This document shows, one piece after another, positions 1 through 64,000 of a stretch of DNA of 64,000 nucleotides. The stretch is from Rhizoclosmatium globosum (lineage: Eukaryota; Chytridiomycota; Chytridiomycetes; Chytridiales; Chytriomycetaceae). The stretch covers positions 434,001 to 498,000 of the forward strand of contig MCGO01000001.1 in NCBI GenBank assembly GCA_002104985.1. Direction: 5' to 3'. Made by a program: the position numbers and the translations under genes. The notes beneath the pieces are model-generated. The model worked only from the letters and a program-made list of their open reading frames with translations. It was not told where the DNA came from and ran no database searches. The first letter of the stretch is position 1. Each line of letters starts with the position of its first letter.

Positions 1-2
1 GG

Positions 3-1251
3 GTTGACTTTGCTCTCCGTCACAACTGTGAAACAGATACAAGTGCGTATAAGCAGATATACAAAGATTTGGACCCGTGGTTTAAAGCGGGTGGAATCGA
101 CTCCAAACTTCTGGATGAATTGGACCGACTTTGGGCTGGACCGGTTTGTCGCACACACTTCCTTTAAGCTTTGATTAACTAAATTTATCGTTTAGTCTAT
201 TTGGTTCAAATATGGATGGTTTCGTGGTCAATTCACAACTATCCTCAACCCAATAGCTCATTTGTTTCCCTCCTATGAGAGTTGGCGATTCATCATTAAT
301 AAGTGTGACGAGCCTCAACTCATTTTGACAGATGACAAAGACTCAAACGTTACTTTTTATCGGACATTGACCATGTCTTCCAAGAATCCTCCTGTTTCCG
401 AAAGCGGTTTGACACAATCCAAAACAACAGCAGTGTCATCTCAGGAAACAGAACCTTGAGGCAACATCACGGATACTTGATGCATCCAGACACGCATCCA
501 AGCCGAAACCTGATGGCTCCTTTGTTTTCTCAAGTGAAAACAGACTGCTTTGAAGACATCCTCTTACCTATGAATAACCATATTCGCATTGCAACCAATC
601 CACCAAATGACATAATTTCGTGGAACGAGAAAAAACCTGTCTTATTTTGGCGTGGTTTATCAACAGGAGGTTCTTATCGCACTGGAACTCCGTGGAGAAA
701 GTATCACCGAACGCAATTGATGGATTGGGTGTTGAAGTATAAAATCAACATCGAAAAGGAAGCTCGCTTGTGGATATTGGCTTTAATTCCTACACGCAGC
801 ATGACGCCGAAACAAGCACTGCATTGAACCAAACCTATGGAATGAAACCAACAGTTTCATTTAACGAAATACTTAAGTATAAATACTTGCTTGTGGTTGA
901 TGGAAACAGTGAGTTGCCAGTTATTTTTCAAGTTGGAATGACGTTGACTGACTGGATTTGTAGCTTGGCCAGCCCGATTACAGCAATACCTGCAAACAAA
1001 TTCAGTGGTCTTATATGCTGGAATCTTTACCGACTTTTCAACTGGCAGCTCATTCCCTGGGTTCATTACATTCCAGTCAGTTTGGATTTCTCGAATTTGG
1101 AGGAACGTCTACAGTGGTTACTAGAAAATGAAAGAAAGCTGAACAAATTAGCAAGAATGCGAGGAAGTTGATGGAAAACGTGAATAGACCCGAAACCCTC
1201 CAGTGTTATACTTCCCTTCTATTACTAGAATACAAGAATTTGCTCAAGTAA
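3..1251 (+). CDS. GT90 (CAP10-type) glycosyltransferase, 5'-partial, frame broken by single-base gaps
   Basis: The protein resembles the GT90/CAP10 family, which transfers xylose or glucose in the secretory pathway. The start lies outside the window. Exon 1 runs 3-143, followed by a 52-nt GT-AG intron (144-195) and exon 2 from 196. A second junction near 394-444 is uncertain. The family core is clear: a WRG-x-STG motif near 655-670, then an HR, a YKY-x-x-x-VDG block near 880-905 and a PWVHYIPV block near 1055-1075. The frame slips by one base near 769 and again near 1156. In both places re-reading one repeated base restores conserved residues and leads to a stop at 1249-1251. The gene may therefore be intact in the organism, with the gaps coming from the sequence. 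A real pseudogene is the alternative. Confidence 0.72.
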
Positions 1252-1365
1252 CAACACTTTCGACTTCATAATAAAGTCCTCTCAAACTCACAGCCTATTT
1301 TTGTCAATTGATTTTGTCTGGCGAACAAACTCAAGCTGAATAATCGCAAAAAGTATTTGATTTTC

Positions 1366-2127
1366 ATGACGGACAACAGCAACATCAAAGCTGACTTCTG
1401 GGAAGCTGCGTGGACCAACAACAGGACGGGATGGGATCTAGGAGGACCTACTCCAGCCTTGCTTTCGCTTCTTCGGTCCCACCAGTCAGATCTGTTTCCA
1501 AGCCAGCAGGAAGCTTTCACCGTGTTAATTCCTGGCGTCGGCCGCGGCTATGATGTCGTTGCCTTTGCTGCGAAACCTGGAGTCAAAGCGATTGGGTGGA
1601 TATCAGCGAAACCGTTAGTGACTTACAAACCTTTCTGCGTTGACATACCCGCTCATTGAAATCTACAATTAGGGTGTAACTGAAGCCAAGAAAGAGCTTG
1701 CGAGAGCAAACTTGTCCACTGACAGAGCCGAGGTCATCCTGGCTGACTTCTTTGAGTACACATCTGCACCGTTCAATGTTGTCTTTGACCACACGTGAGA
1801 TTCTCGACCGAATTCGCGCTTCTCTCTAATCTGAATCGAATCAGGTTTCTCTGTGCGATCCATCCATCCCTCAGAAAGCAATGGGGAGCGAAAATGGCTG
1901 AGCTCACGAAAAAGGATGGGTATTTGATATGCTACATGTTTCCCCTGCGCGAACCCGATGAAAATGGACCTCCATACGCTCTATCTATCGAATTGTACTT
2001 GGAGTTGCTGGGAGAATCGTTTGAACGCGTGCTACAGCGTGATTTGGAAGTGAGCGAGCTGCCAACGAGTGGCATGGACAGAGACAAGCTTGGAAAGCAA
2101 ATGATATCGTTGTGGAAGCGACGATAA
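1366..2127 (+). CDS. Thiopurine S-methyltransferase family SAM-dependent methyltransferase
   Basis: Three exons: 1366-1613, 1673-1794 and 1845-2127, with introns of 59 and 50 nt. The N-terminus has a W-x2-x-W segment followed by GWDLGGPTP, typical of the TPMT/thiol-methyltransferase family (PF05724). The SAM-binding glycine motif follows (LIPGVGRGYD), then the acidic VDIS strand end and a FDHT-x-x-CAIHPSLR segment like the family's D-x-T/PP-x-x-R region. The C-terminus has the expected GYLICYMFP strand. The VDIS strand is reached only if one G is added back to the GGG run at 1594-1596, so the raw frame is broken by one base. The family methylates thiols, thiocyanate or halides; the substrate here cannot be told. 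The start ATG is at 1366. Confidence 0.85.
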
Positions 2128-2195
2128 TAAAGCGATTTTCATAATATTAACTTTCCGTTTTGTTCTCTTGAAGGAAAGAACAAAACTGCTTTAAA

Positions 2196-3385
2196 ATGGC
2201 CTTCGTCAAGAACATGCTCACGGACGCTCAGTTCGATGAGACTCTCGCTAATGCTGGCCCAACGAAACTCGTGAGTAAATTAATGTTGAGTTGGGCCTTT
2301 TGAAATCGCTGGCGATGAACTGGATGTCAGCACAACGACTTGAAACTCCGTTTGAAGTCCTAGAACTACATAATAACAGTTTATTCCTACTAATTAGGTC
2401 GTCGTTGATTTCACTGCCTCGTGGTGTGGACCTGTGAGAAGCTGCGTTTGCTGTAACATCCTTCTGACTCTCGTTGACAGTGCAAAGCCATCAAGCCATT
2501 TTACGCTGAATTAGCTTCAAAGTACAGACATGTTACATTCGTTACAGTGGACATCGATGTCCTCAAGGTGGGCGTCACAAATTGTTTCCTCTGCCGCGTT
2601 TTAACCTCGAAACAACAGGAAACCGCAGGAAAGAACCAGATTTCTTCTGTGCCTACGTTCCACTTTTACAAAGGCGGTGCATTGGTTGCGAATATGAAGG
2701 GAGCTGACCCTAGACAGCTTCAGGTGCGTGGCCTATTGATGACAGTCAAGTCTGATTTGATATTCTGCAGACCCTCGTCGACCAGCATCAGGGACCTCAA
2801 GATCCTTCCGCAAGTGGCTCAGTTGCTGGTCCTCATGTAAATTATCATCTCCCTTCATTACGTCACTGACAATATTCACAGGGAACACTCACCGAATTCA
2901 TTGACATGAAACAAATCGAATGCTTGAATCAGTCCGACGACCACACTGTCGGGAGCATTTTCGGGAAGGACACGAAACAGTACTTGGAAAGCGACGTTGA
3001 CGAGCAGTTGATTTTGGTAGTTCCCTTCAACCAAGTCGTCAAGTTGCATTCCTTCAAAATCACTGGACCAAAGGACAAAGCTCCAAAGACCATCAAAACG
3101 TTCATCAACCGTCCAACAACTTTGTCTTTTGACGAAGCGGATTCCATTGAGCCTATTGAAGTGATTGATTTGACTCCATTGTATCAGCCAGATGGAGAGA
3201 ACTTGACCGCGACTGTTCAGCTTCGTTTCGTGAAATACCAGAGCGTTCAGAGCGTGACGCTGTTTGTTGGACAGAATTTGGAGACGTGTGATACCTCTGT
3301 CATCAACAAGCTGGTGTTGTTTGGATCGCCAATGGAGGTTACCAAGAACTTGAATGAGTTGGCTAAGGACAAGCACGAGCATTAA
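2196..3385 (+). CDS. TXNL1: Thioredoxin-like protein with C-terminal PITH domain (TXNL1 type)
   Basis: Six exons join without any frame problem: 2196-2270, 2398-2433, 2481-2567, 2619-2723, 2771-2836 and 2882-3385. They give 290 residues, against about 289 for human TXNL1. The thioredoxin fold fills the first ~105 residues. Its active site WCGPC is split by the intron 2434-2480, with WCGP before it and C after it. The cis-proline region VPTFHFYKGG is present. From about residue 130 the PITH domain follows, which in TXNL1 binds the proteasome lid. Expected role: a cytosolic or nuclear thiol reductase attached to the 26S proteasome. The intact six-exon frame contrasts with the broken frames of its neighbours. 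Confidence 0.95.
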
Positions 3386-3487
3386 TTCTCATTATTTTAA
3401 GTTTGTTTTTTCTTGAGATGAATGAAGGCTGTATGATGTTTGTGTGTTGTGTGTGTGGAACAGCATCCTCAAAACTCTGTTTCGAAG

Positions 3488-7562
<4,075 letters not shown>

Positions 7563-8406
7563 GTTGAAGCGGGTACTCAATTGGATCAAGGTAAACGGTC
7601 GAGGATCAAAGAGAGCCCGATGGAGGTGTGTTTTTGAGCGAGAAACAAGTGCCGGAAAAAACAGGCGGCTGTGAAGGAAACTCGTTTTTGGCAACTTTTG
7701 GGGCTCGAGAGATCCAAACCCAATACTCACTTGGATTGACCAGAATGCTTATGCGAGTATCAATGCGACGAGGCCATGCTGAAGCTTTAAGATCACTTTC
7801 TGCCTAAAGGAGTGGCGGTGATGATGAGGCGCTGCCTTGCCAAGACAAGTTGGCGGCATTCAATCACAGCTCATCTTTACAACATATAGATAAATGAATC
7901 GCATTCAATATAAATTTAATGAGAATAGGAGCCCATAAGTGTTATGAGACCAAGTCCGCTCGAATGTAATGAATTGTAAATCACCTTCAGTACAACTTTA
8001 ATCGACATGTTAGTCAATTGATTCCCTTTCCTCCGAAGCTTTAAACATTCTGTTCCAATCACTCGTTCCATGTTGTTGGCTTTGACTATAAACAATTCTT
8101 TGGAAAGCCTCATCAACAAGACGTCGATTGAGTTGTATTCTCTGAGGTCGGAGTTGCGATCATGTTGCAGTTCCCCTCCTCCAAAAGATTCAAACATTCT
8201 GTTCCATCTCGGTGTACTTGTCCTCAACATATTCGATGCGTAGAGCACCTGAGGACGGAAAGAATAAAATGTTGATGCATCGGTATGTTCAGTAGTGGCA
8301 TTCATTTGAGAGTGGAATTGTCAAAACGATGAACTCTGAGAGATCAGTTATTGAAAGAATATTGTAACACACAACAAACAAAATAATAATTCAAAAAAGG
8401 ACCATT
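7563..8406. other. Intergenic region between C1-THF synthase and ZIP1
   Basis: Apart from the possible 5'-UTR intron of the folate gene (donor at 7730-7725 on -) and the weak open frame listed separately, I see no gene, RNA or repeat here. Confidence 0.5.
7916..8305 (-). CDS. Doubtful hypothetical ORF, 129 codons
   Basis: An ATG-initiated frame of 129 residues lies on the minus strand, upstream of the C1-THF synthase gene. No motif, signal peptide, membrane segment or familiar fold is visible, and the composition looks like unselected sequence. It does not join to flanking frames by obvious splice sites. It is listed because it is the only sizeable ATG frame in this gap, but it may be chance. 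Confidence 0.15.
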   Translation of the reverse strand: MNATTEHTDASTFYSFRPQVLYASNMLRTSTPRWNRMFESFGGGELQHDRNSDLREYNSIDVLLMRLSKELFIVKANNMERVIGTECLKLRRKGNQLTNMSIKVVLKVIYNSLHSSGLGLITLMGSYSH

Positions 8407-9878
8407 TTAAGCCCAGTTTGCAACAACAGCCATCGCAGCAGCACCCAGATACATGGCTCCGAAACAAGCAGCCTTAAAACCACCAGAAAACGCACCAAAC
8501 TGAGCAGAATGAGAAACTTCAGCGCTCATCAATTCCGTATACGTGTTATAAAACAGAATTCCAGCCGACAAGGAGTTAAAAATACCGCGAGTAAGAATCA
8601 ACCCTCCATCATTCGTGTTGTACACCTCTCTAAGCCCAATTCCAATCGCGATACCAACTGGAGTCGTCAATGGATACGCAAGACACATAAGAAGCTTTTT
8701 GAAGGTGGTTGTGCGGAGAGAAGTGATGAGACAACCGAGCGCCATTCCTTCAAACATTTGGTGGAATGCGACGGCGGCAAGGAGAGAGGAGAACGAGTCG
8801 TCTGCAGTAACTCCGAGAGTGATTCCAATAACCATTGAGTGGAAAATGATTCCGGTTTCGAGAAGGAGGATTCCGAGTTCTGAGTCACGTTCAATAATCC
8901 CTTGGGTGCATTCGCTTGGAGGAGCTGAAGTTCCACTGTGGGCTGATGGGATCGCATCTTGGATTGTGAACTCGTTTGTTTTGATATCCTCGCTCATCTT
9001 GATAGATACTTGTTCCGTTGAATCTGAGATCAAAAAAGGAGTCTCCTCTCTGACAACCAAATCCTGTACACCGGTTTGATCATGTCCAGATACTGTGCAA
9101 TTCTGCTCAGACGAGAATGCAGAGAGTTGTGAAGATCTGGCTTCCTTCTTCTTTTTGAATTCAACCGCCGACAGCTCAATCAGTTGAACGGCGAAAGCAG
9201 CAGTCATCCCAAACACACCAACAAAGTTACTTCCATATTTTTGCCAAGCAGATGGGAGACACAGGTTATTAAACTGGCTGAATGCATCAGGCAGCAAGTG
9301 GATCCAGGCAGTGGCACAAATGACACCAATGCCAAACATTTTGAAGATCTGGAGAGTCGTTGCGAATGCTGGACTGGACGCTCGCGAGCCCAAAGCGAGG
9401 GTGCCAAAGATTCCTACTGCGGATACAGCGAGGAGGATGAAGATCCCTCCAATATGAAAGGGCAGATTGTAAGATGGCAGATCTTCAGCTACACATGCGA
9501 GAGTCGTCGAAGGTTCTGTAGTGTTGTTGGGTCCATCTGCGAATTAAGTTGAGTTTCAGTGTTTCAAATGGTGCAATAAAGGCGTGCCCTCGACACAAAA
9601 AACATACCAGTTGACTGGGCACCGACGGCAGCCACGGCGAATGCCAAGAACAGAAGCGGCTTGAAAGCAGCAGCCGCGGCTTGGATCTGCGCCGACTGTT
9701 GCGAACGACGGCGCCGCGGCTTTTGCGTTTGCGGTGGGATGACCATGTCGGGGCAGAAGGGATCGTCGCAGCAGCCAGCTCGTGGGTCGCTGCAGTTTGC
9801 ATCGGCGCAGGAAACGAGGCAGAGGCAGTCGCAGTCGCAGCCAGTGCAACAGCCGGAGTCGGTGCAGGGAAGGGCCAT
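8407..9878 (-). CDS. ZIP-family metal transporter with Cys-rich N-terminus (copy 1)
   Basis: Two exons, 9878-9608 and 9536-8407 (intron 71 nt), encode 466 residues. Residues 1-45 hold 12 Cys and a CCDDPFC block. A hydrophobic segment (residues ~70-88) follows, then the ZIP fold. The first membrane helices carry FHIGGIFI and MFGIGVICATAWIHLLPDAF. A variable acidic/Ser-rich loop comes next, then the paired metal-site helices HSMVIGITLGV and HQMFEGMALG that define ZIP carriers, and a C-terminus ending in AMYLGAAAMAVVANWA. It should move Zn2+ or Fe2+ into the cytosol, most like fungal Zrt1/2. It belongs to a set of five paralogues in this window, and is the only one on the minus strand and away from the 32-41 kb group. 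Confidence 0.93.
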
Positions 9879-10101
9879 CGTTTTCTTCCTTTTCTTTATT
9901 CAGCCAACCCATCTCCATTTCCATCTTTATTTGTTGTCTTGCTCCACTTATTAGTTAAAACGGGTCAACGAAATGATAAGAGGTCCACGCAAGGCCGCAT
10001 GCAGCCAAATTTATGAGAAAAAAACGAACAATAACCAGAAGAGAAACAGAAGAAAACGGATAAAAGGGAAACATGAGATTCTACTCGACCACATTATCTC
10101 T

Positions 10102-11577
10102 TCAGCACTGCTGCAAGAACATGAAACACATTTGGTTTGGATCTGCGCAACTCCAGCTATCCTTGCAAGATGGAAGTCCACAAGTTTCGTTTGCATAACC
10201 CCAAGTACCAGCACAACGAGCGGCCCATTGGTGCTCAGTAGTAAATGGACCTTGTGGAGGGTACCCACTACCAACTTTCTCGCCGTTCAACGCCCTGCGG
10301 AGAATCTGGGAGTAGTTTGATGGAAGAGACGGGGATGGGTTGGAGCTGGAAACATCGTACACAGAAATTCCATAGAACTGTGGGTCATTGTAAACCTCGT
10401 CCAACACAGCCTGCAACTGTCCGGGGTTCAAGAAACCACCTGTAATCGCACTTGTATCGTCCCCAGCCAATCCAATCACCAAATTGCCCTTGAAAATATT
10501 GGTCCATTGTGGGAAATTGAAACCGAAAGGATAGGAGCACGTTGGGTTGTTGTAGTACTGAATAATCACGTAGTCGAACAATTCTGGGTTGGACTTGATC
10601 AATGGTCCAGTGTTGAAATCCATATCGACTCCATTCAAGAAACATTGTGGAACGGCAGCAATAATGAGCTTGGGATTCAGTTGCTTGAGTGTCTGCAACA
10701 AGATCAATTGCTCGTTGTTGTCAACTGGCTTCTCAATGTCTGACTCGATCCCATCCAAAGTCACATTTCCGAAAGGACGAGCCGGTGAGGAACCGCCCAA
10801 GAAAGAGTTGTGCAAGATGTTGGCAACGCGCAAACCGTCGTTGGCAACAAGAGTGTATGGAGAATGCATATCTCCCCCAATGGAAAGGACAACCTTGATT
10901 CCCTTCGACTGGCAGTATTTGATATCCTCTCCAACCTTCAAGAAGCCATCGGTCTGTTTCGGATTATCTTGTCAGCCAAAATCACTTCCATCTCCCAAAA
11001 CACAAAACTTACACTAATAGGAGTTCCATCCAAGTTAGCACTGATACCGCCATTCTCATCCACCTCATAACGCCCCAAACTCGCAAGATCAAGACCCCAG
11101 GCATTACCACTTCCAAACTTGTAGAAGAAGGCAAGGTTCATGGTTTGATAGTAGCCCAAGTCACAGTAGTACTTGAGAGACTTCTGAGCATCGCTGTTTG
11201 GAATAGTACGAGTTCCGAGCCCCAATGGGCCGACTCCGTTGCCTTAAGTGAGTTTGTGATTAGACACAATCTAACTCTTTCCCCCTTATAATGTGTCTAG
11301 ACATACCGATAGCGTTTTGACCCCAGTATCCAAAGAGCTTCTTGGATGAGTTTGGAAGGTTGGATGGCGAGGATCCAGCGGATGCAGTGGTAGTTGCATT
11401 TCCGGCGGACGAAGGGGATGATGAGGACGAGTCGTTCTTGTTCTTGGTCACAAAGTATCCGACCAATGCAGCAGCAACGATCAAGATTACCACGGCAACG
11501 GCGATGAGGATGTTGCGGTTACGACGGCGCTTGTGGTCATCGGTTTGTTGGGGGTCTTTCACCTCAAATCGTTCCAT
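10102..11577 (-). CDS. Membrane-anchored GH18 chitinase-like protein (copy A)
   Basis: Exons 11577-11307, 11242-11013 and 10953-10102 give 450 residues. Residues ~1-22 are basic and cytosolic (KRRRNRN), ~23-43 form one membrane helix, and a Ser/Thr/Asn linker follows, so the enzyme faces outward as a type II protein. The GH18 barrel begins at LFGYWGQNAIG, as in class III chitinases. It has the beta-3 strand VVLSIGGD, the catalytic strand LDGIESDIE and the substrate strand VIIQYYN. The catalytic Glu is present, but the second Asp of the usual DGxDxDxE motif is Glu. A Cys-rich tail (~45 residues, 7 Cys) closes the protein. Likely role: cleavage of chitin at the cell surface. Copies B and C follow in tandem with the same intron positions. 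Confidence 0.9.
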
Positions 11578-11731
11578 TTCCGTGAAAGAAATGAAATGAA
11601 TCTTCTGATTGACATACTAATATTGATTGATTGCCTTGTTAACGGCTTATTAGCCAGAAAGAACATAAACGATTCCGCAGTCATAGAACAAGGCATTCAT
11701 GATTCTATTCAAATAATGAGGAAGAGGAAAA

Positions 11732-13201
11732 TCAACAGGAACTGAGGAAACTGAAACACATCATTTTTGGATCCGCACAAGACCAAACATTCTTGCATGA
11801 CACAAGTCCACAAGTCTCATTTGCGTAATTCCAGGTAGGGCCGCACCGAGCATCCCAATCCCACATAGTCGTAAAGTTACCTTGCGGTCCATATCCGCTG
11901 CCAACCTTATCCCCATTCAAAGCCTTACGCAAAGTCAAGGAATAATTCGTGTTCAATGATGGCGATGGGTTGGAGCTAGAGACATCGTAGACAGAGATTC
12001 CGTAAAACTGAGGGTCGTTCTTAAACTCGTCCACAACGGCTTGAAGCATTGGAGGAGGTAAGAAACCGCCTGTAATCGCAGAGGTGACGTCTCCAGCCAG
12101 GCCGACAACAAGAGGTCCGCTGTAAAGTGCCTTCCAACGGTTGAAATTGAATCCGAAGGGATAACTGCACGATGGGTTGTTATAGTACTGGATAATAACG
12201 TAATCGAGCAATTCAGGAACAGCCTTGATAACAGGACCAGTGTTAATGTCCATACCCAAACCTCCGTTCAAATAGCACTGAGGAACCGCGGAGAGAATGA
12301 TTTTTGGAGATAATTGCTTGAGAGTTTGCAAGAAAATGATTTGTTCTTGAGTGTATGCTGAATCCGTCTTTTCAACATCCAATTCAATTCCATCAAGTAC
12401 GGCGGTTCCAAAAGGACGAGTTGCTGATTTTCCATCCAAAAAAGCATTGTATAAGACGTTGGCGAGTCTTGCGCCATCACCAGCAATGAATTGATATGGA
12501 GAATGCATATCTCCACCAAGGGAAAGCACGACCTTGATTCCTTTGGCCTGGCAATGCTTGATATCGTCTCCGACTTTCAAAAATACATCCGGCTAAGACA
12601 TAATGGTTAATATTGATTAACTTAAACCATCAGAGTGACAAGACTTACACTGATGGGGATTTGCTCCCAACTCGTTGTGACCACACCATTCGCATCCACT
12701 TCATATCGTCCAAGCGATGATAAATCAAGACCCCAGTGAGAATCGCCGCCTCCAAAAGCATACAAGAAAGCGATATTCATAGTCTGGTAGTATCCCAGAT
12801 CACAGTAGTATGCAAGTGGCTTCTGCTGATCGCTGTTTGGAATTAGACGAGTTCCTGTGCCATTAAGGCCAACACCGTTTCCTGCAAGGGTAGGGGTTAG
12901 GGTCTTGCTTTGATTGATTTCAATTTGGGTGCTCACCGATAGCGCTTTGTCCCCAGTAGCCAAAGAGCTTCTTGTTTGACAATGGCAAAGGCGAAGCTGA
13001 AACTCCAGCAGTAGGGTTGGCAGTGGCAGTGGCATTGTTTGAAGTTGAGGAGGATCCACTGCCGCTGTTGTTCTGGGTCACGAAGTAGGCAACCAACGCA
13101 GCGGCAACAATCAAAACAACGACTGCCACGCCGATGATGATGTTGCGATTGCGGCGGCGTTTGTCGTGGTCGACGGTCTCCTTAACTTCGACTTCACTCA
13201 T
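11732..13201 (-). CDS. Membrane-anchored GH18 chitinase-like protein (copy B)
   Basis: Exons 13201-12937, 12881-12649 and 12592-11732 give 452 residues. The architecture equals copy A: a short cytosolic KRRRNRN stretch, one membrane helix, a Ser/Thr linker, the GH18 barrel starting at LFGYWGQSAIG, and a Cys-rich tail ending in SSC. The catalytic strand reads DGIELDVE, with the proton donor Glu kept and Glu at the middle Asp site. It differs from A and C in its PDVFLKV third-exon start and in carrying an extra Gly-Leu at the NGGLGMD loop. The three genes share intron phases, so they come from tandem duplication. A local CCCTAACCCC run at about 12887-12903 lies inside intron 1 and is not a telomere. 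Confidence 0.9.
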
Positions 13202-13263
13202 TTGGAGGAGAGTTTTTGATTAGTCACTGTATCTTACTCCGTTTATTTTTAAATTAAATTAAA

Positions 13264-14746
13264 TCAGCATTGTTGTAAGAACATGAAACACATCTTGGTT
13301 GGGTCGGCGCAACTCCAGTTGTCCTTACAAGAATCCAAGCTACAAGTTTCATTTGCGTAGCCCCACGTTCCCGCACAACGAGCCGCCCATTGATGCTCAG
13401 TTGTAAAGTTTCCCTGCGGTGGGTAACCACTGCCGACACGCTCACCATTCAATGCCTTACGAAGGGTCTGAGAATATGTTGACGGTAATGATGGAGACGG
13501 GTTGGAGCTGGAAACATCATAAACTGATATTCCATAAAATTGTGGATCTTTGTAGACTTGATCCAACACTGCTTGTAGTTGTCCTGGATTCAGGAATCCT
13601 CCTGTAATAGCACTTGTGTCGTCACCGGCAAGTCCAATCACCAAGCTTCCCTTGAAGATATTGGTCCATTCAGGATAATTAAAGCCAAACGGATACGAGC
13701 AGGTTGGGTTGTTGTAGTACTGGATAATGACGTAATCAAATAATTCAGGATTTGACTTGATTACTGGTCCCGTGTTGTAATCCATACCGACTCCATTCAA
13801 AAAGCACTGAGGCACGGCAGAGAAGATACTCTTTGGAGACAGCTGTTTAAGGGTTTGGAGAAGAATGACTTGTTCCGATGTGAAAGATGGACCTGTTTTC
13901 TCGATGTCCAGTTCAACGCCATCAAGTATAGCGCTACCGTAGGGACGAGCCGATGAATTTCCTTGAAGAAAGGAGTTGTAGATTATATTGGCGAGTCTGG
14001 CCCCATCTCCTGGAATCAAGTTGTATGGGGAATGCATGTCTCCACCAATTGAGAGAACCACCTTGATCCCATTAGATTGACAATATTGAATATCTTTTCC
14101 AACTTGGAGGAACGCGTCCGTCTGTAGGTCACGTTACGTCAGTTCAATTCAGGGTTTGAGGAAACCAAAACAGAAACCTACACTGATGGGGGTTCCTTCG
14201 AAATTTGCGCTAATGCCACCAGCTGCATCTACTTCATATCGACCCAACGATGAATGATCAAGTCCCCAGTGTACATCTCCACCCCCAAACTTGTACAGGA
14301 AGGCCAGGTTCATGACATCATAATACCCCAAATCACAATAATACGCCAATCCTTTTTGCTGTTCACTTGCAGGAATAGGTCGCGTTCCAAGTCCCAGTGG
14401 ACCAACGTAGTTCCCTATGTGACAGGTGTCAACTCCGATTCGTACTTTAAAGCGGCAAAGCAATCTCACCAACGGCACTCTGGCCCCAGTATCCAAAGAG
14501 TTTCTTAGCAGAGTTGCGTGTTATAGATGGTGTGGAAGTGTTTGTGGGAGTAGTTGGACTTGTTGAGATAGTGACATTGCTTGGACTTGATGAGCTGTTG
14601 TTCTTTGGGATAAAGTATCCTAGCAAGGCCGAGATGATGATCAAGGCAACAACTAGCACTCCAATTAAGACGATCCTTCGACGGCGTCCCTTTGTGACGG
14701 AGGGAGCAGGAACCTTGCTGTCGAGTCGATCATTCAAAAGGTCCAT
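13264..14746 (-). CDS. Membrane-anchored GH18 chitinase-like protein (copy C)
   Basis: Exons 14746-14470, 14414-14182 and 14121-13264 give 455 residues. A basic segment (KGRRRRI) precedes one membrane helix at about residues 27-47, and a Ser/Thr/Pro linker leads to the GH18 barrel at LFGYWGQSAVG. VVLSIGGD, DGVELDIE and VIIQYYN mark the barrel strands. The donor Glu is present with the same Asp-to-Glu change as in A and B. The Cys-rich tail ends in MFLQQC like copy A, and the third exon is closer to A than to B by eye. It is probably a surface chitinase or lysozyme-like hydrolase. It is the first of the three tandem genes in transcription order. Confidence 0.9.
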
Positions 14747-15159
14747 TCGTGTGTTTTGCGGCTGAACTTTGATGAGAAAATCATTCCACTTCCTCTAGAC
14801 TTTTGTATACGTCATTTATTTGGAAAATTATCAACGAGTAGAATAGTAACATTCATGGGAATTGTTCGTCGATTGCCATTCCCAGGAAGATGAGCTTGTC
14901 GACCTAAAGTCAGAATGGTCTGATAATTTTGTGTTCATTCCGAACTTCTCTTTCAAGTGCGGAGCAGGAAAAGTGGACGCTGGAATACGAAGTTACAAAG
15001 TTGGGAGGCCAGCACAATGACATTCTTTGCAGCGATCCGTAATATGATTGCGTTATTTCCTGGATCAAGAACCTTAATTTATAGAGTAGAACAAATTGAA
15101 ATTAAACTATCGTATTCACTATTTACATGGGCTTAATAAAGTATTAAACCCTCAGTGAC
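14747..15159. other. Intergenic region upstream of GH18 copy C
   Basis: About 410 bases, AT-rich, with no supported gene, RNA or repeat. It should contain the promoter of the first GH18 gene, which is transcribed leftward from 14746. Confidence 0.4.
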
Positions 15160-15510
15160 TCAAGCAGCATTCAAGAAAGAAGTTCCATCCGTTTCCTCTA
15201 TTCTATTTCGTTCGCTCATTCTCATTGCTGGTTCGCTCCGTATCTCCAACAACCCTACTTTTCGTACCCTCTTCCTCCTCATCCAGATTACCAGTCCGAG
15301 ACATCCCCCGAGGAGAACCAAGCTTCCAACAACACCTCCTATCAGTACAGCCATGATGCTGAACTCTGTGTATGTGACCGTTGCATTCGCTGGGCACACA
15401 GTGGAACCAGTGGTAAGCAACAAGTCATGGCATGCGATTGAGCAATCTGCCACATTGGAGATGGAACCGAATGGAACGTTATTGCACTTGCAGTTACAAA
15501 TCCATTGCAT
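15160..15510 (-). CDS. Small Cys-rich single-pass membrane protein (family member 1), 5' end unresolved
   Basis: I do not recognise a named family. The frame from the ATG at 15510 gives 116 residues. It starts with a CNCKCNN block, then C-x3-C and a CPAN segment. One strong membrane helix follows (IMAVLIGGVVGSLVLLGGCLGLVIW), then a basic stop-transfer MRRKRVRKV and a short cytosolic tail. The gene at 17350-17802 has the same plan: CACSCNN, the C-x3-C, a CP segment, a helix, then RRRQSRKV. That paralogue has a clear signal peptide, whereas this one has none in frame: the frame upstream is open for about 30 codons without an ATG and then meets a stop. A missing upstream exon or a base gap is likely. 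Confidence 0.55.
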   Translation of the reverse strand: MQWICNCKCNNVPFGSISNVADCSIACHDLLLTTGSTVCPANATVTYTEFSIMAVLIGGVVGSLVLLGGCLGLVIWMRRKRVRKVGLLEIRSEPAMRMSERNRIEETDGTSFLNAA

Positions 15511-16314
15511 GGTGGGAGTTGGCTGATGCGAGAAGTGGTTTCGGCTGTGTTGAGAGAGATTTGTGCAAGATTTGTGTTGAAACTGAAATCCAGAGATGTG
15601 TTAATCTTTTCCAATAATCTCCAATAATGCAAAGGCAGATGTATGGGAAATAGTTAAGTTTGAGAAATCATTACGTTGTATTTGATAGTATGATGTACCA
15701 ATGCATGGCGTAATCTAACGGATACATTTCCAATTGGAAATTTATTCTATAAAATCGACAGTTTATGTAGTGCGATGCTTTTACGTTAGTTCGATTCGAT
15801 ATGGACAGTGAGTCCGACAACAGCAGAAACTACAGCGCCACAATTCAGGAAACAGCCACCTTTTCAATGCCTCCAATGTGCTGACTGTTATTCTCTTCCC
15901 ATTTCCAAGATACTGGGTGAGATACTGGGCGTTTTTAGTTAGTATATGGTCGAACCTGAAGAAGTTTCCTGGAACTTGGCGTGGCGTGCCATAAACTCAA
16001 CACAGAAGCTACAGAGATGGTTACTTCAAAGATTTCACTTTAAAAGCTGCTAATTAAAATTGTACACATATTTATCCTTTGAGTCAGCGCTGACTAACTA
16101 ATAGTCCGGCCAAACTCAAGTCATTTGAATTTCGTTTGAGTGTATGCCTCTGTTGATTATTTCGTAAAATAGAGGCCTCAGTCAATTAAGATTGGTTCTG
16201 AAAGTGAGGCTGCTCGTAAGAACACACAGACTTGGCATCGCCCAGCCACGATTTTGGTGAACAAATAGCCCTCTCATTGTCCGACAGATCCAAGCAAAAA
16301 CAACTCTTGGAAAG
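15511..16314. other. Intergenic region between the Cys-rich protein and the WOPR gene
   Basis: About 800 bases between diverging genes. It may hold the missing 5' exon of the Cys-rich protein on the minus strand, but I could not find a convincing signal peptide. No RNA gene or repeat was seen. Confidence 0.4.
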
Positions 16315-17275
16315 ATGGACCACCTTATTTCTGCTGCTGTCGCTGTGTCGAACGCTTCATCGGGTCCCGCCTATTCAATAACTAGTACACCATCAATCCG
16401 ACTATACCCTTCCAGCCCTCTCCCACCAATAACAGTGCAAACTTCATCTCCACCAAACAGTCCCGCGGAGTACATGGAATCGTACTTTGGCTTCTGTCGG
16501 GATAAGATTGACGCTCAACTTCTCTGTGAAGCAGTGATTGCTGGTATCATACAACCAATTGCGGACCTTCCTGCCGGCTGCTCAGCACCGAAAGTTCGAA
16601 GCGGCTCTGTTATTGTATTCCCTGAAAATGCTTCACAAACGATGCGGGTCCGATGGAGGGTGAGTGATCTCTCTAAAACTCATTTGCCGAGCACTCAAAC
16701 CATGTCAATAACAGGACTCAAAACAATGGTCTTCATCGAAAGTCTCTGGCTCTTATCTATTATATCGCCAAGTGGTTCCAACTTCACAAAGCCTTTCAAA
16801 CACTGTTCCTGAGCGACCGAATCCATATCAAGCTACATCCACGCGACCCAACACGAAGCTAGTACCCAACGGACTCGCAAAACGAACAATATCTCTCACA
16901 GGATCAAATGGAGCCAAATTTAGAGTCATTAGCTATTTTGTGCCAGATCACGTTGATTCCCTGCCTGTTCCATCAGAAATGACAGAGTTTCGCGAATTGA
17001 TGGACCGAATTCGAGTAAGCACGTCTCCAATTCCAGCACGGTTGTCACCGACATCGCGAAGGGGTGTTGGGCATTATTCGGTGTCGCCATATATTTCAAA
17101 TTCGCAGCAGAACTTTGAATGTGATCCACGAACAACAATTGCAGACGGTTGGCAGTGCGATGAGAGTGAATGCACTTGTGGCGGCCTGGCAGGTCGAACG
17201 CCATTTGACTATTTCCATCGTGGAGAGATGCGAGGAGTATGGGATCATGTCATATTGGCACCCATCCGTAAATGA
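16315..17275 (+). CDS. WOPR (Gti1/Pac2-like) DNA-binding regulator, copy 1
   Basis: Two exons, 16315-16659 and 16715-17275 (intron 55 nt), give 301 residues. After a Ser/Pro-rich N-terminus, residues ~60-145 match the first WOPR half: a YFGF-x3-KIDAQLLCEA start, VRSGSVIVF, then RWRDSKQWSSSKVSGSYLLYRQ. A variable spacer follows, and the second half is LAKRTISLTGSN leading to FRVISYF. This two-part layout is typical of Gti1/Pac2, Wor1 and Ryp1, which bind DNA and control morphology and development. The first intron falls at the same codon as in copy 2 (62448-63298), 19 codons before the end of the YRQ motif, so the two are true paralogues. The target genes are unknown. Confidence 0.82.
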
Positions 17276-17349
17276 AGCATTACAAACATAGTCTTTAGTT
17301 ACAATAATAAGTAGATATTGTTAAATGTATGTACAAATAAATGAGTAGG

Positions 17350-17802
17350 CTAAACTTGCATGCTTTGCAGAAACCCATCTCTGCTTGAACCTCCTCCACT
17401 GAGCAAATCTTCAGGTTCCCGATCAAAACTTGTTATTTGGGTGTATTCCATAGGCGCTTGTACACGGATTTCCATCCTTCGCACTGATAACGTTCCTTGC
17501 ACATGGACTTTCCGACTTTGGCGCCTACGAATTACCCAAGGCACGAAGAAGCAGGCAGCAACGAGGACAATAAAGCCAATGACACCGCCCGTTATGATAT
17601 ATGTAAGGTTGAGAGAAGATATGTCTGATCCCACTGGACACGAAGTTGGAATTGAGTTTGCCAAGGTGGAGCAGCCACTGTCGCAATTGGTTGCAGATAT
17701 AGTACCGATATCGATGTTATTGCAAGAACATGCACACAGGAACGCATTGGCGCTGTGTGCAAAGAGGAGAAGGAGGACGGTGCCTTGAAATCTTATCGGC
17801 AT
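17350..17802 (-). CDS. Small Cys-rich type I membrane protein (family member 2)
   Basis: The second Met of the open frame, at 17802, is chosen because a signal peptide starts there (a PIRFQ lead and a hydrophobic core ending in HSANA). That gives 150 residues. The mature ectodomain is only ~45 residues, with CACSCNN, an N-C-x3-C pair, a CP segment and one Asn-glycosylation site (NLT). One membrane helix of about 23 residues and a basic RRRQSRKV follow, then a ~50-residue cytosolic tail with Arg and Ser/Gly clusters. It resembles the protein at 15160-15510 in the same cysteine order. No known family is recognised; it may be a surface receptor-like or adhesion-related stub. Confidence 0.65.
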   Translation of the reverse strand: MPIRFQGTVLLLLFAHSANAFLCACSCNNIDIGTISATNCDSGCSTLANSIPTSCPVGSDISSLNLTYIITGGVIGFIVLVAACFFVPWVIRRRQSRKVHVQGTLSVRRMEIRVQAPMEYTQITSFDREPEDLLSGGGSSRDGFLQSMQV

Positions 17803-17928
17803 TTTGGGTGGCTTGGTGGAACTGGTTTTTCTTGAAAAGAGTCTACATAGATTCCACAATTTTGGGATAATGTTTATTTAGTGTGCTATTGAATGCATAC
17901 GTGGTTGTGTTTGAGACGGCCAAGCTAC

Positions 17929-18150
17929 TCAAAAGTATCTGAAATGCTCGTCAGAGTCATTCTTGTCATTATCTTGATCATTTGACAGGAGCTGCTGCAG
18001 GAATAGCTCCTCTGTTCGTTTTTGGTTGTTCTTGAACTGAAGATACTTGCTTTTTTGGGTGGCAGTCATTTTCTCGGCTGCAATCGAGGCTTCTGGAGTC
18101 ATGTCAGAAACAGAGATGACAGATGATTGGGAAGACTGGTTGTAGGACAT
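17929..18150 (-). CDS. Small hydrophilic hypothetical protein, 73 residues
   Basis: An ATG frame (ATG at 18150) of 73 residues is Ser-rich at the start, has a helical Lys/Gln/Glu-rich middle (KSKYLQFKNNQKRTEEL) and an acidic end (QDNDKNDSDEHF). The composition looks like a real soluble protein, more so than the surrounding frames. No family is recognised. It lies downstream of the cell-surface gene on the same strand, with its own leader. Confidence 0.4.
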   Translation of the reverse strand: MSYNQSSQSSVISVSDMTPEASIAAEKMTATQKSKYLQFKNNQKRTEELFLQQLLSNDQDNDKNDSDEHFRYF

Positions 18151-18570
18151 TGTAGTAAGGTTTGTTTTTAGGTTGTGTTTGGTTTTAGGGAGACGTTTTC
18201 AATTCAACGCGAAGCAGTATTTGTACTCAAAAAGTGCGTCTAACATTTGTGTCTCTAAATTCGCGTTGAGCGTGTAAGCGTTAGCCACATGTGTGGCTAT
18301 CTCCCAGCACATTTTCCTTCAGCTAAACAAGGAATTCGAGACATATTTTCAAGCACACATACCGAGGTAAAATAATACAGAATGACTGAATATGTTCGCC
18401 TTGCGTCATCCTGCAACGATGATGGGTCAAAGGAAGTTGTCGAGGAAGTGGATTTATGAGTTTAAAAAGTATTTTTTCCTGCCTTCGAATGTAATTATTA
18501 TTGGAAAGTGGGTTATGTAATTCGAATTGCGGATATATCATACTTTTATAATCTCTAAACACAATCTATT
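18151..18570. other. Intergenic region downstream of the cell-surface protein gene
   Basis: About 420 bases without a supported gene. Nothing repeated and no RNA signature was seen. Confidence 0.4.
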
Positions 18571-20366
18571 TTAAGCCAAAAGAACAAAGGCGCCAAAGGC
18601 AACAACAAGGCTGGAAGCAACCTTGCCAGCAGCAGAGTAAAGATTGGCTGGCTTGTAGACAGTCTGTGCAGCTCCGTAAGCTGGTGGCGGAACGTAAGCC
18701 GCAGCAGCAGTGGTTGGGGCAGGAGCAAGTGGAGTCGCGGAGACAGTAGCAGCAGCAGTAGTGTCAACACTTTTTGAAGCAGAGGCAGAAGCACTTGTAG
18801 AACGAGCAGTAGAAACAGTCGAAACAGTGCTAACAACTGTAGTAGCAACAGTGGTAGTCTCAACATTCACAGGGTTGAATCTGGCAGAACCCGAGAAGAT
18901 GTTGACGAAAACAGATGGATTAGCTCTCTTACGAGCTTCTGAAATATATAATGGAGACACGTCAAAGGACGCAATAGCCTGGTGACCAGTGAAAATGTCT
19001 ACATGGATTGTAAAGACGGGGCCTTCACCAATGGCACTGACTCCATACCAAAAGCTTGGGATAGTCTTGGCAACACCGAATGAAACAGTAAATCCTGGGC
19101 TGCCAAAACTGGAGTTGGCGTAGTAAATCGTGGTAGCATCAATCGCCTTGGTATCATACACGACGAATTTGGATGGAGCACCAGGAACAATGTTCTGGAG
19201 GCCGTAAGGTTGGATACTGATTATAGCTTGGTTGGTGAAATCGCCTGGAATCAAAGCAGAAGCGTTGAAAGTAGTATCAGAGGCGCCGTAGCTAAGACGG
19301 ACTTCGTTCACAACCAAGGTGGAACCCTCGTAATCAGTCTTGTTGCTTCCTGGACCAACTGCCAACTTGCTGAAGAATTCTTTTTGGTCCTTAAATTTGA
19401 ATGGGTACAAACTGATGGACGGGCTTCCAAGGGCAGCAGAAGCGATACTGGTTGGAACTTCAGTGGTAGTTGTGACTCCAGTGACTTGGGCAAGATAAGC
19501 GGTAGAAGTGGTGGTAGTAGTTGCAGCCTCACTGATGGTAGAGCTCAAAGTAGTTGCCTCAACGGTGGTGGTCGGAACAACAGGGGTTGCTTGATCGGCA
19601 ACAGCAACGCGAAGAGTGAAAGGCCAGTAGAGAATGTCTCTCTTTGTTGGGCTTGGGAAGTTGATTGCCAGATCAAAAGTGGCAAATGGCGCTACGACAC
19701 CACTTTGAAGCAGGGAGATGTGGAGGTTTCCGGTACCATTTGGTTCATCGTAGGTGGCGGAAATGTCGAACCAGATATCAGGCAAGCTAAGAACCTTGAA
19801 GAAGACTCCAACTGGGGCAGTACCAGTTACGTTGTTGTACGCCAATACGCTGTCGCCATCGATGAAAGAGTAATTGTAGACCTTGAAGTCATAAATACCA
19901 TCGTACGCCTTTCATTGTACAATGTCAGTGTGACGAAGGATGTCAAAAGCCCACTCACATAAATTGGCTCGTTGTATTCAATAAGAAGGGCAACACCAAT
20001 AGAATCGGCACCAGGAAGCTCAGGTCCTTGGACTCCAACAGAAAGTCCACTCCCAACGCTAATGGAACCATTCACCAAGCTGGAAATGACTTGATCGCCA
20101 TCCAAATCGAAAGCGACAGCAACGTCATCAAAGACTTTGGCAGCGTATGGGCTCTTCTCGAGCACTGCACTAGGAGTTGAAGCAGGAAGTGCTGTTTCGA
20201 TCTTTTGATCAGTTTCGAATCATTTGAATGAGTGTAGAATCCTGTTCTTACCTGGTTGAGTTGTTGGGAAGGATACAGTCACAGCAGTGGCGGTTGGGAT
20301 CTCGGCGGCAACACCCGACACAAGGAATGCGAGGGCGGTGGCAACAGCAGCTGTGGTAGCTCTCAT
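18571..20366 (-). CDS. Secreted Ser/Thr-rich cell-surface protein with likely GPI anchor
   Basis: Exons 20366-20252, 20191-19959 and 19908-18571 give 561 residues. The N-terminus is a signal peptide (ATALAFLVSGVAA). Two similar beta-rich units seem to be present: one in exons 1-3 (near LSVGVQG and YDFKVYNYSF) and one later (near GDFTNQAIISIQPYG and KFVVYDTKA). They are separated by a Thr/Ser/Val-rich linker with many T-T-T runs. A second Ser/Thr/Ala linker leads to a hydrophobic C-terminus (SSLVVAFGAFVLLA) like a GPI signal. No known domain is recognised. The layout suits a cell-wall or spore-surface mannoprotein. Confidence 0.75.
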
Positions 20367-20873
20367 TTTTGGTGATAAAAATTCTGTATCGTGGAGGAAT
20401 CAAATTTTACTCTTTCCACAGGCTTGTGCTATCCGTCCTCGTCAGCAAATCTGCTTTACGAAGCCAGAAGTAGAACAATTATCGATGCTTTTCTTTTCCC
20501 AGTCATTGGCTTCATAACCCCTTCACTACCTAAGAGCTATGCCTTGTGAGTGCAGAAATATGTGGGCTTGTGCATCGGGGTGTCTTCACTGGTGTCTTGG
20601 AGCATGCTGTTGCACAACCGACATAACAACACCCTGCTTTTCATTGGGTCACAGAGCTTTCATACTACAGTTAAAGTTATATATCTGTCCTGTTGTATAT
20701 CTGGCCTGAGATTCCTGTTAAAACATTCGCTTTAAAGATATACGTCAAAAGTTACATAAATCATTTCATAATACGTCCAATATGATACATAAATAAACAT
20801 CCACAATGCATTGCAAGAAAAAAAAGAAAGTGTCCTTCCTCCCCAAAAAAAGAGAAACACAGTTTCACATAAA
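20367..20873. other. Intergenic region between the surface protein and the RA-PH gene
   Basis: About 500 bases, tail-to-head between two minus-strand genes. No gene, RNA or repeat is supported. Short A-runs near 20815-20850 probably belong to the RA-PH gene's 3' UTR. Confidence 0.4.
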
Positions 20874-23800
20874 TTACTTGTGCGCATGCCTACAATTCCC
20901 ACAAATCTTCTTCCCATCTTTTGTCGTTCCAAACCCAGATGAGTTAAACACAGCTTTAAATTCACTGCACCCACACGTTCCGCAATTCTTGGAATCACTC
21001 ACGTCAATCAGAGGTTTGCCTGCTGCTCGACCTAACGTTCCGCTGCCGCCTGCTGCGTTTCCGCGTTTTGATTTCCCACGAGAGAGTGTTGGGACTGAAG
21101 CGCTCGTGGCGGATGGTACTTCTCCGCCAGCTTCGGCAATGAATGAGAGGGTTTGTGATTGCTCAAGTTCCCAAGCTCGGTCGAGGTATTGTTGCATTCG
21201 GGTCACATAAGTGTCATCGTATGTATCGATGGTTGTTGGGATTGTCGAGAGCGGCATATCGCAAGCCTCCATGATTTGTGCGTCTGCGTCAAAGGCGGGG
21301 TTTGGGAATGGGGTTGATGGAATGACAGGTGTTGATACGAGTTTAGGATTCGTGGTTGGAGTTCGTGCGACGCCCTTTGATTTTTGACGAACAACGAGAA
21401 GTGGAGTTGTATCGTCTATAGCGGCTTGTGATTGCTGTTGGCTGTTATTGTCCGTAGTTATAGGTGTTTGGTAGTTTGTGATTTGGTTGAATGAGAGCAG
21501 TGGTTTCGAGGGAACTTGCTGGCTATGCGTTTGCTGTTGTTGGGTTGCATCTTTCTTTTTTGCTGCGAGTGAAAGATTTCGACCGAGAAGAGACATACTG
21601 GGAGGTACGGCTGTAGTGTTTGTGACTTGACCAAGGTCAACTGGGTCCAAGAGCGTCGCGCCATTCGCAGGTGCTGTCGATACTTGTGCCGTCGCAGCAC
21701 TTATGATCGGAGCCTTGAGTGGAGGCTGATTTCGGGCTGGCACATTTTCATATGCTGTAAACAGATCTGGATATTCTGCAAACATTGCTTCATTCTAATG
21801 TTAAACCGTTCAGTACACTTCAACATCACAAAAATATAATATCCTACCTTGGCGAGACGAATTCCCAGTACCCAATCAGCCAACTGATCCTTATTCTCGA
21901 CACAGAAAAAGTGGATATATTCCTCCGTCTTTTCAAACATGGTGACACTCGCTGTACTCCGCAGCGCGAAACAATAATTTGTTGTCGCTTTCTTTCGCGG
22001 CGTTGTGAGCGTGTATACATCAAAGTTATTGAGTCTGCAAAGCACAGTCTCCCTCTAAACCTCAAAAGTAAGCAATGCAGATACCTTAAACTAAAAACCA
22101 AAAATCACTCACATCAAATTCACGATCCTTGTAATAAACAACATCCTCTCTCAAATAAACCCACCTCCGCTTCCATTTCCCCATTTTAATCTCCACATCA
22201 AACCGTCCCTCAACTCGTGGCCATTTCCCAATCACACATCGCGGTACAAGAGTGTTTCGGAACGCGTACGGTTTTAACATTAATACACAGTCCTGGGTTG
22301 TTGGATCCCAAGCTTCCATCACTTCGGTCACGATTTCCCAGTCTCGCAAGGCACGTTCAATACCGAAATCGGCACAGACTTCAAAAAGGGTGTAAGAACC
22401 GTCGTCAACGAATGTAGAGGACGGAGCTGATGTGAGGAGGTAAAGTAGTTCGTTTACAACTACGTCTGTGGAAAGGGCTGAAGTTAAGATGACTGTTTTG
22501 TAAGTCGCGAGAGAGTCAATGTAAATGCGGGTGGTGATTTTCTTGGTTTCAGGCTTTGTTGGGGGAGGTGGCTGTATAACTGCTGGAACTGGTTTCGGAG
22601 ACATGAAATTATTTCTGGTAGGAGCAGAAGAAGACAGAGTCGCTTGCTGTTGAAATTCTGACGAAGATTGTTTTGGCGTCATGCCAGGGTGTCTCGACGA
22701 GCCAGGTGGGATCTATAGGAAAACGTTTGAGAATCACGGTGGATGAATAATAAATAACACTAACATTCTTCCCAGTTGTCATTTGACGCGTCATGGACCG
22801 TGGGCCCATTGAAGAATCCTCGCCATTAACAACTTTCGATTGAATCTGCGCCAAAGGAACATCGTCTTCCTCGCTGTCTGAAAACGTCTCCTTCTTTTTC
22901 AATAGCTCCTCCAACTTCAATTTCGGTGTAGAATTAGCAAACCTCTGAGGTTGAACTGTTGTATTGTGGCTCGAATTGTGGCCTGAGTTGGTGTTGAAGG
23001 GAGTATTTGTACGAGATGGAATAGATGCTGTTTCTTTGATTAACGTTGATGCGTCTTTGCGGGATTTGATGAGAAGGTCAATTTGGCCGACAATTCCTTC
23101 CAAGTTTTCGAGGTCTCCATCGGTTGCATTTTCCAAGTGGTCCAAGACTCTACTATTTGTTGCGAGCGAAGTAAGGAGGTTGGATAGAGAGGGTTGGTCT
23201 GGTTGAGGGAGTTGGGTTTGGTTTGATGGAGGTTGTTGAAGAAGGGACTGCTGTTGCTGCTGTTGAAGGCGGTCAATGAAGGCAGAATTACGGCCAAGAG
23301 ACCCAACAAATTGCTGATTCATGTCTCTGTTTTGGTGGTACTGGGCTGCAACAAGTCCAAGCGGAGCCTCGTCGTCAGAAGAATCGTCATTGTTGCTGGT
23401 GTAATTTGTTCGACGGTCAAGGGTAGTTGAAGGAGGAATACTCCAGTTCATTTTATTTGGCAGGGAGGGTCGTCGTTGAAGAGACTGTTGAGCCAGGGGG
23501 GCAACTTGGGGCTGAGTTGGCACAACGTATCGCTGGGCTGGCAGCACGTCAGTTGAAGGCGGCAACATTGCATCGACAGTTTCAAAGTCTGTGAGTTCGC
23601 GCGAGTCCGAGTCTTCTCCGATAGACTCCTCCAGGGACACGTCTGAGCCCGTCAGGACACGACCATTTGCCTCGCTGACGGCCGCCTGACTGCCTGAGTT
23701 GTACGGGCGCGAGAAGGACGAGAAGACGGACTCGACTCTGCGAAGGCGGCCACCTTGGAGTCCTTGGAGGTGGTGTTGGGTGTGGGTTTGAGCGACTTGG

Positions 23801-24069
23801 CCCAACACAGACGACGGCCGCTCGTTCGAGGCCGGCGACACGGGAACACGCAGCACCTGCTTTGGCGGCGAGGCGGCGTACGAGTCGAGGAGCCCCGCGT
23901 AGGCCGCTGACGACTGCGGCGATGTCGGCGGTGCCTGTGGTGGAACTGGGCCTGGCGTCGACGGCGCCTTGGACACCGGCACGCTCAGAGGCGCTGGTGG
24001 CGGTCCCGCACTGGCTACGGCGGTCAGGTACGCCGGCAGCGAGAAGGACGGCGTGGGCGGTCGGGACAT
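20874..24069 (-). CDS. Ras-association (RA) plus PH domain adaptor with C-terminal zinc motif
   Basis: Exons 24069-22765, 22712-22113, 22054-21848 and 21794-20874 give 1010 residues. The ATG at 24069 is the first in frame. The first ~490 residues are low-complexity (Pro, Ser and a Gln run near 23258). An RA-type ubiquitin fold follows (TTRIYIDSLATYKTVILT to LRDWEIVTEVMEAW), then a PH domain starting at MGKWKRRWVYLRED-x-VYYKD and ending at the Trp helix QLADWVLGIRLAK. RA next to PH is the order seen in Grb7/10/14 and MRL (RIAM/lamellipodin) proteins. The end carries CGTCGC and ICGNC, a CxxC...CxxC pair that could bind zinc. Expected role: a membrane-linked effector of a Ras-like GTPase. It is divergent from the + gene at 24528. 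Confidence 0.85.
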
Positions 24070-24527
24070 GGATCTCAACGACTGACTGCACTCGGATTCG
24101 GATTCAGAGAACCTTTTTTGTTTCCAAGTGGAACCTTGGCTAACTCCTTCTGCTAGGGCACTCTTATCACAGCTTATGCTTGAGTTGGAATATTGACGTG
24201 TCGAAATCCACAACGAGTTGCTTAAAACGAAGTATCAGCTTAAGTCGAAGTATCAACAAATTTCAACTCTAACTGTAAAGTTCGAAACTTTATACGATTC
24301 GCAACCGTGAACGGCATGAACTTCGGTTCTTCAGAAATAATGTTAGTAAAAAACCAAATTCGTCCATCTAAAGTTTAAAGTTTAAATTTTGTATTGACGT
24401 TAGTACTTCCTTTTGTATCCTTCGTTTTCAGGCGAGAAAATGCAATTGCAACAGTTTAGGTGTTAATATGCGTCAAGAATAAGCAAGGCAGAAGTTTTGA
24501 TTCGTCCGAAAGGCAAAGCAAGTCAAA
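24070..24527. other. Divergent intergenic region between the RA-PH and TP-motif genes
   Basis: About 460 bases between two head-to-head starts, so it should hold both promoters. No gene or repeat is seen. Confidence 0.4.
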
Positions 24528-26680
24528 ATGCCCAACACCATCGCAAAGGAAAACCGAACGCCAGGCACAACCGTCTCCATTCAAGATGAAGACCAAGTAT
24601 CAATCAAACAGCGACTCGAAAACTTTAAACGACAGAAGGAAGCCCAAAGACTCAGGTGAGAATCAATCCAATGCTTTCTTCACACCATATTCACTGAACG
24701 CGTTGGTTCAGAGAGAAACAAGCACGCGCAAAAGAGGCCGCTTTTGTAGTTACAGCGCCAAAGAAGGCTGTTATCGACTTTGTGCCGTCAATCATTCGTT
24801 CAGAACCGCTCGTTGAAGTCCAAGTCCCTCCAACAACTCCTGCCAATCTGTCAACTACACAAAAGCCAAACAAAAAGTCATGGGTGTACGCATCTAACTC
24901 TTCTATCATTCACACATCTAACTCTTGTATTCAAGTCCCTCAACCAACCTGTCAAAACCATCAACATTTCACACTCCCGCAGCAAAGCATACAGAGACTC
25001 ATCAACCTCACTCCAGTCTTGAAGAAACCCATGAAGAATGGGACCTCAAAACTGAAATGTATAAAGTATTCGATGAAGCTAAAATCCGTGCAACAACCAT
25101 ACACGAAAAACAATTCCTCTCTCGCGCCATGGTAATGTTTGAACGCATGATGAATGAAGGTGAAAACTCCCACCCAACATTCACATTACTCAACACCCAA
25201 ACACAGTTACCAAATCCCCAAACGCCCATCACGTCCCTCACCACATCCAAAGCACAACCTCAACCCCCGCCTCCGAATCCATGAGAGTCACGCCAGGAAT
25301 GACACCAAAAACCCCGTACATTGACCAAACAATCCCAACCGACACCGGCTCCTCAACACCCATGACACCCACATTCATCCGGCCCCCAACCCCCGCGTTT
25401 TTGGAATACCGGGACCCAACAGACACAGTCGAAGACGTTGACCTTGACGCGGCGATGGAAACACCTGTCTTTGAGAACGAGGAGAATGACGATGAAGTTG
25501 TGTTTACGGGGAGTACTGTTGCTGGGAAAGTTTTGGGGGATAAGGAGGAGGTGGAAGCGAGTATGGAGGTGACGCCGCCGCGGTCAAAGTATTTGGATCA
25601 TGTATTGATGAAGTGTGATGAGGGTGAGAAGGAGGATATGGATGCAATTTGTGGTGCTTTTGTTGTTGAGAAGCCTGGTGTTGAGGCAGATGTTGACCAT
25701 ATGGAGATGAACGTGGAAAATAATCATGTTGAAGAGAATGTAAATGTCGAGGAAAGTGGGTTTGATGAGGAGGGAGCTGTTCAACCTGCCAAGGCGAGTA
25801 AGCAAGGAACTCCACACCCTCACAAATTGCATCGTACCCCTGACGACCTCGCCATGCTCATGAGTCGCGTTTCCATCAGTGAGGAGTCTGGAACTCCAGT
25901 CAAGAGCGAGCGCAAGATTCGGGATGGAAGGGAAGTCCGTGTTGGATTCAGTAGTGTCAAAGGAGAAGTCAAGATTGGGCCTAGCGGATCTACGGACGGT
26001 AGCGTGGTTGTTTTAACACCTCGTCGTGCAAATAAGCGCGAGAAAGAGGGTATGTTGCATATTTTATGAGATTCTCTCAGCTGATTTTTGTTAATTCTTA
26101 GAACTGGGAGTTGACTCTGTTGTTACGAATGCACGTCGTTCGTTGAGATTTATGCCTGTTGATTTGACAAACTCTCCACTGTCTGTTGCTCCTGCAGCTG
26201 AAAGTGCGTCAGTGGAAGTCAAAAAGGAGTACCTGACACCAAGAAGAATGGCTACCCATGGCCCACTCGCCGCGTACGGTCCTGATGCAGGCGAGCGTGT
26301 CAAGAAATTGTTGGAAGAACATGGAAACGCGTTTGTACCCAATAAGGTATTTATCGTAGAGAAGTATACAGTGTCGCCCTAATTCACTGTTTCAGGTTTT
26401 GGAGCTTCCTGGAGGATCGGGAATGCCTACTGTATCGTCTATGCCAAAGAGCACAACAAAATTGAGGATTCCAAGTGCAAAGACTTCTCCAAAGAACACG
26501 GTGACACCTTCCAAGGGAGTATCGAACAAGACCTCGTTGGGAAGCAGTCCTGTGTCTCCATTCACTGTGCATTCTGTGAGCGGTAATGCTCGATCATCTA
26601 GCATTGGTGAAATGGTTCGTGCTGCAAGTGGAGTGAAGGAGGAGGGTGAATTGACTCCAAGGGCAAACAGGCGGCTTTAA
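24528..26680 (+). CDS. Unrecognised protein with many Thr-Pro sites and RR/LTPRR motifs, frame broken
   Basis: No family is recognised with confidence. Exon 1 is 24528-24655 and exon 2 starts at 24712. After two one-base gaps (near 24925 and within about 25240-25280) the frame runs to 26049, followed by exons 26102-26346 and 26396-26680. The N-terminus has a basic coiled segment across the first intron (KRQKEAQRLRREKQARAKEAA). The middle is acidic, and Thr-Pro sites recur. The C-terminal third is basic with LTPRRANKREKE, NARRSLRFMP and LTPRRM blocks. Such TP plus RR-x-L-R features occur in CDK-regulated chromosome or spindle proteins, including CKAP2-like ones, but that is only a suggestion. 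Confidence 0.6.
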
Positions 26681-26890
26681 TTTTGTTTTCATACTCTTTA
26701 TTCCGAGCGTATCTCTTCTGTCCTTTCTTTTTTTCGTTATCGTCGCTGCTACTTGAAAGTTGTGTTTGAAACGGTCGACCAATAAATTATTCTGAGATTG
26801 TTCATTGATTCAAGACTAGGAGTTTGCTGAAACCAAATATGCTTCATTGAACTACTACATAACATAAAAAGGAATGGAGGTATAACAATT

Positions 26891-27931
26891 TCAGACTCGG
26901 TTGTATGCAGTATGTGGTGCAGGCACCTTGGACATGTGTCCAGCCCTTGCAAAGTCTCTGTGCATCAAACCAGTGTGCTTCCACTTTGCTTGTCTCAACT
27001 GGTGCACTTGAACACACAAACCAATGATCGCAAGCAATACGCAACCAGCAAACATGTACGCCCACTTAGATCCAAAGTCAACTTGTACATTTTTTCCTGT
27101 GGAAATGATTCTTGAAATATCCACGAACCCAGTTTGAGCAAACACGTCAAGACCAACAAACGTGGCATAGGCACCCCCAAACGATGTGGCAGTAATCAAA
27201 ATTGGCATCTCCAAGAAGAATACCAAAACTCCAAACACAAGACAGAACACAACAATGGTGATGATACGCGCCGTGGATGACGTGATCACATCCTTAAGCA
27301 CAGTCAAAAACAGCAGCGAGAGAACGTATCCCAGCCCTGCTCCGATTGCAAAGAAACCAACTTTCCAAAGCGCCAAGGTAAGTCCGCCACCAATAAGTCC
27401 GAAGAGGAGACACACACAGAAATACACCAAGTCCCTGTTTGATCCACCAATTTGAGACTTTGAGCTAAATTCAATGTTCTGGAGCACAACAAAGGTCAGG
27501 ACGCTGAAAAAGTAGAATCCGGCCAGGAAGAGCAGCGGCTTGAACAGTTTGTGACCGAAAAAGACGAGAGCGAGCCCAGAAGCGATAAGCACTGCCGCGT
27601 ATACAGCCGTGTACGCCGTCAGTCTTGATATTCCGTCGTCAAGAGGCGAAGTGAGAGTTGAGAGTGGATTTGTGTTGTTCGTGGCGACGGGCACCACGTC
27701 TTTCAGGTTTGCGAATCGGACAGCGTCGGCGTTTGTGTTTGTGTTTGTGTTTGAGATTGCGGTTGCGGCCGACGAGTAGACATTCGGCTTTGCGTCTGCT
27801 GCCGGAACTTGCCACGACCGGAGCAGCGCCGGACTCACAATCCCGCTGAAGTCGGCGGATACGGTCGCAGAGAGAAACAGGGTTGCCGCGAGGAGCACCA
27901 GTTGGAAGAGCACGATGCGCATTGGTTTCAT
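26891..27931 (-). CDS. TMEM198/TM7SF3-like (DUF4203) multi-pass membrane protein
   Basis: A single exon encodes 346 residues from the ATG at 27931, chosen because a signal peptide starts there (MKPMRIVLFQLVLLAATLFL). A luminal segment with Asn-Thr repeats (microsatellite near 27733-27753) comes first. About seven membrane helices follow, with small-residue packing motifs (GHKLFKPLLFLAGFYF, LFGLIGGGLTLALWKVG, FFAIGAGLGYVLSLL). This spacing matches the TMEM198/TM7SF3 domain (PF13886). The tail is short and basic. Vertebrate TMEM198 takes part in Wnt co-receptor regulation; no such role can be assumed here. Confidence 0.85.
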   Translation of the reverse strand: MKPMRIVLFQLVLLAATLFLSATVSADFSGIVSPALLRSWQVPAADAKPNVYSSAATAISNTNTNTNADAVRFANLKDVVPVATNNTNPLSTLTSPLDDGISRLTAYTAVYAAVLIASGLALVFFGHKLFKPLLFLAGFYFFSVLTFVVLQNIEFSSKSQIGGSNRDLVYFCVCLLFGLIGGGLTLALWKVGFFAIGAGLGYVLSLLFLTVLKDVITSSTARIITIVVFCLVFGVLVFFLEMPILITATSFGGAYATFVGLDVFAQTGFVDISRIISTGKNVQVDFGSKWAYMFAGCVLLAIIGLCVQVHQLRQAKWKHTGLMHRDFARAGHMSKVPAPHTAYNRV

Positions 27932-28344
27932 TGGAGGGAAGTGGTGGTGGTGTGGTTTGGAAACTAGTTTTTGGGTTTGATGTTCGAGAAGACCTGAACT
28001 CTGACGCCGACAAAAACAAAGAGAGTTCGATTCATCAGCCATCAAAGGATCAAATAGTTTCAAACCATGCATCACCATTGGAAACGAAGTTTACCTGCCA
28101 AGAGCCTATAGAAGTTAAATCAATATCCCTGTCAACTTCTAATAGTTAGGCTGCGTCGGTGTTCTGACTTGAGTTTCAAATTGCAGGAGCTAGTACCACT
28201 GTGATTGAGTGGAACTGTACTTTAAAAAGGCACATTTCTATTCTGACTGGGGAATTACCTTTTATGGAATAAAAAGTAAAACGATTGACATATTATCTAA
28301 ATAACGTTTATTTACGAAATATTTCTTGGCCGCACAAAGAAGCT
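27932..28344. other. Intergenic region between the TMEM198-like and PiT genes
   Basis: About 410 bases. The upstream frame of the TMEM198-like gene continues into this region but lacks a better start. Nothing else is seen. Confidence 0.4.
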
Positions 28345-30052
28345 TTACTTTGGCGCAACTGGAGCCTGGTTGAAAGATGGTCCACGTGTAACCAGTGCAA
28401 ACAAGCAGCCGGCAGAGACACCGGCAATTGGAAGAGTCAATAACCAAGAGAACAAAGTCCAAGAAACCATCTTCCAGTTCACAGACTTGGCACTGCCGTT
28501 CATCAAACCGACTCCGACAGTAGCACCGACAATACACTGGGTAGTAGAAACTGGGAGAGCCAAGAAAGAAGCGGTGATAACAGCCAAAGCAGCTCCAAGT
28601 TCCATGGCGAATCCACGCGATGGAGAGTGGTAAGTCAAGTTGTTACCCAAGTTGATCATAATTCTCCAACCATACAAAGCCAAACCGCAGTCAATTGCGA
28701 AACCTCCCATAGCCAACATCCACGTCTGGACATTAGCATTCTTGGCAACTTTACCAGTAGACCACAAGTCGTAAACTGCAGCGAGTGGTCCAATGGCGTT
28801 AGCAACATCGTTGGAACCATGTCCGAAAGAAGCAAACGAGGCTGTCATAACTTGGAGGAAAGAGAAGAGGAACTCAACCTTGTTGTCGTACAAAGTAGCA
28901 TGAGCGTGAGCATCTTTGGCACTTTGGGATTGAACTGAAGCGACATCCATGAAGAGACCCTTCTTAGCGAGCTCGTAAGTACCTCTGAAACCGTTCTTGA
29001 CAGTGGCAACAAGTCCAATGGAGTCAGTAGCTTCTTCGACGACAGTAATTTTCTCAGTGTGGACGATGGCAGGCTCCTCTTTGTGACCATCCTCAACAAG
29101 GTGTGGGGTGAATTGAAGGGCAAGCTGGCGTTCAAGGTTCTCGCTCTTTGGCTGGGTTGGAACGGCAAAGATGTAGAACAAGTGGTACCACTTGAGGTCC
29201 TCTTCCTTCTCGAGCTTACGGAGGAAGTATGGAATCGCGAAGAAAGTAGTAAAGAGCAAGACAAATCCAGAGACGGCACCAACAATGGTCATGCAAAGAG
29301 CGACATCACCAGAGAAAACAACTGGAGCTCCGAAAGAGGCAGCAGTGATCTTAAGGGTCGACTTTCCGTTCTTGGAGGCAACGTAGAAAGAGACAATGAA
29401 GGTGGTGAGGGTAAAGTAGACTGGAATCGCGTAGATACCGGCGCGGAGTGGGTTCTTGGCCTTCAAGACAAACTGACGAGTGAGTCCGTAAATGATCATG
29501 GCGAGGATACCGGCAACAGCTGGGGAAATTAACCAAGACGCGACGATTTGAGTCACACCCTTGTTCTCCCAACCCCAGTTAACAGCGTCCGTACCGAACG
29601 CGGATACACCGACACCAATAAGTGCACCAACAATAGAGTGGGTGGTAGAAACTGGCCAACCGAAACGAGTGGCAATCATCACCCAAGATGAGGAACCAAT
29701 CAAAGCACACATGAATCCAGACATCAAAAGATCCTGACGTTTGTCGAACTGACCAAGAGAAATGATACCGTCTTTGATGGTTCCGGTAGTGGAGGCTCCG
29801 AGAAGGATAGCTCCGAGGAACTCAGTGAAAATGGCTATGCAGCAAGCTTGCCACAATTTGAGGGAACGGGAACCGACCGAGGTAGCGAAGGAGTTGGCGA
29901 CGTCGTTGGCACCTGTAGTATACGGACAGTTAGGATAAAGTGGTCTACAAGAAGGACACGTTACCAATAGCGTAGGCATCTAGGAAGGAGAATGCCACAG
30001 TAAGGGCAAACATCCATGTGTAGGAGTTGACTGGAAGAGGAAGTGGAGCCAT
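28345..30052 (-). CDS. PHO89: PiT-family sodium/phosphate symporter (Pho89 type)
   Basis: Exons 30052-29965 and 29912-28345 (intron 52 nt) give 551 residues. Both PiT signature repeats are present: GANDVANSFATSVG (residues ~30-43) and GSNDVANAIGPLAA near the C-terminal half. Each is followed by a GxxxxVSTT-type motif (GWPVSTTHSIVGA and LPVSTTQCIVGA). About ten to twelve helices flank a hydrophilic central loop (~residues 270-370). The family imports phosphate with Na+ at the plasma membrane and in yeast is induced by phosphate starvation. No clear Pho4 site (CACGTG) was seen in the leader. Confidence 0.95.
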
Positions 30053-30690
30053 ATTGTAATACTGATGACAACAAGACGGGGGAAGAGACCTCGTCCTTAT
30101 ATGCTTATTGCAAGCCTATAAATTTTTCGTTGGTGATTATGTTGGGCACGAGCTTTTTTGAACTTTGGTTGATTAAATTGTCCGCGTGCCTTCAAGTGCC
30201 TCAGCTCAGGCCTCAGCTCAAGCTCTCACGACGTATGCAGTGATTAGTGAGGAGATACTTAACGTATAATTGCTCGCTCAGGATTTATTGACATTGGTCC
30301 AAGTTAACAGCTTGATAAATAATATCAAGAGTGAAACGAAATTTCGGGCACGCATTTTGAGTTGGTTGTACCTTGTCCCTCATTCCTTATTGGCTGCAAT
30401 GAACTGGAGGCACAGCTTCTAGGAACTTCGGGCAAGTCCTCACTCAAAACCCTGATTTTCTACAGCAGAGTAATCATACTTCCTCGATTTTTTTCTGTTC
30501 CAAAGTCAAAGGAGGTCTTCATGTTGCCAATAATGCATTGAATTGTTCATGAATGTACTGTCGGTAAGTTTCCTTTGTTGGAAGAGGGGTGACAGAACGC
30601 GGCACAAATTCCCAAGAGTCTAGTCCATAATTAATATCAATTGAAAGAAAGATGGAATATAAAGCGAGTTGTGCCGATTTATTCTTGCTT
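30053..30690. other. Intergenic region upstream of the PiT gene
   Basis: About 640 bases between the PiT start (transcribed leftward) and the GPN3 stop. No gene, tRNA or repeat is supported. Confidence 0.4.
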
Positions 30691-31624
30691 TTAGTAATCA
30701 ATCACATCATCGTCTTCTTCACCGTCTTCCATATCCTTAGGCTCTTTTGGCTCAACATCTTCGCCATACTGAATCGCATTGTCGATATGAGAGAGGACGG
30801 TTGTAACAGAGTCCTCGTCGTGAATGTTGAGGGGAATGAAAGAGACCATGTTGAATTCTTCAATGAGCTGAACGAGTGCTCGGTTCAAGGCATGTAATTT
30901 CGGACTCGTGTCTTTGTTAGCATCTTCCATGAGGAGGGCTGGGTCTGGGTCAAAGTATCTATACGAGAATATTTAGTTCCCTGAACGAATTACGTCAATA
31001 AAACCAACCTCTCGAGCTCATACGAATTCGCGCGATCACCCAACAAATCCATTTTACTCATGACATTGATATGCGGGATTTCCAACTGAATCATTGCACT
31101 CATCGCACTCATCACACCCGAAAAGTATTTGCTAACATCCTGCACAAATTGCGAGTCAAGAAGGTATACACCACACGTCCGGTATCCCATTCTGGACAGT
31201 GTCGAGACAATGTTTTTCATAATAGGGAAGTGGGTGTACAACTCGATTTGGCCGGGACAGTCAATGATGAGATAGTCATCTTCGAAGGACGAGATTTGGT
31301 CTTCGAGCCAGTCAATATTATTCACAAGGTACCTGGTTGTGTCTGTAAGTAATTGGCTACGATATGGACCAGTAAACAAACTCACTCCAAGCAATAGACG
31401 AGACCACCGTTCGGGCCGTACTGAAGCTCTTCGACGACATCTTCGAGTGTAATAAGGTCTCTGATGTCGATGGATGGCTTGTACTCAAAGTGCTCGGCAG
31501 CTGGGTCCAGGTTGACCAAATGCACTGACCGCCCAACAGATTGGCAGTGTGTCATGATGGTTGCGCAGAATGTGCTCTTTCCGGATCCCGCTGGACCCAT
31601 CACAAGTTGGCAGAGCTTTCCCAT
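30691..31624 (-). CDS. GPN3: GPN-loop GTPase 3 (GPN3)
   Basis: Exons 31624-31386, 31332-31009 and 30958-30691 give 276 residues, the family's usual length. The P-loop GPAGSGKST is at residues ~10-18. The Switch-I region NLDPAAEHF, the GPN loop ([12 protein letters not shown]), the G3 motif DCPGQIELY and the G4 SKMDLL are all visible, and the C-terminus is acidic. GPN GTPases help assemble RNA polymerase II and bring it into the nucleus. The acceptor of intron 1 is the CCAG just before 31332; an earlier ACAG is out of phase. Confidence 0.95.
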
Positions 31625-31954
31625 TTGGTTTGCTGTGGTTTGCTGAAGGTGGTTTGGTTTGGTTTTTGTTTTTTTTTCGGATTTGATTCAATTCTCTCTT
31701 CTTTCTCATTTACTACTTTATAGTCCTATCATTTGAAGGAATAGATAACTCTTGATACTTGACTATTCTGTTTGTTTTCATTATTCGCTATATGTCGCCA
31801 CAGGTGTGCATAGACTGACGGATTTAAAATTGAACTTCACTCCCAGTGCAAACAGTCCTTGCGCATCACAACGCTGATGTTGAAACGGTAGAAAGGGAAA
31901 TTAGAATGTCGATCAGAAGTTAACTTTTATTCAACTATCTTTTCTTCAAATCAA
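31625..31954. other. Divergent intergenic region between GPN3 and ZIP2
   Basis: About 330 bases shared as promoter region by GPN3 (-) and ZIP2 (+). A T-rich stretch lies near 31660-31680. No zinc-response palindrome was recognised. Confidence 0.4.
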
Positions 31955-33422
31955 ATGGGTCGTTTCACAAACGCCGGCGCCTCTGACTGCTGTTGCTGTT
32001 CTTGTTCTTGTTGCTGCCCAGATTGCTGTGACGAAGCTTATCTTTCCTGCTCCGAGCCATGCGAACCTGTTCTTCCTTCACCAAAGTTACACTCTCAGCT
32101 TTCCACCTCACCGCTGTTTCGAGTTGCAGCGTTTCTTGCGCTTGTCTCAGCTGTTAGTGCACAGGCTGCAGGTTTGTGTTGTTGACACTAAAGACTCAAC
32201 GACAGAGTAACATCTGCAAACAGGAGAAGCAACACCTGAATCTACTTCTTCCAGCGCAAACCTTTGTATTGCAGATGATATTCCTTCTTATGACCTCAAA
32301 TTCCATATCGCTGGTCTCTTTATCGTTCTTGCCACATCAGGCTTTGGTATTTTCGGAACACTGCTTCTCTCAGTCAACCGTGATAAGCTGAAAAAGTACG
32401 AGAATCTTATCGCAAATGCCTTACTAGTATGTATTCGAGACTACTTGGATCCCGATCTGACCTTTCTCTAGCTTTTCAAAATGTTTGGAATCGGCGTTAT
32501 CGCAGGAACAGCGTGGATTCACTTGCTGCCCGACGCTTTCTCACAATTCGGATCACCTTGTCTTCCTTCCAACTGGCAATCATACGGCCCCAACTTTGTG
32601 GGCCTCTTTGGCCTCATCGCTGCTTTTCTAGTACAACTCGTTGAAGTCACGGGAGAAGGAGTTAAACGAAAACGCGAAAAGAAGCACAGTCATGACTCTG
32701 ATTGTATTGAGCTTTCGCATCGACCCTCACAGGATCGTACTTCAGATGAGAATAGCTCTAAACAGGATTCAGTGAACGTAATCGCTCCTATTCCGTCTCC
32801 AAACCATCATATCGACGTGATTCAATACGAATCAACCTCAACGCTGAAAGTATTGAATGTGATTCCCGCTGGCCACGCTGGAAAGTCTTCCCCAGCTCCA
32901 ACAACTCACATTACCGACACACACTCGCACAACACAAACTCAAAAGAACTGGCAACTATTATCCTTGAGATTGGTATCTTGTTCCACTCGTTGATTATCG
33001 GCGTCACTCTCGGAGTAACTCCAGACGACCAGTTTTCAACTCTTCTTGGTGCGATTTGTTTCCACCAAATGTTTGAAGGAATGGCGCTTGGTGTTTTGAT
33101 TGGAAGACTTGGAAACATCACGAATCGTACAAAGAAGCTGTTGTCGTTATTGTATCCGTTGACGACACCAATTGGGATTGTGATTGGAATCAGTGTGCGA
33201 CATTCATACAACGCGAATTCGAGTAGTTTGATTGTGATGCAGGGTATTCTTGACTCTCTTTCCGCTGGGATTCTATTCTTTAACGCGTACACGGAATTAA
33301 TGAGTGAGGAAGTCAGTCATAGTCCCCATTTCTTGGGACTCAGCTCCGTGCTCAAAGTTGCGTCGTTTGTGGCAATGTATTTGGGAGCCGCTGCTATGGC
33401 AATCGTTGCTTTGTGGGTATAA
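31955..33422 (+). CDS. ZIP-family metal transporter with Cys-rich N-terminus (copy 2)
   Basis: Exons 31955-32171, 32224-32426 and 32472-33422 give 456 residues. Residues 11-36 hold 12 Cys, including a run of four. A hydrophobic helix (~55-70) precedes FHIAGLFIVL and MFGIGVIAGTAWIHLLPDAF. The loop between helices 3 and 4 has scattered His residues (HSHDSD, HHIDV, THSHN), typical of ZIP metal loops. The metal-site helices HSLIIGVTLGV and HQMFEGMALGV are present, and the protein ends in a MAIVALWV helix. It is the first of four + strand copies between 32 and 41.3 kb. Relative to copy 1 it has an extra intron just before LFKMFG, shared with copies 3-5. Confidence 0.93.
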
Positions 33423-33464
33423 GAAAGTCGAATAAGTCGAATAAAGTTGTTGACATAATCAAAA

Positions 33465-35416
33465 ATGATTCGTTTTGGGTCAGGTCCAGCACGACGAGGC
33501 ATCGTCGCTACATCTTCCATAACTTCAAATTCATTTGGAAGAACTCCTAGTACATACAGTTTGGCCTGCCACAGAGCCGCAGTAGTTATGCCAGTCAGAC
33601 ACCTCTCACTAAGCGAATCCCGTCGAGAGAACATGAAGCTCTTTCTCTCCGTCGCTGGAAAACTCGGACGCACAAACTTTCCCGAGTTTATTGAGCATTG
33701 GGGACAAAAGCCATTCTGTAAGGCCCCTTTGTCGCTGCTTTATTAATCAACTCAACCGATTATCAATTCAGACAGAACAGGGTACGCACTCTCTGCCATC
33801 GCAGCCTCGTCCTTCTTCTTCTCTGGATTCACAAGCGTCGTGCCATACCTTATCTCATCGGCTGTCGCTGGGTACTGGTATGTCGGAATCACAGACATGA
33901 GACAAGTGCGTCACGCAGTACGCAGGAATTACCCCGTCCTCGGAAACTTTCGATACCTCCTCGAAGGAGTCGGCCCCGAATTCCATCAGTACATTGTTGA
34001 AGGCCCACTTGAAGGCGTCCCATACACAAAAGAGGAACGTAGCATGGCGTACCGCCGATCAAAACCACACATGAACCATTCCATGCCGTTCGGGACGCGA
34101 TTGAATGTAGAGAGTGTTGGGTATGAATGGTGTAACCATTCTTTCTTCCCAACGGTTGTTCCCCATGAGAAGGAACGGACTGTGATTGGAGGGAAGGATT
34201 GCTTACAAAAGTATAGCGCGAGTTTATTGAATATCAGTGGAATGAGTTATGGTGCGTTGAGCTCACGTGCTGTACAAGCGTTGAACAAGGGAGCAAAGAT
34301 GGGACACTTTTACCATAACACTGGAGAAGGAGGGTTGAGTCCTTACCATATACAAGAAGGGGGTGACCTTGTGTGGAATATCGGGACGGGTTACTTTGGA
34401 TGTAGGACTTTGGAGGGGAAGTTTGATCCCGTCATGTTTGCTGAGAAGGCTAAGTTGCCACAAGTCAAGATGATTGAGTTGAAAATGTCACAGGGTGCTA
34501 AACCTGGACATGGCGGTTTGTTGCCTGCGGACAAGATTACATCTGAAATCTCGCAAATGAGAAATGTTCCGATGGGTGAGGATTGTGCAAGTCCTCCGGC
34601 TCATCGAGCATACCCTCCGACGCCTCAAGGTCTGCTTTCGTTTATCGTGAAGCTACGTGAGTTGTCTGGGGGCAAGCCTGTTGGAATTAAACTCTGTGTT
34701 GGAAGAGTTGACGAGTTGACGGCACTTATTCACGCTATGCAATCAACTGGAATCAAGCCAGATTTTATTACTATTGATGGAGGAGAAGGTGGAACTGGAG
34801 CTGCTCCTGTCGAATTTTCAAACAGTGTTGGAATGCCAATGATGGAGGGACTTATTCTTGTGAATGGACTTCTTCGAGGTGCCGGAATTAGAGAAGACAT
34901 TAAGATTATTGTCAGTGGAAAGATTCTTAGTGCGTTTTCAATGGTTCGAGCTTGGGCTCTTGGAGGTTGGTTTGTTGCGATAGATTGTGGAATCCCCAAG
35001 ACTTACGATGGTTCTTTTGCATAGCTGACGTGTGCAATTCTGCCCGTGCCTTTCTTTTCTCACTCGGATGCATTCAGGCTCTAAAATGTAACAGCAACAA
35101 GTGCCCAACTGGCATCACAACCAGTGATCCAAATCTAATGCAAGGTCTCGATGTAATTGAAAAGTCTAAAAGAGTGTATCGGTTCCACAACACATCTCTT
35201 CACGTTGCAATGGAGCTTGTGGGTGCAATGGGGCTGGACGATCCACATAAGCTCGAACCTCGCCATATTATGAAGCGAGTTTCTAATACAGAGGTGAAGA
35301 CGTTTGAGGAGATGTATCCATCGGTCCCGATGGGTTCGTTGTTGGTTGGAAAGGGACCCAAGAGGTTCCAGCTGTTATGGGATGAAGCTGTGAAAAATGC
35401 AGCAACAGCTCCTTGA
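33465..35416 (+). CDS. FMN-binding glutamate synthase-family protein, probably mitochondrial
   Basis: Exons 33465-33717, 33772-34965 and 35025-35416 give 612 residues. The first ~60 residues are Ser/Arg-rich with few acids, like a mitochondrial presequence, and hydrophobic stretches follow at ~95-125. The barrel is that of the GltB FMN domain: NISGMSYGALS, HNTGEGGLSPYH, MSQGAKPGHGG, a TIDGGEGGTGAAP phosphate loop and a GADVCNSARAF strand. A C-x5-C-x4-C motif (GCIQALKCNSNKCP) matches the 3Fe-4S site of glutamate synthases. The N-terminal amidotransferase domain is absent, so it is the stand-alone type common in bacteria. The exact reaction is unproven. It sits between ZIP copies 2 and 3 on the same strand. 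Confidence 0.88.
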
Positions 35417-35646
35417 TTTCAATCACATATGTATGCAAACTCGATTGGACTTTGAACATTCCACCAAATAAACTGTTAATCTGGTTTAAACCCACTCTCT
35501 TGGCATTTCTCATCAATCCATCCATGAAATTCCATTTAATTTGGCAAATGAGATATGGGATAATTTCGCACACGAGAATGGAGATTTCAGAGAGGTGATA
35601 AAAAGCAAGCACGCTTTTTGAAATAAACTCACCACCGAAAAGCAAG

Positions 35647-37189
35647 ATGCAACCGACCTCTGACGCCCTTGAATTTACCGACGAATGCTGCTACTGCTGC
35701 TACGAGAGCGACTGCTGCGAGCCCGTTCTCGAGTGCTGCGACGATCCAATGTGCGAAGTCCAAGACCAAGACCACGTCCAAGTCGAGCCGCCGTTGCGCC
35801 GCACCAAAACAGGGACCGGATCTGGTTCTGCGAACTCTGTTCTTCAGGCGCTGCTTTTCTTTGGCGTCGCTGTTTCGTCTGTTTCGGCTGTGGCTGCGGG
35901 TGAGCATCACTTTCAACTTTATTGCGATGATGATGTTGTTGATGGAAGAACCTGTCGCCAACTCTCACTCTCACTCTTCCTACCACTCTCACTCCAACTT
36001 GGGCTCATCACTGACCACCACTACAGGTGCTTCAGACGACAACTTGGTGACTGGAAACTCAACTGCTGATGCGTGTGCTCAGGCCGAGGCATCTGCATAC
36101 AATGAACCCTTCCATATAGGCGGCATCTTTATCGTCTTGTTGGTTTCTGGCCTCGGTATCTTTGGTACGCTTGCTCTGGGCGTTCGCACAAAAACTCCCT
36201 TCTTTGCCAAAGTCTTGCAGGTACTGTCTCCTTTCCTCCCCCCCACGATCTTTGATCCAAGAGGTATGCTAATCCGACACATTCATACCAGATCTTTAAA
36301 ATGTTTGGAATCGGTATCATCTGTTCCACTGCATGGATCCATTTACTCCCCGACGCATTCTCCAAGTTCAGCAGTCCTTGCCTTCCATCAAGCTGGCAAA
36401 GCTATGGTTCCAATTTCGTTGGAGTCTTTGGAATGTTTTCCGCGTTTGCTGTTCAGTTGATTGAATTGTTGGCTGTCGATTTCAAGAGAAAGAAGCTTGC
36501 CAGAGAAAATCCAGACTTGGAACATACTGTTGTGACTGGAAATTCGTCTGCTTTCTTGGAACATCCAAGTAAAGATGAGATGACGCTTGAACAAGCGATT
36601 CCTAGTGCTCATAGTGGAAAGAACGACAATCACGATCACACTGGCGTTGAACGTGATTCTGAATTGGGTACTATTTTGCTTGAAGCGGGTATTATTTTTC
36701 ACTCCTTGATTATTGGTATCACGTTGGGTGTTACTGGCGACGATGTGTTTACTTCTCTCTTGATCTCCGTTTGCTTCCATCAGGTTTGTGTTTGAATATG
36801 TCCTTGAAAACGTTATCTTATATATATCATTACTGTAGATGTTTGAAGGAATGGCTTTGGGAGTCCTCATTGGAAACCTCCAGTTGTCCATTTGGACCAA
36901 GAGACTCCTGTGCCTCGCATACCCCTTGACCACCCCAATCGGAATTGGAATCGGAATCGCTATCAGAAGCTTCTACAACGAGAACGACGGCGGTCTTATT
37001 CTTGCTGAAGGAATTTTCAACTCGCTTTCTGCCGGAATCCTCTTCTACAACACCTACACTGAATTGATGAGTGCTGAAGTGTCCCACAGTGGACCATTCA
37101 ACCGTTTTACTGCAGGATTCAAGGCGGCTTGCTTTTTGTCCATGTATTTGGGAGCGTCTGCAATGGCGATTATTGGAATTTGGGCCTGA
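35647..37189 (+). CDS. ZIP-family metal transporter with Cys-rich N-terminus (copy 3)
   Basis: Exons 35647-35899, 35949-36220, 36292-36783 and 36839-37189 give 455 residues. The N-terminus holds nine Cys in pairs with a CCDDPMC block. After the first hydrophobic helix comes a His-rich extracellular stretch (NSHSHSSYHSHSN), kept in frame only if the first intron ends at 35948. The ZIP core follows: FHIGGIFIVL, MFGIGIICSTAWIHLLPDAF, HSLIIGITLGV and HQ/MFEGMALGV. The last intron splits HQ from MFEG, unlike the other copies. It probably imports Zn2+ or Fe2+. Confidence 0.93.
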
Positions 37190-37915
37190 GTGTGGTTGAT
37201 CCCAAGATTATCATTTTGCCTATTATTTGGTTTACAGTGTTGTTCCAAAATGAAGAAATTATTTTTTCTTTCGCATTTAAATTATTCAGTCATTAATCCA
37301 CAAAAATACACATAGAGATGGAAAGGAAGGGGCAGAGCGAAACTCACGTGTTTATTCTGGTTCAAGATCAAAGTAGGATAAATACGGCTAAATGCATATT
37401 CTCCAGAATCAAATCCTCCAAATTGGAGGTGAGGAAGGGCCAGCTATTGCAGCTGCCTTCCTCCAGTTGTCACCAAAGTCACTTCTTCACTAAAGGTCCT
37501 CCCATTTGTTTCAAGCAACCACCCGCAATCTTTCACCCAGCGTCACAAAATGAATGTGAGACGATCTTTGCAAGGCTGATTGATAAATTGACAACTTTGA
37601 ATAGGCCGCCCCAAGTACTGCAGCGTTGGTGATAGAAAGGGTTGAATGCTCCTTTGTTCGCTTTTACCTCACTGCTTGCAGTGAAAACCCACTTTACACT
37701 CCGAATTAACGTCCATCTGCTTTGGCAAGGGCAGGAGTGTCGATGACAACGTACAGTCGTAAGTGTGTTGTTTTGGCTTAACCTCAGCTTAACCACCTTT
37801 GCTAATGTTCTTCTTTTGTGATATACATAGTATTAGATTTATGTGAAAAGTACATGAATAAAGGTGAAGCGTGCCCCAAAATTGGCAACCAGAAACTTCA
37901 ATCGAAAAGCAGCCG
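37190..37915. other. Intergenic region between ZIP3 and ZIP4
   Basis: About 730 bases, the longest gap in the ZIP group. It contains only short frames without motifs. It should carry the ZIP4 promoter; no repeat or RNA is seen. Confidence 0.4.
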
Positions 37916-39651
37916 ATGGTCGCACCTTCTTCCTTCGTTTGTCCAACTGAGCCACCGAGTTGTTGTAACTGTTGTTACTGTTGCTGCGACTGTTTCGAGT
38001 GCTGCGATGACTCAGCGTGTGCCGTCAAAGTCTCGTCGCCCTCGTCGCCGTTGTTCAAAGTTGAGCCACTTCGAAGCCGCAAAAGCCCGCGCCGCTCGTC
38101 GTTGGCGCCGGTTCTTCCCGTCGCCGCTTTGAAGACGCTTTTGTTTTTGGGTTTGTGCGTGTCTTCGGTGGCGGCGCTTCCTGTTGGTGGTGGTGCGTGC
38201 GTCATCTTTATTGTACTGTTTCGTCTACTGAACTTGAACCCCTTTCTCTACCTCTCTCCCTTCAAACAGATCCACACATTCATTCGATTCATCAACCATC
38301 AAATTACTCTGAGCCATCGGGCTGCGCACCCGAACAGAAAATACATGGATACGACCTGCAACTACACCTCGGCGGTGTCTTTATCGTCATGCTCATTGCC
38401 GGGACGGGAATCTTTACAACCCTTGCTCTCGGAGTCCACGCTCATGTCCCCTTTTTCGCAAGTGTCCTTCAGGTACGAATTTTCAGACCGTCCTATAACC
38501 TCAACCCCTAATTTTCAATATTACAAACCTCAACAAAGATGGCCAAAATGTTTGGAATCGGAATCATTGCATCTACAGCATGGTTCCATCTCCTCCCCGA
38601 CGCTTTCGAGAGTTTCACGAACCCGTGTCTTCCAGAAGCATGGAAAGGCTTTGGAGTCGGATACGTTGGTCTCTTTGGAATGATTGCTGCATTCCTCGTA
38701 CAATATATTGAGCTTGCTGCTGTGGACTACAAGTCGCAGCATGAAGACAATGACGAGGAGGACGTTGATTTGGATGATGAGACTTCAAGTGTGACTCAGG
38801 AGGGTGTGATGGGAGGTGCGGGGGTGGGGACTCAGAGTGATTGTGATTGTACGGATTTGGATCGTGTTGTTGTTTCAGGAAATTCGGCGGCGTTTTTGAG
38901 TAACGAGAGGACGGCATTGTTGCGGGCTGTTCAAGAGACGGCTGCATCTGATTTGAATTACAATACAATGGCGAACAGGGCTGGATCCTCTTCTTCTGAT
39001 CCTGGAATTCATGTGGTAACTCAAAGAAACAAGAATGTTGGCGAATACACCCATCAACGAGACAGCGAACTCGGAATTGTAAGCTCTACATTCAACCTCG
39101 ACTAACTACCTCAAGTCTAATTGGAATGAAAAATAACAGATGATTCTCGAAGCAGGAATCATTTTCCACTCAGTCGTAATCGGAATCACTCTTGGAGTCA
39201 CTCCAGACGACGCCTTCATGTCTCTTCTCTGTGCCGCATGTTTCCATCAAATGTTTGAAGGTCTCGCACTCGGTGTCCTGATTGGAAACCTTTCCATATC
39301 AGAATCTGCAAAGAGACTCATGTGTCTCGTTTACCCCCTCACAACTCCAATTGGAATCCTTGTTGGAATCTATATTCGTAGCTTTTATAATGAGAATGAC
39401 GGAGGATTGATTGTGGCTCAAGGGATTTTCAACAGTTTGTCAGCAGGGATTCTGTTTTACAACACGTATACAGAGTTGATGAGTGCGGAAATCAATCATA
39501 GCGGGCATTTCCATGGATTCAGCCCACGATTCAAGACTGCGTGTTTCTTTGCGAGTAAGTGAAATATCACATATAGGTTCGAAGAAGTTAACTGTTAAAC
39601 ATAGTGTATCTTGGTGCTGGAATGATGGCGTTACTTGCGGTTTGGGCGTAA
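37916..39651 (+). CDS. ZIP-family metal transporter with Cys-rich N-terminus (copy 4)
   Basis: Exons 37916-38192, 38270-38472, 38539-39078, 39140-39554 and 39605-39651 give 493 residues. The in-frame GTG upstream at 37871 is ignored in favour of the ATG at 37916. Residues 1-35 hold 12 Cys (SCCNCCYCCCDCFECCDD). The extracellular stretch is His-rich (DPHIHSIHQ), and the large loop is acidic (DNDEEDVDLDDE) with a CDCTDLDRVVVSGNSAAF segment also found in copy 5. The metal-site helices HSVVIGITLGV and HQMFEGLALGV are intact. A short last exon carries YLGAGMMALLAVWA. The donor of intron 1 could be one or two Gly codons earlier. Confidence 0.9.
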
Positions 39652-39841
39652 CTCCCAATAATGCAAATATCCTTATCTGAATAAAGGTCGAATCCTGTCA
39701 TTTGAACCTTTCAAAGAAGAATTGGTGATGGTAATTTCGCAAACGAATGAAATTTTCATGGGGCTTAGAATCAAAAGGTATAAGAACCAGCCTGTCTCCC
39801 GAATAAACCAAAACCACCATCAACCACAACAAACCCTCGCA

Positions 39842-41300
39842 ATGCGCCCTTCTACTGTTACCGAATTCGAGGACGACTGCTGTTGCTGCCACTATGACTG
39901 TTACGACGCTACAGTCGAGTGTTGCGATGATCCAACCTGTGAAGAGGTCGTCACTCCAGTTCCAGCACAAACCCCCCGCCGCCGCCAGACCATGTCCGTC
40001 TCACTCTCCTCCAACGCCGCTTTGAGATCCCTTATTTTCTTTGGAATGGCCGTTGCCTCTGCTACCGCTCACGGATCCCATGGTTCGTCCTTGTCTTCTT
40101 CACCTTTATTCATCCAACCTAACCTTCCACAAAACAAATCAGGCCATTCCCACAGCCACGGCGAAGACGACCACGACCATGAAGAAGAAATGGTGGAACT
40201 TTGTGCAGCGGAAGAGATGCCGGCTTATAATCTTGGGTTCCATATTGGTGGAATCTTCATCCTGTTTGCAATTTCTGCGTTGGGTATCTTTGGGACTTTG
40301 GCTTTGGGTTCGCATGCCAAACTTCCCTTTTATGCTTCTGTTTTGCAGGTTAGTAGTTTTATTGCTGTTGCAAATAGTACCTTCTGAATTAACCTTATTT
40401 AAACAGATCTTCAAAATGTTTGGTATTGGAATCATTTGTGCTACCGCTTGGATGCATTTGCTGCCAGAAGCCTATGGAGCGTTTGGGAACCCATGTATTC
40501 CTGCGGGTTGGCAAAAGTTCAGTTCGGGGTACGTCGGCTTGTTTGCAATGCTTGCTGCCTTTTTGGTCCAGTTTATTGAAATCACGGCGATTGATTCCAA
40601 GAACAAGAGAACTGCTGCTGCCACTGCTGCCACTGCTGCCACTGCTGCCGCCGTTGCTGCAACTCAGAACGGTCAAGATGATTGTGAGTGCACTGACCTT
40701 GAACGGGTTGTTGTTTCTGGAAATTCGGCTGCTTTCATGGCAGGACAAAAGAAAGTCGACGGCGAGAAACAGCATGTTGAGACTGTTCAAGTCATTCAAG
40801 AAGATGGTGGAATTCAACGAAACAACGAATTTGGAACCATCGTGCTCGAAGCTGGTATCATTTTCCACTCTATCATTATAGGAATCACGCTCGGAGTCTG
40901 TGGCGACGACGTGTACTCGACTCTCTTAATTGCTATTGCGTTCCACCAAATGTTTGAAGGAATGGCATTGGGGGTTTTGATTTCACAGTTGAAGTTGTCT
41001 CTGATGTCAAAGAGACTTTTGTGCCTTGCATATCCACTTACTACCCCGCTTGGAATCGTGATTGGTATTGCCATCAGAAACGTGTTCAATGAGAACGATG
41101 GCGCTTACATCGTTGTTCAGGGAATTTTTGCGTCTCTCTCTGCTGGAATCTTGTTCTATTCCACTTACACTGAGTTGATGAGTTCGGAGGTTAGCCACAG
41201 TGGTCACTTCCATGGGTTCTCTCCAAAGTTCAAGGCTGCTTGCTTCTTGGCCATGTATCTCGGCGCTGCTGCTATGGCTATCCTTGCCATCTGGGCTTAA
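39842..41300 (+). CDS. ZIP-family metal transporter with Cys-rich N-terminus (copy 5)
   Basis: Exons 39842-40082, 40143-40348 and 40407-41300 give 446 residues. Eight Cys lie in the first 33 residues (CCCCHYDC, ECCDDPTC). A His/Asp-rich extracellular stretch (GHSHSHGEDDHDHEEE) resembles ZIP metal-capture loops. The core has FHIGGIFILFA, MFGIGIICATAWMHLLPEAY, HSIIIGITLGV and HQMFEGMALGV. The loop contains a polyalanine tract from a CTGCTGCCA microsatellite near 40611-40660, next to the segment shared with copy 4 (ECTDLERVVVSGNSAAF). A TATAAG lies about 60 bases before the start. Confidence 0.93.
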
Positions 41301-41415
41301 CTAGTGTTCAATTGGACTTATCATTTCTTATCCCTAACATATCGCGAATGCCACTCAATTTACAAACTAGACTTATATTTGAGAATAAACAAGTTACAGA
41401 GTGATGAAAAGAGGT

Positions 41416-42335
41416 TACGAAACTCCGTCGTTCTCTAATGCACGAACTTCAGCTTCCAGTTTCCGTTTTTCCGTTTCAACTCGGGCCAGTTTAAGTTTCC
41501 ACTTTTCGAGATCCAGCATTACTCGTTCGTTTGTGTCATAGAGCTTTTTGATTTCTTCAGCTTCCAGTTGAGGGGCTATGTGGACGTTGGATGAGCATGA
41601 GGCGAAGCATGAATAGAATACGTACTAAATGTAGCAGAGATGCTCTTCTTTGATGTTGCATTAGCTTTGAATGTCCTCAAATGGTCGATAAACTCTTCGA
41701 ATGGTTCATTTATGATCTGTTTGAAAGGTTTGATGTATTGTCAGAGGCAGACATGGAGTGAGAGAGATAAAGACGCACAATCTCATCATAGTGTTCCGAC
41801 ACGATAGTTTTAAGTTCGCCGTCTGGGTTTCCAACGTCTTCCTTTGGATAGAGCTGTAACTGGTGGAACAACTGCAGCGGCTTCTCCTGCGAATCGACGA
41901 ACGAGATTCTGATTGCGATTTCGAATTCGCCCCAACCAGTTTCTGTGACTTCGAAGGGCGGGGCCTCGATGACTGATGTCAATGTGCAGTAAACAGTGAG
42001 TTAGTTAACCAACCAACACAACAACGAAAGCAGAGAACCTCGTTGCTGCGGCACAAAACTCTCGTGCAACTTGAAGGCCACGCGCTTGACGACACGCGCC
42101 AGATTCGCATCGTCTCCGGTGGCGCTGCGCACGAACACGGTCCACCGATGCGTGTGCGACGGGTCCGCGGCGGGCGGGTCCCGGGCCGGGTTGATCGGGA
42201 CCGCGATCGATCCGTAGATTATCGGACATGCAAACTGCTCATTCTGAAGGAGGAGGTGTGGTTTAGGTGGTTGGTTCGTCGTTTGTTGGTTGAAGGGGGA
42301 TTGGCGCTAACCTTCAACCGTCCTGCTGGCCCCAT
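41416..42335 (-). CDS. YAF9: YEATS-domain protein, YAF9/GAS41 type
   Basis: Exons 42335-42312, 42243-42039, 41973-41779, 41716-41626 and 41575-41416 give 224 residues (human GAS41 has 227). The YEATS domain fills residues ~8-140: PIIYGSIAV, HTHRWTVFVR, VKRVAFKLHESF, then PPFEVTETGWGEFEIAIRISF and LQLFHQLQLYP. The C-terminal ~55 residues form a coiled coil (LDLEKWKLKLARVETEKRKLEAEV), as in Yaf9/GAS41. The family reads acetylated or crotonylated histone H3 and belongs to the NuA4 and SWR1 complexes. The start lies only 34 bases downstream of the DPH4 stop on the same strand. Confidence 0.95.
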
Positions 42336-42369
42336 CTTTTATTTACTTTTTTCTATTCACTTTACAATA

Positions 42370-42993
42370 TTACTGCTCATCAACTGCTATTGCATATGCT
42401 ACTTTGATACATAGAGAACATGTGCTGCAAGCTACAATCTCGACTCCTGCTTCCAGCTCCGCCTCTGATATCCGGTATTCTCCACCACATCGACAGTTGC
42501 TGGTAAAGCATGCATTCCCTGAGAATTAAGATTTCAGTTAACTGCATTTGGTCTGAAACGCCAGAGACCTATCCTCACCTTCGTCATAGTCCATATCATC
42601 CAAATCAACGGTTGCATTCATAACTCCTTTCTGGCCACCTTCTCGTGACCCTATACATTCATATCTTATTCAGTACTTGGATTGTTCAGTTCTCTGTGTC
42701 TCTCACCGCTTTCTTTGAGCTGACGATCATATGCCAACTTTGTCTCAGGGTCCCGTAGTACTTCCCAAGCTTTCAAAACCAGCTGAAGATGCATTTCTTT
42801 GCTTATTGAGCTGGAATGCTGAAGATTACTGTTGAAAGAGTTGCCTGCCTTGTCTGGATGCAGCTGAAACACCAGTATCACCACAAGACTCAACAACAAC
42901 GAAGATTACCTGCAGTACTAGCTTCTGGTATTGTCGCTTGATGTCGTCTGTAGTGGCCTCTGAACTGAGGCATAATGCTTCGTAGTGGTTCAT
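42370..42993 (-). CDS. DPH4: DPH4/JJJ3-type J-protein with CSL zinc finger
   Basis: Exons 42993-42910, 42863-42707, 42650-42579 and 42518-42370 give 153 residues. A J domain opens the protein (MNHYEALCLSS, then the HPD motif in LHPDKAG, then WEVLRDPETKLAYDRQL). A CSL-type zinc finger closes it (CRCGGEYRISEAEL...VACSTCSL), with C-x-C and C-x2-C ligands. This combination identifies DPH4, which supports the first step of diphthamide synthesis on elongation factor 2. The J domain has an insert between HPDK and the last helix. Its transcript runs into the YAF9 promoter. Confidence 0.93.
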
Positions 42994-43098
42994 TTGGGTG
43001 AAGTTGGGATAGAGGCAGATGTCAGATGAACAAAACAAATCAAAGAATATCATAACTGCTGTTTTATTGCAATCTTCGAAAGTGGGTAACAAACAGAA

Positions 43099-45137
43099 TT
43101 ACCAAGAAGGCGAAGGTTTTGAGTTACCGTATGCCAAAGAGGCTGGGTATCCAGAAAATGCTACACCACACTGATTGTTGCGGCACCAAGTTGGTTGGAA
43201 AGTCTCTGCTCCAAATCCACGAGCAACTAAACGATCCCGGAATACTTCAAGACGGGGAAGAGCCTCGAAAAAGTCCTTGTTGGTTGGGTCAGGGAATACA
43301 TCAGCAGACCACAACGCTTCAGCAACAGCAGCGGCACGTGGCCAAAGCTTAACATCCAAGTTTGAATCTCCAATTCTCTCTCCCCAAATGGCAGCCTCGG
43401 CTCCAATAATGGCAGAAAGATCACCAACCAATGGACCAGCCAAACCCGTGCCATCAGTATCAGTAGTATTTTCTTGACGAGATTTACGTGGATCATGGGT
43501 ATAGATACGCTGCCAAGTCTTGTACTTAGTCCAGTAGTTCTCCTTCCAAGAATCACCACCTGGACCAAACCCACGGTCCGTCAACCAGGCACCAGAACCA
43601 CCGTCGAGGTAGTAGTAGTCATTATTAGTGTCAACAATCTTGTACCCAGTCTTATTCTTCGTATTCAAATCAAGAACTCTTTGCATCGAGTTCTTTTGCT
43701 CCTTGTTATCCCACGAGTTCCAGATTTGGATAATAGAACCCGGTGGAACTGTAACATGTTCAGAGAGCACAATATCTTCCCAGTACATGGCCGTCTTCCC
43801 GGCTGGACGTACAGCGTCTGCATACTTTTGATAAATCGCAGTCAATTGTTTCTCAAACGCGTCAGAGGGGGTATTCGAAGTCGCGTTGAAGACAGAATTC
43901 CAGTTCGCTGCGGCGACACCTGGGTGTGCAATGTTCATGTATTCCTTGGTTGTGCCCAAACAGAACCTCTCGATTTCGTCTCCTCCCATGTGGAAGACCG
44001 AGTCTGGGAACAACGCGGCATATTCTTTGACGAGAGCGCTGAATGCGGGTGCTGCACCTGGGTCAGCAATGTTGACGTTTCCACAGGGTGGTTCTGGACA
44101 AGTTGGCCAGAAGGAGGTGGTTCCACCTGCACCTCCGTTGACACAGAGAACGTAAGGAGCGAGGGACTTGGAGAAAGAGTACGCGTTTGCGTGTGCTGGG
44201 GTGTCGAATTCGGGAATTACGCGAATACCGCGGTCAGCTGCGTATGCAATCACCTTTTTCACGTCGTCGTAGGTGTAGATGGATAGTTTGCTGTAGGCAG
44301 AAGTGATCAAATCTGGGTAAGTTGTCGAGACGACTGGGAAGGAGGTTGCGTCAATAATGTGCCAGTGGAAAACGTTGAGCTTGGCAGCAGACATTCCATC
44401 CAGGGTTCGGAGAATAGATGGAACTGGAATGTAGTTACGGGAAGTGTCCAAAGAAATTCCTCTCCAACTATAGGATGGCTTGTCAGTAATAGACCATGGG
44501 CCAGACTAAAGCAGAATATGGTTAGACTTTGAAATGAAAATTAATAAGACCTTACTGGAATAACGAATCCAGCTTGGTATCCAGCGGCAGCAGCCGTCGC
44601 ACAGCCCTCAGTATCGGTTTTGATATGGAAAGGCACCTTTTGAACTGGCTTGACCAACTGAGCCAGGGTTTCAAGACCACGAAGAGCTCCAACAGTGTGG
44701 TTGGCTGTGATGGTGACTCCCGTAGCAGAAGTGTTAAGAGTGTAAGATTCGTCCACCAAAGCGAGATCCTTCGGGTCGGCACCAGTAACAGTTACAGTCA
44801 CAGTGGAAATGTCAGCATTGGCATTTGAAGTACAGTTGCTGAACTGAGCAGCTTCACATCCAACAGCGAGGGTATTCTTTCTGAAACGATCAGCAGCCTA
44901 ACTCGAAAATTTAAAACGCGTAAATAGAGAGAGGCTGGGACTGTTCACCTTTTGGAGTAGTACTTGGTCTCCATTCACAAATACAATATTCACTGTGACG
45001 GGACTGAAAGACTTGTCAATGTTTCCACTGGTGAATTGCTGAGGCCTTGGCCAAAGAAGGTTCTTTGGAACTGGGGCAATTTGTGCATTGACGCTCAAGA
45101 CAATGGCTGACGCTGCGAAAATGGAAGCCAACTTCAT
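43099..45137 (-). CDS. GH20 beta-N-acetylhexosaminidase (copy 1), secreted
   Basis: Exons 45137-44949, 44897-44556 and 44505-43099 give 645 residues. A signal peptide (MKLASIFAASAIVLSVNA) precedes a GH20b-like N-terminal domain (LLWPRPQQF, ITANHTVGALRGLETLAQL). The catalytic barrel begins at RGISLDTSRNY and has LHWH-type (VFHWHIIDATSFP), PEFDTPAHA, the catalytic Asp-Glu pair in FHMGGDEIE, YWEDIV and the Trp-rich substrate wall (IQIWNSWD, LWPRAAAVAEALWS). It would release N-acetylglucosamine from chitin oligomers outside the cell. Copy 2 at 59896-61902 has the same three-exon layout. Confidence 0.96.
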
Positions 45138-45327
45138 TTTTGGATGGATACATGTATGAAAGTAGAGAACGACAGCGAACTTATGTTCATTTTTTGGCAT
45201 ATGAGCTAATTTGATTGGGTTGACTTCTGATTGGAGTGCTGATGTACTTCCCAATCGCAAAGACAATGAGCAAGACTTCGCACAGCAAAAATTAAATACT
45301 TAAATGTATGTTATAATTTTTAATGAT

Positions 45328-48083
45328 TTAATTTGTAGCATCAGCAGCTGGTTTGCGGCGGGCGGGTTTGGGAGGTGGGATATTACTGGGAGTAACAGGT
45401 GAGGGGACAGATGTTAAACCACTTTGAGATTGAGCGGTGGCGGATAAACGTGCATCGGAAGACTTTCGAACAGGTGGTGGAGGTGGTGGTTTTTTTAATG
45501 CCGAGGCAGCCACGTCCCCTTGTTTATCCGCTATTATAAGAGGATTTGCTGCTAACGAAGATCCAAAGGCTTGAGAATTACTCCTGGTATTTGTGGCAAA
45601 TGCGGAAGCTGCAATTTCAAACGCTGCAGGATCGGCCCATCCTTGAGCAACTGGTTGATCCTCTGATTTCTTCAAGCTATTCTCAAAAGCAGCTTCGGTG
45701 GCCCATCCCTCTGCTGCAGATCTTGAAGGCTCGGCTTCATTTACCCAAAATGAGCCAAACTTGGAATTAGAAGAAATCCCATCTGTCGCTCCAAACGAGG
45801 GCTTTTCTGGAACGGGCGGAGGAGGTTTTCGCTTCGTAGAAGCTGATGATCCGGGTCTCTCCACAGCACTAAATGCTTCCTCGGTAGCCCAAAAAGCACC
45901 GCCAGCAGGCGTCGTCTGAGATGGAACGGAATCATCGTCATCCAAGTTCGTGAATCCAGCCGCAGTCCCCGAGTCCTCTTTATCACTCTCCAGACGAGTC
46001 CCACTGGTACCAAACAAGGAGTTTTTGAAGAGTTTCACACCCTCGAAGCCTTTTCTAGACCCAAAAACGGCGGAAACATCAACTTCTTCATCACTATCTG
46101 CTCCATTCAATCCTCCCTTCAAGTATGTGGCATATTTATCAGCGCCAGAGTTTTTACCAGTAAGTCCACCAAAGCCACCATCATCATCATCATCAACTTC
46201 ATAATCATTTTCGATTTCGTCATTGAAGTTACGGGCCGTGGAAGAATTCAGAATAGCTTGCGTCGAAGCGGAAGTGGTTCCAGCGATGGAAAAGGCAGCA
46301 TCAATAACTGCACTGTTTGAAACTCTTGTTGAGCTTAAAACCAACGGTTTTGAAGGAGGTGGAATAGGCTTCACAGAATTTGTGGATGGAATAGCCCAAG
46401 GGTCGTTTTGGAACGCTGGTGTAGAAGTAGATGCCGTCGTGTTGAGCTCAGCTTGGGACGCTGTAGCACTTGTTGGGTTTGACGACTTTCCTGGCCTTCC
46501 ACGACGCATTGGAGAAATAGTTGTCGACGGGGTATATTGTTGCGTTGGAATTTGTTGTATTTGTGGCGTTTGCTGAGGCACTGCGGGCTGTGGTGGAGGG
46601 AGTTGGAATTCTAGGTCGACGGTTGGCTTTGTGCAAATATAAGTGTTGGCTGGCTTCATTCAATTTGTAATATACGTACTGCAACTAAGTGGCATGGAAC
46701 CTTCATGAGGTGACAGACTTTCGAATAAACTTCATAAACATTTGGCCTATTCGTTGGGTCTGCCTCAAGGACGAAAGCTGAAAGAGATTGACTCAGTTAT
46801 TGTTAAAATATCGCGCTTATAACTCACAAATTAAGTTGGTCATATCTGCGGAATACTGCGGGTGAGTTGGAATATCATATCGAGCGTTTAGAATGGCCAA
46901 CTTTCCAGAATTTTCAAAGGGCGTGACGAAATAGCAAAGTTTGTAAAGTAAGACGCCAAGTGCCCAAACATCAATCTTTTCAGAAACTCCCAGTCTCATA
47001 TATAAGTCGCACAGCTCAGGGGCGCGATATTGAAGAGTAGTGACTTTCTCCATCTCGTCTTCCATTTTACGAATCTCGGATGTTGGTAATGAAACCCCAC
47101 GCCGAACCCTCTTTGTGGTTGAACTTCCGAAGTCGCATAGTTTGAAACGGCCGTCTGAACTGATTAAAACGTTTTCAATTTTTATATCACGATGGAGAAC
47201 AGGAGATTGTGGAGTGCCATAATGCATGTGATAAACTGCTGCCAGAATGTCTCGAAATATTTCGAGAATTTCGGGCTCAGTCAAGCGAACTTCAAGACGA
47301 GTATTCATATAATCAATCAGCGTTCCCCCTGATAGCCACAGTCAGCGTTGAATTCACCAGAAAGATAACAAACCCGAGCAATACTCCATCAGAATGTAGA
47401 CTTCATAACCAGTTCCAAGCTTATTCAGAAAGGCATCATAGATTGTTACAATATTCGCATGACCAGACAGGAGTTTCTACTCGCATATTGAATGTGTTGA
47501 TGTCGAATTGGAAAATGGACGTACCATAAACCCAATTTCACCGCGCATCATCTCTAAGACTGATTCATCTGGGCACAGAGTCCGCTTTAGAACCGCTTGC
47601 TGGCCATTTTGGCCTGAAACGAGATATACATGGGCGAAACCACCTGTCATTATTCAGATGAGCAAACAAAACCAATAGAACCGAATTCTAACCTTCTGCT
47701 AAAAAACAGTCAACAGTTACGGTATAGTTGTTGATCTGTATTGATGTGCCAGGAAGGAAAGTCCCCTCTGTGTGTCGCAATTCAAATTATTGGCGATTCC
47801 ATGCTATCATACGGCCATCTTCAAACGCACCTGGCTGGCTCACTGTTGCAGGTGCTTGATTCAATTGAGATGCCGACATTGTTGGAGAAAGAGCGTTGGG
47901 GACACTCTTTCGTCGTTGCCCTCCAATATTCATTTGCCCAACCTTCTCCTGAACTTGGGATATCGCCGGTTGTGCATAATTCTGCGCCTGTTTGGCAAGA
48001 TCTTGGGCACGTTCGCCGAGCTGTGAGGCAAGAGGAGCTGCCTTTTGGGAGGCTTGGTTCAACAATGTGCGAAACGAATCCAT
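45328..48083 (-). CDS. NAK-family (Ark1/Prk1/AAK1-like) serine/threonine kinase
   Basis: Exons 48083-47813, 47767-47693, 47643-47525, 47476-47374, 47328-46828, 46777-46701 and 46653-45328 give about 823 residues. The junction 46700-46654 is the least certain, since the frame before it could run on a few codons. A helical N-terminus (~90 residues) precedes the kinase. The kinase has a Gly loop EGGFAHVYLV, the catalytic Lys in AVLKR, HRDIKIENVL, CDFGSS and YRAPEL. The long C-terminus is Pro/Ser-rich with four related W/F motifs (AFWATEEAF, SFWVNEAE, GWATEAAF, GWADPAAF) and a DPW. Relatives phosphorylate endocytic adaptors and control actin patches, so a role in endocytosis is expected. Confidence 0.9.
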
Positions 48084-48117
48084 TTTGCCAAAGTTTATAA
48101 ATAAAATATGCAATTAA

Positions 48118-49275
48118 TTAACGAAATCCGAGAGGAGGCATGGAAGTCTTAGGCATGGAAGTTCGAGGAAGTGGCGTCCTCGATCCGGTCCTTCTTGGCT
48201 CCTCCCAACTGTGGTCTGAATCAAATGAATCCATACTTCCTGAGGCCTCGCCGTCGTTCACGCTCATGCTAAATGCTGACAGACCCCTTTGCAACGACGA
48301 GCTTGATCCATCACGACTTTCCCCTTCTTCACTTGCTCCGTCGTGATCTTCCACAACAACGATCGGCAACGTTACTTCCCATTCCATTCCGCCATCATCA
48401 TAATCAGATTTTTCACGAGGAGGAGGGCCAAATGTTAGTACATGTTTTGTCTTGGTATTCGCTCTATATCCCCTCTCCTCCACGTGTTTTCGACTCTTAT
48501 ACGATCCCTCAAATGAATAACTTTCGGAGTTTCTCTTGCTGCTACTTTCATCGGAATCTTGGGAAGAATCAATGGAATCCATGCTATCCATGCGATTGTC
48601 ATCATCACTGTGATCATGATCCATGCTACCGCTATCACCACCATCCAATGAGAAATCTTCGTCGGTTAACTTTGATAAAGCGTCCAACATTGCCTGATGA
48701 TGGCCTCCCGCAGCTGGACCAGATTCAGCTGGCTGGATCCAACCCACAGGTGGTGAACCAGGTGGAGAAAGCAAGAAGTTCTTCTCTAATGGTGGTACTC
48801 GCAGTAAATTCTGGCCTGCGTCTGGGTTCATGAGGTGGTTATTGTCTGTATGCTGAGCAAACGCGAGGGTAAGAGCAGCCTCCTCTTTCAAGACTCACTC
48901 ACTTCACCATAATACACTTTTAAAGTCTTGTTTCCCATAAAAGTGACATTATGAAGGGCTTCCTTCACTCGAGCCGCGTCTTCGATCGATTCGAAAACGA
49001 CTTTGATTTACATCAATACCTTCTTGTGTCTCAGAGACGAAAGAAAGCTCACCAAGAAAGCGAAAGAAGGAAGTGATGGGTATAAAGCGGACAGTAAGAG
49101 CGTATTGCTCCACAATATGTCTTTGAAACCATCAATGATCAATGGACAGCTACCAACACTCTCCTCACCTCAACTCGGCCCCTCGGGACTCAAAAGCAGT
49201 ATGATGTAAGTTGGTAAACAGGAGGGTATTAGAAGGAGTGATGGAGTCTTTCTCCAGTGCTCTGATGTTAGCCAT
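48118..49275 (-). CDS. Calcipressin (RCAN), calcineurin regulator
   Basis: Exons 49275-49169, 49120-49053, 49000-48903 and 48852-48118 give 335 residues. An RRM-like fold opens the protein (NTLLFTNL, then FLVVFESIEDAARVKEAL, then KTLKVYYG). The family hallmark follows: LRVPPLEKNFLLSPPGSPPVGW, with the SPPxSPP phospho-site. A long acidic, Ser-rich tail follows, including MDSMDSIDSS, WEV and a late TPLPRTS cluster that could be PxIxIT- or TxxP-like. The protein binds and tunes calcineurin. Its start is 54 bases downstream of the last codon of the double-GTPase gene on the same strand. Confidence 0.93.
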
Positions 49276-50321
49276 TTGGATTAAGTTTATTTCAGAGATA
49301 ATGAATACGGCATTGAAGAAGACAAAGAATTACATCCACAATGGTTCAGGCTTGACATATCCAGGCTCAGCTTTGACTTTCGAATGCGCATGGTCTGGTT
49401 GTCTCAACACGTTTTTGATTACAGCGGAATCAATTAAAAACGTAGTGATATCTGTGCGATTCGCTGTCAGAACGAGATCATCGATTTTGGGCAAGACACT
49501 GAAGTTACTTCCGACTTGATCAAAGTCAATATTCTTGATGGCAGCTTTCAATGCAAACGAACCCTATACAAGTTTCAAGGTTAGTTATTACATGAGAACT
49601 AGGCAGTTATACCGTAGAAGTATTTTGAATGAAGTTTTTCAATTCTGTGATGGCTTCAACTAGTTTTCCACATTCCTCGGTCGTCAAGTCACAATCTGAA
49701 TCCCAGACAATCTCTACAGAACGCAACAACTCTGCTGCATAGCGCGAGACCATCACTTTGACGTCGGCTGCAAACTTGGTCAACATAGAAACAAGTGCAC
49801 TCTTCATCACTGTCAAACTTGTGCGGAACATAGTCATCCTCTTTTGTTCAACTTCACGCTGCATAATCGCCTTCAACCTCGCCACACATCCAGTTCCGCG
49901 TTCCGCACCTCCCAACGTATACCCCACAGTCAACGATTGACGAATCGAGCGAGAAACAAGTTTCCACGATTGTCGTTGAGTCAAATCAATGTCGCGTTCA
50001 ACTACTTTTAACATATCCGTGAGTTGCAATTCAAAGCCTCGTCTCACTCCTTGAACAAGGTCAGCCGAGAGTGATAATCCGTTTTCTTCAACTTGAACTC
50101 CAATTTTTTCGATAACATTATCGGCTATTTTGGAACAATCCCCTACAAGGCGCTTTAAAATCTTGGCCACGCCAGTTCCAAAAATATCTCGCCAAGTGAT
50201 TAAACTAGTTTCCATCATAGGAGCCGCAAGAGAATCATTGACATTCAAATATCCTGCTGTTGGGGAAGTGTACTCGCCACTGCGTCTGATGCAAGCGCGA
50301 TATGTTGCCCAATGGAACTTA

Positions 50322-50343
50322 GGCCCCGTTCAGTGAGAAAAAA
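50322..50343 (+). repeat. Left terminal inverted repeat of the Harbinger element
   Basis: The 22-nt left end begins GGCCCCGTTCAGTGAG and pairs with the right end, with two mismatches (positions 13 and 17). TTA at 50319-50321 directly precedes it. Confidence 0.92.
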
Positions 50344-50389
50344 TTGCTATTTGTTTGGTGGTGATTTATGTGAATTTATCAAAATTTAT

Positions 50390-50545
50390 GGACTGGCTAT
50401 TTATCAATAAACTGTTTATTAGAAATAAACTGAAAAAGCTGTTTATGTCAAATAAACTATTTATCAATAAATCGTTTTTTTCACAAATTCCATAAACAGT
50501 TTATCACAATCCATAAATAGCCATAAATTCCATAAATTCCATAAG
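50390..50545. repeat. Left subterminal repeats (TTTATCAATAAA words)
   Basis: The AT-rich stretch repeats ATTTATCAATAAA and its relatives (for example TTTATTAGAAATAAAC, CCATAAATTCC) several times in both orientations. Such clustered words near transposon ends usually bind the transposon's Myb-like protein or transposase. The right end carries the same words. Confidence 0.75.
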
Positions 50546-50673
50546 TAGCTCTGGACCAGCTTTTGGACCTATTTTTTCCCCCTTCAACCATAAACAACAA
50601 ACACCAACAACTTTTTCGGATCTACTGACAGCAGTTTATTGGGTATTCATAAAGAAAACAACAGATTTTCCAA

Positions 50674-51967
50674 CTAGCCTGCCAACTCCGCATCATACAA
50701 ATCATGCAAGTACTCAACTGCAGCTTGATCGTTCGGAAGACCAAAAAACATTGCTGCGTGGACAGGTGCTTTGTCAAAGACTTGGCAGTACCGGAATAGC
50801 AAACGCGGGCTCAGCCAGTTACACTCCATACCGCTATATTTTCCATTCAACCTCGTAAGAAGCGATCCCAAGTGCTGAGAAACACGAAGTGACAGCTGAT
50901 GGACTTCAGGAATGGCTGAGAAACGATCTTTGGTAGCAGTAGTGGGCGGTGGTGAGTCACGGTTGTACAGGGCCATAGCGTTTTCAAGGCCGCGCTCAAT
51001 TTCAGCAAACTGGTCCGCCTTGTCATAATGCGCTCGTTTTGGTCGCTCGCCATTCTGAGTTTCGGCGCTAAGTCGCTTGTGGAGCGGCAAAACAGCGGCA
51101 GAGTTTGTAGAGGAATTCAACTGCAAGGGAGACATAACCACAGACGAGTTTGAAGAGTCAGGAGTCGACCAAGATGAAGATCTAGATGTAGATCCAGAAG
51201 TGGCAGTGGAAGAGGATTCATAGGTGGCAAGGGTGGTAGGAGGAGGAAGCGCAGGCATACCACTGTCCTCGTTGTCAGTGGTGCCATTCTCATCTGCAGA
51301 CTGAATAGAGGACGCAGCAAATCGACCAGAGGCTAGGTTCTTCCCATAGAGGTCATTCAGCAAGTTGAAGTTTGGACATCCTTTGACAATCAGACTGCGC
51401 ACGAGGCTCTTCTCTGCTGAAGATTTCAAGGACTGAAAGAATGAATGTTAGCTACAGAATATAATGCAACCAATCACATACATCGCAAAATGCCGAAACT
51501 ACGTCTACGTTTGCGGTCGGAGCACAAATAGCCTCGTTCCAACCCCATCCACTCAGTCCTTCCAACTTTACAGTCATGGAAAGTGTACTCTTTAACGTGT
51601 TAAACTTGTTCTTGACTTGAAGAACTGATAGATTCATAGAGAAGGTGGAGTTCAAATCATTGGTGACTGAAGTCCACGCCTCAGGTTTAAAGCCAGTCCC
51701 GGCACGTTTCCCATCCACAGCCTGTAGGAGCATTCGGTTGAGGGCAAATGTTGTTCGCTCTGGACTCCACTTTGCGCTTTCTGTTGAGTTGGTAGGAGTG
51801 GTTGTGGTAGCGACAAGAACAGGAGTTATGTTGGGAGCCAGAACAGATGGCAACGGAACACCTGGAGTAGTGCTTGCTATTGGCAGAGTCACAGGAGCGG
51901 TAGATGGTGATGCTGCTGCCGCCACTTCATTCTCGTTGGGGACTGCCTTCTTCTGTCTTGGAGCCAT
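50674..51967 (-). CDS. Harbinger Myb/SANT-like DNA-binding protein
   Basis: Two exons, 51967-51482 and 51432-50674 (intron 49 nt), give 414 residues. A Ser/Thr/Pro/Val-rich lead is followed at ~residue 65 by a trihelix Myb/SANT-like fold: KWSPERTTFALNRML, GKRAGTGFKPEAWTSV, VKNKFNTLKS, and a GWGWNEA turn. This matches the Myb_DNA-bind_3 type common in fungal and plant elements. The C-terminal half has Ser/Thr-rich linkers, a KRAHYDK segment and a helical end. In PIF/Harbinger elements this second protein brings the transposase to the nucleus and to the ends. The gene runs opposite to the transposase. Confidence 0.85.
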
Positions 51968-52115
51968 TGGAGAAAACTTCAGCACAGATGAAGACAAGAA
52001 GGAAAGCGGCCTGAAAATTTTCTCATACAGCCACACAGACACAATGTCAAACCTCATGCTGTTATTGAAAACCCCGCCTTCTAACATTGCGCAGTTTCTT
52101 GTACAGTACAGAGCA

Positions 52116-53466
52116 ATGTATTGTTTGCAATCACTAAAGAGATGGGCTTGTACGAAAATTCCATCTCCAGCTGCACATTTTCATTTCAGTGTCTTCAAAA
52201 TTCTTCGAAACATGCATGCTCGGGAGCGACGACGTGCACTTGCCAAGACCATCCTTGCGTCCACTATCACCCAAACAAAGCTACTTCTGCAGCGTTGGAA
52301 ATCAAGATTCTGCAAAACTCGCAGACACACCTCAATACTGACAGGTGCAATGTGGATTGAAGAGCTGCGTAAGGGACACAAGTCACGGATGCATGACAGC
52401 CTTCGCATGGATGTTGCCACCTTTGAGTGAGTGATTCATATTCTTGCCCTTTACTGATTGAAGCAATAGCTCTCTTGTGTTATTGTTGGCTCAAACTGGC
52501 AAGTTACCTCGTTCTCGTCAATTGAAGCCGTCTGAGCAGGTTGCGATTTTCCTCTTCATTGTCGGGGGTAACAACTCGAATCGTCCAACACAAGAGCGTT
52601 TCCAACGAGCTCCGGCTACTATTTCTCGCTCTTTTCACGGTGTCTTGGCAGCGTTGTTGCATCTTCAACCACGATTTATGACTCTGCCAACAGCTGACTC
52701 GCCTGAACCTGCCGTTCTTCTAAGCAACAAGTACAAACATTTCAAAGGATGTTTGGGAGCAATGGATGGGACCCACGTGAATGCATTTGTTGCAGAAGCG
52801 GAAAGTGCTCCATTTCGCAGCCGGAAGGGAACACTATCACAAAACGTGTTGGGAGTCTGTTGTTTCAGCATGTTGTTTTTGTTTGTATTCGCTGGTTGGG
52901 AGGGATCGGCACATGACGGGCGGGTGTTCGATGATGCTCAGCGTAAAGGGTTTGACATTCCGTCTGGTCGGTTCTACTTGGGTGATGCTGGTTATTCCCT
53001 CTCCAAGTCAGTCTTGGTGCCTTATCGGGGGGTACGCTATCATTTGAAAGAGTTCGCTCAAGCACGTGATCGCCGGTGAGTAATGATGTAACTTCAATCA
53101 CAACTAATCAAAACAAGACCCCAAAATTCCCAGGAGCTCTTCAACCTTAGGCACGCATCTCTTCGGAATGTTATTGAGCGGATATTTGGCTGCATGGCAA
53201 AGCGGTTCCCAATCCTGAAGTCAATGCGCCCTTATTCGTTTAGCACACAACGGGACCTTGCTATTGCCCTTCCTATTCTTTTCAACATAATTCGCAGCTT
53301 TGGCAAGGATTCTTTTGTGGATGAAGCGATTGTGGAGCAAACAGAGGCATTTGGGGAAGAGGATGTGGATGAGGATGAGCAGGGAGAGGCAGAAACCTGG
53401 CGAGACAGTATTGCAAACGCTATGTGGGTTGATTACCAGAGAGTGCTTCGAGACAGAAGACAATAA
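52116..53466 (+). CDS. PIF/Harbinger DDE transposase (HARBI1-like)
   Basis: Exons 52116-52426, 52470-53075 and 53118-53466 (introns 43 and 42 nt) give 421 residues. After a basic N-terminal helix region, the catalytic Asp 1 lies in GAMDGTHV, Asp 2 in WEGSAHDGRVFDDA, and the Glu in NVIERIFGCMAKRFPIL. The spacing and neighbours are those of HARBI1. The YLGDAGY and N-x-R-HAS segments also match. All three catalytic acids are present, the frame is open and the splice sites are canonical. It should cut at the element's ends and insert at TTA or TAA. The start ATG at 52116 is the first useful one in frame. Confidence 0.94.
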
Positions 53467-53509
53467 ACTGTATTTTCCTCATAACCACTATGTTCATACC
53501 AATTTATTC

Positions 53510-53665
53510 AGTTTCTTAAAATTTATGGTTGTTTATGGCTATTTATGGCCGGAATTTATCAATAAACAGCTCTGAGCTATTTATCAATAAACAGGGAAAG
53601 CGAATTTATTGATAAATAGGCATTTCAGAAAATAAACAGTTTATTGATAAATAGGCCAAAAACTG
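53510..53665. repeat. Right subterminal repeats (TTTATCAATAAA words)
   Basis: The AT-rich region repeats TTTATCAATAAACAG and its reverse form TTTATTGATAAATAGG four or more times, mirroring the left subterminal block. It begins just after the transposase stop at 53466. Confidence 0.75.
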
Positions 53666-53687
53666 TTTTTGCTCGCTGAACGGGGCC
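53666..53687 (-). repeat. Right terminal inverted repeat of the Harbinger element
   Basis: Read on the minus strand, the 22-nt end begins GGCCCCGTTCAGCGAG and pairs with 50322-50343. TTA at 53688-53690 directly follows it and equals the left flank. Confidence 0.92.
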
Positions 53688-56600
53688 TTATTTTCGATAT
53701 TGCTGAGATTTTTACGAGCAGAGTGTCTTGCTTTTTCATCACCAACGGCAAGAGTTTCTTTCAAGGGACCGTCAAGAAGTACCGATTGAAGCCTAACTTT
53801 GGTTTTCTCAACCGCAACTGACAGATTACTGCCAACATCCGTATTCAAAGTGATAATACTTCGACTCAATTTGAGTTGCTGAGAAGGAGTAGCACGCTTT
53901 GGAAGAGTAAGGTATTGAATGACTGAAGAAAGGAGCAAATCAATGCGATCGGTCCTATCCGCCTCTGCATTGATTCTCGACACAAGCAAATTCTGTCGGC
54001 AAAAGTTGAAGAGTTGAGGAACACCGGTTTGATCTGTGGTATAGAAAGCTGCGGCATCCTGTGTACGATTTCTGCATAGAACCTTGTAGTCTCGACTTGA
54101 AACAGTAAAAACTGGGAGAAGTGGAATTTCGATATCCGCTGAAGTTAAACTCGATTCTATGATTTCTCTGATTCCATCAGTGAAGTCTTGACGAAGCTGT
54201 ATGCGGGCAAATTCGTTTCTTGCCAATGCACAGTACTGATTGATAATATGTTCACGTTGTTTAACTTCTTGTGATAGTTTACTGAGAGCCTTGTTGACCT
54301 CTGTTATATTTTTTGACAGTCTGGTGGATAGAGGAATAAGTTTGCGAAGAGGTGTACGGTCTGCACCGTCCGAGTCTTCTTCAATCTTGTTGATCTTCTT
54401 TCTGACGGACTTCAGTTTCCGCTCGTAAGAGGCATGCTTTTTGGCGGCAGCCGAAATTTTCTTGTTGATTTCCTTGATGATTGGCCGTTGTGTTTTGATG
54501 GTATCGGAAATAACCTCTTTCGAGAAGCCTGAATAAGCCGAGACACCTTCAAGACCAAGTTCGGATAGAACTTTGAAGCATTCGAGGTCATCAGTCTGAG
54601 TTGCAGCAAATGCGATGGATCCCATTCTTCCGTCTGCCATTTATGTTTAGTAAGTATGAATCAAAGGAAGTTACCTACCAATGAATAACTGGCGTCTAAA
54701 TTGACGACCCAGGAGGTCCTTGGCAGTCTTGTTATCGACAGCACTAAAAATTACACTCAACAAGATATTAATAGGCATGCTTCAACTTACCGTTTGATTG
54801 GTGCAGCAATCAAGAATCCAGTACATTTCGTGAGAAACGCCTCAACGACAGCATTTCTGGCAGCATTTGCATCTTGTAATCCAGGTAAATCCAGCAAACG
54901 ACCACCTGAATCTGCCAACAACGGGAACGGCCCTGAGAGTACAGCGTACTTAACAATAGGCCAGAGACGTCCGACTTCACTTTCAAGAATCACATCGCTC
55001 CTAGAAGTTTTTGATGACACAAATGCTTCCAATCGCGATCGTATCCCTTCCTCTGTTGAAGCTCGTAGTGTAACGACAGACCCTAACCTGCCTTCCATCA
55101 ATCCACCCTTTCGTGTCAACTCATCAAACGTGGCGATTCGGCCATACACTGACATAACCTTGTCATACGCAATTCTCCCATTTTCAGAGCTGGGACGCAT
55201 CATGTTTTTCTTGAGGTTTCCGTTCTCGTCAGCCAAATCACCAAGTAAGAGCTCCAATTCCGGATACCATTCGTCCTTCTTGAGAAATTCAACTTTGGCT
55301 TCGAATTCTCTGCTTGCATGATATGCAATTTCTATAGGAGCTGCAGTACATGCTCGTGCACCAGAAACGGGGAGAATCCCATCGGATTTGGGTACCAGGA
55401 GTGCGTTAAGCAAGGAGCTTTTTCTATAAATCGTGTCAGCGTGTAAATTGAAGTGGAAGTAAGACATACCCTGAGCCCGAATCTCCAAGAACAGCAATCA
55501 TCGCGGCCCCAGCGTTGCCATTTGAACCAGTTGCCGTAGCAGTGCTCGTGTTTGAGTCAACAAGTTCTTGTACTTGACTTTTCCAAATTTGAATTCGTCT
55601 ATCACTTGCCACAGTCTTCTGTCCTTGAACACATGAGATAGAATCAATAAACTTCGACAGCGTCGCAGCAGCAACATTGTTTGTCTTGATGACTTTGTTC
55701 AAGTAAACGGTTCTTTCTTGAAGTGATTGCGTTGAAGATTCCACCCTCGATTGCCGAAGCTCCTCAATTTCCTTCGCCTCTCGTTCCATTCGCTGGCGAA
55801 GCGCTTCCGGAGCAATATCTTCTCCGTCATCAGCACGATCATCTTGCATAATTTGCGTCAAGAAATCATTCAACTTTTCCTGAGCCTCAGAAGTAGCCGC
55901 CAAGTCATTGTTACCGCCTTCGCCCTCCTCCATCAACTCCTCATCGTTTTCCTCATCGTCATCGTCGTGTTCATACGATGTGGTTCCCCTCTTTTTCTTG
56001 GAAGCAAACGCCTTCAACATTTCCTGTTTCGCCTCAACCTGAACACTGTCATCCACTTCTGCATAATCCCATAATACATCCAACAAGGCAGGAATACCTG
56101 TTGCTTCCACGTTCAAAAATGTTGGACTGATACTCGCGCTTCCACCACCTTCACGCATAATCATATCATAGCTGATGGAGCTAACACAGAAAACCTGCAA
56201 CTGCGTGACGCCATAATGTAGATCCAACGCATTCGCTTGTGCCAAAATATCTGCCATATCTTGCGTATACTGCCTACGGAGACCATCCGCCACAAATCCA
56301 TTTCTCGCTGTCACACAAGAGTGTCGCAACATTCTCGAAATTCGAGCAATGTTGTTTTCAATCGCTTCATCAACGGGTATCCCATTCTTCTGCATCATTC
56401 CAACTTTTTTTTTATAGTCCTCCAACGTTTCAAGTGCCTTCTTTGCATAAACTTTGGTTGTTCCGTTATCATCGTGTCCATCTGATTCCCGAACGAAGAG
56501 AGGAACAGGCGTATTTACCATTTCACACCCTACTTTCCAAAACTTGACAAAATCGCCTTCCAATTCATCTACAATTTCTCGCGGATCCACAGAATCGCTG

Positions 56601-59118
56601 TGGGTGGCAACAAACCCAACGTAGCTCAGGTTACCGTTCTTAATATTTTCACGAACAAGGTCTGAAAGTAGCAGGTCTTTAGTAACCTTGTTGTCCTGAG
56701 CACGAGTGATAGGAGCCACAGCAAGGAGCGCGTTGCAGTTGGAAATATAGTGGGACACAACTTGGTTTCTGGCGGAATTTTCATCTCCGAGACCTATGCA
56801 GTTTAAATACAAACTTTGGCGAAGGTTACAATACAAACCTGGTAAATCAACAAGAACTAGTCCTCCTGACAACAAACCCCAAGGTCCATAAACACAAGCC
56901 CGCTTTACAAGAGGCCAAATGGAACTCGAAGTTTGAACGGCGCTAGATTTTCTGGTCGTGGTTGCAAGAAACCTCGCAATTCGTCGCGAGATGATGGCAG
57001 GCTTATTCGCACTAAAGCGAATCGTTTTTGAAAGATGCGACAGAGTAGCTTGATACTTGAGATTCTTTGATTCTTGTTCATACTCCTCAAACGTTGTGTG
57101 GGCAGGGGATCCGCCAAGAACCGCTTTCACAGAGGCAAGAGCTCGCGTTGCTTCATTCTCGGCACCATCACCATCAAAGAAGGCTTCAAGAGCAGCAGCA
57201 CGTTGTTCAGGATCACTGTCGTCCCCGTCGTTGCTGAGTGTGGCTTGCAGTTTGGCAGCACGATCAGCCTTCTCCTTATTACAGGTGGCTGCATTTTTGA
57301 GCATATCGCTCCATTCGTTGGATGTTACAAACTCAATAGTAGCCGTGTAAAGACAGTTGTCTTCCTCTTCCTCGTCATCCTTGATGGTGTCAATGTTTGG
57401 ATCAAAAGCTAGGATCTCATCCAATTCATTATCATCGTCTTCATCGTCCTCGTTTTCACCATCATCTTTATCCGTTGTCTCGATTTTCGCAAGTGAAGGC
57501 GGCTTTTTGTATCGAATTTCGACAACGACAGCAGTACAAGCATGCACTGTTATGTTAAAGTTTAGATTATGAATCATGAGAGTATGGTAATATACTCAAC
57601 TTGAGGACGTTGGTAGAATATTGCAACCATTCAGCAACGCATTCAACACAGTACTTTTGCCAGCGCCTGTTGGTCCACAAATTCCGAAAAAGTATTCGTT
57701 CGTTGTTGGAGCTTCTTCAGAATCTGATTCGTTCTCGGACTCCCCACTGTCCGATTGATCAATCGGATCATAATCCCCCTCATTAGTATTAATCTCATGA
57801 GAATTACTCTCTTTCTCGACGTTATTTGTGTTTGAATCACTTTCTACGTCATTATCTGTGTTGTTTCATAAGAAATTACCATCAGACATTATCGCACTCA
57901 CTGGACGTTCCCGACTCCATAACAGTGCTTGATGCTCGTGAACCGCTTCTAGATGACGTGTTTGCATTTTCTTCTGACGAAGAGGGCTCATCAGGGGAAT
58001 AAGATGGACGAGTCGAGGAAGGCATCGTTGAACCCATAGCTGACGACGAAATATCATCAGGGGTCCTATCGTCTGATTGGTCCGCCGAATTGTCACCATC
58101 TTCAGTTTCGCTAGCATTAGAGTCTTCTTCTGTTACAACGAAAAAAGTAAGAAGTTTGATCTTGAAATAATTGAACTTTACCAGATGCCGCCTTTGCAGC
58201 TGCGACAAGTGCGCCAATCAAAGAACGTCTTGACGGAGTGTTGTCTTCATTGTTCGACCGGATGACTTGTTTCTCTGGTGTAGAATCTCGTTGAATAGCT
58301 GTCGCCGAACTAGAAGCCAAGACTGTCAATTCCACTGCAGTAGTATGCGGTACTTGCTTTGTTACGGAATCGTCATCAGTTACCGAAGTTCCTTCAAGAA
58401 TAAGAGATTGAACATTCGATGCGAGAGTAAGTTTGGCAACCAGGGGACTAAGAGGCTGAGTAGTGGTGGTCGAAGGTTCTCTTGAGGCAGTAGGGGTATG
58501 AAAAGTAGTGCGTGGTTCACTTGCGTCACTTGGAATGGGAGTGAACTCTCGTGTGTTACTTTGTGGTAAGTGAACTGGTAACTGATTAACAACAATTCTT
58601 AAGTGCTTCAAAGACCTACTCTCCGTTGAGACGCCTTTTCCGTTGATGCTTCCAGCAATATCTGATGGTTGCGGCTGGGGAGGTACTGACTCATTGTTTC
58701 CAGAACTTGATAAGATCGTTGGCACAGGTCGATCACGATCGCCAACGTCCTCGGAATCCATCCTGCGTTTCTTTTTCGGAGAGTCATTGTCGGGGTCGTC
58801 TCTGTCGCGTTTCCAGTGGTTCCCGTCTTTGAAGTGTTGGACGGCGGCACCGAGAATCTTCCGTTCCGCAAACGAGGCGGCGGGAAAGAGATCGGCGATG
58901 TCGGCCTTGTCGAGCGCGGCAAACACGCGCGCATTCAGTTGCTCGGCCTCGATCGTTTCGCGCACCAAACCCACTTTCGATGCCGCAATCGTCGGGAAGT
59001 TGGCCGTCAGCGCCGCGCACACGAATTCAGCGACGGACGACGGCGTTTCGGCGGTGGCGAGCTGTGATTGGTTGGTTCGGTTGTTGGTGGTGGTGGCTGT
59101 CAAAAGTACGGACACTGG

Positions 59119-59508
59119 TCACTTACTGCTGCACTCAGGCCGCCCGGTGGTAGTGCACTGAGCATGTATCTGAAGGAGTGTGGAAAGGGGTCTTGTCACG
59201 AATGCGCACTGGATCACTGAGTGACAGTAGGTACTGTGCTGCTTTCTGTACACACTTTTTCGGACGCAATCAAGGTGGAAAAGAAACCAACCTTCAAAAC
59301 ATTCCCTGAAAGTAAGAGTGTCATAATCAAGCATTTCTAGGCGAGTTGGTGAAAATAAGGAAGGCTCTATATCTTGAACTATTTTTTGAATTTCAATGTG
59401 GTTCTCCCAGGCCAAAAAATCCACAGAGACAGTGCATGTAAACGTTTTCTCGTTCATATTGCATACAAAAAAGGTGGGGAATAGTTTAAAGAGCACAATG
59501 CATAACAT
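59119..59508 (-). CDS. Doubtful ORF upstream of the GTPase gene, about 129 codons
   Basis: An open minus-strand frame from the ATG at 59508 has a protein-like composition but no motif. It ends at an AGTAAGTGA, which also reads as a splice donor, 30 bases before the first certain GTPase exon. It could be a separate small gene, an upstream exon of the GTPase gene or chance. A 30-base intron would be shorter than any other here. Confidence 0.25.
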   Translation of the reverse strand: MLCIVLFKLFPTFFVCNMNEKTFTCTVSVDFLAWENHIEIQKIVQDIEPSLFSPTRLEMLDYDTLTFRECFEGWFLFHLDCVRKSVYRKQHSTYCHSVIQCAFVTRPLSTLLQIHAQCTTTGRPECSSK

Positions 59509-59536
59509 AATAGCCACTACAGTATTTTGAAACGTT

Positions 59537-59588
59537 CGTTAAGGCCGTGGTCTCTCCGGAGGCGTGGGTTCGAATCCCACTCTGCTCA
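59537..59588 (+). pseudogene. 3' fragment of a tRNA-Leu gene
   Basis: The stretch carries a perfect T-arm (GTGGG, TTCGAAT, CCCAC at 59564-59580), a long variable arm with CTCCGGAG, and a 3' acceptor strand TCTGCTC with a final A. These resemble the 3' half of eukaryotic tRNA-Leu, and a TTAAGGC fits an AAG anticodon loop. The matching 5' acceptor GAGCAGA and D-arm are not found within the preceding ~350 bases, and the bases before TTAAGGC do not pair with CGTGG. It therefore looks like a truncated copy. A split gene with a long intron is less likely. Confidence 0.55.
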
Positions 59589-59895
59589 TGCGTTTTGGGA
59601 TAGTTGGCGGTGAAGGCTTGGATGGCTGTTTTGGATGTGGTGTTAGTCCAAAGTCGCGAGCCTAAATTGGAAGTAATGTTTCACAATTCTGTTATCTAAT
59701 GTATTGTTACATTTTCTTTTCTGTTGGGTATCTTTGATGTTATATCATCAGGTGGTTATGTTCCAAATTACGTCATCAACAAGCTAGTCTGGGCAGATTT
59801 GGGAAATTGTTGCATAAGTCTTACATACTGTATTTTTGTTTTTCCTCAAAAAGTAAACGAGAAAAGAAGGAAAAGTCAAATTTTAAAAGGATGTT
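59589..59895. other. Intergenic region between the tRNA fragment and GH20 copy 2
   Basis: About 300 bases without a supported gene. It contains the 3' end of the GH20 transcript and nothing repeated. Confidence 0.4.
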
Positions 59896-61902
59896 TTACC
59901 AGAACTCTGGCTTCTGGTTTCCATACGCAAGACCAGCAGGGTACCCAGAGAAAGCAGCACCACACTGGTTAGAGCGGCACCAAGCTGGCTGGAAAGTCTC
60001 AGCACCAAATCCACGAGCAATCAAACGGTCTCTAAACACCTCAAGACGTGGAAGAGCTTCGAAGAAGTCCTTGGCAGTTGGGTCTGGGAAAGCGTCTGCG
60101 GACCACAAAGCCTCAGCAACTGCAGCAGCACGTGGCCAGAGCTTGACATCCAAGTTGGAGTCGGAAATTCTTTCTCCCCAAATAGCAGCCTCGGCTCCAA
60201 TAATGGCAGAAAGGTCACCAACCAATGGACCAGCCAAACCAGTTCCATCAGTGTCAGTAGTGTTTTCTTGACGAGACTTGCGTGGGTCGTGAGTGTAAAC
60301 GCGCTCCCAAGTCTTGTACTTTGTCCAGTAGTCCTCCTTCCAAGAATCACCACCTGGACCAAACCCACGGTCCGTCAACCAGGCACCAGAACCACCGTCG
60401 AGGTAGTAGTAGTCGTTGTTGGTGTCAACAATCTTGTATCCAGCACCCTTGGAGTTCAAGTCAAGAACCTTTTGCAAAGAGTTCTTTTGAGCAGCGTTAT
60501 CCCAAGAGTTCCAAATCTGGATAATAGAACCAGCTGGCACAGTAACTCCGTCGTTGATGACAATATCTTCCCAGTACATGGCCGTCTTCCCGGCTGGACG
60601 TACAGCGTCTGCATACTTTTGGTAAGAAGACGCAAGTCCCTTCTGCCAAGCTGGAGTACCGGTCGCAGGAACAGCAGCACCCTTTCCAAACACAATGTCA
60701 GTGAATTGTGGGGACTGGTTCAAACAGAAGTTTTCAATTTCATCTCCGCCCATGTGGAAGACGGAGTCCGTGAACAATGCGGCGTACTCCTTGACAAGGG
60801 CGCTGATGGCGGGAGCGGCATTTGGGTCGGCAATGTTGACGTTTCCACAAGGTGGTTCTGGGCAAGTTGGCCAGAAGGAAGTAGTTCCACCGGCACCTCC
60901 GTTAGGACAGAGAATGTAAGGAGCAAGGGCTTTGGAGAAGCTGAGCGCGTTGGTGTGGGCTGGAGTATCAAACTCTGGAACAACACGGATACCACGGTCG
61001 GCAGCGTAAGCAATTACGTTCTGGACATCAGCGTACGAGTAGATAGAGAGCTTGCTGTATGCAGCGTTGGACAAGTCTGGGTAGGTCTTGGAGACAACTG
61101 GGAACGATGTCGCGTCGACAATGTGCCAGTGCAAAACGTTGAGCTTGGTGGCTGACATACCATCAAGAGTACGTAGGATTGAAGACACTGGGATGTAGTT
61201 ACGGGAGGTGTCCAAAGAAATTCCTCTCCAACTGTAGGATGGCTTGTCGGTGATGGACCAAGGGCCGGCCTAAATCAAAGTCAGTATAAATCAATTATAT
61301 AACATCACGTACTGGAATAACGAAACCAGCTTTAAATCCAGCGGCGGCAGCAGTAGCACAACCAGCGGCATCAGTCTTGACGTGGAAAGGGAGCTTCTGA
61401 ACTGGCTTGACCAATTGAGCAAGAGTCTCGAGACCACGAAGAGCTCCAACAGTGTGGTTCGCAGTGATGGTGACTCCCGAAGCAGAAGTGTTGAGAGTGT
61501 AGGACTCGTCAGCTTGAGCAAGATCCTTAGGGTCCGTTCCAGTAACGGTCACAGTAACCTGAGAAATGTCACCAGTGTTGGATTGAGCGTCGCATCCAAC
61601 AGAGAGGACATTGGCTCTGAAACGGTCGGCGGCCTGAGATTATATGATCAAAACCTCGGCCACGTAATCCAAACAAACAAGATCAAACTCACTCTCTCAA
61701 GCGCGCCTTGGTTTCCATTGACGGCAACGATAGTAATGTCGACACCAACAGGGCTGAATGTGTGGTCCGAAGTTCCACTTGTGAATTTCTGGGGTCTTGG
61801 CCAGAGCAGGTTGTTTGGAACAGGAGCAAGAGGGGATCCATTGGATTGGGCACTGACTCCCATTACGAGAGCGGCAGTAGCGAGAACAGTTGTCACTTTC
61901 AT
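59896..61902 (-). CDS. GH20 beta-N-acetylhexosaminidase (copy 2), secreted
   Basis: Exons 61902-61693, 61633-61313 and 61269-59896 give 634 residues. The ATG at 61902 starts a signal peptide (MKVTTVLATAALVMGVSA). The GH20b-like domain and barrel follow copy 1 closely: LLWPRPQKF, ITANHTVGALRGLETLAQL, RGISLDTSRNY, LHWHIVDATSFP, PEFDTPAHT, the catalytic pair in FHMGGDEIE, YWEDIV, and LWPRAAAVAEALWS. The main difference is the loop after the active-site Glu, where this copy has FGKGAAVPATGTPAWQKG. Introns are at the same sites (59 and 43 nt). The nearly identical C-terminal blocks suggest a recent duplication or gene conversion. Confidence 0.96.
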
Positions 61903-62447
61903 CTTTTTGACTGATGGAATACTTGTTTCGGGGGAATACACATTCTGACGCAGCTCTTATACGATTCTCTTGGCTTTCCCAAAAAATCTGACGTTATCCA
62001 TCCTGATCAGATGACTGGTGTGTTTCAAATATGACAAAGCCAATTTACGCTCGTTTGATGCAAAATACCTCCTTGGTACCAGCAGCTCTGACAAGTTGAG
62101 CAACGTACATTCCTTCTTGTTCATTCTGTTGCGGTTAGCGCACTGTAGTCGCTGAAAGTCTTGTTTCAGGCTTTTCGAATCCTCCAAATCGAAAAATTTT
62201 TAGTCGGCTCTCCATCACAAATTGAATCTCAAGGTTGGAATTGAGTAAGAGAAGAGAAATGGAGCTGGATACGAAACATTTTCAGTGGAAGATATTGTCG
62301 TTCAATTTTATCGGTTGATGATGGTTGACAGAGATGACGTCAGAGAGGCAACTCTCAACGTGTGCCTTAAATCGAAAAATTTGTGACAGGCTCTCCACTG
62401 CATCACACTAGTTGAGACATTTCTGAGCTTTGTAAGCTGTTTTTGTA
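61903..62447. other. Divergent intergenic region between GH20 copy 2 and WOPR copy 2
   Basis: About 540 bases, head to head, so it holds both promoters. A short word TCGAAAAATTT occurs twice (near 62188-62199 and 62372-62382), and GGCTCTCCATC/GGCTCTCCACT follows each. No gene or RNA is seen. Confidence 0.45.
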
Positions 62448-63298
62448 ATGCTGCCTAATGCTTTTGGGACGACGGAGACTCTTGGGTTCGGGGGAATTCG
62501 GAAGAGCGAAAGAATGGACGAAATTCGCCACCTTAGGCATCCTCCGCTGTTTGTGCGGGACGCATCGGATGCTCAAGTCATGGCGGAAGCTGCTGTCGCT
62601 GGATTGTATCCTATTTCGCAGTCAATTCCCGTCTCCCATGTGGAGAGTGGGGTAGTGTTTGTAGTCAAGGAATCAGGAGTATCTTCCTCGCGAAAGATGC
62701 ATTTGAATGTGAGTGAACCATATATCTGTACTTAATATTATGCTAATATTGGTATTAGGATGGTCTCGACTGGTCGCCAGCTCGTAGCTGTGGCAGGTTT
62801 CAGCTTTATAGACAAGTGAGGCACATCGGACTGGATCCACACCGTGCCTTAAGAGAACCAGCTCCTCCAGAAGAGTGTTCAATGTTTAAAACCAAGTTAC
62901 GGCCTAATACGATGCTCATACCAAATGGTCTGGCCAAAAGATCCATCGTGGTGTCTACCGGAACCTCCACGTTCCGCGTCATCTCCTATTTCAAACCGCA
63001 TCAAGTATACCAGCATTATAATCTTCGCAGTAGTCCAAGGCCCGGAGATCTAGTGTTGCAACGACCATCTCAACTCAGGATGTTACAAGCCCCAAAGTCA
63101 TCGGACTCTTTCATCCCATCTCCCTGCCCTTCTGAGTATCTCGATCGTCATTTAGTAGCCAAGCAAGTTTCTACAAGTCAATGCTGCCCATGCACAGGAG
63201 GTGAGCCACTGGGCCACGTGCTGCCGCCACCGCTTGGGTGGGCAAATCAACCCGTGCTCCTCCCTCCAATGTCCCGATTTCCTGCATTCACATTGTAA
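62448..63298 (+). CDS. WOPR (Gti1/Pac2-like) DNA-binding regulator, copy 2
   Basis: Two exons, 62448-62708 and 62759-63298 (intron 50 nt), give 266 residues. The first WOPR half has DASDAQVMAEAAVAG, a VESGVVFVV strand, and DGLDWSPARSCGRFQLYRQ. This keeps the DG-x-WSP-x-R of classic WOPR proteins better than copy 1 does. The second half has NGLAKRSIVVSTG and FRVISYF. The intron splits the domain at the same codon as in copy 1. The C-terminus is short, Pro/Ser-rich and has two Cys pairs (CCPC). It is expected to be a DNA-binding regulator of growth form or development. It lies 67 bases before the next gene. Confidence 0.82.
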
Positions 63299-63365
63299 TG
63301 TAAATTTCATGTAATAAAGTTCAGTGTCATTTATAGCTTCTTTTTTTTTTTCTTTTAAACGTCAA

Positions 63366-64000
63366 ATGCAAAAGCGGCTCTTCACGACGCTCATTGCAGC
63401 ACACCCAAAGCAGATCCCCGCCACGGGCACCTACCCACTAGGCTTCAAAGTGGCATCTACGAATGTTGGGCTGAAGAAGAACGCAACAGCTCTTGGTACG
63501 TCGCTTATCTCTGAGCACTGATAAGCTAAACACCACCACCACCAAAGACATGGCGCTCGTTGTCTCGGACCCTCCGGCCGCCGTCGCCGCCGTCTTTACA
63601 AAGAACGCATTTGCTGCGGCGCCTGTTATTGTTGCGCGCGAAATCCTGGCGAACGACGAAAAATGCAGGGCCGTTCTTGTCAATGCCGGTGCGTTGGTGT
63701 CGCGTTCCAGCGCCGAATTCATCTGATTTCTGACTTGAAAACTTGGACAGGATGCGCGAATGCCTGCACGGGCGATGTCGGGCTCAGGGACACCCGCACG
63801 GCCATTGCTGCGATGGACAAGGCCCTTGGCTTCTCCAATGCTAACCCAAGCACCATTATGCTGTCCACTGGTGTTATCGGTGTTCCTTTGAAAATGGATA
63901 AGATCCTGAAGGGTGTCGACAGTCTCTCAAAGACTTTGAAAGATGACCATACCGCCTGGGTCAATGTTGCTACTGGTATTATGACAACCGATACATTCCC
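63366..64000 (+). CDS. ARG7: ArgJ ornithine acetyltransferase/N-acetylglutamate synthase (3'-partial)
   Basis: Exons 63366-63495, 63548-63688 and 63751 to the window end stay in one frame. The N-terminus (MQKRLFTTLIAAHP) suits mitochondrial import, as for yeast Arg7. ArgJ blocks are clear: GFKVASTNVGLKK, VFTKNAFAAAPV, AVLVNAGCANACTG, STGVIGVPLKMDKI and IMTTDTF at the edge. The conserved Thr of the self-cleavage site (ATGIM region) would follow the same pattern as other ArgJ proteins but lies at the end of the window. The enzyme recycles the acetyl group between ornithine and glutamate in arginine synthesis. The gene is cut at 64000. Confidence 0.93.

What the first reader, a model, noticed from the sequence alone, without database searches (positions are those of the whole stretch)
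50319..53690. Intact Harbinger element inserted in a coding exon, with the empty site readable
The sequence shows matched 22-nt inverted ends, a TTA duplication, and open Myb-like and transposase genes. The host exon around it (54633-49613) contains exactly 3369 extra bases (element plus one TTA). Without them the exon keeps phase, and SLIP-GC-like conserved residues run straight across the junction. This points to a very recent insertion, perhaps polymorphic in the population, and an element that may still move.
Basis: partly seen in the sequence, partly recalled or inferred. Interest (0 to 1): 0.82.

Follow-up and report, generated by a model that had tools for sequence, protein, structure and literature searches.

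The report
Recently inserted Harbinger transposon in chytrid
An intact-looking two-gene Harbinger jumping gene sits in the middle of a large GTPase gene of the chytrid fungus Rhizoclosmatium globosum, and a second, nearly identical copy of that gene in the same genome lacks it, so the jump was probably recent.

Summary
Window 50322-53687 is a 3366-bp PIF/Harbinger element with 22-nt inverted ends (20 of 22 paired) and a TTA duplication. It has an open 445-aa DDE transposase and an open 414-aa Myb/SANT protein. It splits one exon of a Dynamin_N/DUF7605 (SLIP-GC-like) gene, and the exon reads in frame without it. The genome is Rhizoclosmatium globosum.
The tools added the decisive fact. Contig C396 of the same assembly, colinear with the window, carries the empty site with a single TTA. 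The copies differ there by 1 substitution in 1276 aligned bases, against 2.88% over 43 kb. The insertion is therefore younger than the local split of the two copies, unless C396 was emptied by precise excision. C396 is most likely the other haplotype; a large segmental duplication is not excluded.
Elsewhere lie a second copy (0 substitutions in 607 aligned bases) cut by a contig end, and nine 1.4-1.65 kb elements with the same ends but other interiors. For four of those nine an empty counterpart locus was found.
Everything fits ordinary cut-and-paste Harbinger biology with cross-mobilised non-autonomous partners: a well-documented new member of a known kind. Present-day activity is inferred, not shown.

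The parts
50319..50321 (.). left copy of the TTA target-site duplication
   Evidence: single TTA at the empty site C396:163118-163120
50322..50343 (+). left terminal inverted repeat (22 nt, 91% complementary to the right end)
   Evidence: pair I4; motif count in the genome
50397..50544 (.). left subterminal AT-rich repeats (TTTATCAATAAAC / CCATAAATT units), candidate binding sites for the Myb protein (inferred)
   Evidence: families D1, D2, D4, D5
50674..51967 (-). Myb/SANT-like protein gene (ORF1), exons 51967-51482 and 51432-50674, 414 aa
   Evidence: PF12776 E 1.6e-8
52044..53466 (+). DDE transposase gene, exons 52044-52426, 52470-53075, 53118-53466, 445 aa; candidate catalytic residues D227, D300, E350
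   Evidence: (PF13359 E 3.5e-21)
53512..53656 (.). right subterminal AT-rich repeats, largely inverted relative to the left set
   Evidence: D1, D6, D7, I1, I8
53666..53687 (-). right terminal inverted repeat
   Evidence: I4
53688..53690 (.). right copy of the TTA target-site duplication
53691..54633 (-). 5' part of the interrupted host exon (Dynamin_N/DUF7605, SLIP-GC-like gene)
49613..50318 (-). 3' part of the interrupted host exon
49330..59046 (-). modelled extent of the host gene (nine exons; N-terminus not settled; probable further 42-bp intron at 58618-58577, by eye)

Best explanation
An autonomous PIF/Harbinger element of Rhizoclosmatium globosum inserted by cut-and-paste at a TTA inside an exon of a large Dynamin_N/DUF7605 GTPase gene, on one of two near-identical homologous copies of the region (most likely the two haplotypes of this strain), and the other copy still shows the empty site. 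By analogy with Ping/Pong, the Myb-like protein would bind the end regions and bring the DDE transposase, which cuts the element out and joins it to a 3-bp staggered TTA/TAA target; the gap fill makes the duplication. The insertion ends the host protein 26 residues into the element and removes the last 312 modelled residues, including nearly all of DUF7605. The same proteins probably also move the 1.4-1.65 kb elements that carry only the ends. Shown here: structure, open frames, empty copy, related copies, and the order of events (insertion after the local split of the two copies, unless a precise excision emptied C396). Inferred: allelism, protein roles, cross-mobilisation, present activity.
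For: TIR, TTA duplication and both open genes. D227, D300 and E350 invariant in 9 aligned transposases. Empty site on C396 with one TTA: left flank of 989 bp with 2 substitutions and one gap (shown as 100%), right flank 98% over 4510 bp, junction letters. C396 colinear with window 16393-64000 apart from the element and two other length differences, and with 11000-15000. Substitutions 1247 of 43,293 overall (2.2% if the divergent 19-21 kb stretch is left out, median of windows 2.0%), 1 of 1276 around the site. Second copy C339: 0 substitutions in 607 aligned bases, three one-base insertions, different flank. Nine complete non-autonomous copies with both ends; 8 of 10 complete copies, the window's included, have identical 3-bp duplications. 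Joined flanks: contiguous empty counterpart for 4 of 9 two-sided sites. Public annotation P0001 ends in 26 element-encoded residues. Precise excision, 3-bp TSD and the need for both proteins in rice Ping/Pong: PMC2836001, passages seen.
Against: No reads, expression data or second isolate were available. Whether C396 is the other haplotype is undecided: the chaperonin-family search (PF00118) gave matches on 17 contigs, with two near-equal groups by eye (C168/C20 and C35/C5/C111) and most others without an obvious twin, so the assembly is at least not plainly doubled throughout. Of nine two-sided sites four have no counterpart at all. An empty site can also arise by precise excision. Only one full-length autonomous copy is assembled; the C339 copy is cut by the contig end after 610 bp. 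The 1276-base window was chosen after seeing the differences.
Confidence: 0.87

Rival explanations
1. The empty C396 copy is a paralogous segmental duplication, not the other allele; the insertion is then in the C1 copy only and the strain need not be heterozygous for it.
For: Several second copies of flanks have very different identities, 92-100%, and some sites have more than two copies. The assembly is not plainly doubled (inconclusive). C1, C396 and the R. hyalinum protein are about equally distant: 11, 8 and 8 differing residues of 779 compared.
Against: Colinearity runs through all of the window that was compared (11000-15000 and 16393-64000), introns and intergenic DNA included, as haplotigs do. 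C396 carries 116 one-base deletions against 17 in C1, as might be expected of a thinly covered alternative contig.
Confidence: 0.28
2. The element was once in both copies and was precisely excised from C396, so the empty site says nothing about the age of the insertion.
For: PIF/Harbinger excision is usually perfect, removing the element and one TSD (PMC2836001, passages). The lowest-divergence tract of the alignment spans the site, which a double-strand break repaired from the homolog could produce.
Against: Needs more steps than a single insertion; no trace of the element in C396 at the site. If true it would itself show recent activity.
Confidence: 0.12
3. The element in C1 is an assembly chimera and its real flanks lie elsewhere.
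For: Another contig (C339) begins inside the same sequence, so the assembler had repeats to confuse.
Against: Matching TTA on both sides and exact restoration of the exon frame and of the C396 sequence after removal would be coincidences.
Confidence: 0.03

Closest known systems
Ping/Pong and mPing of rice (PIF/Harbinger)
   Same: Two separate genes (Myb-like ORF1 and DDE transposase), 3-bp TTA/TAA duplication, non-autonomous elements mobilised by the pair (PMC2836001, passages).
   Different: Host is a chytrid; the partner elements are 1.4-1.65 kb with unrelated interiors rather than short MITEs (size of MITEs recalled). Transposition not demonstrated here.
Harbinger transposons of animals (teleost fish)
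   Same: DDE transposase plus Myb/SANT-like protein, TIRs, 3-bp TSD (PMC9179366, passages).
   Different: TIR of 22 nt with two mismatches here; 25-50 bp is stated as usual in that paper.
DDE_Tnp_4 proteins of Chytriomyces confervae (P0051, P0052)
   Same: Top two database relatives of the transposase, 62% and 58% identity over 62% of the query.
   Different: Seen only as predicted proteins; their ends and any second gene were not examined.
Diverged relatives in the same genome (C44, C405)
   Same: Transposase homologs at 61-62% identity over most of their length, 48% in one stretch.
   Different: No end motif of this family was found on those contigs.

Membership tests
PIF/Harbinger superfamily | DDE transposase of the DDE_Tnp_4/HARBI1 kind with catalytic triad | tested here: met
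   PF13359 E 3.5e-21; D227, D300, E350 invariant in 9 sequences
PIF/Harbinger superfamily | second gene with Myb/SANT-like domain | tested here: met
   PF12776 E 1.6e-8, above its cut-off
PIF/Harbinger superfamily | terminal inverted repeats | tested here: met
   22 nt, 91% complementary
PIF/Harbinger superfamily | 3-bp TTA/TAA target-site duplication | tested here: met
   8 of 10 complete copies identical; 2 of 10 (C398, C381) TTA/TAA mismatched
PIF/Harbinger superfamily | non-autonomous elements sharing the ends | tested here: met
   nine complete copies
PIF/Harbinger superfamily | transposition requires both proteins; precise excision | not testable with these tools
   needs an assay
SLIP-GC-like / Dynamin_N-DUF7605 GTPase (host gene) | Dynamin_N GTPase domain | tested here: met
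   P0001 E 8.1e-13; two stretches in P0003
SLIP-GC-like / Dynamin_N-DUF7605 GTPase (host gene) | C-terminal DUF7605 domain | tested here: met
   met in the empty-site reading (E 9.8e-14); not reported at E up to 0.01 for the annotated filled-site protein P0001
Allelic pair (C1/C396) | half depth on both, segregation | not testable with these tools
   no reads; indirect signs are colinearity (for) and an inconclusive gene count

The most novel reading that the evidence does not exclude
A naturally active two-gene Harbinger is moving now in an early-diverging fungus, driving two groups of non-autonomous partners. The island of near-identity around the insertion records a double-strand break at this site that was repaired from the homologous copy, i.e. 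a footprint of transposition left in the flanks rather than at the junction.
Probability: 0.2. Interest if true: 0.62.

Novelty: new member of a known kind. Interest (0 to 1): 0.42.

Why it matters
Few PIF/Harbinger elements are known to be naturally active: in 2010 PMC2836001 called Ping and Pong the only ones (passages), and a 2019 paper reports a further active rice MITE, mJing (PMC6850418, abstract start in a listing). A candidate with both genes open, an identifiable empty site and partner elements in a laboratory chytrid strain gives a simple test of activity outside plants and animals. It also corrects a public gene model: the deposited protein BCR33DRAFT_5462 ends in transposon sequence.

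Tried and rejected
Considered and rejected: chance inverted ends (25 motif matches against 0 control); decayed host exon (frame open throughout); fixed old insertion (empty copy). The interior of the non-autonomous elements was compared with the autonomous one: only the ends match at the thresholds used; their frames were printed for three of nine and no family search was made of them. The search for a close relative's junction failed: the R. hyalinum protein P0003 (98.3% identical) stops at residue 1338, before the site, and a search with the 518-aa junction piece returned only P0001 and P0004; the Obelidium protein P0004 lacks the residues just before the junction in its model. (16-kb query) did not even list its own place and was not used; one search replaced it with 4 kb. 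The 15-piece test of doubling mixed in repeats and was not used for a rate. A PDB search with the transposase gave only two weak hits to a designed repeat protein (best E 0.0047), not used. Literature: listings (one search showed 12 of 30, one search showed 15 of 16, one search showed 15 of 15,337); passages of PMC12115818, PMC6784888, PMC2836001, PMC9179366 and PMC8476143. None of the titles and abstract starts shown describes a Harbinger element of Rhizoclosmatium, which is no proof of absence.

A stop at codon 149 in the C396 reading lies in a probable unmodelled 42-bp intron (intron by eye). Twelve codons of C396 lack a base. These look like sequence errors (116 one-base deletions against 17; P0003, which aligns without gaps, covers eight of them), so whether C396 encodes a whole protein is left open.

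Full report
The thing itself. Window 50322-53687 is a 3366-bp element flanked by TTA on both sides (50319-50321, 53688-53690). Its ends form a 22-nt inverted repeat, 91% complementary, followed on each side by AT-rich repeats of the type TTTATCAATAAAC, several of them inverted between the two sides. It carries two diverging genes. On the plus strand a three-exon transposase of 445 aa has DDE_Tnp_4 at E 3.5e-21. On the minus strand a two-exon protein of 414 aa has Myb_DNA-bind_3 at E 1.6e-8. Introns were placed by eye on GT-AG signals and by the continuity of the conserved transposase sequence. In an alignment with eight relatives D227, D300 and E350 are invariant; that they are the catalytic triad follows from their motifs as recalled. 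The two-gene plan fits PIF/Harbinger as described in PMC2836001 and PMC9179366 (passages seen). The subterminal repeats as binding sites of the Myb protein are an inference.

Where it is. The best database match of the host gene is BCR33DRAFT_5462 of Rhizoclosmatium globosum on a contig of 1,023,498 bases, the same length as the contig that holds the window. R. globosum is a saprotrophic aquatic chytrid, and strain JEL800 is used as a model (PMC12115818, passages); that this assembly is of JEL800 is recalled, not shown by a call. The host gene runs on the minus strand over at least 59046-49330 in nine modelled exons. The exon 54633-49613 is interrupted. Without the element and one TTA the whole model reads 1987 residues to a single terminal stop; with it the frame ends 26 residues into the element. 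The junction lies a few residues inside a DUF7605 domain that is found in the empty-site reading (E 9.8e-14) and not reported for the deposited protein, which ends in the 26 element-encoded residues. Homologs among unnamed metagenome proteins, other fungi and animals align across the junction. The N-terminus is not settled and one 42-nt stretch of the model is probably an intron.

The empty site. A search of the whole assembly with the flanks found the same place on contig C396: 989 bases of the left flank with 2 substitutions and one gap and 4510 bases of the right flank at 98%, joined by a single TTA. C396 is colinear with the window over 16393-64000 apart from the element and two other length differences, with 1247 substitutions in 43,293 aligned bases (2.88%; 2.2% without the divergent stretch at 19-21 kb; median of windows 2.0%), and over 11000-15000 at 99%. 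Around the insertion the two copies differ by 1 substitution in 1276 aligned bases. Only 6 of 42,018 overlapping windows of that size have at most 1, all starting at 49390-49395; the 300 windows with at most 2 form a single block over 49283-54229. The window size was chosen after seeing the data, so this is a description, not a test. Within the host gene 1 synonymous and 1 nonsynonymous change fall in 49330-54037 against 44 and 39 in the rest, so protein conservation alone does not explain the island. The insertion is therefore younger than the local common ancestor of the two copies, which is itself recent, unless the element was precisely excised from C396.

Allele or duplicate. Colinearity through introns and intergenic DNA is what a second haplotype gives. 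The chaperonin-family search was meant as a test of doubling: matches on 17 contigs, two near-equal groups by eye (C168/C20 and C35/C5/C111), most others without an obvious twin; this is inconclusive. At the 779 residues compared, C1, C396 and the R. hyalinum protein P0003 differ about equally: 11 for C1-hyalinum, 8 for C396-hyalinum, 8 for C1-C396 (counted). I hold allelism at about 0.7. C396 lacks single bases at 116 places where C1 lacks them at 17, which looks like sequence error; hence I do not say whether the C396 copy of the gene is whole.

Family in the genome. The end motif with up to one mismatch occurs 25 times, control 0. Besides the window element there are nine complete copies with both ends, 1375-1649 bp, in two related groups. 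They share about 253 bases of the left end (51 in one copy) and 168 of the right end with the autonomous element, and the interiors differ. A further copy on C339 matches over 607 aligned bases without substitution, with three one-base insertions, in a different flank, and is cut by the contig end. C321 and C224 hold partial or rearranged copies. Of ten complete copies eight have identical 3-bp duplications, and two (C398, C381) have TTA on one side and TAA on the other. Twelve sites were tested for an empty counterpart. Of nine two-sided sites, four have a contiguous counterpart: C43 to C390 at 100%, C398 to C406 at 96%, C404 to C166 at 96% over 154 of 220 bases (and to C10 at 98% over 63), C8 to C380 at 92%. 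One (C152) lies in a repeat with unoccupied copies, and four (C361, two on C377, C381) have no counterpart across the junction. Of three one-sided sites, all have second copies of the flank (C339 to C357 at 98%, C321 to C242 at 100%, C224 to C359 at 93%), but the other side could not be checked. None of C390, C406, C166, C10, C380, C357, C242 and C359 appears among the element matches, whose counts are lower bounds.

How it works, and how sure. Shown: structure, open frames, empty copy, relatives with the same ends. Inferred from Ping/Pong: binding of the ends by the Myb protein, cutting by the DDE protein, staggered 3-bp joining, cross-mobilisation of the 1.4-1.65 kb elements. Not shown: expression, movement, polymorphism among isolates.

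Verdict. As a kind of thing it is ordinary: a young two-gene Harbinger with non-autonomous partners. Its value lies in the clear empty site, the dating by the flanks, and the candidate for activity in an early-diverging fungus.

Noticed in passing
window 49390-54037 against C396: The lowest-divergence stretch of the C1/C396 alignment spans the insertion (1 substitution in 1276 sites). Possible conversion tract; unexplained.
   Followed up: partly
L032 (C398) and L038 (C381): Two copies have TTA on the left and TAA on the right (in element orientation) instead of an identical duplication.
   Followed up: no
window 37216-37850: About 635 bases present in the window but absent from C396 at the same place.
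   Followed up: no
window 59527-59536 / C396:168953-170450: About 1.5 kb present in C396 and absent from the window, next to what looks by eye like a tRNA gene.
   Followed up: no
C396:130001-174928 against window 16393-64000: One-base deletions are about seven times as common in C396 as in C1 (116 against 17), as in a poorly polished contig.
   Followed up: partly
public protein BCR33DRAFT_5462 (P0001): The deposited gene model ends in 26 residues encoded by the transposon.
   Followed up: yes
L039 (C377:847292-848844): This non-autonomous copy has only 51 bases of the usual left end, then sequence that includes the repeat into which the C152 copy inserted.
   Followed up: no
L034 (C224:102863-105912): Left and right ends of the family lie about 2.9 kb apart in an orientation that suggests rearrangement or two elements.
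   Followed up: no
C44:9596-10764 and C405:6818-8068: A second group of transposases, mostly 61-62% identical, without this family's end motif.
   Followed up: no
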